From Arcicella rosea (GTDB taxonomy: Bacteria > Bacteroidota > Bacteroidia > Cytophagales > Spirosomataceae), in the NCBI RefSeq assembly GCF_014204325.1, contig NZ_JACHKT010000007.1, positions 1 through 64,000 of the forward strand: a DNA stretch of 64,000 nucleotides. The letters run 5' to 3'. The position numbers and the translations under genes were made by a program. The notes beneath the pieces were generated by a model, which had not been told where the DNA came from, did not search any database, and saw only the letters and a program-made list of their open reading frames with translations. Of this stretch, positions 1 to 64,000 are shown piece after piece (position 1 is the first letter of the stretch; every line of letters begins with the position of its first letter).

Positions 1-39
1 AAGGCAAAAAGTAAGGACGAGAACCAATCCAAAAAACAT
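1..39 (-). CDS. possible 5' end of an exported protein, cut by window edge
   Basis: Reading leftwards from an ATG at 39 gives 13 codons (MFFGLVLVLTFCL) that look like the hydrophobic core of a signal peptide or lipoprotein leader. The frame stays open to the edge and a stop lies just upstream of the ATG. It would be the next gene downstream of TerC, 63 bp away. An alternative start at 89 in another frame also stays open. Too short to identify. Confidence 0.3.
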   Translation of the reverse strand, partial: MFFGLVLVLTFCL

Positions 40-102
40 TGAAATCTTTTAAAATTCACTTTTTCAAGAGAAAATTCGGGATGACTCATGTTTTTGTTGT
101 AT

Positions 103-789
103 TTACTTTGCAGTTTTTCTGATTTGAATCACATTCACTAAAAACGAAAATGCCATTGAGAAATAAATATACTGTTTAGGAATATGGAAAGCTAAACCTT
201 CTGCGATGAGCGTAATACCAATCATCATCAAAAAACAAAGTGCTAGAATTTTTAAAGATGGATGTTTACTGATAAAATCACTGATTGCACCTGCAACCAT
301 CATCATGATTGAAATCGACACAATTACTGCCGTGTACATTACCCAAAGTTCATCGACTAAACCAACCGCAGTGATGATACTATCAATGGAAAAAACTAAA
401 TCTAAGATGATAATTTGCCCAATAATTTTTGAAAAAGATTTATAAATAAAAGGCTTTTCAGGGTGTTCATCTTCAGTCTTTTCGAAAATCTCTTTGTTAC
501 TCTTGTACAATAAAAATAAGCCTCCAACAATCAGAATCAAGTCTTTTCCTGAAAAATCAATTCCTGAAACTGTAAATAGTGTTTTGTCGAGTTTCATAAT
601 CCAACTGATTCCAGCTAATAAAATTAAGCGAGTAACCAGTGCTAAACTTAGTCCAACTAAACGGGCTTTTTTACGTTTCTCTGCTGGTAATTTGTCAGAT
701 AGAATAGAAATAAAAATGATGTTGTCGATACCTAAAACGATTTCGAGAACGATAAGCGTGATGAGTGAAATTAGAATTTCTGTTGTCAT
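103..789 (-). CDS. TerC-family integral membrane protein
   Basis: 228 aa, almost entirely hydrophobic with about seven membrane segments. The TerC signature is visible: an N-terminal helix carrying LGIDNIIF (D22, N23) and a second, internally similar helix carrying FSIDSIITAVG (D136, S137). These paired acidic residues are typical of TerC/Alx proteins, which are linked to Mn2+ export or metal loading of exported proteins. Length fits the short TerC form. It stands alone and ends 63 bp before a possible gene at the left edge. The substrate cannot be read from the sequence. Confidence 0.88.
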   Translation of the reverse strand: MTTEILISLITLIVLEIVLGIDNIIFISILSDKLPAEKRKKARLVGLSLALVTRLILLAGISWIMKLDKTLFTVSGIDFSGKDLILIVGGLFLLYKSNKEIFEKTEDEHPEKPFIYKSFSKIIGQIIILDLVFSIDSIITAVGLVDELWVMYTAVIVSISIMMMVAGAISDFISKHPSLKILALCFLMMIGITLIAEGLAFHIPKQYIYFSMAFSFLVNVIQIRKTAK

Positions 790-885
790 GTTTTAATCTT
801 TAATTGAGTTTTTAGGCTAAACCTACTTTTTGTTGAAATATTGTACCAGTCAACATATTTGTTTCTTTTCAATGAAAAATTCTAT

Positions 886-1761
886 TTAATTCCGCATAAA
901 AAAAGCCCAAGCTTCCAAATATACGTCTATATCATTTGGATAATCATGTTTTCCGCCGATTACTTTCAATAATGTAACTTCTGGTTTTTTCTTTGCTTTG
1001 AAAGTATATTTCTCAATGGTTTTATGGTCGTTCGGATCATTATCTGGCAGTTTTTCTAAAGTTGGCTCGCCTTTATAACCTGCAAGACTTGCCCAATAAT
1101 CAAAAGTACGGTCGGTTGAACGAACGAAACCTAAATTGACGGTCGGACCCAGTTTTACTTCTCCGCCTTGATAGGGATTAATCGGATCTAAAGTACCGTT
1201 AATAATCATAACGGGTTTAGCGACGTGCTTTTCAGCACAATCAAGATTGTTAGTATCAGGTAAATTAGCAATGATTGCTGTGATGGCTCTAAACTTTTCG
1301 GGCATCGTTAGGGCTAATTTGTACGCCATGTGTCCACCGCCAGAAGTACCAACAGCGAATACTTTCTTTTCGTCAATTTGGTATTTTTCTTTAAAGTAAG
1401 TAATCATTTGTCCGAAAAAAGCTTCTTCGTTGATATTTTCTTGATTAGCAGCCGAATTCGCTGTTTTTCTGCATTCATTCCAATAGCGTTTGTAGCCATT
1501 AGGGTACACCAGAAGTACATTTTCTTTTTTTGCCAATTCCTCAATTCTTTTTGTATCCTTACCATTACCACTATTTCGAGTCATCAATCCATCGCCTTGC
1601 GAGCCATGTAAAATAAAAACTAAAGCGGCTTTTGGCTTCGTGGAAGGTATATAATGGTAACTTCGAGCATGGTTTTCAATCGTCAGCGAATCTGTAAGGA
1701 TTTGTGCTGATGCTAGTTGAAAGGTACAGATAAAAAATAGCAGTGTAAGTGTTTTTTTCAT
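886..1761 (-). CDS. secreted PHB-depolymerase-like alpha/beta hydrolase
   Basis: 291 aa. Residues 1-19 form a signal peptide ending ...LASA before Q20. The fold is that of the LpqC/poly(3-hydroxybutyrate) depolymerase or feruloyl-esterase-like family: oxyanion loop LHGSQGDG at 51-58, nucleophile elbow GTSGGG with S140, acid D192 in NGTLDP, and base H273 in GGKHDYP. The catalytic triad is therefore intact. It probably cleaves an ester in the periplasm or outside the cell; the natural substrate (polyester or feruloyl/acetyl ester on polysaccharide) is not determined. The next minus-strand gene upstream starts about 340 bp away. Confidence 0.82.
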   Translation of the reverse strand: MKKTLTLLFFICTFQLASAQILTDSLTIENHARSYHYIPSTKPKAALVFILHGSQGDGLMTRNSGNGKDTKRIEELAKKENVLLVYPNGYKRYWNECRKTANSAANQENINEEAFFGQMITYFKEKYQIDEKKVFAVGTSGGGHMAYKLALTMPEKFRAITAIIANLPDTNNLDCAEKHVAKPVMIINGTLDPINPYQGGEVKLGPTVNLGFVRSTDRTFDYWASLAGYKGEPTLEKLPDNDPNDHKTIEKYTFKAKKKPEVTLLKVIGGKHDYPNDIDVYLEAWAFFMRN

Positions 1762-1822
1762 AGTAAATGGAGATGTTTTGGATTGGGTAATAATATTTAG
1801 TGTTTGAAATTATTGATTTTCT

Positions 1823-2104
1823 TCAGAGAACTCCTGCTTCAAGCTCATCCAAATAAATAAATTCAGGGGATTTTACGCCTGCTTCTTTTCTAATCTGCAC
1901 TAATTTTGGCGACTCAAAGAAGTTTTTGGCATTCTCAATAGAAGTCCAAACCGAAAAGTGTACGATTTTATTGGGTTCTTGCTCATATTTTAGAACTTGA
2001 TATGAGATTTCTCCCGCCTCTTTTCTGATGCCAGCGGCATTGTCAAATACTTTTTTCCAAGCGGGATAATCCGCTACCTCATGAATAATTAAAACGTGTT
2101 TCAT
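1823..2104 (-). CDS. ABM-domain (antibiotic biosynthesis monooxygenase-like) protein
   Basis: 93 aa, a single dimeric ferredoxin-like ABM domain with no signal peptide. The pattern VLIIHEVADYPAWKKVF ... HFSVWTSIENAKNFFESPKL matches the small cytoplasmic members of this superfamily, which include monooxygenases, haem-degrading enzymes and many proteins of unknown role. It starts 15 bp after the stop of the DUF3667 gene, so the two are probably co-transcribed. No catalytic assignment is possible. Confidence 0.75.
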   Translation of the reverse strand: MKHVLIIHEVADYPAWKKVFDNAAGIRKEAGEISYQVLKYEQEPNKIVHFSVWTSIENAKNFFESPKLVQIRKEAGVKSPEFIYLDELEAGVL

Positions 2105-2119
2105 CGTTATTTAAGTTTT

Positions 2120-2878
2120 TTATCTATGTTCTAATTTTGCCAAAAGTAAACCAACCACCGCACCAGATAAAAACACAAAAAGAAGATACACCAAACCTAA
2201 ATAGATATAAGATAAAATAATTTTTAGTATTCTTGATTTTAGCGGTAAGTAGTCGAAAAGCTGAATAAGTACCCAGAAAGTATATGCAATACCAATAACA
2301 TCTGGAATCGTTAAAATGCCTAAGCCATTTTTTCTATCAAATATTAATACAAGAGGGAAAAAAAATAATCTCAAAGCAATATGAAAACCCGAAATAAAGG
2401 CATTAATAACAATATGTTGAATAAAATTATAGCGTTCCTTTTTGAAAGCCCAATATGTACTTAGCGAAGAAATTGGAATCAAAATTAAAGTTGATAAAGC
2501 ATAATTAGCACTTATCCAGTCGATAATTTTGGAGACATCTACTACCTTTTTTGTATCAACATCAGGAATCGCTTTGAAAAACGAAGTAATATCAAAGTAA
2601 TGAATAACAAAGCCGTAAATCCCAGCAACTACCAGCACAAATGAAATCGGCTTGAAATGCTGTACTCTTCGTCCAGCAATAAATTCTTTGATAGAATAGC
2701 CAGGACGAGTAGATAACTCTTTGAGTGTAAATAGAATACCTTTATCTAAATTCAAAAGACCTTGTTGGATATCATGCCAAAGAAAATGCGAATTAATCTC
2801 GTGTGTATCAGCAGCTTGTCCACATTCATTACAAAAATTTCCTTCAAAATGGCTATTACAGTTCTTACAGTTAGTCAT
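2120..2878 (-). CDS. DUF3667 zinc-ribbon membrane protein
   Basis: 252 aa. The N-terminus holds a zinc ribbon CxxC...CxxC (CKNCNSHFEGNFCNECG) followed by the DUF3667 signature: a conserved amphipathic segment ending in GRRVQHFKPISF near residue 75. About four membrane helices follow. The family is common in Bacteroidota and has no established function. It lies 15 bp upstream of the ABM gene. Confidence 0.85.
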   Translation of the reverse strand: MTNCKNCNSHFEGNFCNECGQAADTHEINSHFLWHDIQQGLLNLDKGILFTLKELSTRPGYSIKEFIAGRRVQHFKPISFVLVVAGIYGFVIHYFDITSFFKAIPDVDTKKVVDVSKIIDWISANYALSTLILIPISSLSTYWAFKKERYNFIQHIVINAFISGFHIALRLFFFPLVLIFDRKNGLGILTIPDVIGIAYTFWVLIQLFDYLPLKSRILKIILSYIYLGLVYLLFVFLSGAVVGLLLAKLEHR

Positions 2879-2967
2879 AAATTAATGAGTTGATACTGAA
2901 AGATATGAATTTTACATTGATTTTGTAAAATAGGAAGTATAAGATTTGTGAGAAAAACCAAATACTC

Positions 2968-3055
2968 CGAAGGAGTTCAATATTTGTAAGTATGTATTAT
3001 GATTTTCTAATGATATACTGTCTCTATCAGGATTTACGCACTACTTTAGATGAAA
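2968..3055 (+). repeat. degenerate copy of dispersed repeat R1
   Basis: A diverged copy of the repeat seen three more times at about 50.1, 55.1 and 56.6 kb. Shared blocks are the short palindrome ACTCCGAAGGAGT followed, about 45 bp later, by TTTTCTAATGATATACTGTC and TCTATCAGGA (TTCTACCGATATATTGTCCCTATCGGGA in the better copies). It lies between the starts and ends of two minus-strand genes. It appears to be an eroded copy. Confidence 0.55.
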
Positions 3056-3096
3056 TTTGGTTTTTGATGATTGGTGCGTTGCTTTCGCTCGTTTTG

Positions 3097-3118
3097 TTGG
3101 AGAACAAACTCCAACAGT
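3097..3118. terminator. hairpin downstream of the DUF4279 gene
   Basis: TGTTGGAG and CTCCAACA form an 8-bp stem with a six-base loop just after the stop of the minus-strand DUF4279 gene. There is no clear U-run, so this may be a weak terminator or an mRNA 3' end structure. Confidence 0.45.
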
Positions 3119-3128
3119 GAAATTATCA

Positions 3129-3542
3129 TCAATAAATGTCAAACCATATTTCTAATTCTAGTTCCGCAAGTTTTGAGAGTTGTTGTGGTGAAAGTGTTGG
3201 ACCACCTTGTCCACTTTCTGACATCCAAACACAGCTAATATCAATTTCGACATCTTGTCTGGTAAGGTTTTTTATTTTTTCTTTAATTGGCAACAATTTG
3301 TCTGCGATATAATCAATGTGTCGTCTGCTGTCTTTTGAAGATATTATGTTCTTAGAAGTTAAGAACCAAGCATTAAAAGTTATATTTTCACCCATCAAAA
3401 TATCTTTCTCTATGCTTTTGTCAATAATTTCAGATGGCTCTATTTCTAAATATTTGGTTATATCCTGAGGAGATAAACTCTCAGAGTATATTCTTAGGGT
3501 TGTATATGTAGTGTTACAAGTGTTGTAGTCGTCTTGATACAT
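3129..3542 (-). CDS. DUF4279 domain protein
   Basis: 137 aa, no signal peptide. The N-terminal TTLRIYSESLSPQDITKYL and the C-terminal ESGQGGPTLSP ... LELEIWFDIY are diagnostic for DUF4279, a family of small cytoplasmic proteins often found in accessory regions, sometimes in gene sets that resemble immunity proteins. Function unknown. The upstream spacer contains a dispersed 80-bp repeat that recurs next to the 41-bp array at 57.6 kb. Confidence 0.8.
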   Translation of the reverse strand: MYQDDYNTCNTTYTTLRIYSESLSPQDITKYLEIEPSEIIDKSIEKDILMGENITFNAWFLTSKNIISSKDSRRHIDYIADKLLPIKEKIKNLTRQDVEIDISCVWMSESGQGGPTLSPQQLSKLAELELEIWFDIY

Positions 3543-3620
3543 TGTTTTGTTTGTTTAATCAAAGTGGTTGCCAACTTCTAAATATTTAAGGCTGTTAGAG
3601 TGTTTAAACCTCCCAATCCC

Positions 3621-3700
3621 CTAAAGTATCACAATAACCTTAAACATAAAAATCCAAAACATCTTTCTGTTTAGAATTTATTATATGCTAATTCCTTTCC
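3621..3700 (+). repeat. dispersed 80-bp repeat, copy A
   Basis: By eye this segment is nearly 90% identical to 57571-57652. Shared blocks include GTATCACA, TAAACATAAAAATCCAAA, CATCTTT, TTAGAATTTATTATA and TAATTCCTT. Both copies sit in the spacer between divergent genes (minus strand on the left, plus strand on the right). In copy B the last block is also the start of the 41-bp tandem array; copy A has no array. A 16-nt piece (CTAAAGTATCACATTA) also occurs at 20297. Confidence 0.75.
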
Positions 3701-3824
3701 CACACCTTCCAAAACAAACCCTAATAAACCCAATAAAACTAAGACAGAATGTATAGAAGCTATTTTTTCCAGTTTAGATTTACGATATTGTAAGAAAATT
3801 CTTCAACAAATAATCCTTATAATT

Positions 3825-4616
3825 ATGTTTCAGAAAATTTTATGTATCATCTTATTTTGTACTAGTTTTACCTATGCTCAAGAACATTTAATCGTCATCG
3901 GTGGTGGAAAGCGTCCAGCGGATGCCCTCAATAAACTGATTGAATTAAGTGGTAAAGAGCAAGGTGAAATCTTAATTATTCCTTGGGCAAGTGGCGAACA
4001 AGAAGTTGGTTTTGAATCTATCAAAAAAGATATTTCAGCGTTGTCGCCTATAAAAGTTGTTTCCGCACCTTTTGCTCCGCTGACTGCTGAATCGAAAATA
4101 GTACTTTTGAATCAACTAAAAACAGCCAAAGGTGTTTTCTTTACAGGTGGCGACCAAGTTAGAATCATGAAAGTGTTGGAAGATGAAACGATTTTTAAAG
4201 CTATGCACGAAAGGTATCATCACAATGTTGTTTTTTCGGGAACAAGTGCTGGAACAGCGATTATGTCTGAAAAAATGATTACTGGTAATGGAAAGCTAGA
4301 CGTTATTGATGGCACGCAAGTTGAAACAAAAAAAGGTTTGGGTTTACTGCCTAATGTGATTGTAGATCAGCACTTTATCAAACGACAAAGGGAAAACCGT
4401 TTAATGGGTTTGATTCTCCAATATCCAACTTTGTTGGGTATTGGGATTGATGAAAATACTGCCGTTTATGTTCAAAATAATAAATCCGCTGAGGTTTTGG
4501 GAGAAAGCCAAGTCCTGATTTTTGATGCAGAGCAAAGTAAAGAAGCCATGAAACTTTATTTCTTGAAAAAAGGAGATAAATTTGATTTAGTTAAAAAGAA
4601 GAAAATAAAAATATAA
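3825..4616 (+). CDS. secreted cyanophycinase-like peptidase (family S51)
   Basis: 263 aa with a signal peptide (1-18, ...FTYA before Q19). Family S51 features are present: IGGG at 25-28, FTGGDQ at 106-111, nucleophile S141 in GTSAG, and the conserved D181-Q-H183 region that follows in cyanophycinase. These serine peptidases of glutamine-amidotransferase fold cleave beta-aspartyl or acidic dipeptides; secreted forms are used to scavenge cyanophycin or similar peptides. No cyanophycin synthetase is nearby, so a scavenging role is an inference. A strong terminator follows. Confidence 0.8.
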   Translation: MFQKILCIILFCTSFTYAQEHLIVIGGGKRPADALNKLIELSGKEQGEILIIPWASGEQEVGFESIKKDISALSPIKVVSAPFAPLTAESKIVLLNQLKTAKGVFFTGGDQVRIMKVLEDETIFKAMHERYHHNVVFSGTSAGTAIMSEKMITGNGKLDVIDGTQVETKKGLGLLPNVIVDQHFIKRQRENRLMGLILQYPTLLGIGIDENTAVYVQNNKSAEVLGESQVLIFDAEQSKEAMKLYFLKKGDKFDLVKKKKIKI

Positions 4617-4633
4617 TATTTTTTCTGCTGATT

Positions 4634-4669
4634 CGCCTTTGAAAATGATTATTGGAATTTTCAAAGGCG
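4634..4669 (+). terminator. rho-independent terminator after the S51 peptidase
   Basis: CGCCTTTGAAAA and TTTTCAAAGGCG pair perfectly over 12 bp around a 12-base loop, followed by TTATTTTG. Confidence 0.85.
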
Positions 4670-4746
4670 TTATTTTGTAAAGTAATAGCAACACATTGAA
4701 ATCATACATCTTTGTGTAATTAAAAGCATTCAATAATCTTAATTTC

Positions 4747-5337
4747 ATGGGTAAAGCCGCTGCAACTCGATTAACAATACTTCAAAAAGCTTTTGAATTG
4801 ATTTATATTAATGGTTATCAATCGACCAGTATTGACGATATTATTGCTACTACCAAAGTAACCAAAGGAGCTTTTTTCTATCATTTCAAAAATAAAGAAG
4901 AAATGGGTTTGGCTGTAATTAATGAAATGATGGAGCAGACAATGGGAAAAATGTTGCTTGAACCACTTTTATCTTCAGAAAATCCGCTCAATGCTATTTA
5001 TGAAATGATGGAATATTTATTGATTCAAGATCCATATTTACAGATAAAATACGGTTGTCCAACCAATAATTTGATTCAAGAAATGGCTCCTTTAAATGAA
5101 AAATTTAGTGAAGCACTTTCTAAAATCATGAATCAAATGCTTTTGGCAATAGAAAATGCGATAGAAAGAGCAAAAAATTTAGGCTTAGTAAAAGCAGCAG
5201 TTAATAGTAAAGAAGTAGCCATTTTTGTTACTTCGGGCTACGGCGGAATCAGAAATCTTGGAAAATTGTATGGAACAAACGACTATTATCAAGCTTATTT
5301 AAAGGCTTTAAAGTCATATTTTGAAAGTTTAGAATAA
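4747..5337 (+). CDS. TetR/AcrR-family transcriptional regulator
   Basis: 196 aa. The N-terminal 50 residues are a TetR helix-turn-helix (INGYQSTSIDDIIATTKVTK followed by GAFFYHFKNKEEM). The rest is an all-helical ligand domain of the kind seen in AcrR-like repressors. It lies 70 bp upstream of a two-gene membrane operon, and the spacer carries a perfect palindrome (5344-5377) joined to a -7 promoter element, so it probably represses the downstream genes. The ligand is unknown. Confidence 0.87.
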   Translation: MGKAAATRLTILQKAFELIYINGYQSTSIDDIIATTKVTKGAFFYHFKNKEEMGLAVINEMMEQTMGKMLLEPLLSSENPLNAIYEMMEYLLIQDPYLQIKYGCPTNNLIQEMAPLNEKFSEALSKIMNQMLLAIENAIERAKNLGLVKAAVNSKEVAIFVTSGYGGIRNLGKLYGTNDYYQAYLKALKSYFESLE

Positions 5338-5343
5338 TTTTTT

Positions 5344-5385
5344 CTTCAAAAACATACTATTCGGTATGTTTTTGAAGTATCTTTG
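5344..5385 (+). promoter_or_regulatory. palindromic operator abutting a -7 promoter box
   Basis: CTTCAAAAACATAC (5344-5357) and GTATGTTTTTGAAG (5364-5377) are perfect 14-bp arms around TATTCG. The right arm touches TATCTTTG (5378-5385), a match to the Bacteroidota -7 element TAnnTTTG, 22 bp before the next start codon. No clear -33 TTTG is seen because the palindrome occupies that space. The inner ACATACnnnnnnGTATGT suits a TetR site. It could also act as a terminator hairpin for the TetR gene. Confidence 0.7.
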
Positions 5386-5407
5386 CATCATTAACATTCA
5401 AAAATAG

Positions 5408-5869
5408 ATGCAGATACTTTTATTCATTCATTCACTGATGAGATGGTTTGTCTTAGTCAGTATTATTTATTCGCTTTTTAGGGCTTTCAGGGGTTTAAAA
5501 AATCAAACTTTTTTTAGTAAAACAGACAATGCTGTACGACATTGGACGGCAACGATTGCTCATATTCAATTGGCAGTTGGTATTAATCTTTACTTCAAAA
5601 GTCCGACGGTTCAATATTTTTTGAGTAATTTTAAAGAGGCTAGTAAAAACTTAGAATTTACTTTTTTCGGTTTGATACACATTTTTTTGATGTCGATTGC
5701 CATTATTGTTTTAACAATTGGCTCAGCTTTAGCAAAAAGAAGAAAAACAGATGAAGAAAAATTCAAAACGATTTTTGTTTGGTTTTCTTTAGCTTTCTTT
5801 ATCATTTTTATTGCTATTCCTTGGCCATTTTCTCCTTTTGCACACAGAGTTTTATTTAGACATTTTTAA
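5408..5869 (+). CDS. four-helix integral membrane protein of unknown function
   Basis: 153 aa with about four membrane helices. Histidines lie near helix ends (H9, H45, H52 and one in the third helix), a pattern seen in small cytochrome-b561-like or DoxX-like proteins, but no family signature is secure. First gene after the TetR palindrome; the next gene begins 1 bp after its stop, so the two form an operon probably controlled by the TetR protein. Confidence 0.7.
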   Translation: MQILLFIHSLMRWFVLVSIIYSLFRAFRGLKNQTFFSKTDNAVRHWTATIAHIQLAVGINLYFKSPTVQYFLSNFKEASKNLEFTFFGLIHIFLMSIAIIVLTIGSALAKRRKTDEEKFKTIFVWFSLAFFIIFIAIPWPFSPFAHRVLFRHF

Positions 5870-5870
5870 G

Positions 5871-6194
5871 ATGAAAACATTATTTTCTACCAATATTGGG
5901 CGTTTACGCATCATTGCTTTTTTAGAAGGAGTATCGTTTATCCTTTTACTTTTTATCGCTACGCCAATGAAATATTATATGGATAGTCCGGCAGGAACAA
6001 AAATATTAGGACCAATTCACGGTGCATTATTCATTCTTTTTATCCTGAATGCTTTGAGTGTGAGCGTTGAAGAAAACTGGAAATTTACAAAGACAACTTG
6101 GAAAGTATTGTTAGCCAGTATTTTACCTTTTGGCACTTTTTATATTGACCATACAATTTTGAAGGAAATACAGAAAAGTAAAGAAGCTAATTAA
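5871..6194 (+). CDS. DUF3817 membrane protein
   Basis: 107 aa from the ATG at 5871. This start is preferred because the previous gene stops at 5869; a longer reading from 5811 would overlap that gene by 59 bp. The sequence FLEGVSFILLLFIATPMKY, then GPIHGALFILFI and a C-terminal helix ending PFGTFYIDH, fits DUF3817, a three-helix membrane family that includes YdzA. Function unknown; second gene of the TetR-linked operon. Confidence 0.8.
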   Translation: MKTLFSTNIGRLRIIAFLEGVSFILLLFIATPMKYYMDSPAGTKILGPIHGALFILFILNALSVSVEENWKFTKTTWKVLLASILPFGTFYIDHTILKEIQKSKEAN

Positions 6195-6343
6195 ATTATT
6201 AACTTTATTCATAAGATGAGCTTACTCTGTGTAGAAATAGCCTAAGCTCATTTCATTCTACCCATTTTCTGTCGGACAAATTAGTTTATATACAGTACTT
6301 TTTACCGATTATGACCAGTTTTTCAGTTTCATCGAATTTTTAG

Positions 6344-6376
6344 TTTGCACTATATGAAAATATTATCATATATTTG
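6344..6376 (+). promoter_or_regulatory. ArsR-gene promoter with operator in its spacer
   Basis: TTTG (6344-6347), a 21-bp spacer, and TATATTTG (6369-6376) make an excellent Bacteroidota promoter. Between them lies CACTATATG (6348-6356), ten bases, then CATATAT (6367-6373), an ATATG/CATAT dyad overlapping the -7 box. The same arrangement recurs at 6738-6763 before the next gene. It also shows that the true ArsR start is the ATG at 6399, not one inside the promoter. Confidence 0.8.
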
Positions 6377-6398
6377 TATTGTAATTAATCAGAAGAAA

Positions 6399-6725
6399 AT
6401 GGAAGTTTTAGAAAATAACCTCAAAGAAAGATTTCAAGAAAGCAGAAAGAAAATGGAGAAAGCTGCTTATATCCTGAAAACTGTTGCACATCCTGTTCGT
6501 TTGGCGATTATTGATTTATTGAGCCAAGAAGGACAAATGGGCGTAAATGACATTTGCAAAGTACTTGAATGTGAGCAATCCTTGGTTTCACATCATTTAA
6601 TCAACATGAAATTAAGAGGAATTTTGAAATCTCAGAAAGATGGTCTGAATGTCTATTATGAATTAAAAGAAAAAGAAATCACTAAGCTTTTAGCTTGTAT
6701 AGAAAACTGTGATTGCAACATGTAG
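6399..6725 (+). CDS. ArsR/SmtB-family repressor of the persulfide module
   Basis: 108 aa from the ATG at 6399; an in-frame ATG at 6345 lies inside the promoter and is rejected. The winged helix contains VAHPVRLAIIDLL, the recognition helix CEQSLVSHHLINMKLRGIL and the wing KDGLNVYYEL. Cysteines are at residues 48 and 53 (DICKVLECEQ) and near the C-terminus (CIENCDC). A pair such as C48 with a later cysteine could sense persulfide, as in BigR/SqrR-type ArsR proteins; this is inferred from the genes it precedes. Matching operators lie before itself and before the DUF1275 gene. Confidence 0.85.
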   Translation: MEVLENNLKERFQESRKKMEKAAYILKTVAHPVRLAIIDLLSQEGQMGVNDICKVLECEQSLVSHHLINMKLRGILKSQKDGLNVYYELKEKEITKLLACIENCDCNM

Positions 6726-6737
6726 TTTTTTTAGATT

Positions 6738-6763
6738 CACTATATGAAAAAAACAACATATAT
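6738..6763 (+). promoter_or_regulatory. second copy of the ArsR operator
   Basis: CACTATATG (6738-6746), ten bases, CATATAT (6757-6763): same half-sites and same spacing as 6348-6373. It lies 22 bp before the DUF1275 start. The -7-like box here is weaker (TATATTAA). Confidence 0.75.
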
Positions 6764-6784
6764 TAATTTTAAATTTATTCATAA

Positions 6785-7423
6785 ATGATTACTAGGAAAA
6801 CATATATTTCTTCATTCTCCTTTTCATTTGTTTCGGGAATCATCAATGTATTGGGAATTGTCCTTCTTGGCTTAGTCGTAACAAACGTAACGGGTCATTA
6901 TAGTTCAAGTATCGTATCAAGTGGAACACTAACTACGAAGAATATACTGCTTACTTGTTCTTATATTTTTATGTATTGGATTGGTTCTTTTTGGGCTTCA
7001 TCCTGTTTTTATTACGGGAAAAAAATAGATAAAGTATATGTAAAAGCTTTACCAGTTTTGTTGAACTTAATGATTCTATTGCTTGCTGTTTGGTCACAAC
7101 ATTTAATTGTTTGGTTACTCTTTTTTGTATCAAGTACACAAAATGCTTTTGGGGCGAATCATAGCGAAAACCAAGTTAGAGCTTCACAAATTACTGGGGT
7201 TGTTATGGCTTCTGGATTAGACATTGCCAAGTATTTTTTTGGTAATTTTTCAAGTGAATGTAAGCAGGATTTCTTGAAAGCCTTCGTAGTTAAAATGCTA
7301 AACATTGCAGGATTTATTGTAGGTGGAGTAACAGCCTTTTTTTACAGTACAATCAATATTTTATGGTTGCCAATTATATTTTATAGCGTTGTTTTAGTCC
7401 TTATTTTGAATAAAAAATTATAA
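6785..7423 (+). CDS. DUF1275 (YoaK-like) membrane protein
   Basis: 212 aa with about six membrane helices. NVTGHYSSS near residue 35 and STQNAFGANHSENQVRASQI followed by TGVV near 115-135 match the two signature regions of DUF1275/YoaK proteins (VTGN... and QN...VRTT.MTG). The family has no proven function. Its position under the second ArsR operator and before a persulfide dioxygenase suggests a role in handling a sulfur compound, which is inference only. Confidence 0.72.
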   Translation: MITRKTYISSFSFSFVSGIINVLGIVLLGLVVTNVTGHYSSSIVSSGTLTTKNILLTCSYIFMYWIGSFWASSCFYYGKKIDKVYVKALPVLLNLMILLLAVWSQHLIVWLLFFVSSTQNAFGANHSENQVRASQITGVVMASGLDIAKYFFGNFSSECKQDFLKAFVVKMLNIAGFIVGGVTAFFYSTINILWLPIIFYSVVLVLILNKKL

Positions 7424-7494
7424 GAATTTATATTTAACCCATTTAAAATCAATAAACTAAATCATTAAAACAGTTAGTTAAATTTTATCTTAAA

Positions 7495-8907
7495 ATGATT
7501 GTAGAACAAATTTATACAGGATGTTTAGCACAAGGTGCTTATTATATCCAATCAGCAGGAGAAGTAGCTATTATTGATCCACTTCGTGAAGTACAACCTT
7601 ATATTGCTAAGGCTGAAAGAAATGGAGCGAAAATTAAATATATTTTTGAAACCCATTTTCATGCAGATTTTGTTTCGGGACATTTAGATTTATCTCGTCA
7701 AACAGACGCAAAAATTGTTTATGGACCAAATGCCAATCCAAGTTTTGATTGTATCATCGCAACAGATAACCAAGTATTTCAAGTAGGTAAAGTAAGTATA
7801 AAAGTACTTCACACGCCAGGGCATACGATGGAATCTTCTTGTTACTTATTAATCGACGAAAATGGTCATGAACATTGTTTATTTTCTGGAGATACACTTT
7901 TTATTGGAGATGTTGGTCGTCCAGATTTAGCCCAAAAATTAGGAAGTATCACTACGAAAGATTTAGCAGGCTTTTTGTACGATTCGCTCAGAAATAAAAT
8001 CATGACTTTGTCGGATGATTTAATTATTTATCCTGCTCATGGTGCTGGTTCAGCTTGTGGGAAAAACATGAGTAAAGAAACGTTTGATACTTTGGGTAAT
8101 CAGAAAGCGACAAATTATGCTTTGAAAGAACAAACCAAAGAGGATTTCATTGCTGCCGTTACGGATGGACTTTTACCGCCACCTTATTATTTCCCGAAAA
8201 ATGTAATGATGAATAAAACGGGCATTAAGAGTATTGACGACATTGTAAACAACGTTCAGGCATTATCGCCAGAGGCTTTTGAGGCGGCAGCGAATGAAAC
8301 TGGAGCGTTGGTAATTGATACTCGCACAGCTCAAGTTTTCAAAGATGCTTTCATTCCGAATGCTATCAATATTGGTATCAAAGGCGATTTCGCTCCTTGG
8401 ATTGGTACTTTAGTTACAGACATTGAACAAGAAATTCTTTTCGTGGCTGAGGAAGAAAACATTGATGAAGTAATCACTCGTTTATCTCGTGTTGGTTACG
8501 ACAATGTGATTGGCTATTTGTCTGGTGGAATAAAAGCTTGGATTGAAGCAGGAAAAGAAACGGATAGTATTGAATCTATTTCAGCAACAGCATTTGCTAA
8601 AAGATTTGAAGAAGCTGAAGGGAAACTTGTTGTAAAAGACGTTCGCAAACAAACGGAATATACTGCCGAACACGTAGATGAAGCCATGAATATTCCTTTA
8701 GCAGTTTTGAGTGATAATATGGCAGAGTTTTCTAAAACAGAAACCAATTATATTCATTGTGCTGGCGGTTATCGTTCGATGATGGCAAGTTCAATTCTGA
8801 AAGCTCGTGGTTTTGATAATGTAGTTGATATTGCTGGTGGCTTCGCTGAAATCGCTAAAACTTCCGTACCAAAAACAGATTTTGTTTGTCCTTCTAAATT
8901 AAAATAA
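7495..8907 (+). CDS. CstB-like persulfide dioxygenase / rhodanese fusion
   Basis: 470 aa, cytoplasmic. Residues 1-230 are a metallo-beta-lactamase domain of the ETHE1 type with H54-F-H56-A-D58 (THFHADFVSGH), TPGHT, FSGDTLF.GD.GRPD and YPAHG. Residues about 260-350 are a rhodanese-like domain in which the active-site loop reads FVAEEENIDE without cysteine, so it is a pseudo-domain. Residues about 365-465 are a complete rhodanese with C422 in CAGGYRS. The order dioxygenase, pseudo-rhodanese, rhodanese is that of staphylococcal CstB, which oxidises persulfides and yields thiosulfate. The neighbours (ArsR repressor, sulfur transporters) agree. The next start is 7 bp downstream. Confidence 0.9.
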   Translation: MIVEQIYTGCLAQGAYYIQSAGEVAIIDPLREVQPYIAKAERNGAKIKYIFETHFHADFVSGHLDLSRQTDAKIVYGPNANPSFDCIIATDNQVFQVGKVSIKVLHTPGHTMESSCYLLIDENGHEHCLFSGDTLFIGDVGRPDLAQKLGSITTKDLAGFLYDSLRNKIMTLSDDLIIYPAHGAGSACGKNMSKETFDTLGNQKATNYALKEQTKEDFIAAVTDGLLPPPYYFPKNVMMNKTGIKSIDDIVNNVQALSPEAFEAAANETGALVIDTRTAQVFKDAFIPNAINIGIKGDFAPWIGTLVTDIEQEILFVAEEENIDEVITRLSRVGYDNVIGYLSGGIKAWIEAGKETDSIESISATAFAKRFEEAEGKLVVKDVRKQTEYTAEHVDEAMNIPLAVLSDNMAEFSKTETNYIHCAGGYRSMMASSILKARGFDNVVDIAGGFAEIAKTSVPKTDFVCPSKLK

Positions 8908-8914
8908 AGACATA

Positions 8915-9481
8915 ATGTTAGAATTAATTCGTCAACCTTGGCACTGGGCAGTGGCAGGAGTATTGATTGGGCTGACCGTTCCAACTTTACTGATTATTGG
9001 GAATAAATCATTCGGGATTTCTTCATCCCTTCGTCATATTTGTGCAGCTTGTTTTCCTGCGGATATTCCATTTTTTAATTATAATTGGAAAAAGGAAATC
9101 TGGAATCTTTTCTTTGTGGCTGGTGTGTTGATAGGTGGTTTTATCGCTGGTCAGTTTTTATCGAACCCAAATATAATCGTCATCAGCGAAAGTACGATTA
9201 CTGATTTAAAAGCTTTAGGCATTACCGATTTCTCAAATTTAATGCCTGCTGATTTATTCAGTGTCGATAATATTTTCACGCTTAAAGGTTTATTCTTTTT
9301 TGTAATTGGTGGATTTATGGTAGGTTTTGGTACTCGTTATGCGGGCGGTTGTACGTCAGGACATGCCATTATGGGTTTGTCAACTTTACAGTTACCTTCA
9401 TTAATTGCTACAATTTCCTTCATGGTTGGTGGCTTTTTGATGACCCAATTACTTTTACCTTTAATCTTTAAACTGTTCTAA
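8915..9481 (+). CDS. YeeE/YedE-family sulfur transporter, half-size subunit 1
   Basis: 188 aa, about five membrane helices. The loop GTRYAGGCTSGH with C146 is the conserved cysteine motif of YeeE/YedE proteins, which carry thiosulfate or related sulfur through cysteine relays. Full-length YeeE has two such halves; here they are separate genes, this one and the next, 4 bp apart. It probably moves thiosulfate or another sulfane-sulfur product of the dioxygenase. Confidence 0.87.
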   Translation: MLELIRQPWHWAVAGVLIGLTVPTLLIIGNKSFGISSSLRHICAACFPADIPFFNYNWKKEIWNLFFVAGVLIGGFIAGQFLSNPNIIVISESTITDLKALGITDFSNLMPADLFSVDNIFTLKGLFFFVIGGFMVGFGTRYAGGCTSGHAIMGLSTLQLPSLIATISFMVGGFLMTQLLLPLIFKLF

Positions 9482-9485
9482 GAAA

Positions 9486-9974
9486 ATGCAAAAATCAGAA
9501 GTTTTAATCAATGAAGAGTTTGTGTGTGATGCACCAAACGACCAAAAAAAGAAAGAACCTTTAGCGGGGAATTTTAAATATATGTTGATTGGGATAATTT
9601 TTGGAATTGTTTTTACGAAAGCTGAGATTATTTCATGGTTTAGAATTCAAGAAATGTTTCGATTACAATCATTTTTTATGTACGGCGTAATTGGTACGGC
9701 GGTTGTGGTAGGAATGATTTCAGTTTTTTTGATTAAAAAATTCAATATCAAAACCATTTCAGGAGAAAAAATCGTTTTTCACGATAAAGTATTTAACAAA
9801 GGACAAATCTATGGTGGTTTAATCTTTGGCTTAGGTTGGGCAATGACTGGTGCTTGTCCTGGTCCATTGTTTGCTCAAATTGGAAACGGATTTATCGTTG
9901 TTACCATTACTTTAGCAAGTGCCATCGCTGGTACTTGGACTTATGGCTATTTAAAAGATAAATTGCCGAGTTAA
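9486..9974 (+). CDS. YeeE/YedE-family sulfur transporter, half-size subunit 2
   Basis: 162 aa, about four membrane helices after a 30-residue hydrophilic N-terminus. GLGWAMTGACPGPLFAQIG with C124 is the second YeeE/YedE half motif (DUF6691-like). It starts 4 bp after subunit 1 and should form one transporter with it. Last gene of the module; an inverted repeat follows at 9991-10080. Confidence 0.86.
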   Translation: MQKSEVLINEEFVCDAPNDQKKKEPLAGNFKYMLIGIIFGIVFTKAEIISWFRIQEMFRLQSFFMYGVIGTAVVVGMISVFLIKKFNIKTISGEKIVFHDKVFNKGQIYGGLIFGLGWAMTGACPGPLFAQIGNGFIVVTITLASAIAGTWTYGYLKDKLPS

Positions 9975-9987
9975 GATTTTTTATGGA

Positions 9988-10078
9988 TTAAAGAAGCAAG
10001 AGGCAAGAAGCAAGACTTAATATTCAAGATACAAATTGTGTTGTTTCTAAGTCTTTTGTCTTGGGTCTTGTTTCTTTC
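9988..10078. repeat. imperfect 30-bp inverted repeat built of AAGCAAGA words
   Basis: AAAGAAGCAAGAGGCAAGAA... on the left and ...TTGTCTTGGGTCTTGTTTCT on the right pair over about 30 bp with six mismatches around a roughly 20-base spacer. It fills the gap between the sulfur module and the AraC gene and extends to 22 bp before the AraC start. It may act as a terminator for the module. Confidence 0.6.
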
Positions 10079-10099
10079 ATCTTATCTCTTTTGTCTAAC

Positions 10100-10978
10100 A
10101 TGAAAAAACCAATTCCCATCATCACCATCGAGCAACTTAATTGTTGCGACAAACATATTCTGATGACTATGGACATCAGGCGTTTGGAAATTCATGCCAA
10201 GACTTTAACGCCTGCTGATTTCCCTCATCGTCATGATTTCTACAATTTGATTTATATAAAAAGTGGCTCAGGAACACATGACATTGACTTTAGACATTAT
10301 GAAGTAGTGCCGAATCAGCTTTTTATGATGAACGAAGGACAAGTACACGAATGGGAATTGAGCGACGATATTGAAGGATATTCTTTTTTCTTTAGGAAAG
10401 AATTTTACGAAACAGATGAAAAAAGCCTTGCTTTGAATGCTTTACCTTTTTTCAATAATAGCCCAAACGATGAGCCAATGGTTATTTTTGATGAAGCTCA
10501 GGGAAAAGCAATAGTAAACCTTTTTGAGGAAATCATTGAAGAGTATTCAAGGAAAAAAATAAATTATGAAGCCTATATCAAAACTATTTTAAAGCAAATT
10601 CTGATTCAAGCACTTCGGGTTTATCGACCTAATTATCGAGACGAAACTGCGATAGCAAGTATTTCTAAAATCAAAAATTTTGAAAATTTGATTGAAGAAC
10701 AGCATCGAAATTATAAATCTGTGAAAGATTATGCCGACCAATTGAATATTACAGCTAATTATTTGAATGCCATTTGTAATAAAATTGTGGGAAGAACGGC
10801 TGGAGAATTGATTCGTGACCGCATTGTGCTAGAGGCAAAAAGGCTTTTATTGCACTCAAGTATGTCGATTTGCGAAATCGCCTATCATCTTGGTTATGAA
10901 GATTGTTCGTACTTCATCAGAGTTTTTAAGAAAGACGTTCATCAAACTCCTGAACAATTTCGGCTAATGAATCGGTAA
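10100..10978 (+). CDS. AraC-family transcriptional regulator
   Basis: 292 aa from the ATG at 10100; an in-frame start at 10061 would lie inside the inverted repeat. The N-terminal cupin sensor (FPHRHDFYNLIYIKSGSG ... NEGQVHEWEL) is followed by a C-terminal double helix-turn-helix (VKDYADQLNITANYLNAICN, then MSICEIAYHLGYEDCSYFIR). The target is not evident. It sits between the sulfur module and a second AraC gene that precedes GH3 enzymes. Confidence 0.85.
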   Translation: MKKPIPIITIEQLNCCDKHILMTMDIRRLEIHAKTLTPADFPHRHDFYNLIYIKSGSGTHDIDFRHYEVVPNQLFMMNEGQVHEWELSDDIEGYSFFFRKEFYETDEKSLALNALPFFNNSPNDEPMVIFDEAQGKAIVNLFEEIIEEYSRKKINYEAYIKTILKQILIQALRVYRPNYRDETAIASISKIKNFENLIEEQHRNYKSVKDYADQLNITANYLNAICNKIVGRTAGELIRDRIVLEAKRLLLHSSMSICEIAYHLGYEDCSYFIRVFKKDVHQTPEQFRLMNR

Positions 10979-11124
10979 TTTTAATGGCTTCACTTATTCC
11001 ATTAGCTAAACTATATTTCGAAAAGTTTAAACTGGTTTTGTGTAAATAATCTTAAAAATTATCAATAATTTTATAAAATTAAGATTTTTTTAATGGATTT
11101 AATCACAAACCGTTTAAGCATTCA

Positions 11125-12033
11125 ATGGATAGACCAGAACTAATACCTATTCTTAGACCAGAAGATTTAAACGATTTTCATTACAAAACAATCGAATGGC
11201 AACCAACTGTTTCTGAAACAAAACATAAGTATTATCATGTAAACCGTATTGAAGATTTCTTTCAAAAATTATCTTTCCCATTGCCACCGCATCGCAAAAC
11301 GGTACACGATATTATTTACCTCAAGAAAGGTTTTTCAAGAAGAAGTAAAGGATTGAATAAATATGATTTTCAAGCATCTCAGCTATTTTTCCTCCCAGCC
11401 TTTCAGATAACTGAACACGAAGTGATGTCTGAAGATGTGGAAGGTTACTTTTTGCATTTTGATGATCAATTATTCCCTTTTCTACCCAAAAATTATTTGA
11501 ACGAAACCTTTCAATTTTTTCAACTTCAGTCAAATCCCGTCATCTCAATTAGTGAAAAAAGTAAAGTTTATATTGAGTACCTTTTAGAGCGCCTACTTGG
11601 TTTGTATGAAGATGAAAAGGAACTAAATCTGAATTTAGTAGCCACTTATCTTTTAACGCTTTTTGAAGAAATTAAGAAAGAGCTTCCAGCCGAGAGAAAG
11701 AAAACCAAAAATGCCTATTTCCAGATTACAGAACAATTCAAAAATGCTTTAGCACAGCACATTTACCAAAAACAACATGTAGCAGACTATTCTAAAATTT
11801 TAAATATAAGTCCCAATTACTTGAATAAATGTGTGAAAAATAGCACGAACAGAACCGCTCAAGACTTATTGAATGAAATGCTTACTTTAGAAGCCAAAAC
11901 ACTTCTAAAATTTTCTAACCTACAAATTTCAGAAATTGCTGTTAAGCTATTCGACCAAACGCCCAGTAATTTTTCCAGATTTTTTAAAAGTCAAACAGGC
12001 TTTACTCCGAAGCAATACTTAGAAATGTATTGA
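11125..12033 (+). CDS. AraC-family transcriptional regulator
   Basis: 302 aa, same layout as the preceding regulator but diverged: a cupin-like sensor (FPLPPHRKTVHDIIYLKKG) and a C-terminal AraC domain (VADYSKILNISPNYLNKCVK ... LQISEIAVKLFDQTPSNFSR). About 160 bp upstream of the first GH3 gene and co-directional, so control of the GH3 pair is plausible but not shown. Confidence 0.85.
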   Translation: MDRPELIPILRPEDLNDFHYKTIEWQPTVSETKHKYYHVNRIEDFFQKLSFPLPPHRKTVHDIIYLKKGFSRRSKGLNKYDFQASQLFFLPAFQITEHEVMSEDVEGYFLHFDDQLFPFLPKNYLNETFQFFQLQSNPVISISEKSKVYIEYLLERLLGLYEDEKELNLNLVATYLLTLFEEIKKELPAERKKTKNAYFQITEQFKNALAQHIYQKQHVADYSKILNISPNYLNKCVKNSTNRTAQDLLNEMLTLEAKTLLKFSNLQISEIAVKLFDQTPSNFSRFFKSQTGFTPKQYLEMY

Positions 12034-12195
12034 TTTTGAATGTTATTAAATTGTTTTTGAATCACAGAAGGGTTTCTTTGCTGTTAAATTTGTAATGTTT
12101 TTTATTTGAATATTACAAAAATGGACATATTCAAATTATTGAAAATTTATAGATTGAATAACACTGTTCATGACAATTTCATCCTAACTTTTAAA

Positions 12196-14514
12196 ATGAA
12201 AATATCTTTTTTTACTTCGGCAGTATTGCTTTGTGCTTCATTGTCCGTTTCTGCTCAGAAGAAGTGGAACGAAACATCTAAAGGCACGTTTAATCTTATT
12301 CAAAATCAAGGCGGACAAACGTTGGGTTATTCGCCTGTTTCTGGTGTTAAAATACTTACAGTCAATGGTTTGGCTTTTAAGGATTTAAACAAAAATGGAA
12401 AATTAGACAAGTTTGAAGACTGGCGTTTGCCTTATGATCCCAGAGCCAAAGATTTGGCAAGCAAGCTAAGTATTGAAGAAATTGCTGGCTTGATGTTGTA
12501 TTCAGCTCATCAGTCGATTCCTGCTCGTGCTGGTGGTTATTTTGCGGGTACTTATAATGGTAAGCCTTTCAAAGAAGGCGAAGTAGATCCAAGTGATTTA
12601 ACAGACCAACAAAAGAAATTTTTAAGAGAAGATAATCTTCGCCACGTGTTGATTACGACCGTGCAAAGTCCTGAAATTGCAGCACAGTGGAACAATAAAT
12701 TACAAGCTTATTGCGAAAGTGTTGGTGCAGGGATTCCTGCCAACAACAGTACTGACCCTCGTCACGGAACAAAGGCAAGAGCAGAATATGATGCGGCATC
12801 AGGCGGTGAAATTTCGATGTGGCCAAGTTCATTGGGTTTGGCGGCTACTTTTGACCCTTCGGTAGTGCAGAAATTCGGTGAAGTGGCAGCAGCAGAGTAT
12901 CGTGCTTTGGGTATCACTACGGCTCTTTCGCCACAAGTAGATATTGCTACTGAGCCACGTTGGGCAAGATTCAGCGGTACTTTTGGAGAAAGTCCTTTGT
13001 TATCAGCAGCAATGGCACAGGCTTATTGTGATGGATTCCAAACTTCACTGGGAAATAAATCAACCAGCAGTGGTTGGGGTTTAGGTAGCGTAAATGCGAT
13101 GGTAAAACACTGGCCGGGCGGTGGCTCTGGCGAAGCAGGACGTGATGCACACTATGCAAACGGAAAGTTTGCGGTTTATCCGGGCAATAATTTTGACGCT
13201 CATTTGATTCCATTTATCAACGGAGCTTTCAAATTAAAAGGTAAAACTCAGATGGCTTCGGCTGTAATGCCCTATTATACCATTTCTTGGAATCAAGATA
13301 AAAAGAATGGTGAAAACGTAGCGAATAATTATAACAAGTATATTATCAACGATTTATTGAGAACAAAATATAAATACGATGGCGTTGTGTGTACTGACTG
13401 GTTGGTTACTGGCGACCACAAAGCGATGGATGTTTTTATTGATGGAAAATCGTGGGGAGTAGAAAACCTTACAATCGCTGAACGTCACTATAAAATTTTG
13501 ATGGCTGGCGTTGACCAATTCGGAGGAAACAACGATGCGAAACCTGTGATTGAAGCTTATAAAATGGGCGTAAAAGAACATGGCGAAGCAAAAATGAGAG
13601 CAAGAATGGAACAATCTGCCGTTCGTTTGTTGCGTAATATTTTCAGAGTAGGTGTTTTTGAAAATCCATATTTAGCACCAGCAGAAACTAAAGCGATTGT
13701 TGGAAAGCCTGAATTTATGAAAGCTGGTTACGAAACACAATTGAAGTCGGTGGTTTTAGTAAAAAACCAAACACAAACTTTGCCCATTACTGCTAAAAAG
13801 ACAGTGTATATTCCTAAGCGTTTTGTTCCTGCAAGTAGAAATTTCTTGGGTATGGAAAGTCCAGCTTCAAACGATTATCCTGTAAGTTTAGAGATGGTGA
13901 AAAAGTACTTTAATGTAACTGATAACGCTGACGAAGCAGATTTTGCCGTAGTATTTATTCTAAATCCAACAGCAAGTATTGGTTACGATAAAGAAGATTT
14001 GAAAAAAGGAGGTAATGGTTATGTACCAATAAGTTTGCAGTATAACGATTACACAGCAACTGAAGCTCGTGAAACAAGTATTGCTGGTGGTGACCCAATG
14101 GAAAATTTTACCAACCGTACTTATAAAAATAAAACGGCTAAAACGCCTAATATTACAGACGCTCAATTGGTAGTAGATACAAAAGCTAAAATGAAAAATA
14201 AGCCTGTGATTGTATCTGTAAATACTTCAAATCCAATGATTTTCTCTGAAATTGAATCATCAGCTTCGGCTATTTTGGTGAATTTTGGCGTACAAGACCA
14301 AGCAATTTTAGACATTATTTCGGGCAAATTTGAGCCTTCGGCATTATTGCCAATGCAGATGCCAGCCGACATGATAACGGTAGAAAAACAAGCAGAAGAC
14401 GTTCCTTATGATATGAAACCACACAAAGATTCAGCAGGAAATTTGTATGATTTTGGCTTTGGATTGAACTGGAAAGGAGTGATTAAAGACGCTAGAACTA
14501 CTAAGTTCAAATAG
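12196..14514 (+). CDS. secreted GH3 beta-glycosidase
   Basis: 772 aa from the ATG at 12196, which begins a signal peptide ending SVSA before Q21; an upstream in-frame ATG at 12106 gives a non-signal extension and is rejected. Residues 63-74 form a DxNxNGxxDxxE calcium-loop-like segment just after the mature N-terminus. The GH3 barrel shows VKHWPGGG and nucleophile D401 in VCTDW. The C-terminal half is the alpha/beta GH3-C domain (LKSVVLVKN...). It removes terminal sugars from oligosaccharides in the periplasm; substrate unknown. Tandem paralogue at 14733. Confidence 0.88.
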   Translation: MKISFFTSAVLLCASLSVSAQKKWNETSKGTFNLIQNQGGQTLGYSPVSGVKILTVNGLAFKDLNKNGKLDKFEDWRLPYDPRAKDLASKLSIEEIAGLMLYSAHQSIPARAGGYFAGTYNGKPFKEGEVDPSDLTDQQKKFLREDNLRHVLITTVQSPEIAAQWNNKLQAYCESVGAGIPANNSTDPRHGTKARAEYDAASGGEISMWPSSLGLAATFDPSVVQKFGEVAAAEYRALGITTALSPQVDIATEPRWARFSGTFGESPLLSAAMAQAYCDGFQTSLGNKSTSSGWGLGSVNAMVKHWPGGGSGEAGRDAHYANGKFAVYPGNNFDAHLIPFINGAFKLKGKTQMASAVMPYYTISWNQDKKNGENVANNYNKYIINDLLRTKYKYDGVVCTDWLVTGDHKAMDVFIDGKSWGVENLTIAERHYKILMAGVDQFGGNNDAKPVIEAYKMGVKEHGEAKMRARMEQSAVRLLRNIFRVGVFENPYLAPAETKAIVGKPEFMKAGYETQLKSVVLVKNQTQTLPITAKKTVYIPKRFVPASRNFLGMESPASNDYPVSLEMVKKYFNVTDNADEADFAVVFILNPTASIGYDKEDLKKGGNGYVPISLQYNDYTATEARETSIAGGDPMENFTNRTYKNKTAKTPNITDAQLVVDTKAKMKNKPVIVSVNTSNPMIFSEIESSASAILVNFGVQDQAILDIISGKFEPSALLPMQMPADMITVEKQAEDVPYDMKPHKDSAGNLYDFGFGLNWKGVIKDARTTKFK

Positions 14515-14732
14515 ATTTCTTTTAAATATAAATAGAGGTCAGCAGCTTGTAGATTATACATATCCGTAAGCGATTGATTTTAAAATATGATTATTTATAG
14601 ATAAAATAAGTATAAATTTATTTCATTAAGCTTTATAGACTAATCCTTCACGGATGAATCTCCTAGATTTCAGGAAGTTATATTCAAATAAGTATGTTGG
14701 TATAATCAGTTATTTTAAAATAATATTAAAAT

Positions 14733-16748
14733 ATGAGAGCTTGTTTACGATACGCCACGCACATACTCTTTCAAGCAGTATTTGCACTGAGTTTGAATGC
14801 TCAAAAAATAGTTCAGCCAGACCTCGGCAAGCGTAGTGTGGCTTTGCTTAAAGAAAAGAATTTTGAATTTAAAGATTTAAATAAAAACGGTAAATTAGAC
14901 CAGTATGAAGATTGGCGTTTACCAATTGATGTAAGAGTAAAGGATTTGGTGAATCAAATGACTTTAGAGGAAAAAATCGGCTTTATGGTGATTAGTACTA
15001 CTCGTTTGGCAGGTGATTATTCTTTCCAACCAAATGCACCGAAAGCTGAAATTTCAAGTGGTTTCAACGAGGAAGATTTGATGCAACCCATCAATATGTT
15101 TACTCGTAAACCTTTGCCAGTGCCAACGATGTCGGCGGCAGGAACTACTAAAGGAGTAATGAATTTTCAGTTGCGTCACTTTATTTTAAGAGCCAACACC
15201 AGTGCAAAAATCATGGCTGAATGGTCGAATAATTTACAGGCTTTGTGCGAAAGTTCTCGTTTGGGCATTCCTGCGGTTATCGCTTCTAATCCACGAAACC
15301 ACGTAACGATTGATGCTTCTATTGGCTTGAGTGTTGGGACAACGGTTTTCTCGAAATGGCCCGGAGAATTAGGTTTAGCCGCCATGCGTGATTTAAAACT
15401 TACTCGTGAATTTGCTGAAATTGCTGGGAAAGAGTGGTCGGCAGTTGGCTTACGCAAAGGCTATATGTACATGGCAGATTTATCGACCGAACCACGTTGG
15501 CAACGCATTGAAGGTACTTTTGGCGAAAATGCAGATTTAACTTCTGACATGATTCGTGAAATTGTACTGGGTTTTCAAGGTACAAAATTGGGTAAAAACT
15601 CAGTGGCAATGACGACCAAGCACTTTCCGGGTGGCGGGCCACAAGTAGGAGGACAGGATTCACACTTCGATTGGGGAAAAAATGCTCATTATCCGGGTGG
15701 AATGTTTGAATATCATTTAAAACCTTTCAAAGCAGCAATTGCAGCGGGTACTTCTTCCATCATGCCTTATTATTCTGCTCCAAAAGGCAAAGAATTTGAA
15801 GAAGTGGGTTTTTCTTATAACAAAGCCATTATTCAAGATTTGTTAAGAAAACAATTAGGATTTAAAGGCATCATCAATTCTGATACGGGCCCAATTGACA
15901 TGATGCCTTGGGGCGTTGAAAACCTTACGATTTTGGAACGTTATCAAAAAGCAATTAATGCAGGAGTAGATATTTTCTCTGGAGGGGCCGACCCTTCTTT
16001 ATTGTTGGAGACAGTGAAAAAAGGCTTGGTTTCGGAAGAGAGAATCAATGAATCAATTACTCGTTTACTTCGTGAAAAATTTCAATTGGGTCTTTTTGAA
16101 AACCCTTATGTGGACGTAGAGGCTGCTGTAAAAACCGTTGGCAATGCTGATTTTCAGAAAAAAGGCGATTTAGCATTAAGAAAATCAATTGTATTGTTGC
16201 GTAATGATGATAAACTTTTACCAATTGCGAAAAAGACCAAAGTTTATTTTGAAACGTATTACGATAATGGGAGAACCAAAAATCCTATTACTGTCAATAA
16301 ACCCAATATTCAGCATACCAATATTGAATTTGTTGGAAGTAAAGAAGAAGCGGATGTGGTGTTACTTTGGTTGATTCCGAATGGTGGAAGTTTGTTTAGT
16401 TCACAAGGCAAACCGATTGAATTGAGTTTATCAAAAAATAAAATTGATGTTGCTCATGTCAACGAAATCATTCAAGTAAAACCAACGATTGTAGCCATCA
16501 ATTTTACAAATCCGTGGGTGATTGACGAAATAGGAGGGGGCAATCTAAAATCAGTTTTAGCCACTTTTGGCACAACAAGCGAAGCTTTAATCGACGTAGT
16601 GACTGGAGCTTTCAATCCAACAGGCAAAATGCCTTTTACAACGCCTGTTTCTGAAAAAGTAGTTTCAGAAAATCAATCAGATGTACCGGGTTATTTGAAA
16701 CCCCAAGGCTACGCTTTATTTAAGTTTGGCGAAGGCATTAGTTATTAA
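14733..16748 (+). CDS. secreted GH3 beta-glycosidase, paralogue
   Basis: 671 aa with a signal peptide ending SLNA before Q24. It repeats the DLNKNGKLDQYEDWRLP loop of its neighbour, then the GH3 barrel with TTKHFPGGGP and nucleophile D384 in NSDTG, and a GH3-C domain. About 100 residues shorter than the first copy, mostly in loops. The 218-bp spacer shows no strong terminator. The tandem pair presumably arose by duplication and diverged in specificity. Confidence 0.87.
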   Translation: MRACLRYATHILFQAVFALSLNAQKIVQPDLGKRSVALLKEKNFEFKDLNKNGKLDQYEDWRLPIDVRVKDLVNQMTLEEKIGFMVISTTRLAGDYSFQPNAPKAEISSGFNEEDLMQPINMFTRKPLPVPTMSAAGTTKGVMNFQLRHFILRANTSAKIMAEWSNNLQALCESSRLGIPAVIASNPRNHVTIDASIGLSVGTTVFSKWPGELGLAAMRDLKLTREFAEIAGKEWSAVGLRKGYMYMADLSTEPRWQRIEGTFGENADLTSDMIREIVLGFQGTKLGKNSVAMTTKHFPGGGPQVGGQDSHFDWGKNAHYPGGMFEYHLKPFKAAIAAGTSSIMPYYSAPKGKEFEEVGFSYNKAIIQDLLRKQLGFKGIINSDTGPIDMMPWGVENLTILERYQKAINAGVDIFSGGADPSLLLETVKKGLVSEERINESITRLLREKFQLGLFENPYVDVEAAVKTVGNADFQKKGDLALRKSIVLLRNDDKLLPIAKKTKVYFETYYDNGRTKNPITVNKPNIQHTNIEFVGSKEEADVVLLWLIPNGGSLFSSQGKPIELSLSKNKIDVAHVNEIIQVKPTIVAINFTNPWVIDEIGGGNLKSVLATFGTTSEALIDVVTGAFNPTGKMPFTTPVSEKVVSENQSDVPGYLKPQGYALFKFGEGISY

Positions 16749-16765
16749 TTGAAATTTATTTATAT

Positions 16766-16826
16766 GGATTTATGACGGGGCAATATTATTGTGGATGGAG
16801 GAACAACGTTTAGCGATGGAAATTAA
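16766..16826 (+). pseudogene. remnant of the C-terminus of a short-chain dehydrogenase
   Basis: GFMTGQ (16766-16783), a +1 shift, then IIVDGGTTFSDGN and a TAA at 16824-16826. This is the usual end of an SDR (FMTGQnIIVDGGTTFS). Nothing of the rest of the gene remains between the GH3 stop and this piece. It ends 2 bp before the stop of the convergent Uma2 gene. Confidence 0.7.
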
Positions 16827-16828
16827 GC

Positions 16829-17434
16829 TTATATATTGCTAAAAATTTCGTTTAAATCCACAAAAAGATTTGGGAAGATGACGCTTTCAAAAGTATCATC
16901 ACTGGCATAAATCGAAGCGGGACTGTACAGCCCATTTTCTAATAAATGGAATTGAAAAGCAGTTTCGTGTTCAGGGTCGATAATCCAGTACTCTCTGATG
17001 CCATTTTCTTCGTAAAGAGCCTTTTTTAGTTTCATTTCTTTAGAAGAATTACCCGGAGAAAGAATCTCAACGACCAAATCAGGTGAACCCAAACAGCCTT
17101 TGTCGTCCAATTTTTCAAGGTCGCAAATGATACAAATATCAGGTTGTACTACGGTCAAAACATCTTTGTTTACCAAAGCTGATTTTTGTTTATCGTACAA
17201 ACGAACATCAAAAGGAGCGGCGTAAGCTTGACAAGCATGATGCTTAAAATGATTACCAAGCGTTAGCGTAAGTTGCCATGAGATACGTTGATGTTTTCTG
17301 CTTGGAGCAGACATCGGTAAAATTTTACCTTTTATCAACTCAACAGCTTGTTCAAACCGCCAACTTAAATAGTCGGCATACGAGTAAATACCATTAATCG
17401 TATCTAAATCAGAGTATTTTAATACAGCTTCCAT
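16829..17434 (-). CDS. Uma2-family (DUF820) restriction-endonuclease-like protein
   Basis: 201 aa from the ATG at 17434; a longer reading from 17629 would run through an SDR remnant on the other strand and is rejected. Uma2 features: YADYLSW near the start, then VQPDICIICD, SPDLVVEILSPGNSSKEMKLKKALYEE, IREYWIIDPE. The D...ExK-like core (PD in VQPD, E in VEIL) resembles PD-(D/E)XK nucleases. Role unknown; such genes are common and often mobile. It is bracketed by two broken SDR fragments. Confidence 0.85.
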   Translation of the reverse strand: MEAVLKYSDLDTINGIYSYADYLSWRFEQAVELIKGKILPMSAPSRKHQRISWQLTLTLGNHFKHHACQAYAAPFDVRLYDKQKSALVNKDVLTVVQPDICIICDLEKLDDKGCLGSPDLVVEILSPGNSSKEMKLKKALYEENGIREYWIIDPEHETAFQFHLLENGLYSPASIYASDDTFESVIFPNLFVDLNEIFSNI

Positions 17435-17456
17435 AACATCATTTTTGACAAAAATA

Positions 17457-17717
17457 ATGAAAAAAATCCAAAATAAAGTATGCTTAGTCACAGGAGCTTC
17501 TTCGGGTATTGGTAAAGCAAGGGCTGTGGCTTTTGCTAAATCAGTAGTAAAAGTGATTGTATCGGATGTCAATGAAACGGAAGGTATGGCTACTGTTTCT
17601 AAACTTGTAGCAATGTGAGCGGAAGCCATTTTGTAAAATGTAATATTAAAGAAAGAATAACAGAGCAGAAGTACAAAGCCTTATCAATCAGTCAATTGAA
17701 AAGTTCGGTTTAGTATT
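17457..17717 (+). pseudogene. frameshifted N-terminal remnant of a short-chain dehydrogenase
   Basis: From the ATG at 17457, 53 codons read as an SDR N-terminus (KVCLVTGASSGIGKARAVAF, then VIVSDVNETEG) to a TGA at 17616. After a shift the family sequence continues as HFVKCNIKERITEQKYKAL, and after another as LINQSIEKFGLVF. At least two frameshifts and a stop have destroyed it. The C-terminal fragment at 16766 lies on the wrong side to be its continuation by simple insertion. Confidence 0.8.
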
Positions 17718-17784
17718 TAAAATACACAATAATTTAATAGTACTCAGACCGTAGCTATATTTGAGTAAGTGTTTGAAAGCCATA

Positions 17785-17817
17785 AAACAGTCGTTTGTAT
17801 TTTACGAACGACTGTTT
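17785..17817. terminator. hairpin terminator downstream of the SRPBCC gene
   Basis: AAACAGTCGTT and AACGACTGTTT pair over 11 bp around an 11-base loop. It lies 29 bp past the stop of the minus-strand SRPBCC gene and looks bidirectional. Confidence 0.75.
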
Positions 17818-17845
17818 GTTTATAATCTGAGGAGTAAATAAAGGG

Positions 17846-18385
17846 TTATTGTTTGTTTTCAACGGCTTTCTTTAATAAATCTAAGCCTTGTTGATTCGTT
17901 TTTTCCATTTCAGCTTTTGCACCGAAGAGCCATAAAAAGAAAGCATCTACCAAACCAGATTCCAGTTTGAAATCCTGTGTTATTTCAATGCCATCAGGAC
18001 TTTCTTTGAAAGAATAATCAAAAGTAGGTTCGGCACTGAATGGTTTCTGAATGTAGCATTTCATGCCAACAAATTGATAATTTTCAACTTTCATAATTTC
18101 TTGATAACCCAAGTCTTTCCCTTGATTTCCTTCCCAATGATATTGCGTTCCTACAATTCCATCATTCCCTTTTACTTCATATTTTAATGTTGGGTCTTGT
18201 GCTAAAAATGGCGACCATTTCGGGAAGTTTTTTAAGTATCGTACCATATCAAAAGCTTCTTCTTTTGAAGCCTTCACTGTTACTGATTTTACAATTTGAA
18301 TGTTTTTAAGTCCGCTGGCTTTGTAAAACCCAAAGCTTAAAAATGCAACTAATGCGATGGCTGTAATTGATAATATCATTTTCAT
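17846..18385 (-). CDS. SRPBCC-family (polyketide cyclase-like) protein
   Basis: 179 aa. One N-terminal membrane anchor or signal (residues 3-20), then a START/SRPBCC fold recognised by VTVKASKEEAFDMVRYLKNF, PKWSPFLAQDP and the strand pattern ending ...FKLESG. Such domains bind hydrophobic ligands. It lies 105 bp after the start of the YCII gene on the same strand. No substrate is apparent. Confidence 0.78.
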   Translation of the reverse strand: MKMILSITAIALVAFLSFGFYKASGLKNIQIVKSVTVKASKEEAFDMVRYLKNFPKWSPFLAQDPTLKYEVKGNDGIVGTQYHWEGNQGKDLGYQEIMKVENYQFVGMKCYIQKPFSAEPTFDYSFKESPDGIEITQDFKLESGLVDAFFLWLFGAKAEMEKTNQQGLDLLKKAVENKQ

Positions 18386-18490
18386 TGGATGTTTTGAATT
18401 AAGTATTTAATAAAGTTATTTTATTGTAAATGAATGGTTTATCCTTTTTAATAGGAAATGAAATCGCTTTGTTGATTAATCACTTCCAAA

Positions 18491-18838
18491 TTACATCGGC
18501 TGAATATTTCTTACTTCAACCGTGCCTCCCATCGATAAAATAGGGCAGTCTTTGGCAATCTCAACGGCTTCGTCGAGGCTATTAGCTTTCACAATCATAT
18601 TACCAGCAAGTATCTGTTTTTCTGAAATATAGATACCAGAAATTACAGAATGGTCGGCTGAAATTTGTTTTCCTTCAAAACCCAATTGATGAGTACTGAC
18701 TAATTTTTCTTGAATGGCAATGTTTCCGATAAAAGCACCCCATTGTTGGTGCATTTCATCCATTTCGGCAGCTGTTGGTTGGTAGTCGAAGCTTGGTTCA
18801 TATCTGAACATTAGCATAAATTCTTTTTTCTGTTCCAT
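18491..18838 (-). CDS. YCII-related domain protein
   Basis: 115 aa. FMLMFRYEP at the start, then AEMDEMHQQWGAFIGNIA and the C-terminal VEIAKDCPILSMGGTVEVR are typical of the DGPF/YCII family of small dimeric proteins, often placed next to sigma factors or SRPBCC genes. TACCTTTG (minus strand, 18876-18869) is a -7-like box about 30 bp upstream of the start. Confidence 0.82.
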   Translation of the reverse strand: MEQKKEFMLMFRYEPSFDYQPTAAEMDEMHQQWGAFIGNIAIQEKLVSTHQLGFEGKQISADHSVISGIYISEKQILAGNMIVKANSLDEAVEIAKDCPILSMGGTVEVRNIQPM

Positions 18839-18921
18839 CGTTTTTTTTGTTATGTTTTAATGATGAAACAAAGGTATAGTGTCGAAATATGCTTTGTCTT
18901 GCCATAGGACAAGAAGTGAAT

Positions 18922-19638
18922 TTATGTTGATTTTTTTTGTAATTTTTTGAAAATAGACCAATGCAAAAACAAAATAGTAGGAGGGGCAAAAGCAGGAATA
19001 ATGCAAAATGGAAACACAGCCAAAGTATCAACACCCATTGAACCAGTTTCTATTGAGATTTTGGTGAGTACGTTGGCAGCGATGGCAGTAAATAAAATAT
19101 CTATTGTGCCAAAGATATTCCAGAAGTAAGTTAATTTTTTAGCATAACTTTTTTTAGTTTGAATTGCTTTTACCACAAAAATACTGCTAATGGCGGTAAT
19201 TATATCACCAAAACCAGCCACGTAAGCAAAGGCTTTGGGCAAGGCATCATAAAAAGCAAGTAATACAAAAAACACACCAATAAGCCTAAAAATATGAAGT
19301 TTAACAAGGTCTTCCAGATTCGTTTTTTCTAGAATATTTTGATAGATTTTTAGGTTAGAGATTACGCCAAAAAGTAAAAAAGCATAAGGGAAAGTGGTAT
19401 ATAAAAGTACTGCTGGGGGAAAAGATACTTTATCAAACCAACCACTAAAACTTGCGAGGCTTATGTACAACAAGTACACGATATAAAAGATGGCTACCGC
19501 TTTGTAAGTAAAATGCCTATGTTGAGTAAAAGTTACTTTTCGTACCCACAAAACAATCATGATAAAAGGAATACATATAGCAATTAGGAATAAGGGCGAA
19601 AGCCATTCTGGTACGGAATAGTGCATTAGTTTGTTCAT
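18922..19638 (-). CDS. seven-helix membrane protein of unknown function
   Basis: 238 aa with about seven hydrophobic segments and short loops; no family motif that I recognise. The start ATG overlaps the stop of the Crp/Fnr regulator gene (ATGA, 19635-19638), so the two are translationally coupled and probably act together. Confidence 0.72.
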   Translation of the reverse strand: MNKLMHYSVPEWLSPLFLIAICIPFIMIVLWVRKVTFTQHRHFTYKAVAIFYIVYLLYISLASFSGWFDKVSFPPAVLLYTTFPYAFLLFGVISNLKIYQNILEKTNLEDLVKLHIFRLIGVFFVLLAFYDALPKAFAYVAGFGDIITAISSIFVVKAIQTKKSYAKKLTYFWNIFGTIDILFTAIAANVLTKISIETGSMGVDTLAVFPFCIIPAFAPPTILFLHWSIFKKLQKKST

Positions 19639-20216
19639 TTGTTATCTGCAATTTCTTTTCTAATTCTGCTTAAAGAAGTATCGGTAATACCCAAATAAGT
19701 GGCAATTTGTTTTAATGGAACGTTCTGAACAATATCAGGTTTGGTTTTTAATAAATTCAAGTAGCGTTCTTTTGCGGGGTCGGCAATGACAGAAACTGAA
19801 TGGGTTTTTAGTTCAAAATAATTGTTCACTAAACGGGTACGCCCTACTTCTCGGAAAGATTCAATATGAAATAATTTCATGAAATTTTCAAAAGAAATTT
19901 TCCATGCCTTGCAAGCACTTATCGCTTGTACATTCTCACGACATTTTGTTTTTAAAAAGTAAGAGTGCCAATCAATGACTATATCGGTTGAACTAAAAAA
20001 TTTGGTGCTAATATCATTTCCATCTAAATCAATTACATAAGATCTGGCAAAACCAGCCTCCATAAAATAATAATAATTGGCAGTTGTTCCTTCTTTGATT
20101 AGGTAATCGTTTTTTGCAAATTCAATTTTTTGGTATTGACTAAAAATGGTTTTTAAATCTCCTTCCTTGAAATTTTGTGGATTAAAAATCTTATTCAAAA
20201 AATGATTGTCGTTCAT
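19635..20216 (-). CDS. Crp/Fnr-family transcriptional regulator
   Basis: 193 aa from the ATG at 20216 (an in-frame ATG at 20261 gives a 15-residue extension without family similarity). The cyclic-nucleotide-binding-like beta-roll covers residues about 20-110 (YLIKEGTTANYYYFMEAGFA). The C-terminal segment LKQIATYLGITDTSLSRIRK is a compact helix-turn-helix. The Fnr iron-sulfur cysteine set is absent. This subtype is common in Bacteroidota with a linked membrane protein. Confidence 0.82.
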   Translation of the reverse strand: MNDNHFLNKIFNPQNFKEGDLKTIFSQYQKIEFAKNDYLIKEGTTANYYYFMEAGFARSYVIDLDGNDISTKFFSSTDIVIDWHSYFLKTKCRENVQAISACKAWKISFENFMKLFHIESFREVGRTRLVNNYFELKTHSVSVIADPAKERYLNLLKTKPDIVQNVPLKQIATYLGITDTSLSRIRKEIADNK

Positions 20217-20663
20217 AAGGCAAGTTTTAGCGTAATTACTAAAGATAATATTAATCAACAATTTACAGCGAATTAGCTGAAAAGAGCCTTTCCTTTTCTA
20301 AAGTATCACATTATTTTTTTATTTCTAAATTAAATAATTAATCCTTGCTTGTAGATTGCATTTATAGATTCAATCCTCGGGGTTTTGACTTTTAGATATT
20401 GGTGTTTTAAAAGAAGTATCTTATTATGGGAATGCGTGAAGCTTTATAGACAGTGTCTCCAATTTATTGCTATACCGATACAAAAGCTACTCATGGTATG
20501 ACTAATAAAGATTCACTTTTTTTCAAAATTTAATGAAAGTCATGCCATGAGTATTTTATCTATTACTTTGCACATTTTGTTGAGGCAAGAAGGTTAAAAA
20601 AAGATTTACCAAGTTTAAATCAATTTTAAAAAATATCGGGCTAATCTCATAGATTTTAATCCC
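20217..20663. other. 447-bp gene-free spacer with an inverted repeat
   Basis: No supported gene. It contains the 16-nt CTAAAGTATCACATTA (20297-20312) shared with the dispersed repeats at 3.6 and 57.6 kb, and a separate inverted repeat at 20488-20553, listed on its own. The remainder is AT-rich without obvious structure. Confidence 0.6.
20488..20553. repeat. TCATGCCATGAGT inverted repeat, copy 1
   Basis: TACTCATGGTATGACT (20488-20503) and AGTCATGCCATGAGTA (20538-20553) pair with one mismatch around 34 bases. A second pair with the same core word occurs at 62532-62591. Both lie downstream of minus-strand genes. Confidence 0.65.
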
Positions 20664-21575
20664 CTAAAACTCCTCATTAATTAATTCATGGTTAATCAAT
20701 GCACCTGCTTTATTGCCTGCTCCGATGGCATTACTTACCGACCTAAACATCGTTGTATTATCACCTGCGGCAAAGATTCCTGCAATACTTGTTCTTTGAA
20801 AATCATCTACTTGTATATGACCTTGTTCTGTTAAAGTACAACCCAATGTTGCTGGGATTTTACAATGTTGCTCGAATGGGATTCTGGCATAAAGTGCGGC
20901 TAAACTTTGTTTCGTACCATTTTTAAAAACAACCTGTTTAATTATTCCTTTTTCATGTTCAACACTTTCGATTTCATCTTCAACAATACTAATGCGATGT
21001 GCCAAAAGTTTTTGATTTTGTTCTTTGGTCAGCGTAGATTTACCATTTGTAAAAAGCGTTAATTGTTTTGTCCAGTTGCTAATAAGCTTGCTAAATTCAA
21101 AACCCATTTCACCATTGCCCAATATACCAGTGTTTTGTTCTTTTACTTCATAACCATGACAGTACGGACAATGTAAAATAGAAATACCCCAGCACTCCGA
21201 AAAGCCTTTTATATCAGGCATGATGTCCGAAACACCTGTGGCAAACAAAAGCTTTTTAGCGACAAAAATCTCTCCATCAGCAGTTTGAACTTCAAAATTT
21301 TCATCATTCGCTTTACTTGCTTTCGTTGCCAATCCATTTAAAAAAGTAACAGTATCGTAGGCTAATACTTGGTTTTTAGCTTTTTGGGTAATGGCACTTG
21401 GGCTTTCTCCATCCAGCGTGATGACATTATGAGAATGTGGTGTTTGGATATTACAAGGCTTTCCGCCATCAATGATAAGTACTTTTCTAAGTGATCGTCC
21501 CAAAGCCATTCCTGCCGAAAGCCCCGCATAACTACCTCCAATAATAATTACGTCAAATAGATTTTCCTTTGTCAT
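20664..21575 (-). CDS. thioredoxin-reductase-like FAD/NAD(P)-dependent oxidoreductase
   Basis: 303 aa. FAD-binding IIGGSYAGLSAGMALG at 11-26, the redox pair C136-P-Y-C139 in HCPYCHGYEV, an NAD(P) fold around GILGNGEMGFEF, and the C-terminal FAD contact GIFAAGDNTT. The disulfide layout is that of TrxB-like proteins, but the HCPYCHGYEV form belongs to a family in which thioredoxin is often not the partner. Monocistronic, with a palindrome (21619-21635) over its promoter region. Confidence 0.85.
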   Translation of the reverse strand: MTKENLFDVIIIGGSYAGLSAGMALGRSLRKVLIIDGGKPCNIQTPHSHNVITLDGESPSAITQKAKNQVLAYDTVTFLNGLATKASKANDENFEVQTADGEIFVAKKLLFATGVSDIMPDIKGFSECWGISILHCPYCHGYEVKEQNTGILGNGEMGFEFSKLISNWTKQLTLFTNGKSTLTKEQNQKLLAHRISIVEDEIESVEHEKGIIKQVVFKNGTKQSLAALYARIPFEQHCKIPATLGCTLTEQGHIQVDDFQRTSIAGIFAAGDNTTMFRSVSNAIGAGNKAGALINHELINEEF

Positions 21576-21601
21576 ATAAGTGTGTTTTATCTTTTATGAA
21601 A

Positions 21602-21635
21602 CAAAAATAAGTTATTTATGCAACACTGTTGCATA
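21602..21635 (-). promoter_or_regulatory. promoter with palindromic operator of the TrxR-like gene
   Basis: On the minus strand TATTTTTG (21609-21602) fits the -7 element TAnnTTTG. Ten bases upstream is a perfect 17-bp palindrome, ATGCAACA-C-TGTTGCAT (21619-21635), covering the -33 position. It shares TGCAA/TTGCA half-sites with the palindrome at 25813. Confidence 0.65.
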
Positions 21636-21680
21636 ATAAGATAAATATATGATTGTTTTTTGGAAAAAAGAGTATAAAAA

Positions 21681-21714
21681 ATCCTGTAAGATTTTTAAAA
21701 CCTTACAGGATTAA
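21681..21714. terminator. hairpin terminator after rhaM
   Basis: AATCCTGTAAG and CTTACAGGATT pair perfectly over 11 bp. It lies directly downstream of the minus-strand rhaM gene and separates that operon from the TrxR-like gene. Confidence 0.8.
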
Positions 21715-21729
21715 ACGTTATTGGAATGG

Positions 21730-22062
21730 CTATACCAACTTAAAAATTCTGTCCATCAAAAGCCATTTTTCTCCTTCTTTGGCGATAGGTAATGCCGATT
21801 GATATTTCCACATTAGGGTTTCCCATTCTTGTACTTTTGGATTGCTGGCATCCATTTCTCCTTTTTTAGTGAATGAAAAATCGTCTTCGGTTTCCATAAT
21901 CATAAACAGTCGATTCATGATTCTATAGATTTCCATGTCTATAATTCCAGCACCTAAAATACTCGCTTTAATTTCTTCCCAAACATTTTGATGATAGGCT
22001 TCATATTCTGCGATTAGGTTGGGGTCATTTACTAGGTCAAGTGCAAGGCAAAATCTTTTCAT
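21730..22062 (-). CDS. rhaM: L-rhamnose mutarotase
   Basis: 110 aa, the usual length for RhaM/DUF718. FCLALDLVNDP, YEAYHQNVWEEI (with the conserved histidine), RLFMIMETEDDFSF and the C-terminal MDRIFKL are family hallmarks. It interconverts alpha and beta L-rhamnose (or a related deoxysugar such as L-fucose). It follows the GMC/subunit-3 pair on the same strand; a GH78 alpha-L-rhamnosidase lies elsewhere in the window at 58.1 kb. Confidence 0.83.
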   Translation of the reverse strand: MKRFCLALDLVNDPNLIAEYEAYHQNVWEEIKASILGAGIIDMEIYRIMNRLFMIMETEDDFSFTKKGEMDASNPKVQEWETLMWKYQSALPIAKEGEKWLLMDRIFKLV

Positions 22063-22140
22063 TGTTTATTTAATATTTTTTAGATGAATTTAACCAATAA
22101 GTAAAAAAAGTATTGGAATACTCTTTTTGCTGGCTAAATC

Positions 22141-22737
22141 TTACTCATTCCAAGCATTACCGACTTCACTCAAAGGCATACACGCAATGAATGCTCCCGG
22201 AACGGGGTCGTAAGAAAGGATTTCTTTACCAACTTTTTCAGAAGTATAATAGCCCAAAAGCGTCAGACTTTTTACTCTTCTAAAAAATGCCACGGGATCT
22301 GGTTTGGCTACCAAAGTAATTCCCCAAGCCGAAGGTGGCAATTTGCCTGCTTCTTTGTCGGCTTTCAGTAAAAAGGCTTCTCTTTCTTGTTCATTGCACT
22401 CTATAAAAGGCTTTTTATTGGCTTCCTCACAAGTTTCGTCAAATTTTTCTAAGTCTTCTACAAAGGCTTTTTGGTCTGCTTCCGAAAGCATTTCTTTTAA
22501 CATTTTATCGATAAACTGAGGCACACCCAATTCTTTTGCTCCGGGCGTTTCGGTTTTAGGTAAAATTGTTTCAGCAATTTCAGCAATCAAATTTGCTTGA
22601 TTATTGGATAGAAAAACTGGTTGCCAATTCAATTGAGCTTCTTTTTGACAAGCGATAAAAAGCTCCGACAATGCTCCAGCCGAAAGGCTATAACCCAAGA
22701 ATAAAGTGGTATTTTTAAGGACTTCTCTGCGGTTCAT
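22141..22737 (-). CDS. gluconate 2-dehydrogenase subunit 3-family protein
   Basis: 198 aa. The N-terminus MNRREVLKNTTLFLGYSLSA is a twin-arginine-like leader, with a cysteine at about 30 (FIAC). The body (LIAEIAETILPKTETPGAKE, ...GYYTSEKVGKEILSYDPVPG) is the small subunit that guides export and partners a FAD-dependent GMC dehydrogenase. The partner gene is 4 bp upstream. Such pairs oxidise sugars in the periplasm, for example to 3-keto sugars. Confidence 0.87.
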   Translation of the reverse strand: MNRREVLKNTTLFLGYSLSAGALSELFIACQKEAQLNWQPVFLSNNQANLIAEIAETILPKTETPGAKELGVPQFIDKMLKEMLSEADQKAFVEDLEKFDETCEEANKKPFIECNEQEREAFLLKADKEAGKLPPSAWGITLVAKPDPVAFFRRVKSLTLLGYYTSEKVGKEILSYDPVPGAFIACMPLSEVGNAWNE

Positions 22738-22741
22738 AAGG

Positions 22742-24466
22742 CTATAAATTTTTACGGTTCAACTCACTCACGGCAAAATCAACCGCTCTCGCCGTCAATG
22801 CCATATAAGTAATAGAAGGATTTACACAAGAAGAGGAAGTCATACAAGCACCATCCGTAACAAAAACATTGGGTACTGCATGAATTTGGTTATTGCCATT
22901 GAGTACCGAAGTTTTTGGGTCACGACCCATGCGGGCAGTTCCCATTTCGTGTACGCCAACGCCCAAACTGCCTGCATTATCAAAGGTTTTTACATCTTTG
23001 AAACCTGCTTTTTCTAACATTTCTGCAGCATCAATTCTGATTTGTTCACGCATTTTCATTTCGTTTTCTTTCAAACCTGCGTCAAAAATCAATTGCGGAA
23101 TGCCCCATTTATCTGTTTTTTCGGGGTCTAAGCTTACTTTATTTTCGTGGTAAGGCAATACTTCGCCAAAACCCATTAAAGTCATTCCCCAACCGCCCGG
23201 TTTGAAAAGTGATTCTTTAAATGCTGCTCCAACGCCTTCGCCACTTACGCCTCTTCCCCAGTTACTTCTGCCGCCGCCAGCTCCTTGGTAATCGTAACCA
23301 CGCACAAAATTTGGATTTTTAGAAGCTGCATCCAAATTCACAAATCTTGGAATAAATAAGCCCGTCGGTTTGCGTCCTTTGTAATATTGGTCTTCAAAAC
23401 CATCATGCGAACCCATCGCACCTGTTCTGTAATGATGATCCATCAAATTATGACCTAATTCTCCGCTATCATTTCCCATTCCATTGGGGAAACGATTGGA
23501 TTTAGAATTCATCAAAATTTGGGTTGTTGCCAAAGTGGAAGCACAGCTAAAAATGATTTTTGCTTTGAAAATAATTTCTTCTTTTGTTTCGCTGTCGATT
23601 ACTCTTACACCTGTGGCTCTTTGAGTTTTTTCATCATAAATGATTGAATGAACAATAGAATTGGGGCGAATAGCGAAGTTTCCTGTATTGTTTGCCGCTG
23701 GCAAAGTAGCGGAATTACTGCTAAAGTATGCTCCATAAGGACAGCCTCTTGAGCAACGATTGCGGTTTTGGCACTTTCCACGACCTAAGGCAAGGTGTTG
23801 TGGTTGTGGTTCGGTGAGGTGAGCTACTCGTCCTGTAGTGACTGGGCGACCGTTGAATTTTTTAGCTACTTCTTGGCGAAAATGTTTTTCTAAACAATTC
23901 AGTTCGATAGGAGGGAGGAACTCGCCGTCGGGCAGATGGTCTAAACCTAATTTTTCACCACTTACGCCTACAAATTTTTCAACATAAGAGTACCACGGAG
24001 CTAAATCTTTGTAGCGAATGGGCCAGTCGATACCGATGCCTTCTTTGGCATTGGCTTCAAAATCTAAATCACTCCAGCGATATACGTGCTTTCCCCAAGT
24101 AAGTGTGCGACCGCCTACATGATTCCCACGAATCCAGTCAAAACGCTGTTTTTCTTGATAAGGATTATCAATATCGTTCGTAAAAAAATGCTTTACAGAT
24201 TCTCCGACAAAGCCACTTCTGATTTGAATATGATGTTTTTGTTGGTCTTCAAAACTAAGTCCGCCACGATGAGGCATATCCCAATGCTCTTGCATCATGG
24301 TTGGATAATCTTCGATATGATTGACCATTCTTCCTTTTTCAAGTACCAAAGTTTTCAAACCTTTTTCACAAAGTTCCTTGGCAGCCCAACCACCACTCAT
24401 GCCAGAGCCAATTACGATGGCATCATAGCTATTTTCCTTGTTAATTTTAATGTTTAGATTTGACAT
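22742..24466 (-). CDS. GMC-family FAD-dependent sugar dehydrogenase, large subunit
   Basis: 574 aa. N-terminal FAD fold IVIGSGMSGGWAAKEL at 17-32, GMC block NHVGGRTLTWG, a cysteine-rich loop (CQNRNRCSRGCPYGAYF) and the C-terminal TARMGRDPKTSVLN / CVNPSITYMALTARA blocks. No signal of its own; it would be exported with the Tat-bearing small subunit encoded 4 bp downstream. The pair resembles glucoside 3-dehydrogenases (inference). With LacI upstream and rhaM downstream it looks like part of a sugar-oxidation operon. Confidence 0.86.
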   Translation of the reverse strand: MSNLNIKINKENSYDAIVIGSGMSGGWAAKELCEKGLKTLVLEKGRMVNHIEDYPTMMQEHWDMPHRGGLSFEDQQKHHIQIRSGFVGESVKHFFTNDIDNPYQEKQRFDWIRGNHVGGRTLTWGKHVYRWSDLDFEANAKEGIGIDWPIRYKDLAPWYSYVEKFVGVSGEKLGLDHLPDGEFLPPIELNCLEKHFRQEVAKKFNGRPVTTGRVAHLTEPQPQHLALGRGKCQNRNRCSRGCPYGAYFSSNSATLPAANNTGNFAIRPNSIVHSIIYDEKTQRATGVRVIDSETKEEIIFKAKIIFSCASTLATTQILMNSKSNRFPNGMGNDSGELGHNLMDHHYRTGAMGSHDGFEDQYYKGRKPTGLFIPRFVNLDAASKNPNFVRGYDYQGAGGGRSNWGRGVSGEGVGAAFKESLFKPGGWGMTLMGFGEVLPYHENKVSLDPEKTDKWGIPQLIFDAGLKENEMKMREQIRIDAAEMLEKAGFKDVKTFDNAGSLGVGVHEMGTARMGRDPKTSVLNGNNQIHAVPNVFVTDGACMTSSSCVNPSITYMALTARAVDFAVSELNRKNL

Positions 24467-24528
24467 AAATTTTATATAAAATTGTATTCCTCTAAGGTCG
24501 AAGATATTTCTTGAAAATGCAATCCGAC

Positions 24529-25560
24529 TTATGCTGAATGCTCAATAATTCTACTTGATTCACGCACAATCAACTCCGAACGTAAGGTAATGGCGTTGGT
24601 TTTATCTAAATTCATTGTTCCTTTCAAATGATTAATCATACTTTTCACAGCGATTTCGCCCATTTCCTTGGCTGGATAATGAATCGTGGTAAGTTTCGGA
24701 GCAATTACTTGAGCAACAGGGTCATTATTAAAACCCACCACAGAAATATCATTCGGTACATCAATTCCCATTTCTTTTAATGCCGAAATACAAGCAACGG
24801 CACATAAATCGCTGGCAATAAAAAGAGCATCAGGACGATTAGGCATCGCTTTAATTCTTTGAGCCACCTCTTTGCCTGCTTCCAAATTCAGAGCTGTTTC
24901 CCACAAAAATTCTTTTTGAAAAGGTATTTCGTTTTCCAACAATGCTTGCTGATAGCCTTTTAGTCGGTCGGCATACACATTTCTTTGAAGATTTCCTGTG
25001 ATGTGCAATATATTACTTCTTCCTTGTTGAATTAAATGATTGGTTGCTTCGTAGCCTGCTTTTGTGTTATCTATTACAATACTTGGGCAATTGTTGTTTT
25101 CTAAAATTCGGTCGAAGAAAATGAGGGGAATTTTCTTTTTTAAGAAAGGCTGAAAATGCTCGAAAGAATCAGTATCAAAAGCCACCGAAACCAACAAGCC
25201 ATCTACACGACTATTGAACATGGTTTGGGCATTGGCAATTTCCTTTTTTTGCGACTCAAGCGACTGACTGATAATCAAATTAAAGCCTTCTTCGTTAGCA
25301 ATTTTTTCCATACCCGCCAACACGGTGGACATGATATAACTATTCAATCTCGGCACAATAACGCCAATTGTACTGGTACTTTGCTTGCGTAAATTACTGG
25401 CAAATTTATTAGAACGATAGCCCAATTCTTCGGCTTTGGCGTTTACTAAAACCTTTGTTTTTTCATTAATGGCAGGATGATTATTCAAGGCTCTACTGAC
25501 AGTAGCAGGTGAGATTTGTAGCTGATTTGCAATATCATAAATCGTGATTTCTTTTGCCAT
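24529..25560 (-). CDS. LacI-family transcriptional regulator
   Basis: 343 aa. LacI helix-turn-helix and hinge at 4-55 (IYDIANQLQISPATVSRALN), then a periplasmic-binding-like effector domain (TIGVIVPRLNSYIMSTVLAG ... VVGFNNDPVAQVIAPKLTTI). It starts 62 bp before the GMC operon on the same strand and faces the Gfo/Idh cluster across a spacer with a LacI-type palindrome. It could control either or both sides. Confidence 0.87.
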   Translation of the reverse strand: MAKEITIYDIANQLQISPATVSRALNNHPAINEKTKVLVNAKAEELGYRSNKFASNLRKQSTSTIGVIVPRLNSYIMSTVLAGMEKIANEEGFNLIISQSLESQKKEIANAQTMFNSRVDGLLVSVAFDTDSFEHFQPFLKKKIPLIFFDRILENNNCPSIVIDNTKAGYEATNHLIQQGRSNILHITGNLQRNVYADRLKGYQQALLENEIPFQKEFLWETALNLEAGKEVAQRIKAMPNRPDALFIASDLCAVACISALKEMGIDVPNDISVVGFNNDPVAQVIAPKLTTIHYPAKEMGEIAVKSMINHLKGTMNLDKTNAITLRSELIVRESSRIIEHSA

Positions 25561-25954
25561 GATGAAAATAGTATTACTGTTTTTTGCCTTGTCTGAGGTA
25601 TTTAGTTAAAAAATATTTACTCAAAATATAAATGCAATGATAAAACAATTTTATGCAATATTTTAATTTGTTGCAAAATAGTCAATGTTTTTCTTTAACC
25701 TTTTCTAACCTGATTTTTGTAAAATATTGTTCATAAATAATTCAAAGAGCTTTTTTAAAAATTGACAAGTACTTTAAAATGTGATATAGTAAGAATTATT
25801 GTAAAAAATTTAATGCAACCGATTGCATAATAAAAATTAATTTTCATCTTTACGATGACATTCGGAAACATTTAAAATTGTAAACAAGTAGAAAAGTAGC
25901 TACATGGTTCTTTTAAAAAATGAATGTTTGAAAAACTATGAAAAGATAAATACT
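25561..25954. other. intergenic control region between LacI and the uronate cluster
   Basis: 394 bp, very AT-rich, no gene. It holds a LacI-type palindrome at 25813-25828 and several further TGCAA/TTGCA half-sites between 25630 and 25680. The region probably contains both divergent promoters, but no perfect TTTG...TAnnTTTG pair was found. Confidence 0.6.
25813..25828. promoter_or_regulatory. LacI-type operator
   Basis: ATGCAA-CCGA-TTGCAT, a 16-bp dyad with 6-bp arms, close in form to LacI/GalR-family operators (TGCAAnCGnTTGCA type). It is 126 bp before the first oxidoreductase start and 252 bp from the LacI start. Confidence 0.7.
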
Positions 25955-27352
25955 ATGTCACAAGAACAGAAAAACAACCTCTCACGCAGACAGTTCCTTG
26001 ACCTAAGTATCAAAGGAACTTTGGCAAGTACAGTCATTGCTGGTTTTCCGACGATTGTTCCCGCTTCGGTATTTGGAAAAAATGCTCCGAGTAATAGAAT
26101 CAATATTGGAGCGATTGGAACTGGAAGAATTTCAAGAGGACATGATATTCCGGGTGTTTGGAAGTACGATAATGCCCAAATCATAGCAGTTTGCGATGTG
26201 GATAGTAACCGTGCTGACTTAGCGAAAAAATTAGTGAATGAGTATTATACCAAAAAATCAGGAAAAGATTTTGACGGCGTAAATACTTATACCGATTACC
26301 GTGAATTGTTGTTGAATAAAGATATTGATGCCGTTTTGGTCAGTACGCCCGACCATTGGCACGCTCCGATTGTGATTCATGCGGTTGGTGCAAAAAAGGA
26401 TGTATATATGCAAAAACCTGCTTCCTTGACGATTTCGGAAGGAAGAATGATGGCAGATGCTGTAAAAAAATCGGGAAGAATCGTACAAGTTGGTTCGCAA
26501 CAGCGTTCGTCTAATCAATTTAGATATGCTGCCGAATTGGTCAGAAATGGCAGAATCGGTACTTTGAAAACGGTTTATGTAGGTTTGCCGGGCGACCCTT
26601 CGGGCGATGAAGAAGTAGCAATGCCAATTCCGAAAAACTTAAATTATGATATGTGGCTCGGCACAACGCCCGAAGTATATTATACCGAAAAAAGAGTACA
26701 TCCACAAGTTGGTTTCGACCGTCCGGGTTGGTTGCGTTGCGAACAATTTGGAGCGGGCATGATTACGGGTTGGGGTTCACATCATATAGACTGTGCTCAC
26801 TGGGCAATGAATACAGAATATACTGGGCCAATCGAAATTTGGGGAAAAGCAGATTTTCCTAAAAAAGGACTTTGGAATGTTCATGGTATTTTCACGACGG
26901 AAGCTTTGTATGAAAATGGTGTAAGAATGGTAGTAAGTAATGAATTACCGAATGGAATAAAATTTGAAGGAACAGAAGGCTGGATTTTTGTTTCGAGAGG
27001 TGATTCATCTGTTACAGCCAGCGACCCAATTGCCAAACAAATGGCTGCAAAAGCTCTTGATGCCAGCGACCCGAAAATCATTACTTCGGTGATTGGTGAA
27101 AACGAAATTCATTTGCCAATGAGTAAAGACCATCATGGCAACTGGTTGGAAAGTATTGTTTCCAGAAAAGAACCCATTGCACCTGCCGAAGTTGGGCATC
27201 GTTCATGTTCTGCTTGTTTGTTGCATCATGCAGCGATGAAACTGAATCGCAAATTATATTGGAATCCGAAAAAAGAACGCTTCGTTAATGACCCAGAAGC
27301 AAATTTATTATTGGCAAGAGAACAAAGAAAACCTTATGCGATAAAAATATAG
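25955..27352 (+). CDS. Gfo/Idh/MocA-family oxidoreductase with Tat-type leader
   Basis: 465 aa from the ATG at 25955 (upstream in-frame starts at 25904 and 25938 give a longer leader). SRRQFLDLSIKGTLASTVIA is a twin-arginine-type signal, then an NAD(P) fold (NIGAIGTGRISRGHDIPGV), VSTPDHWHAPI and the catalytic-lysine region YMQKPASLT. The C-terminal part (RPGWLRCEQFGAGMITGWGS) is typical of secreted Bacteroidota members. First gene of the cluster after the LacI operator. Likely oxidises a sugar with a tightly bound cofactor. Confidence 0.86.
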   Translation: MSQEQKNNLSRRQFLDLSIKGTLASTVIAGFPTIVPASVFGKNAPSNRINIGAIGTGRISRGHDIPGVWKYDNAQIIAVCDVDSNRADLAKKLVNEYYTKKSGKDFDGVNTYTDYRELLLNKDIDAVLVSTPDHWHAPIVIHAVGAKKDVYMQKPASLTISEGRMMADAVKKSGRIVQVGSQQRSSNQFRYAAELVRNGRIGTLKTVYVGLPGDPSGDEEVAMPIPKNLNYDMWLGTTPEVYYTEKRVHPQVGFDRPGWLRCEQFGAGMITGWGSHHIDCAHWAMNTEYTGPIEIWGKADFPKKGLWNVHGIFTTEALYENGVRMVVSNELPNGIKFEGTEGWIFVSRGDSSVTASDPIAKQMAAKALDASDPKIITSVIGENEIHLPMSKDHHGNWLESIVSRKEPIAPAEVGHRSCSACLLHHAAMKLNRKLYWNPKKERFVNDPEANLLLAREQRKPYAIKI

Positions 27353-27565
27353 CTTTCGGATTTCGGGTGTTGGATTTCAGATTTCGGGTATCGGATTTCT
27401 GAATGAGACACAGAGAAACTCAGAGCATACACAGAGTTTCACAGAGATTAGCGAAAATACTCTGTGAAACTCTTTAAAAACTCTGTTAAACTCTGTGTAT
27501 AATTGACCCAAAATCAATTAATAAAGCAAATAAAAAAAGCTCAAAGCTCACAGCTATAAAAAAAC
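27353..27565. repeat. nested inverted-repeat spacer R3, copy 1
   Basis: The core hairpin has arms AGAGTTTCACAGAG (27433-27446) and CTCTGTGAAACTCT (27460-27473), 14 bp perfect. Outer, looser arms are ACACAGAGAAACTCAGAG on the left and ACTCTGTTAAACTCTGTGT on the right. It ends in AAGCTCAAAGCTCACAGCT, 13 bp before the next start codon. The same structure recurs in two later spacers of this cluster. Confidence 0.8.
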
Positions 27566-28948
27566 ATGAAATTTACTCATTTCAATACAACACTTCTTAG
27601 TATAAGTTTAGGTTTGTCTTCGCTTGCTTTTGCTCAGAAGCCTAAGCAGACTGTAAAACTTATCACACTTGACCCTGGTCATTTTCATGCGGCTTTGGTG
27701 CAGAAAAATATGTATCCAGAAGTAAGTCCAACTGTGCAAGTATATGCTCCCGTGGGCAATGATTTGCATTATCATTTAGACAGAATCAATTCTTATAATT
27801 CAAGAGCTGAAAATCCGACTTCATGGCACGAGAAAATTTATGCAGGCAATGATTATCTCGAAAAAATGTTGGCTGAAAAAGCAGGAAATGTAGTCGTGAT
27901 TGCTGGAAATAATAGAATCAAAGCAGATTATTTGGCAAAATCGGTCGGAGCAGGCTTTAATGTACTTTCCGATAAACCGATGATTATTGATGCCAAAGAT
28001 TTTCCGAAACTTCAAGCGACCTTTAAAAAAGCTGCTGAAAACAAAGTACTGCTTTATGATATTATGACCGAGCGTTATGAAATCAGTACGATGTTGCAAA
28101 GAGCTTTTGCGTTGATTCCTTCGGTTTTTGGAAAACTTGAAAAAGGTACGCCCGAAAACCCAGCCGTTACCAAAGAAAGCGTTCATCATTTTTATAAATA
28201 TGTTTCTGGAAGTGTACTCACAAGACCTACTTGGTTTATGGACGTAGCCCAACAAGGAGAAGGAATTGTAGATGTAACTACGCATTTAGTTGATTTGATT
28301 CAGTGGGAGTGTTTTCCAGCACAAGTAATTGATTATAAAAAAGACATCAAAATCACCAATGCCAAGCGATGGACGACTGAAATGACTTTAAATCAGTTTA
28401 AAACCATCACGAAAACAGAAGGATTTCCAGCATTTTTAAAGAAAGATTTAGCCAATGATACTACTTTGAAAATTTATGCCAATGGCGAAATCAACTATCA
28501 ATTGAAAGGCGTTCATGCCAAAGCTTCTGTGATTTGGGCTTATAAAGCACCCGAAGGCGGGGGCGATACGCATTACTCCATTATGCGTGGCACAAAAGCC
28601 AATCTGATTATTCGTCAAGGAGCAGAGCAAGCTTACAAACCCACTTTATACATTGAGCCTGTGAATGTTTCGGGAAATTATGAAGCAGAAATTCAAAAAG
28701 CAGTAGCTGAATTACAAAAGGATTTTGCAGGGATTTCAGTGAAAAAAAATGCCAAAGGTTGGGAAGTAATTATCCCAGAAAAGTACAAAGAAGGACATGA
28801 AGCACATTTTGGAAGAGTAACAGAAAAATACTTAGCATTTTTGAAAGAAGGTAAATTACCCAATTGGGAAGTACCGAACATGATTTCAAAGTATTATATC
28901 ACTACCAAAGCTTTAGAAATTGCCAAAAAGACTAAGTCAGCTAAATAA
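27566..28948 (+). CDS. secreted Gfo/Idh/MocA-type oxidoreductase
   Basis: 460 aa with a Sec signal peptide (…SSLAFA before Q24). An N-terminal nucleotide-binding region in which LDPGHFHAALV replaces the usual GxGxxG start, NNRIKADYL and VLSDKPMII (the EKP-like lysine), then a long putative oxidoreductase C-terminal domain (HHFYKYVSGS, PTWFMDVAQQGEGIVDVTTH). The family is common in Bacteroidota carbohydrate clusters. Substrate unknown; probably acts with its two neighbours. Confidence 0.8.
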   Translation: MKFTHFNTTLLSISLGLSSLAFAQKPKQTVKLITLDPGHFHAALVQKNMYPEVSPTVQVYAPVGNDLHYHLDRINSYNSRAENPTSWHEKIYAGNDYLEKMLAEKAGNVVVIAGNNRIKADYLAKSVGAGFNVLSDKPMIIDAKDFPKLQATFKKAAENKVLLYDIMTERYEISTMLQRAFALIPSVFGKLEKGTPENPAVTKESVHHFYKYVSGSVLTRPTWFMDVAQQGEGIVDVTTHLVDLIQWECFPAQVIDYKKDIKITNAKRWTTEMTLNQFKTITKTEGFPAFLKKDLANDTTLKIYANGEINYQLKGVHAKASVIWAYKAPEGGGDTHYSIMRGTKANLIIRQGAEQAYKPTLYIEPVNVSGNYEAEIQKAVAELQKDFAGISVKKNAKGWEVIIPEKYKEGHEAHFGRVTEKYLAFLKEGKLPNWEVPNMISKYYITTKALEIAKKTKSAK

Positions 28949-28963
28949 AACCGTATTGAAACC

Positions 28964-30127
28964 ATGAAAAACGAACAAAATAAACGTAGAGATTTTCTTA
29001 AAAATGCCCTTGCTTCGGCGACTGGTTTGGTATTATTACCCAGTATTTCACAAGAAGTAGTGGCAAATTCAACACAGAGTAAAACAATCGTATCGCCTTA
29101 TATTCACAAAAATATTGCTCCAAAAATCAAATTTTCCGTGATTGGAATGAATCATGGACATATTTATGGACAAGTAGAGGCTGTCATTCGTGGCGGTGGT
29201 GAATTGGTTTCATACTTTGCGAAAGAAGCAGATTTGTTGAGCAATTTTGCTAAAAGATACCCTAATGCCAAACAGGCATCAAGCGAAGCAGAAATTTTGG
29301 AAGATAAATCTATTCACTTGGTTTTAAGTTCATCCATTGCCAGTGAAAGAGCTCCTTTGGGTATTAGAGTAATGAAACACGGAAAAGATTTTATGTCGGA
29401 TAAACCGGGTATTACTACACTTGAACAATTAGCAGAAGTAAGAAAAGTACAAAAAGAGACTAAGCGAATATATTCAATTATGTTCAGTGAACGCTTTGAA
29501 AATAAGGCTACAGTAAAGGCTGGAGAATTGGTAAAAGCAGGAGCGATTGGCAAAGTAATTCAAACGATTGGTATGGGCCCGCATAGAATCAATCTTGCTT
29601 CAAGACCCGCTTGGTTTTTTGATAAAAAACAATTTGGTGGCATCCTTTGTGACATTGGTTCTCATCAATGTGACCAGTTTTTATTCTTTACAGGTTCGAC
29701 CAAAGCGGAAGTAGTAAGTTCGCAAGTAGCGAATTATACCCACAAACAATATCCTCAGTTTGAAGATTTTGGCGATATGGTTTTGCGTGGAAACGAAGGA
29801 ACAGGCTATGTAAGAGTCGATTGGTTTTCACCTGATGGTTTAAAAACGTGGGGGGATGGTCGCTTGACGATTCTTGGTACAGAAGGTTATATCGAAATTC
29901 GTAAAAATATAGATATTGCCCTTCGTGATAGTGGTAATAATTTATACTTGGTAAACAACAAAGAAACGAAGTACATCGACTGTAACAATGAAGTATTACC
30001 TTATGGCGAGCAATTGGTAAATGATATTGTGAATCGTACAGAAACAGCCATGAGCCAAGAACACTGCTTTTTAGCCACAGAATTGTCGATAAAAGCACAA
30101 AAATTTGCTCGAAATGTGGTGGTTTAG
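28964..30127 (+). CDS. Gfo/Idh/MocA-family oxidoreductase with Tat-type leader
   Basis: 387 aa. KRRDFLKNALASATGLVLLP is a twin-arginine-type leader; then IKFSVIGMNHGHIYGQVEAV, the lysine motif FMSDKPGIT and a C-terminal half with RPAWFFDKKQFGGILCDIGS. It starts 15 bp after the previous oxidoreductase, so they are co-transcribed. The three enzymes are different subfamilies rather than recent duplicates. Confidence 0.84.
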   Translation: MKNEQNKRRDFLKNALASATGLVLLPSISQEVVANSTQSKTIVSPYIHKNIAPKIKFSVIGMNHGHIYGQVEAVIRGGGELVSYFAKEADLLSNFAKRYPNAKQASSEAEILEDKSIHLVLSSSIASERAPLGIRVMKHGKDFMSDKPGITTLEQLAEVRKVQKETKRIYSIMFSERFENKATVKAGELVKAGAIGKVIQTIGMGPHRINLASRPAWFFDKKQFGGILCDIGSHQCDQFLFFTGSTKAEVVSSQVANYTHKQYPQFEDFGDMVLRGNEGTGYVRVDWFSPDGLKTWGDGRLTILGTEGYIEIRKNIDIALRDSGNNLYLVNNKETKYIDCNNEVLPYGEQLVNDIVNRTETAMSQEHCFLATELSIKAQKFARNVVV

Positions 30128-30344
30128 CTATCAGCTTTGAGCTTTTTTATTAAAATCTATGATGCTGATTAATGGACGTTTTATGAAAGCCACAGAGAGC
30201 CACAGAGAATAAAAGAGTTTCACAGAGATTATTATAATGACTCTGTGAAACTAAATAGAACCTCTGCTAAACACTGTGTAAGAAAATTGTCCAGCAATCA
30301 GATTAAAATAATTCATCATTCAAAACTCAAAACTCACAACTCAG
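30128..30344. repeat. nested inverted-repeat spacer R3, copy 2
   Basis: The core arms are AGTTTCACAGAG (30216-30227) and CTCTGTGAAACT (30241-30252), 12 bp perfect, with outer arms CACAGAGAGCCACAGAGAA and CCTCTGCTAAACACTGTGT. The spacer begins with TAGCTATCAGCTTTGAGCTT and ends with CAAAACTCAAAACTCACAAC, which are loosely inverted copies of one another. Confidence 0.8.
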
Positions 30345-31553
30345 ATGATGCACACAATGCGTTGGTTTGGTCCCAACGACCCAGTTTCTTTGATGCACAT
30401 TCGCCAAGCAGGTTGTACGGGCGTAGTTTCTGCTTTGCACCAAATACCTGTTGGAGAAGTTTGGACGATTGAAAAAATTAAGGAGAGAATCCAAATAATT
30501 GAAGCGGATAATGATAAATATTCGCCTCTTACTTGGGCGGTTGTAGAAAGTTTGCCAGTCCACGAAGACATTAAAAAAGGCTTGCCTTCGAGGGAAATTT
30601 ATATTGAAAATTATAAGATTTCACTCCGAAATTTAGCGGCTTGTGGCATCAAAACGGTATGTTATAATTTTATGCCCGTATTGGATTGGTCACGAACAAA
30701 CCTAAATTATGAAATGCCTGATGGCTCAAAAGCTCTACGTTTTGTTTGGGAGGATTTTGCTCTTTTTGATTTGTACATTCTGAAAAGAGCAAAAGCTCCT
30801 TTAGATTACACGGAAGAAGTACAAGCTTCAGCTTTGGAAAAGTTTCAGAAAATGACTGCCGAAGAAATCGCTTTGCTGACCAATACCGTTTTATTGGGTT
30901 TACCCGGTTCGGAAGAAGCATTTGAGCTTAGTAATTTTGAAGCTTTATTGGATAATTACAAACATATTGGCGATGCAGAACTGCGAGCGAATTTGTATTA
31001 TTTCGTGCAACAAATTGCTCCATTGGCTCAGGAATTAGGTGTGAATTTATGTATTCATCCCGACGACCCACCAAAATCTTTGTTAGGTTTGCCCAGAGTC
31101 GTAAGTACTGAAAATGACTTAGCCCAATTGATGGACGCTTGCGATGTGGTAGCAAATGGTATTACTTTTTGTACAGGTTCTTTAGGCGTGCGAGAAGACA
31201 ATGACTTACCAAAAATGATTCAACGCTTTGGTGAACGCATTCATTTTTTACATTTGAGAACGACCAAAAGAGAAGAAAATCCACTCAATTTTCACGAAGC
31301 CGCTCATTTAGCTGGCGATGTCGATATGTACGAAGTGGTAAAAGCGATTGTGTTGGAACAAAATCGTAGAAAAGCAGCCAATGAAGGTGTTTTTGCTATT
31401 CCTATGCGACCAGACCACGGACATTTAATGTTAGATGATTTGGATAAAACAGGAAAGAGTAAGTCATATCCCGGTTACGCTGCCATTGGTCGATTGAAAG
31501 GTTTAGCAGAATTAAGAGGTTTACAATTGGGGATTGAGCGTAGTTTGGAGTAA
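30345..31553 (+). CDS. uxuA: mannonate dehydratase
   Basis: 402 aa, the usual UxuA length. MRWFGPNDPVSLMHIRQAGC at the start, CYNFMPVLDWSRT, LCIHPDDPP, NGITFCTGSLGVR and HFLHLRTTKRE are all conserved UxuA blocks that include metal-binding Cys/His residues. It dehydrates D-mannonate to 2-keto-3-deoxy-D-gluconate (EC 4.2.1.8) in the glucuronate pathway. The adjacent GH67 glucuronidase supports this. Two ATGs occur in tandem; the first is used. Confidence 0.95.
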   Translation: MMHTMRWFGPNDPVSLMHIRQAGCTGVVSALHQIPVGEVWTIEKIKERIQIIEADNDKYSPLTWAVVESLPVHEDIKKGLPSREIYIENYKISLRNLAACGIKTVCYNFMPVLDWSRTNLNYEMPDGSKALRFVWEDFALFDLYILKRAKAPLDYTEEVQASALEKFQKMTAEEIALLTNTVLLGLPGSEEAFELSNFEALLDNYKHIGDAELRANLYYFVQQIAPLAQELGVNLCIHPDDPPKSLLGLPRVVSTENDLAQLMDACDVVANGITFCTGSLGVREDNDLPKMIQRFGERIHFLHLRTTKREENPLNFHEAAHLAGDVDMYEVVKAIVLEQNRRKAANEGVFAIPMRPDHGHLMLDDLDKTGKSKSYPGYAAIGRLKGLAELRGLQLGIERSLE

Positions 31554-31591
31554 GTGTATATGCCATCATTGTTTAAGAAAATTTATCTAGA

Positions 31592-33700
31592 ATGTTCAAA
31601 AAAATACTTTACCTTTTATTGCTTTGCCTAAGTACAAAAACTTTCGCAGATGATGGCTATCGTTTGTGGCTGAAATATGATTTAATCAAGAAGCAGCAAG
31701 AGCGAGAAAGTTATGCTCGTCTAACAAAATTCATAGTTGTCAATTCTCAACTTGACATCATAAAAACGGCTTCCATTGAATTTCAATCGGGTTTAAAAGG
31801 CTTGTTAGGAAAATCCGTTCCAGTTGTTACTTCTTCAAAAAGTACTGGAGGAATTGTCTTTCAATTGTCTCTCAACAAAGATTTGAATGAAGAAGGTTAC
31901 TCAATTACAAGCCAAAATGGTAATATCGTCATCAATGCCAATACTGAAAAAGGCATTTTGTACGGTACTTTTGAATTACTCAGAAATATTCAAACGGGAA
32001 AATCTTTGGCGAACATTTCGATAGTAAGTAATCCTAAAATTCAATACAGAATGTTGAATCATTGGGACAATCCACTCGGAACAATCGAAAGAGGTTACGC
32101 AGGTTCTTCTTTGTGGAAATGGTACGAATTGCCTGAAAATATCGACCCACGTTATAAAGATTATGCCCGTGCGAATGCCTCAATTGGCATCAACGCAACG
32201 GTGGTAAATAATGTAAATGCCAGTGCAAGATTTATGACAAAAGAGTACTTGTTGAAAGTAAAAGCTTTGGCAGATGTATTTCGTCCTTACGGCATTAAAG
32301 TATTTTTATCTATCAATTTTGCGGCCCCGAAAATTCTCAAAGGAACAAAAACTTCCGACCCACTCGACCCACAAGTACGTGCTTGGTGGCAAGCTAAAAC
32401 ACAAGAGATTTACAGCATCATTCCAGATTTTGGAGGATACTTGGTAAAAGCTAACTCAGAAGGCGAACCCGGCCCACAAGATTTTGGCAGAACCCATGCC
32501 GACGGAGCGAATATGTTGGCAGAAGCATTGAAACCCTACACTGGCGTAGTAATTTGGAGAGCATTTGTGTATAAACCAAGTTCAAAAGACGACCAAAAAG
32601 GCGACCGCTACAAAGAAGCTTACAAGGATTTTAAACCTTTGGATGGACAATTTGATAAAAAAGTAATCGTACAAGTAAAAAATGGGCCGATAGATTTTCA
32701 GCCACGTGAGCCATTTCATCCACTTTTTGGAGCAATGCCCAAAACGCCTTTGGCAATGGAATTTCAGATTACACAAGAATACTTAGGTTTCACTACTAAT
32801 TTGGTTTATTTAGCACCATTGTTTAAAGAGTGCTTAGAATCAGACACTTATGTAAATGGAAAAGGTTCAACGGTGGCAAAGGTGATAGATGGTTCTCTTC
32901 ACGATTATCAATTAACAGCTATTGCAGGCGTAGCTAATACGGGTTCGGATAGAAACTGGACAGGGCATTTTATGTCGCAAGCCAATTGGTATGCTTTTGG
33001 TCGTTTGGCTTGGAATCATGAATTATCATCTGAGCAAATTGCTGATGAATGGGTGAAAATGACATTGAGTCACGAGCCAAAAACGGTTAAAACTGTCACC
33101 AAACTTTTAATAGAATCTCGTGAAAATTATGTGAATTTCACTACTCCTTTGGGTTTGCATCATATCATGGGACAAGGCATTCACTTTGGGCCAGAGCCTT
33201 GGTTGATGAAAAGCGACCGTCCCGATTGGGCTTCGGCATATTATCATCGTGCTGATACTTTAGGGATTGGTTTCGACAGAACAAAAAATGGCTCGGAAGC
33301 ACTTTTACTTTACACGTCCGAAGTGCAAAATCAATGGAACGACCCAGCCAAAACGCCATTACCTTATTTATTGTGGTTTCATCATGTTGGCTGGAAAACA
33401 AAATTATCAACAGGCAACACCCTTTGGGATGAACTCTGTACTCGCTATTACACAGGTTTAGCCTCTGTAAAAGATATGCGTAAGCAATGGGATTCTGTAA
33501 AACCCAACATTGATAAAGAAATTTTTGAAGACGTAGCAGGGCGTTTGGCAGTACAAGAAAGAGAAGCCATATGGTGGCGTGATGCTTGCGTTTTGTACTT
33601 CCAACAATATTCAAAAATGCCAATTCCTGCCCAATTCCCGAAGCCTGAAAGGAGTTTAGAAGAAGTAAAAAAATTGGTGGAGATTTATCAGCTTAGATAG
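31592..33700 (+). CDS. aguA: secreted GH67 alpha-glucuronidase
   Basis: 702 aa with a signal peptide (…LSTKTFA before D20). GH67 blocks are clear: YRMLNHWDNPLGTIERGYAG, YARANASIGINATVVNNVNA, the catalytic-region loop KANSEGEPGPQDFGRTHADG, and FWFHHVGW-like YLLWFHHVGWKTKL. It removes (4-O-methyl)glucuronic acid from xylan oligosaccharides. Placement 38 bp after uxuA gives a direct route for the released sugar. Confidence 0.95.
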   Translation: MFKKILYLLLLCLSTKTFADDGYRLWLKYDLIKKQQERESYARLTKFIVVNSQLDIIKTASIEFQSGLKGLLGKSVPVVTSSKSTGGIVFQLSLNKDLNEEGYSITSQNGNIVINANTEKGILYGTFELLRNIQTGKSLANISIVSNPKIQYRMLNHWDNPLGTIERGYAGSSLWKWYELPENIDPRYKDYARANASIGINATVVNNVNASARFMTKEYLLKVKALADVFRPYGIKVFLSINFAAPKILKGTKTSDPLDPQVRAWWQAKTQEIYSIIPDFGGYLVKANSEGEPGPQDFGRTHADGANMLAEALKPYTGVVIWRAFVYKPSSKDDQKGDRYKEAYKDFKPLDGQFDKKVIVQVKNGPIDFQPREPFHPLFGAMPKTPLAMEFQITQEYLGFTTNLVYLAPLFKECLESDTYVNGKGSTVAKVIDGSLHDYQLTAIAGVANTGSDRNWTGHFMSQANWYAFGRLAWNHELSSEQIADEWVKMTLSHEPKTVKTVTKLLIESRENYVNFTTPLGLHHIMGQGIHFGPEPWLMKSDRPDWASAYYHRADTLGIGFDRTKNGSEALLLYTSEVQNQWNDPAKTPLPYLLWFHHVGWKTKLSTGNTLWDELCTRYYTGLASVKDMRKQWDSVKPNIDKEIFEDVAGRLAVQEREAIWWRDACVLYFQQYSKMPIPAQFPKPERSLEEVKKLVEIYQLR

Positions 33701-33894
33701 CTTTCGGCTGTGAGCTTTGAGCTGAGAGTTCGACACAGAGTAACACAGAGAATATAAAGAGTTTCACAGAGAAATATTACCATACAACACTCTGTGAAAC
33801 TCTTAAAACTCCGCTAAACTCAGTGTCACAAATGCGTTCTTAAATACTTTAAATTAAAAAGCTGATGGCTCATAGCTCACAGCTAAAATAACTT
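33701..33894. repeat. nested inverted-repeat spacer R3, copy 3
   Basis: The core arms are AAGAGTTTCACAGAG (33757-33771) and CTCTGTGAAACTCTT (33790-33804), 15 bp perfect. Middle arms CACAGAGTAACACAGAG and ACTCCGCTAAACTCAGTGTC lie outside them, and outer arms built from GCTGTGAGCTTTGAGCT and AGCTCACAGCT flank the whole. It fills the gap between the GH67 and SDR genes. Confidence 0.8.
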
Positions 33895-34644
33895 ATGTTT
33901 TCATTACAAGGAAAAATTGCCCTAATTACTGGGGGCGGAAGTGGAATTGGCTTTGCCATTGCTCAGTGCATGATTCAAGCAGGAGCGAAAGTAGTCATTA
34001 CGGGCAGACGTGAACAAATGTTAAAAGATGCTGTGGCTGAATTAGGCGAAAGTGCTTTTTATTTCGTCAACGACGTAACAGCTTTAGAGCATTTAGAAGA
34101 TTTAGTGGAGCAAATTGAAACACAAATTGGAGCGATTGATATTTTGGTCAACAATGCGGGAATCAATATGAAAAAATTTGCGGTAGAAGTAACAGACGAA
34201 GAATTTAGCAGAATTGTCAATACCAATTTGAATGCCGTTTTCGCCCTAACTCGTGCTTGTGCCAAAAAAATGCTTCCACGCAAAAGCGGTTCAATTTTGA
34301 TGATTTCTTCAATGGCTGCCTATTATGGTATCGACAGAGTAGTGGCTTATACGGCTTCAAAATGTGGGGTTGAAGGCATGGTAAAAGCTTTAGCCATGGA
34401 ATTTTCTACCGAAAATGTTCGTGTAAATGCGATTGCTCCAGGTTTTATCGAAACGGCAATGTCAAAAACCGCTATGAATTCCGACCCAGCCCGAAAACAC
34501 AAAGCCCTCGACAGAACGCCAATGGGCTATTTCGGTCAGCCCGAAGATATTGGCATGGCGGCAGTATTTTTATCGTCTGATGAGGCAAAGTATATTACTG
34601 GTGCTTCACTTCCTGTGGATGGCGGAAATTCAATTGGGTTTTAA
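33895..34644 (+). CDS. short-chain dehydrogenase, probable mannonate oxidoreductase
   Basis: 249 aa classical SDR: GGGSGIG at 13-19, NNAG at 86-89, catalytic S139, Y152 and K156 (YTASK), C-terminal GASLPVDGG. All active residues are present. It lies between uxuA/GH67 and an ExuT-like transporter, and no UxuB (long-chain polyol dehydrogenase) is seen, so it may reduce fructuronate to mannonate or act on 2-keto-3-deoxygluconate. That role is an inference from context. Confidence 0.85.
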   Translation: MFSLQGKIALITGGGSGIGFAIAQCMIQAGAKVVITGRREQMLKDAVAELGESAFYFVNDVTALEHLEDLVEQIETQIGAIDILVNNAGINMKKFAVEVTDEEFSRIVNTNLNAVFALTRACAKKMLPRKSGSILMISSMAAYYGIDRVVAYTASKCGVEGMVKALAMEFSTENVRVNAIAPGFIETAMSKTAMNSDPARKHKALDRTPMGYFGQPEDIGMAAVFLSSDEAKYITGASLPVDGGNSIGF

Positions 34645-34651
34645 TATTGTT

Positions 34652-34730
34652 TTAGGCGGTAAGCTACAGGCTTTAGGCGTTAAATTTTTGAAGCAAACAG
34701 CCTATTGCCTAAAGCCAATGCTTAAAGCAA
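34652..34730. repeat. inverted repeat with GCTTTAGGC words
   Basis: TAGGCGGTAAGCTACAGGCT plus TTAGGC on the left and GCCTAAAGCCAATGCTTAAA on the right form an imperfect hairpin downstream of the SDR stop. Its base composition is unlike the R3 spacers, so it is a separate element type. Confidence 0.55.
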
Positions 34731-34875
34731 ACCAAGTGTTCTTATCTGTTCTATGTTATTATTGTAATAATCTTGAAAAAGATAGATATTGTCATAAATT
34801 TGTCTTCAATCATATTAAGACAATTTAAACGATTTACAACTCAAAGCTCAGGCTTCATTTCAAAATTTATTATCC

Positions 34876-35907
34876 ATGAAAAAACAATTTTTAACTGCTT
34901 TTTTCCTTGCCACTTCGATGGCTGTTTTTGGTCAATCAAAAAAGCCTATTTCCCAACCTTTGGTTTCACATATTTTTACCGCCGACCCTTCGGCTCATGT
35001 GTTTAACGGAAAAATCTATATTTATCCATCACATGATATTGAATCTGATACCAAACGAAATGATGATGGAGGAAGTTTTGATATGAAAGATTATCGTATT
35101 CTATCAATGGATAAAATCGGAGGAAAAGTAACAGACCACGGCGTAGCTTTAGACATTAAAGATATTCCTTGGGTTGGTCGCCAGTTGTGGGCTCCTGATG
35201 CAGCTTTTAAAAATGGTACTTACTATTTATACTTTCCTGCAAAAGACAAAGATGATATTTTCAGAATGGGTGTAGCCACCAGTAAAAGTCCTGTTGGACC
35301 ATTCAAAGCTGAACCAGCACCTATCAAAGGAAGTTTTAGTATCGACCCATGCGTTTTTAAAGATACGGACGGAAGCTTTTATATGTATTTCGGGGGAATT
35401 TGGGGCGGACAATTGCAACGTTGGAAAACAGGAACTTATGAGCAAAATGGAAAATTGCAAGAAGATAATCAGCCAGCTTTAGCTCCTAAAATTGCGAAGT
35501 TAAGTAAAGATATGTTGAGCTTTTCCGAAGAAGCAAAAGATGTAAAAATTCTTGATAAAAATGGAATAGAATTATTAGCAGGCGATAATAACAAACGTTT
35601 TTTTGAAGCTTCTTGGTTACACAAGTACAAAGGGAAATATTATTTTTCTTATTCTACAGGCGATACACACTTAATCGCCTATGCTACTGGTGATAATCCT
35701 TATGGGCCTTTTACTTATCAAGGTGTAGTCTTGAATCCTGTTGATGGCTGGACAAACCACCATTCAATTGTTGAAGTAAAAGGCAAATGGTACTTGTTCT
35801 ATCATGATGTACAACTTTCTGGAAAAACACATTTGAGAAATGTAAAAGTGACTGAACTGAAGCATAATCCAGACGGAAGTATCCATACAATCACCGCTTA
35901 TAAATGA
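34876..35907 (+). CDS. secreted GH43 glycoside hydrolase (xylosidase/arabinofuranosidase)
   Basis: 343 aa with a signal peptide (…MAVFG before Q20). A five-bladed propeller enzyme with all three GH43 acids in context: base D37 in ADPSA, modulator D157 in SIDPC, and acid E244 in RFFEASW. The single-domain length fits beta-xylosidase or alpha-L-arabinofuranosidase. Together with GH67 it would trim glucuronoxylan oligosaccharides. The transporter gene starts 17 bp downstream. Confidence 0.9.
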   Translation: MKKQFLTAFFLATSMAVFGQSKKPISQPLVSHIFTADPSAHVFNGKIYIYPSHDIESDTKRNDDGGSFDMKDYRILSMDKIGGKVTDHGVALDIKDIPWVGRQLWAPDAAFKNGTYYLYFPAKDKDDIFRMGVATSKSPVGPFKAEPAPIKGSFSIDPCVFKDTDGSFYMYFGGIWGGQLQRWKTGTYEQNGKLQEDNQPALAPKIAKLSKDMLSFSEEAKDVKILDKNGIELLAGDNNKRFFEASWLHKYKGKYYFSYSTGDTHLIAYATGDNPYGPFTYQGVVLNPVDGWTNHHSIVEVKGKWYLFYHDVQLSGKTHLRNVKVTELKHNPDGSIHTITAYK

Positions 35908-35924
35908 TTCTTTAACAATTAACT

Positions 35925-37199
35925 ATGAAAAAATCAGGTACTTACCGTTGGACGATTGTCGCCTTACTATTTTTTGCCACAACCATCAATTATCTTGACC
36001 GTCAAGTAATTGGTTTGTTGAAACCAACACTCGAAAAAGAATTATCTTGGACAGAAAGTGATTATTCTAAAGTAGTAATGGCTTTTACAGCAGCCTATGC
36101 CATCGGCTTATTAATATTCGGAAGAATTATTGATAAAATCGGGACTAAATTGGGGTACACGATTTCCATTATTATTTGGAGTATCGCTGCTATTTTTCAT
36201 GCCGCTGCCAAAACTACTTTAGGCTTTAGCATTGCCCGTGCGTCTTTGGGTTTTGGTGAAGCCGGAAATTTTCCTGCCGCAATCAAATCGGTAGCGGAAT
36301 GGTTTCCTAAAAAAGAAAGAGCTTTAGCCACAGGTATTTTCAATTCAGGAGCAAACATTGGGGCAGTTGTTGCCCCCATTATGGTTCCGTGGATTTTAGG
36401 AGCTTATGGTTGGGAAGAAGCCTTTATCATCACAGGAGCAATTGGTTTTGTTTGGTTGATATTTTGGTGGCTTATTTACGAATTGCCTGCTCGCAAAAAA
36501 AATCTTTCAGCCGAAGAATTTCAGCATATCCATAGCGATAACGAAGAAGAAATTACGGGAGATTCTGTGCCGTGGCTTCAATTATTTAAGTATAAACAAA
36601 CGTGGGCTTTTGTAGCTGGTAAATTCCTGACTGACCCTATTTGGTGGTTTTTCTTGTTCTGGTTGCCTTCGTATTTTTCTTCGACATTTGCTTTAGATTT
36701 GAAAAAACCAAGCCTTCATCTTGCCGTTTTATATACTTGTACAACCATTGGAAGTATCGGAGGCGGTTATTTGTCGGGTTATTTTATCAAAAAAGGCTGG
36801 ACGGTTTTTAAAGCTAGAAAAACAGCGATGTTAATTTTTGCAGTATTGGTAACGCCAATTATGCTGGCTCGTTACGCTTCTGATATTTGGGTTGCAGTGT
36901 TTTTAATAAGCTTGGCGGCTTCGGCTCATCAGGCTTGGAGTGCCAATATTTTTACCATTGTTTCAGATATGTTTCCGAAAAAAGCCATTAGTTCAGTCGT
37001 AGGCATTGGTGGCATGGCTGGTTCTTTGGGAGGAGTGTTGTTTCCTTACTTTATTGGAATTATTTTGGATAAATACAAATTATTAGGTGACCTTAACGGT
37101 GGCTATAATATCATCTTCTTAGTTTGCGGATTTGCTTATTTGTTAGCTTGGGGAATTATTCATTTACTTACCCCAAAAATGCAGAAGGTAGATTTGTAA
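35925..37199 (+). CDS. MFS transporter, ExuT-like hexuronate permease
   Basis: 424 aa, twelve membrane helices. The family signature TINYLDRQVIGLLKPTLEKE at the first helix and GFGEAGNFPAAIKSVAEWFP near residue 105 are typical of the anion:cation symporter group that includes ExuT and GudP. Likely takes up D-glucuronate or galacturonate across the inner membrane. Last gene of the cluster, followed by a terminator. Confidence 0.88.
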   Translation: MKKSGTYRWTIVALLFFATTINYLDRQVIGLLKPTLEKELSWTESDYSKVVMAFTAAYAIGLLIFGRIIDKIGTKLGYTISIIIWSIAAIFHAAAKTTLGFSIARASLGFGEAGNFPAAIKSVAEWFPKKERALATGIFNSGANIGAVVAPIMVPWILGAYGWEEAFIITGAIGFVWLIFWWLIYELPARKKNLSAEEFQHIHSDNEEEITGDSVPWLQLFKYKQTWAFVAGKFLTDPIWWFFLFWLPSYFSSTFALDLKKPSLHLAVLYTCTTIGSIGGGYLSGYFIKKGWTVFKARKTAMLIFAVLVTPIMLARYASDIWVAVFLISLAASAHQAWSANIFTIVSDMFPKKAISSVVGIGGMAGSLGGVLFPYFIGIILDKYKLLGDLNGGYNIIFLVCGFAYLLAWGIIHLLTPKMQKVDL

Positions 37200-37220
37200 G
37201 TAAGGTTTAATATAAAAAGA

Positions 37221-37262
37221 AAATCCCCCAGTTGGTAATTGCTGATTGGGGTATTTTTTGTT
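37221..37262 (+). terminator. terminator of the uronate cluster
   Basis: AAAATCCCCCAG and CTGATTGGGGTATTTT form an imperfect hairpin of about 11 bp followed by a long T-run (TTTTTTGTTTTTTTT). Confidence 0.8.
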
Positions 37263-37277
37263 TTTTTTGTAACTTTA

Positions 37278-37320
37278 TCTGGTTGTATGAATGCTTAGTT
37301 TAACCAACGACCAGATAGAG
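37278..37320 (+). repeat. palindromic repeat R2, copy a
   Basis: ATCTGGTTGT ... GCTTAGTTTAACCAACGACC then AGATAGAGG. Ends are inverted (ATCTGGT / ACCAGAT). A diverged member of the family at 37782, 38748 and 38925. Confidence 0.65.
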
Positions 37321-37348
37321 GTAAAGCTTATAAAATTTCTCAAAAACA

Positions 37349-37768
37349 ATGATAACACTTAATGATATACATTTTCCTGTCTTTGCAATCGCTATAAATC
37401 ATACAGTATCTTCCATTCCTAATATGTCAAGATTACAAAGATGTACATTGGCAACGTTTAAAAGCGGATGGTACGAAGACTTAAAATTATATGATTCAGT
37501 AGGTAATTTATTTATTGTTGAAAAAGTAGAAAGAGTTAAAATATACTTTTCTATTGACCTTCTTTTCCTTAATCCTTTTATTCAGATATCGCTACTGTTA
37601 TCTAATAAACTGCATACTTATGATTTTGATGATTTAAAAAAAATAATTCAAGATGATATTAGAAATTATCCTGAATATTGGGATAATATAAATTATAAGA
37701 AGGGAATAATGAATGAAATCAGGAACTCAAGCAATATGGAGAATTTATATAAAGCATATAGTAAATAG
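37349..37768 (+). CDS. hypothetical protein enclosed by R2 repeats
   Basis: 139 aa, no signal peptide or membrane helix. The N-terminus has aromatic/strand-rich segments (GWYEDLKLYDSVGNLFIVEK), a short hydrophobic stretch near 70-85 and a charged helical C-terminus with YPEYWDNINYKKGIMNE. I do not recognise a family. It sits alone between two copies of repeat R2, downstream of the uronate terminator, and its codon use is more AT-rich than the preceding enzymes. Probably an accessory gene. Confidence 0.6.
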   Translation: MITLNDIHFPVFAIAINHTVSSIPNMSRLQRCTLATFKSGWYEDLKLYDSVGNLFIVEKVERVKIYFSIDLLFLNPFIQISLLLSNKLHTYDFDDLKKIIQDDIRNYPEYWDNINYKKGIMNEIRNSSNMENLYKAYSK

Positions 37769-37781
37769 CAATGTCCCCGCC

Positions 37782-37825
37782 CCTGGTCGTAGGAACGCTT
37801 CGCTTAACTAACTACCAGATAGAGG
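37782..37825 (+). repeat. palindromic repeat R2, copy b
   Basis: CTGGTCGTAGGAACGCTTCG then CTTAACTAACTACCAGATAGAGG. The inner block GGTCGTAGGAACGCTTCGCT is identical in copies b, c and d. It separates the orphan gene from the DUF4041 remnant. Confidence 0.8.
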
Positions 37826-37889
37826 CTTGCATAGTATAAAGAATATAAAATAATTAAATAAAAAATCAACCCTTTAAAGTACATCTAAA

Positions 37890-38570
37890 ATGACCATCGG
37901 AATCTCAGTTTTTGTCCTATTACTCATTGTAGTCATTATTTATCTAACATATCTAATAATTACAAATAATAAAAGCCTCAATTCTCTTAAAGTGACTTTA
38001 TTCCACTTGCAAGATGTTAATGCCCAAAACACAGAGTTAAAAACCAAAATAGAAGCTCTGTCTAAATTTGAAAAAATTCTGGATGTAGAAGCAGAAGCAC
38101 AGAAAATCATGGAAAATACAATCCATGAATCTCAAAATATATTAGATGAAGCTAACCAAAAAAGTATTGAAGCTACCAATAGAGCTGAAAGAATAATCGA
38201 TTTAGCAAAAATTGAAGCTAACAATATAAATCAAGAAGCAAAAGTTACGCTTTCAGAAGCTAAAAATAAAGCTACCGAAATTAAAAAAGAAGCCGAACTC
38301 AATGCTGAATCAATAAAAACACAGGCTCAAAATCTCTTGTTGAAAGTAAATTCTGAGTACAATCAAACTATTGCAAATGCCAGAGTTGAAGCTAACAGAA
38401 TTTCAAATGGAGCATTGGCAGCAATGGAAAAAGCCAAAGAATTAGAGAATACAATTAAAGCTTTAAAGAATATAATAGAAGGATATGGTGACAGTTACAT
38501 TATTCCTACTTTCGGCTTATTAGATGAGTTAGCCCTTGCTTGGCGTTGTGTTTTCCCTCGCTTGGCGTAG
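37890..38570 (+). pseudogene. 3'-truncated DUF4041/T5orf172-type gene
   Basis: 226 codons remain. An N-terminal membrane helix (5-28) leads into a long coiled coil (about 40-195) and then LENTIKALKNIIEGYGDSYI, IPTFGLLDELA, which is the beginning of DUF4041, a domain usually followed by a GIY-YIG (T5orf172) nuclease. After LLDELA (about 38534) the sequence becomes unrelated GC-richer repeat DNA and stops eleven codons later. The rest of DUF4041 and the nuclease are missing. Such genes occur in phages and mobile islands. Confidence 0.72.
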
Positions 38571-38747
38571 TGTTGTTCACTACGTCAGTGCGTCAGGCGT
38601 TCTTAGAACGCAACCGAGTCCGTTTACACACTTCGCCAACTAGCGAAAGTATTAAGCAAAGCGTTACTTGTGCTAAACTTTAATTCAGTTTCAACCTAAA
38701 TTAAAACAAACGTCCAATACACAGTCTTGAACGAGATGAGCGTCCCC
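38535..38747. other. GC-richer junction DNA after the truncated gene
   Basis: Short repeated words (GCTTGGCGT twice, GTAGTG/CACTAC, CGTTCTTAGAACG) differ in composition from the surroundings. No gene is supported. It looks like fused repeat debris that cut off the DUF4041 gene. Confidence 0.5.
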
Positions 38748-38783
38748 ATCTGGTCGTTGGTTAAGCGAAGCGTTCCTACGACC
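38748..38783 (-). repeat. palindromic repeat R2, copy c (inverted)
   Basis: ATCTGGTCGTTGGTTAAGCG then AAGCGTTCCTACGACC, the reverse complement of the family consensus. Preceded by GAGCGTCCC, which reappears inverted (GGGACGCTC, 38905-38913) before copy d. Confidence 0.8.
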
Positions 38784-38924
38784 TAAAACAGAGAAGAGCG
38801 TCTCGCTCGCAATTGGCTACAAGGAGTGAGTGAGTTATTGACAAATTTAAAATAAAGTGCTGAGTTAATTAATTTTCCAAATATTACTAAATTATGGTTG
38901 AACGGGACGCTCTTTTTACTTTAG

Positions 38925-38962
38925 GGTCGTAGGAACGCTTCGCTAAACCTAACGACCAGACC
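38925..38962 (+). repeat. palindromic repeat R2, copy d
   Basis: GGTCGTAGGAACGCTTCGCT then AAACCTAACGACCAGACC. It ends exactly where the first 42-bp unit of the tandem array begins. Confidence 0.8.
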
Positions 38963-39331
38963 GAACTCCATTGAAGCGAGCTGTTACTCGGATTTTCAGT
39001 GTTGGAACTCCATTGAAGCGAGCTGTTACTCGGATTTTCAGTGTTGGAACTCCATTGAAGCGAGCTGTTACTCGGATTTTCGGTGTTGGAACTCCATTGA
39101 AGCGAGCTGTTACTCGGATTTTCGGTGTTGGAACTCCATTGAAGCGAGCTATTACTCGGATTTTCAGTGTTGGAACTCCATTGAAGCGAGCTGTTACTCG
39201 GATTTTCGGTGTTGGAACTCCATTGAAGCGAGTTGATACTCAGATTTTCTGTATTGGAACTCAATTGAAGCGAGCTGTTACTCGGATTTTCGGTGTTGGA
39301 ACTCCATTGAAGCGAGCTATTACTCAAATTT
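38963..39331. repeat. tandem array of 42-bp units
   Basis: Eight full units and a partial ninth, starting at 38963, 39005, 39047, 39089, 39131, 39173, 39215, 39257 and 39299, each beginning GAACTCCATTGAAGCGAGCT and ending TTTTCAGTGTTG or close variants. There are no unique spacers, so it is not CRISPR. Each unit carries CGAG-N6-CTCG. The seventh unit is the most diverged. Because 42 is a multiple of three, frames stay open on both strands (14-residue repeats), but there is no start signal and no reason to believe they are translated. Confidence 0.93.
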
Positions 39332-39372
39332 CCCTCACTTGGACTTGTGTATTCAAAACTCCAAGTGAGGGA
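39331..39372. terminator. perfect 13-bp hairpin at the end of the 42-bp array
   Basis: TCCCTCACTTGGA (39331-39343) and TCCAAGTGAGGGA (39360-39372) pair perfectly around 16 bases. It lies 39 bp past the stop of the minus-strand L,D-transpeptidase and directly after the last array unit, so it may end that transcript or belong to the array. Confidence 0.7.
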
Positions 39373-39410
39373 ATAATTATCCAGATAAAATGCTGTTACA
39401 AAGGCATCAC

Positions 39411-41078
39411 TTACATACTCCCAAAAATCTCTTTTGATAGCTTTTTGTCTAAATCGTATAAATCTTTTCTGAAATTAATTTGTCCAGCACTATCAACCCA
39501 TGTAGTAAAATAGACAATATAAACGGGAACGGTTGGACGCACACGTATGCCATATTCTTTATCAGTACTTAGAATTTTGTTGACTCTATTTTCATTCCAA
39601 GTAGAATCTTTTCTTAATAAATAAAGGGCTAATCGGTTGGGTTCGGCAACTCTTATACAGCCGTGGCTGAAAGCTCGTTTTGATTCATTGAACAATCCTT
39701 TTGATGGCGTGTCGTGTAGATAAATACTGAAATTGTTCGGGAACAAAAACTTAATTTTTCCTAGTGCATTGTCGTCGCCTGGTTTCTGTCGGAAAGTAAA
39801 AGGCACATTAGTATTGTCTTTATATTTTTTCCAATTGATTTTGTTCGGATTAACCACCGTATTGCCTGAAAGTACTTCCATATTATTGTTAGCCAAATAA
39901 TTAGGATTTCTTTTTAGTTTTGATAAGATTTCATGGCGAACAATACTCGTCGGAATGCCCCAATAAGGATTCAAGACAATCGTTGATAAATTTCCTTTGA
40001 AAATACTGGTTTGGGTAGCAGCTTTTCCCACTACTACGTTCATCGCCCAAGCTTTTTTACCATTTTCAAAAATGTGCAATCTAAATTCTGGTATGTTTAC
40101 CAGTAAATAATCTTTTTCAATTTCAACAGGAACCCATCTGAGGCGTTCCATATTAATCATAATTTGTTTGATTCTGGCTTCAATCGGAAGATTCAATTCT
40201 TTGATGGTGGCGGCATCTAAATTCCCGTTTTGAGCTAAGCCCATTCTTGATTGATACTTTTTTAGGGCTTCTCCTAACGAATCCGTAAAAGCAATACTTC
40301 CGTCATTTTCACGGAGGTCGCCAGTCAAGAGTAAGTGTTTTTTTACATGAACAACGCATGAATCACTATCGCCAACGGCTATTCGTTTTTTATCGGTAAT
40401 TACTTCCTGCCAAGCACCTTTTCGCTGAATACTTCTGTATTCACGGAGTTTGTCTTTTAATCTAATATAAAATTGATTGACAGGTTCTTGTACTTTTTCT
40501 CCTTTAGAAAGTGAAACTAAAGAATCTAATAAAGCTTGGTAGTTTTTCTTTTTTCTAGGAATAAACCATTCTAAGTCAAAAGTATTTTTCGCAATTCCAC
40601 CATAAGCTTTTTCAGCATATTTAAAAAAAGTGCTAGTAAGCAAAAGCTCTAATTCTTGTGCTTGTGCTTTTTGCTTAACAAATTTTTTCTCGTCGTTTTG
40701 GGCAAGTGCCACTAAATCTTCAAGGCGACTATTGTGTAAACTACTATCGGCAAAATCTTTTTGGAAGGTAGATAATTGATGGTAAAAGTCAGTTACAGAG
40801 TGCGTTAAGCCATTTTGACTAAGCCATGCAAATTGGAAGTTTCTTCTTGAATAAAATGCTTTTACTTCATTTTGTATCGTATCAGAGTATTGATTTTTAC
40901 TGAGGAAAGTATTCACAATGGAACTATCCATTACTAAATCTGTGAAATTTTGTGGTGTATAAATACTTGAATCAGGCAATACTCCACCTCTTTTCTTTTG
41001 TTCTTTATCACAACTAGCAATCATCAAAAGCACAAAAACAAAAGTAAATAGCTTAAAGTAAACGTATTTTTTTTTCAT
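39411..41078 (-). CDS. L,D-transpeptidase (YcbB/LdtD type), probable lipoprotein
   Basis: 555 aa. The leader ends MIASC with a lipobox cysteine at 23. Residues about 60-230 form the scaffold domain, then a peptidoglycan-binding segment (SDSCVVHVKKHLLLTGDL ... GNLDAATIKELN), and the YkuD catalytic domain with C474 in HGCIRV. The domain order and length match YcbB-like enzymes that make 3-3 cross-links in peptidoglycan. A second, smaller YkuD-type gene lies 47 bp upstream on the same strand. Confidence 0.9.
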   Translation of the reverse strand: MKKKYVYFKLFTFVFVLLMIASCDKEQKKRGGVLPDSSIYTPQNFTDLVMDSSIVNTFLSKNQYSDTIQNEVKAFYSRRNFQFAWLSQNGLTHSVTDFYHQLSTFQKDFADSSLHNSRLEDLVALAQNDEKKFVKQKAQAQELELLLTSTFFKYAEKAYGGIAKNTFDLEWFIPRKKKNYQALLDSLVSLSKGEKVQEPVNQFYIRLKDKLREYRSIQRKGAWQEVITDKKRIAVGDSDSCVVHVKKHLLLTGDLRENDGSIAFTDSLGEALKKYQSRMGLAQNGNLDAATIKELNLPIEARIKQIMINMERLRWVPVEIEKDYLLVNIPEFRLHIFENGKKAWAMNVVVGKAATQTSIFKGNLSTIVLNPYWGIPTSIVRHEILSKLKRNPNYLANNNMEVLSGNTVVNPNKINWKKYKDNTNVPFTFRQKPGDDNALGKIKFLFPNNFSIYLHDTPSKGLFNESKRAFSHGCIRVAEPNRLALYLLRKDSTWNENRVNKILSTDKEYGIRVRPTVPVYIVYFTTWVDSAGQINFRKDLYDLDKKLSKEIFGSM

Positions 41079-41125
41079 GTAAAATAGTCAATTTAGAAAT
41101 ATTCGGGTAGCAAATCATTTAAAAT

Positions 41126-41749
41126 TTAGCTATGAATATAGAGTAAACTACCGTTTGCTAATACTGGAATAACTTTAGGAATCAAATCATTTGGTAAAGC
41201 TGGACAACCATAACTTCTACCTAAACGACCAAACTTCTGAATAAACGTTGAACTTACATACGACGCTCCGTGAATAATTATCTCCCTACGACGAGCATTG
41301 TCGTTTACTCCTTTTTGCAAACCATATAAAAGTAATGCCAAGCCATGCTTTGGACTTGTAATTTTACTGCCAACCAAATAGAAGCCAAGACTGCTTTGAT
41401 GGGAATCTATTTTATTAGAAAACGCATGAGCCCAATTTTCACCAGACTTTTTCCCATGAGCTACCAACGAAGAAAAGAGTAATTTCTTTTTAGAGATGTC
41501 AATCACAAAAAAGCGTTCTACATTGGATGGAAGAGAAAAATCTACAATGGTAACAATAGGCTTTGATGGATGAAAGGTTTGATAGCCTTCTACAGATTCC
41601 TTAAAAGCACTGTAGCTGACCAGACCGTTTAACTGGCAATCTGCATAAAGTATTTGGGTTTCATCAAGAACGACAGCAGTTTTTGGTGGAATTGGTTTTG
41701 CTAAACAAAGATTTAGCAAGAGTACAATTGCGTGGAAAGTGAAAGTCAT
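41126..41749 (-). CDS. secreted murein L,D-transpeptidase catalytic-domain protein
   Basis: 207 aa with a short signal peptide (1-17). The catalytic block is [20 protein letters not shown] followed by YGCPALP, the His and Cys of the YkuD_2 family. Preceded by [20 protein letters not shown], characteristic of this group. It probably acts on peptidoglycan peptides together with the downstream LdtD-like enzyme. Confidence 0.87.
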
Positions 41750-42168
41750 ATTATTTAATTTCCTTGTGTTTTGTTTCTATACTAACAGCATCGTGTCTAT
41801 TTTCATTGCAAACCGACAAAAATATCTTTTCTCATAACTAGACTTCTTTATAAATCCTATTTAGCAAGATTAGCATAATGGCAATAATTAATACGAAATT
41901 ATCATAAAATGATTCAAAATACACCTTTTTGTTAACAAACTGATATTGTTGGAATTATTTTCAGGTTAAACAGTCAATGTACTTTTGTATCAGAAAAACG
42001 CTTCAGCAAAGTTTAATTTTTCATGAACACCTTCCGAGTTGAAAATCAACTCAAAGATACAATCAGACAAGTCTATTAAAACAGACGCCTTCACTCACTA
42101 AACTTTTATCCAATTATGAATAGGTATGCTCTTTTGCAGAAGAAATACTTGTTTATAGAAAAAATAAA
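41750..42168. other. 419-bp divergent promoter region
   Basis: No gene is seen. TACTTTTG at 41980-41987 matches the -7 element for the plus-strand DUF218 gene, but no -33 TTTG stands at the right distance. AGTTGA/TCAACT (AGTTGAAAATCAACT, 42039-42053) is a small palindrome. Confidence 0.45.
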
Positions 42169-43434
42169 TTGATGAAAAAAATATACTTTTTACTCCTTTT
42201 TTGGCTGACCTTATCGAGTTTTCATTACTCGCAAGCACAAAGTGCAAAAGCCAATTATGAACTGCTAAAAGGCAAAAGTTTTGTCCAGTCTAAAAATTAT
42301 TATCTCCTTACTTTATTTCAAAACCTGCCAGAAGTCAAAAATTTTCTAAGTAATGATGCAGTGCTGAAAAACATCACAAAACAGAAAATAGAAGCCTTGA
42401 ATAATGCCACCAATCAATGTCAAAGTAAAGTAAGTTGTATCGCTGAAAGTATGCAATTTTCTGAAGCTGAAATTCAGGAAATCAGTAAACGTTTGGGCGA
42501 ACTTTATACCGAAACTAATGCTTTGGGCAAAATGGTTTCAGTACATTTAATTCCTTCAGGTACTTATATTTTATCGCAGAAACTACCTGCCAAAGAGCAA
42601 TTAATCAAAGCTTGGGAACAAGATGCTCATGGCATTAATTTCACGATTGGTGTTTATGTAGCGGGACAAAAGCCAAATTATCCAAATATTGATTCTATCA
42701 GCTTTAAGGTTACGCACAAAAGCTATCCTCAACTGTTGGGCGATTTACACAAAACACTTCTTGAAGAAACAAAAAATGACAATTTGTTTTTTGAGCCATC
42801 GCTTACTGCGGCTTTGTTGGCTTTAGAAATTAACGAACGAGAACAAGTGGCTGATTATGAGCCAATGGCTTCAACAGTAAATAAATTAGCATTCGATAGA
42901 ATTAAAACGATTAACTGGAAAGCTTTTCCATACGCAGTAATTCTTGTACCAGGTGCTGGGCCAGAAGAGCCAGAAGTAGCTTTAAGTGCCGAAGGAATGT
43001 TGCGTTGCAGAGTTGCTGCTTTGCGTTATTTTGAAGGATTAGCCCCATTTGTGGTGGTTTCGGGTGGAAATGTTCATCCTTATAAAACTAAATTTAATGA
43101 AGCCATAGAAATGAAAAAATTTATGGTTGAAAAACTTAAAGTACCAGCAAATGCCATTATTGTAGAACCACACGCTCGCCACACCACAACCAATATGCGT
43201 AATACAGCTCGTTTGATTTTCCGTTATGGAATGCCTTTCGACAAAGCTTGTATTACTTCTACTTCAAAATCACAAAGTATGTATATCCAAGAATTGAATT
43301 TGGATAAACGTTGCGAAAAAGAATTGAATCATGTGCCTTACCGAAAAGGCAAACGCTTGTCGGAAACTGAAGCCGAATTTTATCCGCTTATCGAAGCACT
43401 CCAAATCAACGCACTTGAACCACTTGATCCATAA
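42169..43434 (+). CDS. exported YdcF/ElyC-like DUF218 protein
   Basis: 421 aa with a signal peptide (…YSQA before Q24). Residues 1-240 are helical without a known motif. The C-terminal DUF218 domain begins at AVILVPGAGPEEPEVALSAE and includes VVSGGNVHPYKTKFNEA and EPHARHTTTNMRNTARLIFR. DUF218 proteins are linked to envelope polysaccharide or peptidoglycan precursor metabolism. The fused N-terminal half makes it longer than E. coli YdcF. The hairpin at 43443-43491 follows. Confidence 0.82.
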   Translation: MMKKIYFLLLFWLTLSSFHYSQAQSAKANYELLKGKSFVQSKNYYLLTLFQNLPEVKNFLSNDAVLKNITKQKIEALNNATNQCQSKVSCIAESMQFSEAEIQEISKRLGELYTETNALGKMVSVHLIPSGTYILSQKLPAKEQLIKAWEQDAHGINFTIGVYVAGQKPNYPNIDSISFKVTHKSYPQLLGDLHKTLLEETKNDNLFFEPSLTAALLALEINEREQVADYEPMASTVNKLAFDRIKTINWKAFPYAVILVPGAGPEEPEVALSAEGMLRCRVAALRYFEGLAPFVVVSGGNVHPYKTKFNEAIEMKKFMVEKLKVPANAIIVEPHARHTTTNMRNTARLIFRYGMPFDKACITSTSKSQSMYIQELNLDKRCEKELNHVPYRKGKRLSETEAEFYPLIEALQINALEPLDP

Positions 43435-43442
43435 AATAATGA

Positions 43443-43491
43443 GTGATTGAGTGATTTAAAAAAGTACTATTTTATTTAATCACTCAATCAC
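43443..43491. terminator. perfect 14-bp hairpin after the DUF218 gene
   Basis: GTGATTGAGTGATT (43443-43456) and AATCACTCAATCAC (43478-43491). The following bases up to the next ATG are repeated ATTCACAA-like words, the same style as the spacers in the uronate cluster. Confidence 0.7.
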
Positions 43492-43536
43492 AAATCACTC
43501 ATTCACAATTAGAAATTCACAACTAACAACTTACTC

Positions 43537-44433
43537 ATGAAAAAAACTATCATAGAAATGAGTGGACTTTTCCTCTCTGGTATTTTGAGTTTTTGTTTTT
43601 TAGCACAAAAAGTTACTGTAAAAGACCTTGAGCTAACGCTTAAAAATGAGTTTTCGATTGATTCTCTTGGAGCTGGGCAAGGCATCAGTATTCAAGATGA
43701 AAAAGCATTTATTTATGGCGATCGAGAAGTAGGAATGATTCGTGAATATGTATTGAACGATGATTCTTTAACTTATACAGGCAAAGAAATACAATTGAGT
43801 TTGGCGGGAAAAGATGTGATAAATCATCCTACGGGCATCGCATTTCATAAAAATCAACCAACTTTTATCGGGAACAGTATTCGATTAAATCCAGAAGGAA
43901 CACTTTGGAAAGCCATGATTTATTTGGTTGACTGGAATGGTTTACAAAAAACAAAAACGCTTGATGGTAATTTGTTGAATACGATTGAAGATGATGCCTG
44001 TATTCAAGGCACTCGTCCAGAATATGTACAGTATAAAAACAAATGGTTTGTAGCAACAGCCGATTATGGTAACAAGAAAAACGAAGTACGTTTATACAAT
44101 ACGTTAGCACTGAAAACTGCTAAAAAAACTTCAGAAGCAGGAGTACTTTATAAGAAATTTACTTGTAGTGCTTTTGTACAAAACTTACTTTGGGTTCCTG
44201 AGAAAAAAGTATTGGTGTTAATCCAGAACCAAATTGAAGGACGCAGATGGCGATTTACTTTCTTGGATTTTGAAAAATCTTTAGAGACAGGACACGAAGT
44301 AGTTCTAAAAACAATGGACTTTGATAAAACCGATGAATTAGAAGGTTTTGCACTAACCAAAAACATTCAAAAAGGTATTGCGGTAACGTCTGCTCGCAAG
44401 GCAAATGTGCATCTCGTAAGTTTAAAATGGTGA
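43537..44433 (+). CDS. exported beta-propeller-like protein of unknown function
   Basis: 298 aa with a hydrophobic N-terminal leader (about residues 8-24). Repeated strand patterns (GQGISIQDEKAFIYGDREVG, GIAFHKNQPTFIGNS, NKWFVATADYGN, VLVLIQNQIEGRRWRFTFLD) suggest a beta-propeller or SdiA-regulated-like fold, but I cannot assign a family. It begins 38 bp before susC and may be co-transcribed with it, which would make it a secreted accessory protein of the uptake system. Confidence 0.65.
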   Translation: MKKTIIEMSGLFLSGILSFCFLAQKVTVKDLELTLKNEFSIDSLGAGQGISIQDEKAFIYGDREVGMIREYVLNDDSLTYTGKEIQLSLAGKDVINHPTGIAFHKNQPTFIGNSIRLNPEGTLWKAMIYLVDWNGLQKTKTLDGNLLNTIEDDACIQGTRPEYVQYKNKWFVATADYGNKKNEVRLYNTLALKTAKKTSEAGVLYKKFTCSAFVQNLLWVPEKKVLVLIQNQIEGRRWRFTFLDFEKSLETGHEVVLKTMDFDKTDELEGFALTKNIQKGIAVTSARKANVHLVSLKW

Positions 44434-44471
44434 AAATATAATCCAAATTTCAATAAATAATCAACAAAAAA

Positions 44472-47400
44472 ATGCAAAAACAAGTACAAAAACAGCTTTG
44501 GCTAAGAGCCCTGCTGTTAATTGTAATGGCTGGTACCCAGACAATCGGTACAGTAAAAGCAACTGCTTTTACACAGCAAAAACAAGTGGCAAACACAATA
44601 ACAGGTACGGTAACGAATGAGGCGGGTGAGTCAATGCCAGGGGTAAACGTTTTTGACAAAACGGCGAAAAAAGGAACGGTAACAGATTCAAAAGGTAAAT
44701 ATTCAATTGTTTCTAACGAAGGAAATACCTTGGTTTTCAGTTTTGTAGGCTATGAATCGAAAGAAGTATTGGTAGGGAAATCTTCACAAATCAACGTACT
44801 GCTTTTTGAAAATTCACAAGAATTGCAAGAAGTAGTAGCCATTGGTTATTCTACAGTACGTAAAAGTGACGTAACTGGGGCGATTTCTAGCGTAAAAGCA
44901 AAAGAATTAAACCTTACAACACCCACTGTTGGACAAGCCTTAGTCGGAAAAGTAGCAGGTGTACAAATATCACAAGTAAGTGGTGCACCTTATGTAGGCA
45001 CAAAAATTCGTGTGCGTGGTGTTGGTTCAATCAATGCCAGTTCAGACCCACTTTATGTTGTGGATGGCTATCCTGTTGGTAATGATGTATTTATCAACCC
45101 AAACGATATTGAATCTATCGACATCTTGAAAGATGCTGCTTCGGCGGCGATTTATGGTTCAAGAGCTTCGGGTGGTGTTGTTTTGATTACTACTAAAAGA
45201 GGAAAAGAAGGAACTGGTCAATTTCAATACGATGTTCAATATGGTTTGAATCAGTTGAGTAAAAAAGTAGCGTTGTTAAATTCTGAGCAATTTGCACAAT
45301 TATTAATCGATGGTCATAATAATTCATATCGTGATTTAATTGTGAATTCAGGGAAAACTTGGAATGATGCCATGTTTTCGGACGACAATGCGACCAGAGT
45401 TTCAAAAGTTGGTAATGCTTCATCTGTAAGTATTCCTTCTGAATTTTACGATTTTGCTTCACAAAAATTAATTAAACCAACTATTAATACCGACTGGCAA
45501 GATGAATTATATCAAACTTCTTTAGCACAACGCCATAATTTATCTTTTTCTGGTGGAAATTCTTCTACTCGTTATGCCATCAGTGGTGGATATTTGAATC
45601 AGCCAGGTATTATTAAAAGTACTAAACAAGAGCGTATTAATTTTCGTGCAAATATTGATGGTCAGGTAAGTAAAAAACTCAGGGTTTCAGGAAACTTAGC
45701 CATGACGACCAACGAAAACCGTGAAGTACAAGAAGGACGTTTTAACCAAGGTCCAATTCTTGGTGCTTTGATTTATATGCCATTTTTTGCTGCATATAAC
45801 GAAGATGGAAGTTTAAAGAAAAACGAAGCGGCTGCAAAGTCATCTTTATACGCTTATCAAACCCTTGAAAACCCAGTTGCTTTAGCAACCGAAACACATA
45901 TTTCAAGAAAAGGCGTTCGTGGTACTTTTAGTGGAAATGCTACTTATCAAATTTTGCCAAGTTTGGCAGCTAAAGTGAATGTTGGTTTACAAACATATAA
46001 CGAAAAGTATGAGTTTTATTTACCAACTTCATTGAGTAATGGAGCAAACCCTCCGGGTTCACCGCAGTCAATTGCGGCAGCAAATGCTGTAGCTCAAACA
46101 AGATCAGAAATGGATAAATTGGCTGAGTTTACGTTGAATTATAATGAAAAATTCAGCGAGCACAGTATCAATGCTTTGGCAGGTTACACGGCACAACAAT
46201 TAGATATTGATGTAATTAGCGTAACGGCAAAAGGTTTCCAAAACGATAGAATTGAAGAAATTACAGCAAAAGGTGCAGATGCAACTTTATTTACATTGAA
46301 TGGTGCTACAGGGAAATCTACAGCTACTTTACTTTCTTACTTGGCTCGTTTGGGGTATAATTATAAAGAAAGATATTTCTTAACGGCTTCGTACAGACGT
46401 GATGCTTCTTCTCGTTTTGGCCCTTTGAATCGTTGGGGGGATTTTCCTTCTGTTTCTGCTAGTTGGAATCTTTCGCAAGAACCATTCTATACAGAAAAAT
46501 TTGGCGAGCAAACTTCTATCAAATTACGTGCAAGCTGGGGTTTAAGCGGTAATAATAACATCGGTAATTATAATTATTTACAGACGATGTCAAGCCCCAC
46601 AGGAGTCGTTTTTGGCAATGGAACAATTCAATCTGCGGTATATCCAAACGATATTCGTGACCAGCGTTTAGGATGGGAATCTACTTCTCAAGTCAACTTT
46701 GGTACAGACATTGGTTTGTTCAACAACCGTGTTTTTGTAATGGCGAATTATTACGTTTCTGAATCTTCAGATTTATTATTTAATCAACCAGTTTCGGCTG
46801 TTGCTGGTGCGTCTTCCATCTTAACAAACCTTAGAAATTCTAAAGTACAAAACAAAGGTTGGGATTTCCAGATTGATACTCGTTTGATTCAGACTGGCGA
46901 CTTGAAAGTAAATTTAAGTGGTAATATTTCAATCAACCGCAACAAAGTGTTAGACCTTGGCGGTGCTAATGCCATTTTCAGTGCAGGTGCTGAACGTTCG
47001 TATATCACACACACGACGCAAGAAGGTCAGCCAATTGGTATGTTCTATGGTTTCAAAGTAAAAGGAATGGTTCGCCAGTCGGACATGGATAATTTAGCGG
47101 CAGACAATTTGGTTTATAATGCAGCAACGCAATCTTTTCCAAAAGATTATAAAATCAAAGGTCCAGCACGTTCTACTGCTTCAAGTAACCCTTTGAAACC
47201 GGGAGACTTCTATTTTGAAGACGTAAATGGCGACGGCGTAGTAAACGATTTAGACAAAACCGTAATCGGAACTCCTTACGCTAAGTTTACTTATGGTTTT
47301 GCTCTTTCTGCTACGTATAAAAACTTCGATTTAAGTTCTTCTTTCAATGGTTCTTATGGCAACCAAGTACTCGACGGACAAGATTATTATGTTTATAACA

Positions 47401-47792
47401 TGGAAGGTTCTGGAAATCAGTATGCTTCGGTTGTAAATCGTTATCGCTCAGAAGCAGAACCTGGCGACGGAACCGTTTATCGTGCATCTCGTGGTGGTAC
47501 GCAAAGTAACAGTACTCGTCTTTCAAGTTTCTATTTGCAAGATGGTTCATTCTTACGTTGTACAAATCTAACCATGGGCTTTACTGTTCCAACAAAATGG
47601 TTAGGCAAGCAAAAATCAGTTTCCAATGCTAGAATTTATATAGGAATTGATAACGCTTTCACCATTTCAAAATACAAAGGCTACAACCCAGAAGTAGATT
47701 ATAACAATGGTGCAAACCTTACTCCGGGTGTTGATTACGGGAAATATCCTTTGATGAGAGCTTATAACATTGGTGCAAAATTGACATTCTAA
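44472..47792 (+). CDS. SusC/RagA-family TonB-dependent outer-membrane transporter
   Basis: 1106 aa. N-terminal leader to about residue 37, a CarboxypepD_reg-like domain (ITGTVTNEAGESMPGVNVFD, residues about 42-125), the SusC plug (TTPTVGQALVGKVAGVQISQ, then IRVRGVGSINASSDPLYVVD), and a long beta-barrel ending in a C-terminal aromatic (…NIGAKLTF). Full length for the family. Pairs with the SusD gene 63 bp downstream to import an oligosaccharide or other ligand; the glycan is not evident because no hydrolase is adjacent. Confidence 0.95.
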   Translation: MQKQVQKQLWLRALLLIVMAGTQTIGTVKATAFTQQKQVANTITGTVTNEAGESMPGVNVFDKTAKKGTVTDSKGKYSIVSNEGNTLVFSFVGYESKEVLVGKSSQINVLLFENSQELQEVVAIGYSTVRKSDVTGAISSVKAKELNLTTPTVGQALVGKVAGVQISQVSGAPYVGTKIRVRGVGSINASSDPLYVVDGYPVGNDVFINPNDIESIDILKDAASAAIYGSRASGGVVLITTKRGKEGTGQFQYDVQYGLNQLSKKVALLNSEQFAQLLIDGHNNSYRDLIVNSGKTWNDAMFSDDNATRVSKVGNASSVSIPSEFYDFASQKLIKPTINTDWQDELYQTSLAQRHNLSFSGGNSSTRYAISGGYLNQPGIIKSTKQERINFRANIDGQVSKKLRVSGNLAMTTNENREVQEGRFNQGPILGALIYMPFFAAYNEDGSLKKNEAAAKSSLYAYQTLENPVALATETHISRKGVRGTFSGNATYQILPSLAAKVNVGLQTYNEKYEFYLPTSLSNGANPPGSPQSIAAANAVAQTRSEMDKLAEFTLNYNEKFSEHSINALAGYTAQQLDIDVISVTAKGFQNDRIEEITAKGADATLFTLNGATGKSTATLLSYLARLGYNYKERYFLTASYRRDASSRFGPLNRWGDFPSVSASWNLSQEPFYTEKFGEQTSIKLRASWGLSGNNNIGNYNYLQTMSSPTGVVFGNGTIQSAVYPNDIRDQRLGWESTSQVNFGTDIGLFNNRVFVMANYYVSESSDLLFNQPVSAVAGASSILTNLRNSKVQNKGWDFQIDTRLIQTGDLKVNLSGNISINRNKVLDLGGANAIFSAGAERSYITHTTQEGQPIGMFYGFKVKGMVRQSDMDNLAADNLVYNAATQSFPKDYKIKGPARSTASSNPLKPGDFYFEDVNGDGVVNDLDKTVIGTPYAKFTYGFALSATYKNFDLSSSFNGSYGNQVLDGQDYYVYNMEGSGNQYASVVNRYRSEAEPGDGTVYRASRGGTQSNSTRLSSFYLQDGSFLRCTNLTMGFTVPTKWLGKQKSVSNARIYIGIDNAFTISKYKGYNPEVDYNNGANLTPGVDYGKYPLMRAYNIGAKLTF

Positions 47793-47855
47793 ATGAATTT
47801 TTCAGGAATTAGTCAACATAAAATCCTGAAATTCAATTAAATAATATTCAAAAAA

Positions 47856-49382
47856 ATGATAAAGAAATTAATAACATTACTTGTTTTGGCGACAGCCCTT
47901 GCAAGCTGTAGCGATGATTTTGTGCTACAAACAGACCCAAATTCAGTAGCCGCTTCAGATTATTTCCGTACAGATAACGACGTACTTCAAGCGGTAAATG
48001 GCGTGTATCAATCGCTTCGTGGTGGAAATAATATTGGCGAAAATAGCGGACTTTATACCGACGAACGTTCTGACGATGCAGGTAGAAATGATAACCAGTC
48101 GAATGCTGGTGAGCCTTTTCAATTCAATGATTTTGCGATTTTACCAAGTAATACAAATTTAAAAAGTCATTGGCTTTCGTTGTATCAAACTATCGCTCGT
48201 TGTAATCAAGTTACTTCAAACATTGATAAAGTAACATTTACTACGCCAGCTAATAAGGATATTTATAATGCTGAAGTGAAATTCGTTCGTGGTTTGATTT
48301 ACTTTCATTTGGTAAGAAAATGGGGCGATGTGCCATTGGTAACGAAGCAATTAAATACAACTGATGATATAATTGCAAATACTTTTCGTGAGAAAAAAGA
48401 GAAAGTTTACGAACAAATTATTACTGATTTAAAAGAAGCAGTAGCAAGTGGCTTACCGAACCATCAACCTGTTTCTGAAAAAGGAAGAGTTTCAAAAGCG
48501 GCAGCTAATGCTTTGTTGGGACAAGTATATTTAACAATGGCAACTACATTAGACCAAGCGAATCGTGCCAGTAATTTAGCCAATGCAAAAACATATTTGA
48601 CAGCGGCTTATAACATGAAAACCTTTACAGCTTTAAAGGATATTCCTTATGTAGATGTATTTGATGTGACTAAAAAATCGACAAATGCTGAAATCATTTT
48701 CCAGATTGTTAACAAACAAGGCGATATCACGTATTCATCTTCAATCGCTGCGAATAACCAAGCAAAAGGTGAAACAACGAATTCGCTAAAACCAAGTAAT
48801 GGCGTAGGCGGAAATGTAAAACAAGATTTAGTGAAAGAATACGAAATCAATGATTTACGTAAAGATTTCTCGATAAAATATGCAAATGATGCTACCGTAA
48901 AAGATTGGTACATTACTAAATTCAGAGATGTAAGTGCTTTGGCTGGAGCTACGGGTTATGGCGGAAACGACTGGCCTTTAATTAGATACGCTGATGTGAT
49001 TTTGATGTTGGCAGAAGTAAATATGTACTTAGGCGATGAAGCAACTGCAATTCAATTCTTGAACCAAGTGCGTGAAAGAGCCAAATTATCTACTTATGAA
49101 GTAATGAAAAACAATGCTGAATATGCAGCAAAGTATCCAACTTTGAAATTGGCAATTCTTCACGAACGTAGAGTTGAGTTAGCTTTTGAACACCACCGTT
49201 GGTTTGATTTACTTCGTTTCTTTACGCCAACAGAATTGGTTACTTATATTCAAAGTAAACCACAAGCAGATTACGGAACGGCTAAAGTATCAAACTTTGG
49301 TTTGAAAGATTATCTATTCCCAATTCCATTTGATGAATACAAATTGAATCCAACAAAAATGTATCAGAATACAGGATATTAA
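47856..49382 (+). CDS. SusD/RagB-family surface lipoprotein
   Basis: 508 aa. Lipobox ATALASC with C18. Standard SusD blocks: DNDVLQAVNGVYQSLRGGNN, KFVRGLIYFHLVRKWGDVPL, ALLGQVYLTMA, RYADVILMLAEVN, ILHERRVELAFEHHRWFDLL and a terminal YQNTGY. It caps the SusC barrel and binds the substrate. A strong terminator follows, so the operon ends here. Confidence 0.95.
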   Translation: MIKKLITLLVLATALASCSDDFVLQTDPNSVAASDYFRTDNDVLQAVNGVYQSLRGGNNIGENSGLYTDERSDDAGRNDNQSNAGEPFQFNDFAILPSNTNLKSHWLSLYQTIARCNQVTSNIDKVTFTTPANKDIYNAEVKFVRGLIYFHLVRKWGDVPLVTKQLNTTDDIIANTFREKKEKVYEQIITDLKEAVASGLPNHQPVSEKGRVSKAAANALLGQVYLTMATTLDQANRASNLANAKTYLTAAYNMKTFTALKDIPYVDVFDVTKKSTNAEIIFQIVNKQGDITYSSSIAANNQAKGETTNSLKPSNGVGGNVKQDLVKEYEINDLRKDFSIKYANDATVKDWYITKFRDVSALAGATGYGGNDWPLIRYADVILMLAEVNMYLGDEATAIQFLNQVRERAKLSTYEVMKNNAEYAAKYPTLKLAILHERRVELAFEHHRWFDLLRFFTPTELVTYIQSKPQADYGTAKVSNFGLKDYLFPIPFDEYKLNPTKMYQNTGY

Positions 49383-49398
49383 AATAATTAGTTTCAAC

Positions 49399-49437
49399 AA
49401 AAAAGGAGATTGACAATTTGCGTCAATCTCCTTTTTT
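49399..49437 (+). terminator. terminator of the susCD operon
   Basis: AAAAAAGGAGATTGAC and GTCAATCTCCTTTTTT form a perfect stem around AATTTGC with a T-run. Confidence 0.93.
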
Positions 49438-49569
49438 GTTTTAGGCTATACCTTAGTGTTAACCCAAATTTCGTTAGGGAAATATCGCTAATAATTCCAA
49501 TGATTTAGGATTCTCCCTTGACAGTGTTTAGCTCTTGTTAGATGATAAATATCAACAACATTAGTGTTT

Positions 49570-49917
49570 CTAACCTTTAAAGCAATGATATTTGTCTTCA
49601 TCAACTATTTCTAAAAATTCATCTAACGTTGAAACCTCAGGATTCGGTTCGTATGATTGCCATTTAAGACTTGCTCTTAGCCAAAATATTTTCCAAACAT
49701 TTTTACTTTTAATAAATGTTGCTTTTGCAAAACCACGTTCTGCATACTCAGTCGGATTATCCCAAAAGGGGCGAATCTCAGTAAGTATTACACTTTGGTC
49801 TTCTATTTGGTAACCAAAATCCAACTGCTTTCTTATCTCTTCTGGAGGGCGAACTTCTTCCAAATAGTTCACCATAATCTCTATTATGTCAACGGTCTTT
49901 AAAATGTCTATAGCCAT
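49570..49917 (-). CDS. DUF3024 domain protein
   Basis: 115 aa, no signal. LDFGYQIEDQSVILTEIRPF then WDNPTEYAERGFAKATFIKS and KYHCFKG at the end are characteristic of DUF3024, a small family of unknown function common in environmental bacteria. It stands alone between the susCD terminator and the dispersed repeats at 50.0-50.3 kb. Confidence 0.82.
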   Translation of the reverse strand: MAIDILKTVDIIEIMVNYLEEVRPPEEIRKQLDFGYQIEDQSVILTEIRPFWDNPTEYAERGFAKATFIKSKNVWKIFWLRASLKWQSYEPNPEVSTLDEFLEIVDEDKYHCFKG

Positions 49918-50009
49918 TATTAATTATTTTTTGTTTACGAATATACTAATGCTTATTCCGTAGGCGAGCACAATCTAGTCATTTAGATTATTTTGTATTT
50001 TTGATGTCG

Positions 50010-50125
50010 CCACTTACTGGTTCAATCCTGTGATTTGAACTTTTCAATCATTTTAGTTTCAAAAGTAATATTTTTATAAGTAAAGTGATGCTTTGTTTAA
50101 CACTTGTACTATTAGGTTAATAACG
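50010..50125 (+). repeat. dispersed repeat R1b, copy 1
   Basis: CTTACTGGTTCAATCCTGTG ... GAACTTTTCAATCATTTTAG and GTGATGCTTTGTTTAACACT are similar to 55190-55295 (CTTACTTGCTCAAGTTTGTG ... GGACTTTTCAATCATTTCAG, GCGATGCTTTACTTATTAA). Here it precedes repeat R1; at 55 kb it follows R1. Confidence 0.7.
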
Positions 50126-50130
50126 AATAA

Positions 50131-50297
50131 ACCAAAATACTCCGTAGGAGTAAAATATCAGTAGAAATGTTTTGCTAAAGATACGAATAGTTCCGTAAGA
50201 ACGGTATATTACGTTCCTACGGAACTATGATTGGGAGATGGGTTTTGTGGTTCTCTACCGATATGTTATCCCTATCGGGACTTTTGTTCTTGGTGGT
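50131..50297 (+). repeat. dispersed repeat R1, long copy
   Basis: Contains ACTCCGTAGGAGT, then GTTCCGTAAGAACGGTATATT facing CGTTCCTACGGAAC, then TTCTCTACCGATATGTTATC and CCTATCGGGACTTTTGTTC, then TTGGTG. Three inverted elements lie in a row. It matches copies at 55081 and 56641 in the same orientation. Confidence 0.85.
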
Positions 50298-50361
50298 ATT
50301 TCATCAATCAATAGGGTTGAAATTAATCCAAATACTATTGATTGACAAGCATTTAGTGGGT

Positions 50362-51504
50362 TTATCTCTCCTTCATAATCTCCGATGAAACTAACACAAA
50401 ATCATACTTTTCAATTAAACGATACGTATCCATTGTTAGCGAACCGTCATAGACAATTTTCCGTCTGATACTTCTTATATCTACCAAAACCCATTTTTCT
50501 TTATCATATAATTTTGAAAATACTTTGGGATTTTCATTGTCATCACTTTCAAAATCATCAATGATTTTGCCTTTTTCAGTGGTATATCTTACCATGCAAT
50601 ACACATTGGCAAAATTAGTTTTGTTATGTTCTGCTATTTCAAAAATAGCATTTCCAATATCGTAAACTTTTGTTATCAAATTCATTCCTTTGGCTAAATG
50701 ATTACTTCCCATTTTGAAGAATATTTTTTCATCTTTAGTCTTCAAGGCATCATAATATTGATAGAAATTACTTTTCATCAGGCTTGCTCTTTTGGCATTG
50801 TCACCTTCATAATAAATCTCTTTTGAAATTTTAATTTCATTGGCTAATTGTTTTAAACTTGGTGACTTCACTACTTTCGCTAAACTATCCAAGAGCTTGC
50901 CTTTAGGCATCCACCATTTAGCCAATAGACTGTCGGCAACGGGTTTGTACTGTTGTTTCAACGAACTCGGAACGCCACTATACAGTTGGTTAATACAATA
51001 CGGAAATGTCATTTGAAATTCTTGGTCGATTCCCCAAATTGTATAATTCAATTTGCTGGCAGTTTGTAGCATTTGGATGTCTTCCTTACTTTCAAAAAAA
51101 GGAAAAGTAGGTCTGATATGATTCTCTTTTGAAAAACTTAAAATTGTTTCCAAAGGATTACTGGTTTTAGCAATTTTCATTAATTCTGATGCTGCAAAGG
51201 GACTTGTTTCAACACACCAAGTTTTATAGCCATTTTTTGAAGCACTTTCCAAAGCAAAGCTTGTCAGCTGAGAAAGCATTGGCGAATTATGATACTCTCC
51301 CCAAGCAACAAATTGATTTTCTGCAAAAAGATTTTCAAGAATTGTCCATCCTTTTCCATCAGGTTTTTGTCCGTCGAAAGTAAAGTGATTGGTATTTTCA
51401 GCGATACATTTGTTGAGTCTTTGTTCGTCCGTAAGGGCTTGTTTGCTTTGTCCAAAAGTACAATTGACAATCAATAAGGAAAGGATTAAAAGGTATTTTT
51501 TCAT
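50362..51504 (-). CDS. exported erythromycin-esterase/ChaN-like superfamily protein (tentative)
   Basis: 380 aa with a signal peptide (…VNCTFG before Q19). FVAWGEYHNSPMLSQLTSFA, then TWCVETSPFAASELM and YTIWGIDQEFQM recall the GExH...E pattern of the EreA/ChaN/Tiki superfamily of esterase- or haem-binding folds. The C-terminal half (KIFFKMGSNHLAKGMN) carries another conserved-looking His. Assignment by pattern only; the substrate is unknown. It lies between repeat-rich spacers. Confidence 0.5.
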   Translation of the reverse strand: MKKYLLILSLLIVNCTFGQSKQALTDEQRLNKCIAENTNHFTFDGQKPDGKGWTILENLFAENQFVAWGEYHNSPMLSQLTSFALESASKNGYKTWCVETSPFAASELMKIAKTSNPLETILSFSKENHIRPTFPFFESKEDIQMLQTASKLNYTIWGIDQEFQMTFPYCINQLYSGVPSSLKQQYKPVADSLLAKWWMPKGKLLDSLAKVVKSPSLKQLANEIKISKEIYYEGDNAKRASLMKSNFYQYYDALKTKDEKIFFKMGSNHLAKGMNLITKVYDIGNAIFEIAEHNKTNFANVYCMVRYTTEKGKIIDDFESDDNENPKVFSKLYDKEKWVLVDIRSIRRKIVYDGSLTMDTYRLIEKYDFVLVSSEIMKER

Positions 51505-51623
51505 TGTGATGGTTGTTTATGTGTGTTTAGAATAATTTGAAGGCTGACTTTGAAACCGAAAGTAAGTAAGGTTTGAAACAGCGTGGTTAATTTTTTATGT
51601 TTGTTCATCAAATATAAGTAATT

Positions 51624-51818
51624 ATGAGAAGAAAAATAGCGATGGTTTTTAACCAAACTGATTTGAAAAATAGTAATCAGTCTCTTGAAGATTTTAGCTT
51701 TTGGCTGAGCAAGACACCTCAAGAACGTTTAGCTGCGGTTACGTTTTTGGTGAATCGAAATCTAAAAACCTTTCAAAGAATGGATAAAACTATTTCTTCT
51801 CAAAAAATAATGAAGTAA
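51624..51818 (+). CDS. small protein preceding a nucleotidyltransferase remnant
   Basis: 64 aa. FWLSKTPQERLAAVTFLVNR with a basic tail is typical of the small open frames found directly before nucleotidyltransferase (DUF6036/AbiEii-like) genes in Bacteroidota. Its stop overlaps the next start (TAATG, 51816-51820), which indicates translational coupling. It may be one half of a toxin-antitoxin-like pair; its partner is broken. Confidence 0.65.
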   Translation: MRRKIAMVFNQTDLKNSNQSLEDFSFWLSKTPQERLAAVTFLVNRNLKTFQRMDKTISSQKIMK

Positions 51819-52195
51819 TGCCCCTTGAACCAGACTTTGAAGATTTTATATCTCTATTGAATCAACACCTAATAGAGTACTTAGCCGTTGGAGGATACGC
51901 AATGGCATTTCACGGCTAACTAAGCTATACAGGAGATTTAGATATTTGGATTAACATTTCAGAAATTAATGCCAATAAAATGTTGATAGTTTTGACAGAA
52001 TTTGACTTTTCATTACTACGATTTCAGAAAGAAGACTTCCTCAAAGAAAATATTATCAATCAAATTTGTTACCCTCCTTTAAGAATTGATATTCTTACTT
52101 TAGAAGATTTATAGATATATCTTATTGGCTAAAGCCTCACTTGAACTAGTAGGGGGAATTTAGAATTTATCACGTGATTTAATGAAAATCAAGCC
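51818..52195 (+). pseudogene. broken DUF6036/AbiEii-like nucleotidyltransferase
   Basis: Starts well: 33 codons ending EYLAVGGYAMAFHG, then TAA at 51917-51919 where the family has a Tyr codon (GYxxYTGDLDIW). In the same frame the sequence continues as LSYTGDLDIWINISE, which includes the GDLD metal site, and YPPLRIDILTLEDL to a TAG at 52112. After a shift, remnants such as KASLELVGG and NLSRDLMKIK may be the tail. At least one nonsense mutation has inactivated the gene. Confidence 0.78.
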
Positions 52196-52510
52196 GCATA
52201 TCTTGTTTTAAAGGCAGGAATTGCAGGAGTGTCATTGCCTTCAATAGTAACAACCCTAACAAAAAGACTTAACAACAAGCTTGCTACAAAAAATCTGATC
52301 ACATATTATACACTATTTTTATTTGAAATTATTCTAAATAAAAATAACATACTTATAATTCCTTACTTAACTTTGCATCAGCAAGTATCATAAAAGGCAA
52401 AGTTGTAGTTTTTTATCTTATCTATAAAGCTATCTTTTTCTTTTAATGTATTAACAATCAATTTTTTACTTGTTTTGAAACTTCTTTTACTTAAAACAAT
52501 TCTTTAAAAC
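52196..52510. other. gene-free spacer before the FecA-like receptor
   Basis: A further open stretch (reading KAGIAGVSLPSIVTTLTKRL) resembles debris of a coding sequence but cannot be assigned. TAACTTTG at 52368-52375 fits the -7 promoter element for the downstream receptor; no -33 match is seen. Confidence 0.45.
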
Positions 52511-54925
52511 ATGAAACTTCTTAATACGATTGCGGTATTATTGATTATTCAAACTTCTCTATTTAGTCAAAAAAAATCTAGTCTTACTGGAAAAATTACA
52601 GATGAGCATCACAATCCTTTAGCTGGTGTAAGTGTAGTATTGAAAGGAACTGTCCGTGGTGTGCAATCGAATACCAATGGAGTATATGCCATCAATTCTT
52701 TAAACCCTGGAGTTTATACCGTTGTGGTTTCGAGTGTGGGCTATAAAACCCAAGAGAAAACCCTTAATACAGCTACTGAACAAGAGGCAAGTTTTGTATT
52801 AAACGAGTTTAGCGAAACGTTACAAGATGTAGCTGTAACAGCTAATGGAATGCTCAAAGGTAACGAGCATTTGGCTGAGGTAGATGGGTTTAGCATTAAT
52901 GCGGCTAAAAAAAATGAGGTGATACAATTGGCTCACTTGAATGCTAATTTAGCGATGAACAACAGCCGACAAATATTTAGTCGCACGCCTGGGATTTCGA
53001 TTTGGGAAAACGATGGTTCAGGGGTGCAGTTAGGTATAGCATCGAGAGGACTTAGCCCTAACAGGTCTTGGGAGTTTAATATCCGTATGAATGGCTATGA
53101 CATTACGCCTGACCCAATGGGCTATCCAGAGGCATATTATACACCACCGATGGAGGTTGTCGAGAAAATAGAACTTGTGCGAGGGGCTTCTTCGCTACAA
53201 TATGGCTCACAATTTGGAGGATTACTCAATTTTGTGCTTCGTAAACCCGATATTTCAACCCGTATCACAGTAGAATCACAAAATACAGTAGGTAGTAATG
53301 GCTTATTTAGTAGCTTCAATTACGTAGGCGGCACAGAAGGTCGATTGAGCTATACTGCCTATTACCAAAAACGCCTTGGCAATGGCTGGCGAGAAAATAG
53401 CCAATTTAATACAGACCACGCTCATATAGAACTCAGCTATGCTCTTAGCAACAAACTTAAAATAGGGTTTGATGCCACTTACATGAACACAGCCCTTCAG
53501 CAGGCAGGTGGGCTAACCGATGTACAGTTTGCACAAGATCCAAGACAAAGTCTAAGAAGCCGCAATTGGTTCAGTACGCCATGGTTTATTCCGTCGATAC
53601 ACGCCGAATATGTGTTTAATAGCAAAACAAAATTAAGCTGGAAAGTTTTTTCTACCATAGCCGAACGTAACAGTGTGGGTAATGTAGCAGCTATTAATAC
53701 AACCGACAATCTAAGTAGCAATCGACAAGTGGATCGTGATTTTTACACAACCCTCGGAACAGAATTACGCTTACTGACCGACTATAAAATATGGGGGTTC
53801 AACAATACATTGGCTACTGGTTTACGCTATTTTAGGGGACATATTGACCGTAAGCAACTCGGTAAAGGTACGGCTAATAGCCAGATGGATTTTAATTTGG
53901 CAGAAGGTGATTTTTCTCGAAATCTTGATTTTACAAATACAAATCAGGCAGCTTTTGTTGAAAATATCATACGGTTTAGTCCAAAATTCTTGATAACGGC
54001 TGGTGCAAGAATAGAACATATTGAGTCGAAAATGGAAGGACAACTCAATAGTACCAATGCAATTTTAAGCCCTATTACTCGTACCCGTACTTTCTTTTTG
54101 TTGGGAGCAGGAGCAGAATACCATGTGAGTCCGCAAACAGAGTTTTATACCAATATTTCGCAGGCATATCGCCCTGTGCTTATTTCTGACCTAACGCCTC
54201 CAGCCACGACAGACGTAATCGACGAAAATTTGCAAGATGCACGAGGCTATAATTTCGACTTGGGATACAGAGGTAAGGTGAAAAATTTCTTGCGATTCGA
54301 CCTCGACTATTTCTACTTGAGTTATAACAACCGCATCGGTACAATTAGCAGAACTAATGCCACTGGAGGCACTTATCAGTTTCGCAGTAATTTAGGACGC
54401 TCAGTAAGCCAAGGCTTTGAGGGCTACATCGAATTTGACCCAATTACGGCCATTTTCAAACAATCGGCTTTCGGTCGATTATCCTTTTTTGCTTCTATTG
54501 CTTACATAGACGCTACTTACCAAGATTTTAAAACGACATCGGTAGTAAATGGACAAATCGTAGAAGGAAATTTAGCTGGAAAACAGGTAGAAAATGCACC
54601 AAGGCATATCAACCGTTGGGGAGTTACTTACGCTAAAAAAGGTTTTTCTATCACTTGGCAATTGAGCGACATCGGGCAAGCTTATGCTGATGCCAGCAAT
54701 ACAACCGTACCTAATGCCACAGCTACCACAGGTTTGATACCAGCCTATCAAGTACAAGATGTGTCGGCAAGTTTTAAATTCTTGAAATTTTATAACCTAA
54801 AAGCAGGAATCAATAACCTCAGCGATGCCCGTTACTTTACTCGCAGAGCAGGCGGATACCCTGGTCCTGGACTGTTACCTGCCGATGGACGAACACTTTA
54901 TGTGAGTGCTGGTTTTAAATTCTAA
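52511..54925 (+). CDS. TonB-dependent receptor, FecA-like
   Basis: 804 aa. Signal peptide to about residue 19 (…SLFS before Q20), a CarboxypepD_reg-like domain (LTGKITDEHHNPLAGVSVVL, 24-105), a plug (SRTPGISIWENDGSGVQLGI followed by ASRGLSP; YYTPPMEVVEKIELVRGASS then LQYG) and a beta-barrel with a terminal Phe. The plug and GGLLNFVLRKPD resemble ferric-dicitrate or siderophore receptors rather than SusC. No SusD or FecR follows, so it acts alone. Followed by a terminator. Confidence 0.88.
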   Translation: MKLLNTIAVLLIIQTSLFSQKKSSLTGKITDEHHNPLAGVSVVLKGTVRGVQSNTNGVYAINSLNPGVYTVVVSSVGYKTQEKTLNTATEQEASFVLNEFSETLQDVAVTANGMLKGNEHLAEVDGFSINAAKKNEVIQLAHLNANLAMNNSRQIFSRTPGISIWENDGSGVQLGIASRGLSPNRSWEFNIRMNGYDITPDPMGYPEAYYTPPMEVVEKIELVRGASSLQYGSQFGGLLNFVLRKPDISTRITVESQNTVGSNGLFSSFNYVGGTEGRLSYTAYYQKRLGNGWRENSQFNTDHAHIELSYALSNKLKIGFDATYMNTALQQAGGLTDVQFAQDPRQSLRSRNWFSTPWFIPSIHAEYVFNSKTKLSWKVFSTIAERNSVGNVAAINTTDNLSSNRQVDRDFYTTLGTELRLLTDYKIWGFNNTLATGLRYFRGHIDRKQLGKGTANSQMDFNLAEGDFSRNLDFTNTNQAAFVENIIRFSPKFLITAGARIEHIESKMEGQLNSTNAILSPITRTRTFFLLGAGAEYHVSPQTEFYTNISQAYRPVLISDLTPPATTDVIDENLQDARGYNFDLGYRGKVKNFLRFDLDYFYLSYNNRIGTISRTNATGGTYQFRSNLGRSVSQGFEGYIEFDPITAIFKQSAFGRLSFFASIAYIDATYQDFKTTSVVNGQIVEGNLAGKQVENAPRHINRWGVTYAKKGFSITWQLSDIGQAYADASNTTVPNATATTGLIPAYQVQDVSASFKFLKFYNLKAGINNLSDARYFTRRAGGYPGPGLLPADGRTLYVSAGFKF

Positions 54926-54956
54926 ATAAAATTCAGTCAGAAATAATTTCATTAGA

Positions 54957-54995
54957 AAGCAAAAAGCTCAGAAATTCGTTTCTGAGCTTTTTTGC
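54957..54995 (+). terminator. terminator of the FecA-like receptor
   Basis: AAAAAGCTCAGAAA (54961-54974) and TTTCTGAGCTTTTTT pair around TTCG, ending in a T-run. Confidence 0.92.
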
Positions 54996-55080
54996 TTCTA
55001 TATCCTTACTCAACTACAATTCCGCTTTGTTGAGATGATGAATTTTAAATGCCCAAGAAAGGCTACATTTTTTGCTCATA

Positions 55081-55168
55081 GTTCCGTAGGAACGAAATAT
55101 ACCGTTCCTACGGAACTATGCTTGGAAAATGGTCTTGTGGTTTTCTACCGATATATTGTCCCTATTGA
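55081..55168 (+). repeat. dispersed repeat R1, copy 3
   Basis: GTTCCGTAGGAACGAAATAT facing CGTTCCTACGGAAC, then ATGGTCTTGTGGTTTTCTAC and CGATATATTGTCCCTAT. Nearly identical to 56653-56730 over about 75 bp. It lacks the final GGGACTTTTGTTC block and runs instead into ATTGATTGTCAATGAT. Confidence 0.85.
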
Positions 55169-55189
55169 TTGTCAATGATTTAATTCCCT

Positions 55190-55295
55190 TACTTGCTCAA
55201 GTTTGTGGCTTGGACTTTTCAATCATTTCAGTTTCAAAAGAAATATTTCATACAAAGTACAAGCGATGCTTTACTTATTAATTATGGGACTGATG
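55190..55295 (+). repeat. dispersed repeat R1b, copy 2
   Basis: Similar to 50010-50125 over about 100 bp. It touches the 3' end of the DUF4143 ATPase gene. Confidence 0.7.
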
Positions 55296-55297
55296 AA

Positions 55298-56473
55298 TTA
55301 ATTTAATAAACCTTCGTTTCTTAGGTATTGCCATACCGTTGAAATATTACAAACTCTTAGGTTTGAACGATACCAATAGTCATCTGCTTGAGGAGTAACT
55401 ATCAAATTTATTTTTGCTCCAAGGTCTTCTATTGCCAGTGTATTGCCTTTGCTAATGTTGGGCGAATTTCCATATTTAATCTCTATCGTAACTTTTACAT
55501 GAGTATTTTGCACCAGAACCAAATCCAGTTCGGCTTTGTCTTTTGTTCTGTAAAAAAAAGGCTCAACATCACTTTTTAGATTAGCGATAATTTGTTGAAT
55601 AACATAGCCTTCCCAAGAATTCCCAATGCCAATATTACCATGCAGCCCTTCAAGATTTTGAATACCCATTAAATGATGCAAAATACCTGTATCTCTGAAA
55701 AAAAACTTAGGAGATTTCACCAATCGTTTACTGATATTTGTAAAATATGGTTTCAAAGTACGTATCAAAAAAGCTGATTCCAGAAAATTAATATAGCTTT
55801 TTACTGTCGGCTGAGAAATATTAAGTGAGTCTGATAGATTCGTATAATTCACTATTCCTCCTTGCAGATTTGTAAGCATACGAAGCATATTTCTCATTAA
55901 TTCAGGCGAAGCAGCCAAACCCAAATTAGGTAAATCTCGTTCGATATAAGTTTGGACAAAACCTCTGAACCAAAAATCCGCCATTTTATCGTTCGGAGCT
56001 AATAAAGCATCAGGAAATCCACCTCTTAACCAATGTTGTTGATAAGAAATATTAGGAGCAATTTCCTGATAATGAAGTCCTTGCATTTCTATATAAATAA
56101 TTCTTCCTGCTAAAGTTTCAGAGCTTTGTCGCAACAAAGACGGTGATGCCGAACCCAACAAAATAAAACGACCCGCCTGCCGATTTTTGTCAATCATCGA
56201 ACGGAGTAAAGGAAACAATTCTGGCATCCTTTGAATCTCATCTAAAATGACAATCTCGTTTTCATGTTCTTGAAAATACAAATCTGGGGCAACTTTAAGC
56301 TTATCTTGGTCAACATAATATTCTAAATCAAGATAAACTGAGGGTTTATTTAATTTAGTCATTAAACTTTTTACTAAGGTCGTCTTACCAACTTGCCTTG
56401 GTCCTAAAATAGCAACAGCAGGTAAGTAAGATAAACTTTCTAATATCTCTGTTTGAATACTTCTCGTAATCAT
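55298..56473 (-). CDS. AAA ATPase with C-terminal DUF4143
   Basis: 391 aa. Walker A GPRQVGKTT with K30, Walker B EIVILDEIQ with D78/E79, sensor region FILLGSASPSLL, a middle winged-helix segment (LSDSLNISQPTVKSYINFLE) and the DUF4143 end with a PD-(D/E)XK-like strand pattern (ELDLVLVQN ... VTIEIKYG). The family is widespread, patchy and of unknown biological role, sometimes discussed as toxin or defence related. It is enclosed by R1 repeats and preceded by a perfect 20-bp inverted repeat. Confidence 0.88.
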   Translation of the reverse strand: MITRSIQTEILESLSYLPAVAILGPRQVGKTTLVKSLMTKLNKPSVYLDLEYYVDQDKLKVAPDLYFQEHENEIVILDEIQRMPELFPLLRSMIDKNRQAGRFILLGSASPSLLRQSSETLAGRIIYIEMQGLHYQEIAPNISYQQHWLRGGFPDALLAPNDKMADFWFRGFVQTYIERDLPNLGLAASPELMRNMLRMLTNLQGGIVNYTNLSDSLNISQPTVKSYINFLESAFLIRTLKPYFTNISKRLVKSPKFFFRDTGILHHLMGIQNLEGLHGNIGIGNSWEGYVIQQIIANLKSDVEPFFYRTKDKAELDLVLVQNTHVKVTIEIKYGNSPNISKGNTLAIEDLGAKINLIVTPQADDYWYRSNLRVCNISTVWQYLRNEGLLN

Positions 56474-56482
56474 ATTTTTATA

Positions 56483-56529
56483 TTATTCGTACAAATCTAA
56501 AAATTAAATTTAGATTTGTACGAATAATT
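56483..56529. promoter_or_regulatory. perfect 20-bp inverted repeat at the DUF4143 promoter
   Basis: The left arm ATTATTCGTACAAATCTAAA (56483-56502) and its exact reverse complement (56510-56529) are separated by AATTAAA. The minus-strand reading of the left arm contains TAGATTTG, a fit to the -7 element, 27 bp from the ATPase start; by symmetry the same box faces the other way. It could be an operator for autoregulation or a 5' mRNA hairpin. Confidence 0.8.
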
Positions 56530-56640
56530 GCCAAAAATTTCTTGTAATTCCAAAAGTGTGAAAAACAAGATAAAAATCCTTTGCCAACAGCATTGGTTGG
56601 TCTTTGTAAGCTCAATAAGATTTGATAAGTAGGAAAATTC

Positions 56641-56748
56641 AATACTCCGTCGGAACGGTATATTTCGTTCCTACGGAACTATGTTTTGGAAATGGTCTTG
56701 TGGTTTTCTACCGATATATTGTCCCTATCGGGACTTTTGTTCTTGGTG
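56641..56748 (+). repeat. dispersed repeat R1, copy 4
   Basis: AATACTCCGTCGGAACGGTA then TATTTCGTTCCTACGGAAC, TGGTCTTGTGGTTTTCTACC, GATATATTGTCCCTATCGGG and ACTTTTGTTCTTGGTG. It appears to be a deleted version of the 50131 copy in which the ACTCCG and GGAACG blocks are fused. Confidence 0.88.
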
Positions 56749-56856
56749 TTGTTTCCCTTAACAATTACTCGCTTTGCAGACAGCGTCTGCATTTTATTTA
56801 TCGTTCAATTCTAAAGAAGACTTTGAACAGCGAAGGGGATTAACTTACAATCATAA

Positions 56857-57489
56857 TTATTCACCTTTATTTTGAATTTGTTTTCTCACGTGTTCAATAG
56901 ATTCTACAAAATCATTGTCAACTTCAATATCTTGTATTAACTTATCTACCCACATTAATTGCTTTTTTACAATGTCTTTTTGATCTTCAGGAATTTTAAA
57001 GAAGTTTCTTAACGTTTCAACTACAACAACTTTCTTAAAGTCCTGCTCCTTATTAAAAACTGTTTTTTTTAAAATTAAGTCTAACCATAGCCCTAAACTC
57101 ATACACAAAAAGGAAAAGCATACAGATAACTTTACCTCTTCTTCAACTTCATCTCCAATATTTCCACCGAATGTTTTAATAAATTTATTTTTCTTATCTG
57201 CAAGAATTTCAAAGCACTTTACAAATGAGTCTACACTTTGAACATGTGCAAATTTATTCCGAATTTCAGCAAACGTCTGAAATTGCCATATAATTTCTTT
57301 GGGTACAAATTTTAAATCACTTAGCAAGTTTACTTTAGCGTTTAGACTTAAAGAGGTATTTTTACTACCTAATGAGAGAGAATTCTCTACATCTATGTCC
57401 AAAAGCATTCCAATAAGTCCTGAAATTCCTGCTTCTAAGGATACTCCTTTTTCAATTACTTCTCCACGTGTGGTTTGATATTCAAGCAT
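56857..57489 (-). CDS. HEPN/MltR-like helical protein
   Basis: 210 aa, all-helical, no signal. RGEVIEKGVSLEAGISGLIG, then KFVPKEIIWQFQTFAEIRNK and FAHVQSVD resemble the MltR/HEPN fold, including R77-N-K-F-A-H82, which fits the RxxxxH (RNxxxH) motif of HEPN ribonucleases. The C-terminal half has a hydrophobic helix (FSFLCMSLGLWLDLI). It stands alone without a nucleotidyltransferase partner, between repeat R1 and the 41-bp array. Function is inferred only from the motif. Confidence 0.6.
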   Translation of the reverse strand: MLEYQTTRGEVIEKGVSLEAGISGLIGMLLDIDVENSLSLGSKNTSLSLNAKVNLLSDLKFVPKEIIWQFQTFAEIRNKFAHVQSVDSFVKCFEILADKKNKFIKTFGGNIGDEVEEEVKLSVCFSFLCMSLGLWLDLILKKTVFNKEQDFKKVVVVETLRNFFKIPEDQKDIVKKQLMWVDKLIQDIEVDNDFVESIEHVRKQIQNKGE

Positions 57490-57570
57490 ATTTAAATATA
57501 GCTACATTTATCTCTCTATTTAGCAAAATTTTGTAGCATCTTTTGTATTGTAAAATAGTTAAACTTTCCT

Positions 57571-57652
57571 CTAAAAGTATCACATTAACCCTAAACATAA
57601 AAATCCAAAGCATCTTTATTACTTAGAATTTATTATACGGTAATTCCTTCCT
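57571..57652 (+). repeat. dispersed 80-bp repeat, copy B
   Basis: Aligned with 3621-3700. It ends in TAATTCCTTCC, which doubles as the start of the first 41-bp array unit. Confidence 0.75.
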
Positions 57653-58036
57653 GCAAGTTGTAGGAGCAAAACATCGAGTGATGATTCCTTCCTGCAAGTT
57701 GTAGGAGCAAAACATCGAATGATAATTCCTTCCTGCAAGTTGCAGGAGCAAAACATCGAGTGATAATTCCTTCCTGCAAGTTGCAGGAGCAAAACATCGA
57801 GTGATGATTCCTTCCTGCAAGTTGCAGGAGCAAAACATTGGGTGATGATTCCTTCCTGCAAGTTGTAGGAGCAAAACATCGGGTGATGATTCCTTCCTGC
57901 AAGTTGCAGGAGCAAAACATCGAATGATAATTCCTTCCTGCAAGTTGCAGGAGCAAAACATCGAATGATAATTCCTTCCTGCAAATTGCAGGAGCAAAAC
58001 ATCGAATGATAATTCCTTCCTGCAAGTTGCAGGAAG
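57643..58036. repeat. tandem array of 41-bp units with palindromic cores
   Basis: Nine full units start at 57643, 57684, 57725, 57766, 57807, 57848, 57889, 57930 and 57971; a partial tenth starts at 58012. Each reads ATTCCTTCCTGCAAGTTGCA, GGAGCAAAACATCGAGTGAT plus one base, with few changes. TCCTGCAA-G-TTGCAGGA inside every unit is a dyad; changes in it give TTGTAGGA, which keeps G-U pairing. In the last piece the stem grows to 10 bp (CTTCCTGCAA / TTGCAGGAAG). With a 41-bp period all three frames are visited in turn; no spacers exist, so it is not CRISPR. Confidence 0.95.
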
Positions 58037-58122
58037 AAATTTAACCCACAAAAGAGAATAGCTTCTAATATTTTCCGCCGTAATTTCCCTGCTCATTTAT
58101 TTAGATTTAATCATCAACTGCC

Positions 58123-60828
58123 ATGAACCTTCCATTTTCCTTAATGCGTCTTTGTATTTTATCTGCTTTTGTATTACTTGGTCAAGGTATTTTGGGCAAT
58201 ACGCCTTGCAAGGTTGGGGCTTTGAAATGTGAGTATTTGGTCAATCCTTTGGGAATTGATGCACCTTCGCCACGCTTTACTTGGCAGTTGGCGGATGCTC
58301 GACAAGGGGCAAAACAAAAGGCGTATCAGATTTTAGTCAGTACCGATTCCTTGGCTTTGAGCAAAGGAGTAGCGAATGAATGGAATACGGGTCAAAAAAA
58401 TACAGCCCAAACCTTAGTGAGCTATCAAGGCAAGGCTTTACAGGCTTTTACTAAATACTTTTGGCGTGTAAAGATTTGGGATAAAGATGGACAAACGACA
58501 ACTTCTGACATTGCTACTTTTGAAACGGGCATGATGAACATGAGCAATTGGCAAGGTGCTTGGATTAGCGATTCGAGGGAGGTAAATACCAAGCCTGCTC
58601 CTTATTTTAGAAAGAGTTTTCAGAGCAACAAGAAAATCGTTTCGGCACGTGCTTATATTGCCGTGGCTGGTTTGTATGAATTGTATATCAATGGTGAAAA
58701 AATCAGTAGTCACCGCCTCGACCCGATGTACACTCGTTTTGATAGACGTACTTTGTATGTGACGCACGATGTGACGAAGCAATTGCAAAAAGGCAAAAAT
58801 GCCATTGGCGTACTCTTGGGCAATGGTTGGTACAATCATCAATCGACAGCCGTTTGGTATTTTCATGAAGCCCCTTGGCGTGGTCGTCCCACTTTTTGCA
58901 TGGATATTCGGGTAAAATATGCCGATGGAACAAGTGAAGTAATTGCCACCGGCAAGGATTGGAAAACGGCTTTGAGTCCGATTATTTTCAACAGTATTTA
59001 TACCGCAGAACATTACGATGCCCGACTGGAGCAAGCTGATTGGAACAAAGCTAATTTTGATGATAAGCAATGGAAAGAAGTAATTTTCAGAACTGCCCCT
59101 TCTAATAATATCGTCGCTCAGGCTTTGCATCCGATTAGAAATGTAGAAGAAATTCCGAGTAAAAGTTTGAATAAAATCAACGATACGACTTTTGTTTTTG
59201 ACTTGGGCAGAAACATTTCGGGCGTAAGTAAAATTAAAGTTTCGGGCAAAGCAGGAACGATTTTACGTTTGAAACATTCAGAAAGATTATACCCGAACGG
59301 AAGAGCGGATTTGTCGAATATTGATGTACATTATCGCCCGACGGATGATAAAGACCCTTTCCAAACGGACATCATTATACTTTCGGGAAAAGGCGAAGAA
59401 AGTTTTATGCCACATTTCAATTATAAGGGTTTTCAATATGTAGAAGTGACGAGTTCGCAGCCGATTCAATTGACGAAAGAAAGTCTTTCGGGCTATTTTA
59501 TACACAGCGATGTGCCTGTGGTTGGAAATGTGGCTACTTCAAATCCGACGATTAATAAAATTTGGGCGGCTACGAATGTTTCTTACTTGTCGAATCTATT
59601 TGGTTATCCGACCGATTGTCCGCAAAGGGAGAAAAACGGTTGGACGGGCGATGCTCATATCGCCAGCGAAACGGGTTTATACAATTTTGACGGCATTACG
59701 ATTTACGAAAAATGGCTCGCCGACCACCGTGACGAACAACAAGCCAATGGCGTTTTGCCTTCTATTATTCCTACCGATGGTTGGGGTTATGAATGGGGAA
59801 ATGGCCCAGACTGGACAAGTACCATCGCCATTATTCCTTGGAATATCTATTTGTTTTATGGCGATACCAAGATTTTGGCAGACAATTACGAAAACCTCAA
59901 ACGCTATGTCAATCATATTGAATCCATTAGTCCAAACGGATTAACGACTTGGGGCTTGGGCGATTGGGTGCCTGTCAAATCAAAATCACCTGTTGAATTA
60001 ACTTCTTCGGCTTACTATTTTGTAGATGCCAGCATCTTGGCAAAAACCGCCAAATTATTTGGTAAAACCGCCGATTATGAAAAGTATTCAGCTTTGGCAG
60101 AAAAGATAAAAACAGCTTTCAACAACAAGTACCTCAACAAAACAACAGGCATTTACGGAAGTGGCTTCCAGACAGAACTAAGCGTTCCGCTGTATTGGGG
60201 ATTAGTACCAGAAGAATTAAAAGCCAAAGTAGCCGAAAATTTAGCCAAGCGAGTAGAAGCCGACAACAATCATTTAGATGTAGGTTTATTGGGTACAAAA
60301 GCCATTTTGAATGCTTTAAGTGAAAATGGTTATGCCGATGTAGCGTATAAAATCGCTTCGCAAGAAACCTTTCCTTCTTGGGGCTGGTGGATTGCCAACG
60401 GTGCAACTTCACTCTTTGAAAACTGGCCGATTGATGCCCAAAGTGATATTTCAATGAATCATATCATGTTTGGTGAAATTGGAGCTTGGTTGTACAAAGG
60501 TATCGGGGGAATCAAACCTGATGCTTCGCAGGCAGGTTTTAAAAATATCATTTTAGAACCTAATTTTGTAGAAAATTTAAACGCTTTTGAAGCTTCGCAT
60601 GATAGTCCACAAGGTAAAATTATTTCTTCATGGGAAAGGGTAGGAGAGAAGATTGTCTATACAATCACCATTCCTGCCAATGCAACGGCTACGGTTTTGC
60701 TAAATGTAAAAACTAATCAGCATATTCAAAAGCAGTATTCGGTAGCAGAAAAAAGTATTTCCATTACGCATAAGCAATTAAAAATTAACCCATTATCAGC
60801 AGGAACTTACCAGTTCGAGATTCAGTAA
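58123..60828 (+). CDS. secreted GH78 alpha-L-rhamnosidase
   Basis: 901 aa with a signal peptide (…GQGILG). N-terminal beta domains begin CKVGALKCEYLVNPLGIDAP and RFTWQL; the Bac_rhamnosid block has GNGWYNHQSTAVWYF; the (alpha/alpha)6 catalytic domain holds DCPQREKNGWTGDAHIASET (conserved acids) and SWGWWIANGATSLFENW; a C-terminal beta domain closes it. All parts of the family are present. It releases L-rhamnose from pectin, glycosides or other polysaccharides. The GDSL hydrolase gene starts 12 bp downstream. Confidence 0.94.
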   Translation: MNLPFSLMRLCILSAFVLLGQGILGNTPCKVGALKCEYLVNPLGIDAPSPRFTWQLADARQGAKQKAYQILVSTDSLALSKGVANEWNTGQKNTAQTLVSYQGKALQAFTKYFWRVKIWDKDGQTTTSDIATFETGMMNMSNWQGAWISDSREVNTKPAPYFRKSFQSNKKIVSARAYIAVAGLYELYINGEKISSHRLDPMYTRFDRRTLYVTHDVTKQLQKGKNAIGVLLGNGWYNHQSTAVWYFHEAPWRGRPTFCMDIRVKYADGTSEVIATGKDWKTALSPIIFNSIYTAEHYDARLEQADWNKANFDDKQWKEVIFRTAPSNNIVAQALHPIRNVEEIPSKSLNKINDTTFVFDLGRNISGVSKIKVSGKAGTILRLKHSERLYPNGRADLSNIDVHYRPTDDKDPFQTDIIILSGKGEESFMPHFNYKGFQYVEVTSSQPIQLTKESLSGYFIHSDVPVVGNVATSNPTINKIWAATNVSYLSNLFGYPTDCPQREKNGWTGDAHIASETGLYNFDGITIYEKWLADHRDEQQANGVLPSIIPTDGWGYEWGNGPDWTSTIAIIPWNIYLFYGDTKILADNYENLKRYVNHIESISPNGLTTWGLGDWVPVKSKSPVELTSSAYYFVDASILAKTAKLFGKTADYEKYSALAEKIKTAFNNKYLNKTTGIYGSGFQTELSVPLYWGLVPEELKAKVAENLAKRVEADNNHLDVGLLGTKAILNALSENGYADVAYKIASQETFPSWGWWIANGATSLFENWPIDAQSDISMNHIMFGEIGAWLYKGIGGIKPDASQAGFKNIILEPNFVENLNAFEASHDSPQGKIISSWERVGEKIVYTITIPANATATVLLNVKTNQHIQKQYSVAEKSISITHKQLKINPLSAGTYQFEIQ

Positions 60829-60840
60829 ATTAACCAAAAC

Positions 60841-61794
60841 ATGAAAAAAAGTATTCTTTCTCTATTCCTTATTTTTGTAGCATCAATTGCTTTTGCACAA
60901 GTAGCACCACAGCCATTGTTTAAACCAGAAGTTAAAAAAGTATTGTTTCTGGGCAATAGCATTACTTATGCAGGCAATTATGTCAATGACATTGAGGCTT
61001 ATTGTATCGCACATTTTCCCAATCAAAAGATTGAATTTATCAATGTTGGTTTGCCCAGTGAAACCGTTTCGGGACTGTCGGAAGAGGGTCATGCCGACGG
61101 AAGATTTCCCCGACCAGATTTACACGAACGCCTGTCAAGAGTATTAGCAAAAACAAAACCTGATTTAGTTTTTGCCTCTTACGGCATGAACGACGGCATT
61201 TATTTACCTTTAGATTTAGTCCGTTTTCAGAAATTTAAAGATGGCATTCAATGGTTGCACGACAAAGTAGTGGCTTCTGGAGCAAAAATTATCCACCTTA
61301 CGCCACCCATTTATGATGAAGTAAAAGGCAAGAAAATTGGCTATTCCGATGTCTTAGATGTGTATTCAAATTGGTTGATAGAACAAGCCAAAAAAGAAAA
61401 ATGGGAAGTAATAGATGTGCATTATCCGATGCAAAGAGTATTGGAAGCACACCGCAGATTAGACCAAAAATTGGGATTTGAAACCTCTTTTGCTTTAGCA
61501 AATGATGGCGTTCATCCAGCCGAAGCAGGGCATTGGATTATGGCAAAAAGCATTTTGATGCACTTAGGAGCAAAAGAAATCATCAAAGCAGGAACGATTC
61601 AAGCAACACTCAGCAATATTGAAAATCCCAATGCTTTTATGAAATTGATTACTGAAAGACAAAATATTTTAAAAGACGCTTGGCTAACGAATATCGGACA
61701 TTCACGTCCAGAAATGAATAAAGGTTTGCCTTTGGAAGAAGCACAAAGCAAAGCAGCAGAATTGGAAGTACAAATTAGGGAAATGCTGAAGTGA
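60841..61794 (+). CDS. secreted SGNH/GDSL hydrolase
   Basis: 317 aa with a signal peptide (…IAFA before Q20). SGNH blocks: nucleophile S40 in LGNSIT, G in NVGLPSET, N in YGMNDG (115-119), and D222/H225 in NDGVHP. Likely a carbohydrate esterase such as an acetylesterase that prepares rhamnose-rich polysaccharide for the GH78 enzyme encoded immediately upstream; the pairing is common in pectin clusters. Followed by a terminator. Confidence 0.88.
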   Translation: MKKSILSLFLIFVASIAFAQVAPQPLFKPEVKKVLFLGNSITYAGNYVNDIEAYCIAHFPNQKIEFINVGLPSETVSGLSEEGHADGRFPRPDLHERLSRVLAKTKPDLVFASYGMNDGIYLPLDLVRFQKFKDGIQWLHDKVVASGAKIIHLTPPIYDEVKGKKIGYSDVLDVYSNWLIEQAKKEKWEVIDVHYPMQRVLEAHRRLDQKLGFETSFALANDGVHPAEAGHWIMAKSILMHLGAKEIIKAGTIQATLSNIENPNAFMKLITERQNILKDAWLTNIGHSRPEMNKGLPLEEAQSKAAELEVQIREMLK

Positions 61795-61854
61795 GAGAAG
61801 TTTGGAGTTTTGAATGCGGAGTGAGGAGTTGTCCTCGTCTAAAATATCGTGTAG

Positions 61855-61880
61855 CGGCAACCCTTGTGGTTGCCGTTTTC
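61855..61880 (+). terminator. terminator of the GH78/GDSL operon
   Basis: CGGCAACC and GGTTGCCG pair over 8 bp around CTTGT, followed by TTTTC. Confidence 0.85.
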
Positions 61881-61950
61881 CTTATACCTTGTCTTCTCCA
61901 ATAAAATTGAAATTAGCTTGATAACTTTAAACTACTTATCTACATTTTAA

Positions 61951-62421
61951 TTATGGTATGGTTTCTAAGCCTGAAAACTTAAAAACCCCATTCTCCTTTA
62001 TAAAGTAAATACCAAGTTGTGCTCCTTCATGTCCAAGAGCATATTCATTGGCTTTCCATGTTGTTAAAAAAGCAATTACGTCAGCACGCCTACTATTTTG
62101 TTTATAGAGTATTATTTCTTTAGACTTTGAAGCTCTTTTCCAACTTTCGGAGTTCTTGATAGCTTTTAGATGTTTATTGAAAAAATCATTTCTCTTTAGG
62201 TCATAAATCCCAAGTTTTGAGTTTTTGGAATCTTCGCATATAATGCAATAGATTACTTTTGTGGATATTTTTTGGAATTCTACAAAGTCAGGATTTTTAA
62301 AGTTTTTAAAAACATTGTTTAATGCTTTCATTATCAAAAGACTATCTTTCTTACTAATGGACTGTCCATTACAAATAGTAACCCCAAATAGTAAAATTAA
62401 AGCAGGCAAAAATCTTTTCAT
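61951..62421 (-). CDS. small exported protein of unknown function
   Basis: 156 aa with a signal peptide (…TICNG before Q20). The mature part is helical then strand-rich, with a CIIC motif near 60 (VIYCIICEDSKNSKLGIYDL) and a C-terminal strand EGAQLGIYFIKENGVFKFSG. No family recognised. Monocistronic. Confidence 0.65.
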   Translation of the reverse strand: MKRFLPALILLFGVTICNGQSISKKDSLLIMKALNNVFKNFKNPDFVEFQKISTKVIYCIICEDSKNSKLGIYDLKRNDFFNKHLKAIKNSESWKRASKSKEIILYKQNSRRADVIAFLTTWKANEYALGHEGAQLGIYFIKENGVFKFSGLETIP

Positions 62422-62531
62422 ATTATGAGTGTATTTATTGACAATATCAAAAATGACATTTTAATCATAGAAGTATTCGTAAATGGATAATCAAACCTAA
62501 AATTTTATTTCAAATTTCGTAGTATTTCATT

Positions 62532-62591
62532 ACTCATGACATGATTTATCGAATTATTTTGACTATAAACAATCTATTTCATGCCATGAGT
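62532..62591. repeat. TCATGCCATGAGT inverted repeat, copy 2
   Basis: ACTCATGACATGA (62532-62544) and TCATGCCATGAGT (62579-62591) pair with one mismatch around 34 bases, the same core and same loop length as at 20488-20553. It lies downstream of cydB, where it may end that transcript. Confidence 0.65.
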
Positions 62592-62630
62592 GAGAGTACA
62601 CTCAATCACTAATTCACAACTCACTAAATC

Positions 62631-63665
62631 CTAATAAGAACTCTCATCCAATTTTACTTTCCCTTTAAATGTCCAGAATACAAAGAAAGTATAAGTGGCT
62701 ACTATCGGTACGCCAATTGCGGCGAAGAGTAAAATAATTGACAACGATTTTTCAGAAGAAGCTCCATTATAAATGGTAATTGAGTAAGCAGGATTGATGG
62801 TTGAATGGATGATTTTTGGAAATAAGTTCATCGCTACCGTCACCAAAAGGGATGCCATCGTAAAAGCAGACGACATAAAAGCCAACATATATTTGCCTTT
62901 TTCTAATAATATTCTGGTGTTAATGATAATCAAAACCGTAATCAAAGGCACAGCAAAAAGAGTAGGATGGGCTTTGAATGTAGCTGACATATTAGGAAAA
63001 TAAACCAATGTTACCATCGTTTGTAAAATATAACAAACCACAAAAAAGCGACTGGTATCACTTACCATAATTGATAATTTGGTATAAAGTCTTTTTTCGG
63101 TTTTCATTACTAAATATATTGAACCGTGCATCGTACATGAAGCCAAAGTCGTTAAACCCGTCAGCAAGGCGTAGGGATTCAATAATTGTACAAAATCACC
63201 TTGATATTCAAAATTCTCATCAATCGGAATGCCTTGAATAAGGTTTCCTAATACAACGCCCAATAGAAATGCAATCATCATGCTTGAAATCGAATAAACA
63301 ATATCCCATAGTTGTCGCCACCAAAGCATGGTTTCTTTACTTCTGAATTCTATGGCAATGGCACGTAAAATCAATACCATCAAAAACAACATAAAGGGAA
63401 TATAAAAAGCAGATAATAACGTGGCATATACTTCTGGAAAACCTGCAAATAACGCTCCGCCACCAATTACCAACCATACTTCGTTGCCATCCCAAACAGG
63501 GCCAATGGCGTTAAGGGCTATTCTTCTGCTTTCTTCTTTTTTGAAAAGTAAATGAATCGCTCCTGCTCCTAAATCAAAACCATCTAAAATGGCATAACCT
63601 GTAAAAACCGCTCCGATAACGGCAAACCACCATGTGGGCAAATCTATTCCTAAAAAAGTAGCCAT
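62631..63665 (-). CDS. cydB: cytochrome bd ubiquinol oxidase subunit II
   Basis: 344 aa, about eight to nine membrane helices. TWWFAVIGAVFTGYAILDGF, DLGAGAIH, GPVWDGNEVWLVIGGGALFA and RSKETMLWWRQLWDIVY are CydB hallmarks. It forms the terminal quinol oxidase with CydA and supports respiration at low oxygen. The gene begins 38 bp after cydA. Confidence 0.95.
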   Translation of the reverse strand: MATFLGIDLPTWWFAVIGAVFTGYAILDGFDLGAGAIHLLFKKEESRRIALNAIGPVWDGNEVWLVIGGGALFAGFPEVYATLLSAFYIPFMLFLMVLILRAIAIEFRSKETMLWWRQLWDIVYSISSMMIAFLLGVVLGNLIQGIPIDENFEYQGDFVQLLNPYALLTGLTTLASCTMHGSIYLVMKTEKRLYTKLSIMVSDTSRFFVVCYILQTMVTLVYFPNMSATFKAHPTLFAVPLITVLIIINTRILLEKGKYMLAFMSSAFTMASLLVTVAMNLFPKIIHSTINPAYSITIYNGASSEKSLSIILLFAAIGVPIVATYTFFVFWTFKGKVKLDESSY

Positions 63666-63703
63666 AAGCTTCTGAGTTTATGAGTTTAAGGTTTAAGAGA
63701 GGT

Positions 63704-64000
63704 TTAGTCTAAAATTGGATTATTCCGTTTGGACGAATCTATAATTTCATCTTTTTCATGATGATCGCTTGGGCCGTGTTTTATCTTTTTGTTGAGTAAG
63801 TAAATAAACAAAATGAAGAGTAACACATAAATAACCGTAAACATGATGAGTGAAAACCAAACTTGATTTGCCTTTACAGATTTAGAAAGTGCATCTGAAG
63901 TTCTCAGTAAGCCATAAACTACCCACGGCTGTCGTCCGACTTCGGCAGAGTACCAGCCTAATTGATTCGCCAATTGCGGTAACAAAACCGAAGATGAGAA
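63704..64000 (-). CDS. cydA: cytochrome bd ubiquinol oxidase subunit I, C-terminal part
   Basis: The last 98 residues of CydA; the frame is open to the right edge, so the 5' part is outside the window. LANQLGWYSAEVGRQPWVVY, GLLRTSDA is the conserved CydA segment near the quinol-binding end, followed by the last membrane helix and a charged tail (KKIKHGPSDHHEKDE). Upstream of and co-transcribed with cydB. Confidence 0.93.
   Translation of the reverse strand, partial: FSSSVLLPQLANQLGWYSAEVGRQPWVVYGLLRTSDALSKSVKANQVWFSLIMFTVIYVLLFILFIYLLNKKIKHGPSDHHEKDEIIDSSKRNNPILD

Follow-up and report, generated by a model that had tools for sequence, protein, structure and literature searches.

A stretch of 64,000 nucleotides from Arcicella rosea (the window) contains a tandem array in which a palindrome recurs in every unit. 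Three options were offered for this locus in the original prediction, namely a multi-site protein-binding platform, a structured RNA or a product of replication slippage, and the question that it raises is which of these accounts best for the array and what partner the array might have. The repeat was delineated by Tandem Repeats Finder (TRF) with a period of 41 bp, 95% matches and no indels (Table 1). It comprises ten dyads separated by nine steps of exactly 41 bp each, which bears out the claim of nine and a half near-identical units with a 17-bp palindrome. The C to T changes that had been placed in the right arm of units 1, 2 and 6 were correct in the unit listing, unit 9 bears a G to A change at the center of the dyad, and the stem of the last unit spans 10 bp as described originally. 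Covariance models also matched the minus strand at this last unit (58004-58044). The sequence TTCCTGCAANTTGYAGGA occurs ten times in forward orientation in the whole genome, always inside the window array, and once in reverse orientation as the last, longer palindrome, and its backward-read control produced no occurrences genome-wide. One unit corresponds to 3.9 turns at 10.5 bp per turn, in line with the proposed spacing of near four turns of B-DNA. Two features went beyond the prediction: sister arrays elsewhere and a weaker second dyad half a unit away from the main one. The window unit matched its own reverse complement at 26 of 41 positions about both axes (shuffle P = 0.008). This second dyad is not general in that a shuffle P < 0.05 was obtained for only four of ten consensus units of the window family (the window, C30b, C34 and L124, with C34 symmetric about another axis), and a unit from Marinifilum yielded a P value of 0.16. 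Classification as a CRISPR array was rejected: the linker recurs in every window unit and unique spacers are absent.

Table 1. Positions of the tandem array, its dyads and the neighboring genes in the window.
Feature	Position	Strand	Remarks
41-bp tandem array, 9.6 copies	57641..58034	+	Core CCTTCCTGCA-N3-TGCAGGAGCAAA; TRF, unit listing, covariance-model matches
Main 17-bp dyad, unit 1, TCCTGCAA-G-TTGTAGGA	57649..57665	.	Recurs each 41 bp up to 58018-58034
Weaker second dyad, CATC-GAGT-GATG	57672..57683	.	Center 20.5 bp (half unit) from main dyad
Last, divergent unit	58016..58036	+	10-bp stem CTTCCTGCAA-G-TTGCAGGAAG; AATT both sides, one mismatch further out
Left neighbor gene, 210 aa	56857..57489	-	Start codon 152 bp from window array; not DUF6261-like
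Right neighbor gene, 901 aa	58123..60828	+	Start codon 89 bp from window array

The array sits between two divergent genes. Searches of Pfam and NCBIfam with the left neighbor produced no matches, and the right neighbor is presumably a family 78 glycoside hydrolase/alpha-L-rhamnosidase. Phage and plasmid DNA contained no matches to the window array. Elsewhere in the window, a further array of unrelated sequence (42 bp × 8.6) is present at 38963-39325; by eye, the own-genome array L285 14268-14615, which is located 61 bp from a Y1_Tnp (RAYT-like) gene, is akin to it. An AT-rich perfect inverted repeat with 20-bp arms (56482-56528) lies just upstream of a minus-strand gene for a 391-aa protein. 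Intergenic palindromes also were discerned by eye at 56640-56740 and 38920-38960 (the CGTTCCTACGGAAC type; GTCGTAGGAACGCTTCGCTAAACCTAACGAC), and a RAYT-like gene of the own genome has a form resembling GTCGTAGGAACGCTTCGCTAAACCTAACGAC upstream.

DNA and covariance searches of the own genome uncovered sister arrays at C30:2172-2584 and C10:112565-112810, together with a solo unit at C7:89382. The pitch of both sister arrays is also 41 bp. The stem CTGCAA/TTGCAG is replaced by CTCCAA/TTGGAG or a similar form in most C10 units and half of those in C30: one pair is flipped from G-C to C-G, a further pair is flipped from C-G to G-C in C10, and the remainder is mostly paired. Ten cells among the 29 units were changed on both sides of the stem, a value that was reached in none of 500 shuffles, and slid registers produced at most one. 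Two other pair-count measures were not above shuffles: the number of doubly changed pairs was matched or exceeded in 430 of 500 shuffles and the number of pair types in 385. The relatedness of the units that form the rows inflates counts of this kind.

Comparison with relatives gave a divided outcome for the claim of conservation: none of the seven congeners matched the window array, as a neutral repeat could show, whereas other arrays keep the dyad and the pitch. The site behind lepB carries the array in none of these congeners, and it is not a clean empty site because the sequence there differs by eye from that of A. rosea. Two of 222 genomes of the family matched, namely A. rosea itself and G162, a Cytophagales MAG of another genus, in a search in which the filters were stricter and 29 candidates were scored per genome, such that absences are not firm. 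A sample of the order yielded one match in 390 genomes, again A. rosea; G162 was not among the matches and probably was not drawn. Four of 395 genomes matched in the class sample, three of them as lone look-alikes without tandem neighbors, and matches in G047, G251, G474 and G569 were rejected on these grounds.

The genome of G162 includes 31 unit matches at eight places on six contigs, with six of the places being arrays of three to eight units. A pattern scan of 84,980 species genomes recovered 15 stretches, seven in JAAFJE01 (G162) and eight elsewhere. Tandem arrays were evident in Aquimarina (41 × 9.9), in the Prevotellaceae MAGs bin76 (41 × 4.4, in two scan stretches that are perhaps one array split by assembly) and bin96 (42 × 3.4), and in a Kiritimatiellae MAG (41 × 3.5) in which the array rests on one 4.1-kb contig that could be mis-binned. 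Marinifilum has 2.2 copies with a period of 35 bp, and Mesorhizobium and Desulforhabdus have single sites in the letters printed. Core identity between orders was 22 of 22 compared to 4 to 11 of 16 linker letters, although this identity is partly ascertained because most core letters were in the scan pattern. The pattern held 17 of the 22 core letters fully and two by half; the period, the tandem order and a preceding GAAACC motif were outside it. This motif is common to Aquimarina, bin76, two of four Kiritimatiellae units and two G162 arrays. The arrays examined are located outside callable genes on either strand, with divergent, co-directional or convergent neighbors. Plasmid DNA had no matches to one of the G162 arrays, and viral contigs had no matches to the pattern. 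At five of the eight places in G162, the array abuts a second palindromic module (TCATGGCATGACTGACA...) at an identical junction, and the solo unit of A. rosea also has this module at a distance of about 75 bp. With at most one mismatch, the module was matched 13 times in A. rosea, 28 times in G162 and one to three times in three of the seven congeners; the other 13 of 18 genomes had no match, and the control produced at most one match per genome. Certain of the module matches represent both arms of a single element. The window array is no minisatellite confined to one place: arrays that share its pitch and differ in stems, linkers and genes are found elsewhere.

Constraint was examined in ten arrays from four genomes. 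The pitch is 41 bp in 58 of 59 steps, the exception being a step of 40. Following removal of the last units of five arrays, substitutions affected 37 of 896 stem sites compared to 137 of 1536 sites outside the stem and loop (0.041 vs 0.089 per site; Fisher 6e-6). When the two mixed-stem arrays were excluded, with four arrays trimmed of the last unit and C34 of its first, the values were 13 of 686 and 81 of 1176, respectively (0.019 vs 0.069 per site; Fisher 5e-7), with 9 of 147 in the loop. Changes elsewhere in the unit are therefore commoner than stem changes by a factor of 2.2 in the ten arrays and of 3.6 in the eight. Among 11 kinds of stem change within arrays, eight produce a G.T wobble on the core strand, two are mismatches and one is A.C, in a tally that skipped seven array-pairs in which the commonest form is no standard pair; the kinds are not all independent because sister arrays in G162 share some. 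The reduced variability of the stems, the double changes at two stem pairs and the preponderance of wobbles uphold the constraint on the dyad that had been suspected originally.

A neutral minisatellite would grow by slippage and decay, would retain a perfect dyad without selection through templated correction of quasi-palindromes, and would reach other places by chance transposition or horizontal transfer. The absence of the array from all seven congeners, including behind lepB, its presence in just two of the 222 family genomes and the profusion of other tandem arrays in the own genome accord with this explanation, and templated correction could yield the paired stem changes. Nevertheless, it is fairly unlikely when set against a pitch that is constant although linkers differ between orders, against the rarity of changes in the stem, and against the association with DUF6261 genes that is detailed below.

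If the array were transcribed, the row of hairpins could instead act as an mRNA leader, a stabilizer or a processing site. On the core strand, the eight wobble-type stem changes leave a G-U pair in place, with one A.C in addition, and two window units folded as RNA at -30.9 kcal/mol, which is a single value without a shuffle control. However, several arrays are flanked by convergent genes (C16a, C8, C45a and C34) and the orientation to the neighbors varies, both of which make a structured RNA less likely. Among the arrays upstream of DUF6261 genes, two have the core in the same direction as the gene and one has it in the opposite direction. Moreover, no Rfam family reached its gathering score between positions 56400 and 58300, with MIR475 as the best match (34.4 vs 70). 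This option of the original prediction is improbable on these grounds. The interpretation in the prediction is partly borne out, in that constraint on the dyad and a constant pitch are supported. DNA-level recognition of the dyads on one helix face fits the sequence data better than an RNA leader because the orientation to genes is free, the pitch is fixed near four turns and the stems are constrained.

The dyads also might be REP-type elements, that is, single-stranded DNA hairpins that are recognized and spread by a REP-associated tyrosine transposase (RAYT, Y1/HUH). REP elements with RAYT, including BIMEs and REPINs, are described as extragenic palindromes in many copies, some of which are tandemly reiterated (PMC3733652), and the window family similarly consists of extragenic palindromes in many copies. 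A RAYT-like gene is situated 305 bp from one G162 array, as a partial match only with an NCBIfam score of 55.5 bits against a cut-off of 80, another 42-bp array family in the own genome is 61 bp from a Y1_Tnp gene, and one strand tolerates stem changes of the wobble type. Nevertheless, five of six Y1 loci that were read in A. rosea, G162 and Aquimarina lack the 41-bp core within the locus, where other palindromes are present, and none of the six has the unit as a flanking palindrome. The Y1 gene next to the G162 array is bounded at either end by a long palindrome, beyond which the 41-bp units are found. The seven array-free congeners have 3 to 11 Y1 matches compared to six in A. rosea, and the bin96 genome (G246, 1.8 Mb) has an array and no Y1 matches. 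Furthermore, the units are arranged head-to-tail at a fixed 41-bp pitch, unlike the inverted pairs of BIMEs or REPINs. A RAYT as partner of the array was set back by both flanks and distribution, and a REP-type origin is unlikely. A separate locus in G162 (L148, C34, about 11.9 kb) has a RAYT-like gene amid seven full GTGCAGTCTCCGACTGCAC and eight CAAGTTTTTAAACTTG copies within 3.2 kb and looks like a Bacteroidota REP/RAYT cluster.

The periods of other arrays in the own genome also were surveyed. All seven non-CRISPR arrays with units of at least 30 bp and at least five copies in 549 kb of A. rosea have a period of 41 or 42 bp when 82, 84 and 123 are taken as multiples; three of the seven are places of the window family, comprising the window array and two that were chosen deliberately. 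The expectation of 41 or 42 bp was written down after a second 400 kb had been retrieved and before it was analyzed, and in this sequence six of six such arrays again conformed, with 126 counted as three units. In 400 kb of the congener G007 there was no such array with five or more copies. Contig C6 of A. rosea also bears 43-bp arrays with fewer copies (L198:18991-19102 and L201:3993-4115) that adjoin Rep3 replication initiator genes and probably are plasmid iterons at about 21.5 bp. Iterons beside Rep3 initiators are direct repeats with a pitch of about two turns that are next to the gene for their binding protein; by contrast, the window array has no adjoining initiator gene and its family is found at several places. 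The same contig carries a long CRISPR-looking array (L200:11810-19958 and L201:359-984) in which a 37-bp repeat ends in GGATTGAAAC and the basic period is about 74 bp.

A potential partner emerged from the genes that flank the arrays. The gene directly downstream of the array encodes a DUF6261 (PF19775) protein in bin76, the Kiritimatiellae MAG and bin96 (Pfam E 8e-37, 3e-22 and 1e-21, respectively). These three loci (L114, L124 and L125), in which an array of the window family directly precedes DUF6261, were all found through the array. The Kiritimatiellae and bin76 proteins share 20% identity over 137 residues. DUF6261 genes were not found beside the window array or the other three places of the family in A. 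rosea, nor beside the G162 or Aquimarina arrays, in a search that covered roughly 18% of the A. rosea sequence and 9% of that of G162, such that a distant gene elsewhere is possible.

The association then was approached in reverse from the protein side, by means of a profile of three members over the stretches analyzed, which yielded one gene in the own genome, and protein searches of phage and plasmid records, which led to loci L311, L313, L314 and L315. Weaker protein matches (H2 to H5) involved only the C-terminal extension of one member. Four of five DUF6261 genes reached in this way have an upstream 41/42-bp array, each of unrelated sequence (three in Bacteroidales and one in A. rosea), as judged by TRF for three genes and by dyad positions for L314. 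The A. rosea gene (L271 7723-8430; Pfam E 2e-25) is 114 bp behind a 41 × 5.1 array which was in the TRF listing before the gene was found. On the Parabacteroides side, a 42 × 4.0 array is directly upstream of the gene in P. distasonis L313, and diverged dyads with centers at 2684, 2746, 2767, 2788, 2808 and 2850 precede the gene in P. distasonis L314, where the steps are 20-21 bp or about multiples thereof and a TRF array is absent. A 41 × 3.6 array is directly upstream of the gene in Prevotella nigrescens L315; the annotated start falls inside the array and a later ATG was used. No array is upstream of the fifth gene, L311. That contig was deposited as phage, and a gene that is HU-like by eye precedes its DUF6261 gene; a 23-bp × 2.5 repeat of AGGTAGCTACC (L311:3299-3355) lies upstream of the HU-like gene. 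The P. distasonis records are plasmids according to their source, yet carry core genes and presumably are chromosome pieces. Viral contigs searched for DUF6261 contained none.

Dyads spaced at 41/42 bp were assessed by a comb score, in which each of L313, L314 and L315 surpassed the full set of 79 control genes and of 100 shuffles. The scores for L124 and L125, both of which were found through the array, also exceeded all controls. The L271 score of 22 was equaled or surpassed by one of 79 controls and 24 of 100 shuffles, with the tandem array itself clear, and the corresponding values for L311 (score 19) were 61 of 79 and 74 of 100. TRF arrays with a period of 41-42 bp are upstream of three of the five DUF6261 genes and of none of 82 control genes (Fisher 9e-5), where the controls derive only from the P. 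distasonis and P. nigrescens records and the own genome of L271 is not represented; removal of L271 leaves two of four (about 0.0016, calculated by hand). The control stretches of these two species have several 22-23-bp arrays and none of 38-45 bp. L271 is weaker evidence than the other DUF6261 loci because the own genome is rich in 41/42-bp arrays. Overall, DUF6261 genes adjoin such arrays in genomes other than A. rosea and, in A. rosea, at one place away from the window where the array is of unrelated sequence. DUF6261 is the best candidate partner for arrays of the window type, the window array itself having no adjoining DUF6261 gene. A predicted model of the bin76 protein was all-helical over the first 228 residues and of modest quality (mean pLDDT 69, pTM 0.44). 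A fold search with this model returned 763 matches up to E 10 and none at 0.001 or better, and a DNA-binding domain was not found in DUF6261. Separately, a 42-bp × 7.4 array in A. rosea (L286:11365-11674, C4) is 132 bp upstream of a gene for a 234-aa protein that matched no family above cut-off. The layout is like that of DUF6261 loci but without sequence similarity, and assignment of the gene as DUF6261-like was rejected by sequence comparison.

Known repeat systems offer partial parallels. The BOX elements of Streptococcus pneumoniae (boxA-boxB(n)-boxC) are dispersed intergenic composites in which a tandem core differs in copy number and is able to fold into stem-loops (PMC3049150). Like BOX, the 41-bp core in G162 joins a fixed right module at one junction in five of eight places; unlike BOX, the window family has its host in another phylum, the pitch is strictly 41 bp, and no fixed composite was seen in the own genome. 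The likeness, which is to the tandem boxB core, is one of architecture; the sequences differ as far as looked at, and a link between BOX and DUF6261 is absent from the passages of the source that were available. TAACTGA tandem repeats in Beggiatoaceae, Cyanobacteria and Bacteroidetes are described as patchy, intergenic and possibly horizontally spread, with a seven-base unit without a dyad that mostly is located just before start codons in the main genome studied (PMC4679880). The window-family arrays likewise are patchy, intergenic, tandem and possibly horizontally spread, and differ in the 41-bp unit with its dyad. No description of such arrays was found in the open-licence literature searched.

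The window array thus may be viewed as one member of a dispersed intergenic family of dyad arrays. Each 41-bp unit would present one strong dyad and, in some arrays, also a weaker dyad half a unit off, so that consecutive dyads would face the same side of the helix at intervals of almost four turns (or two). Recognition most likely takes place at the DNA level, by a sequence-specific and probably dimeric protein that reads the dyad. Such recognition would keep the stem and pitch, while linkers would drift and copy number would shift by slippage or recombination. The DUF6261 proteins are proposed as partners of such arrays, each with its own dyad sequence, and the array copy upstream of a DUF6261 gene may be the operator or the founder for dispersed copies. 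In this interpretation, which is tentative and at somewhat less than even odds, the arrays would be dispersed dyad platforms of a BOX/REP-like kind and the DUF6261 proteins their candidate partners, with the operator or founder role included. A broader proposal, possible if rather doubtful, is that DUF6261 and the 41/42-bp dyad arrays constitute an undescribed two-part genetic system in Bacteroidota and at least one Kiritimatiellae MAG, in which each gene would have a private upstream array, the protein would read the dyad at a four-turn pitch, and dispersed copies such as the window array would be its satellite sites for chromosome organization, regulation or spread.

Palindromic tandem repeats between genes are frequent, and most have no explanation. 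The window family has a shared core and pitch in different orders and, on the strength of a single MAG contig, in different phyla; the search that began with the protein led to the same architecture in unrelated sequence. If the proposed partnership is true, it would provide a hint to the function of PF19775 and a testable protein-DNA pair, and may supply a possible reason for the 41-42 bp periods of the long arrays in the A. rosea genome.
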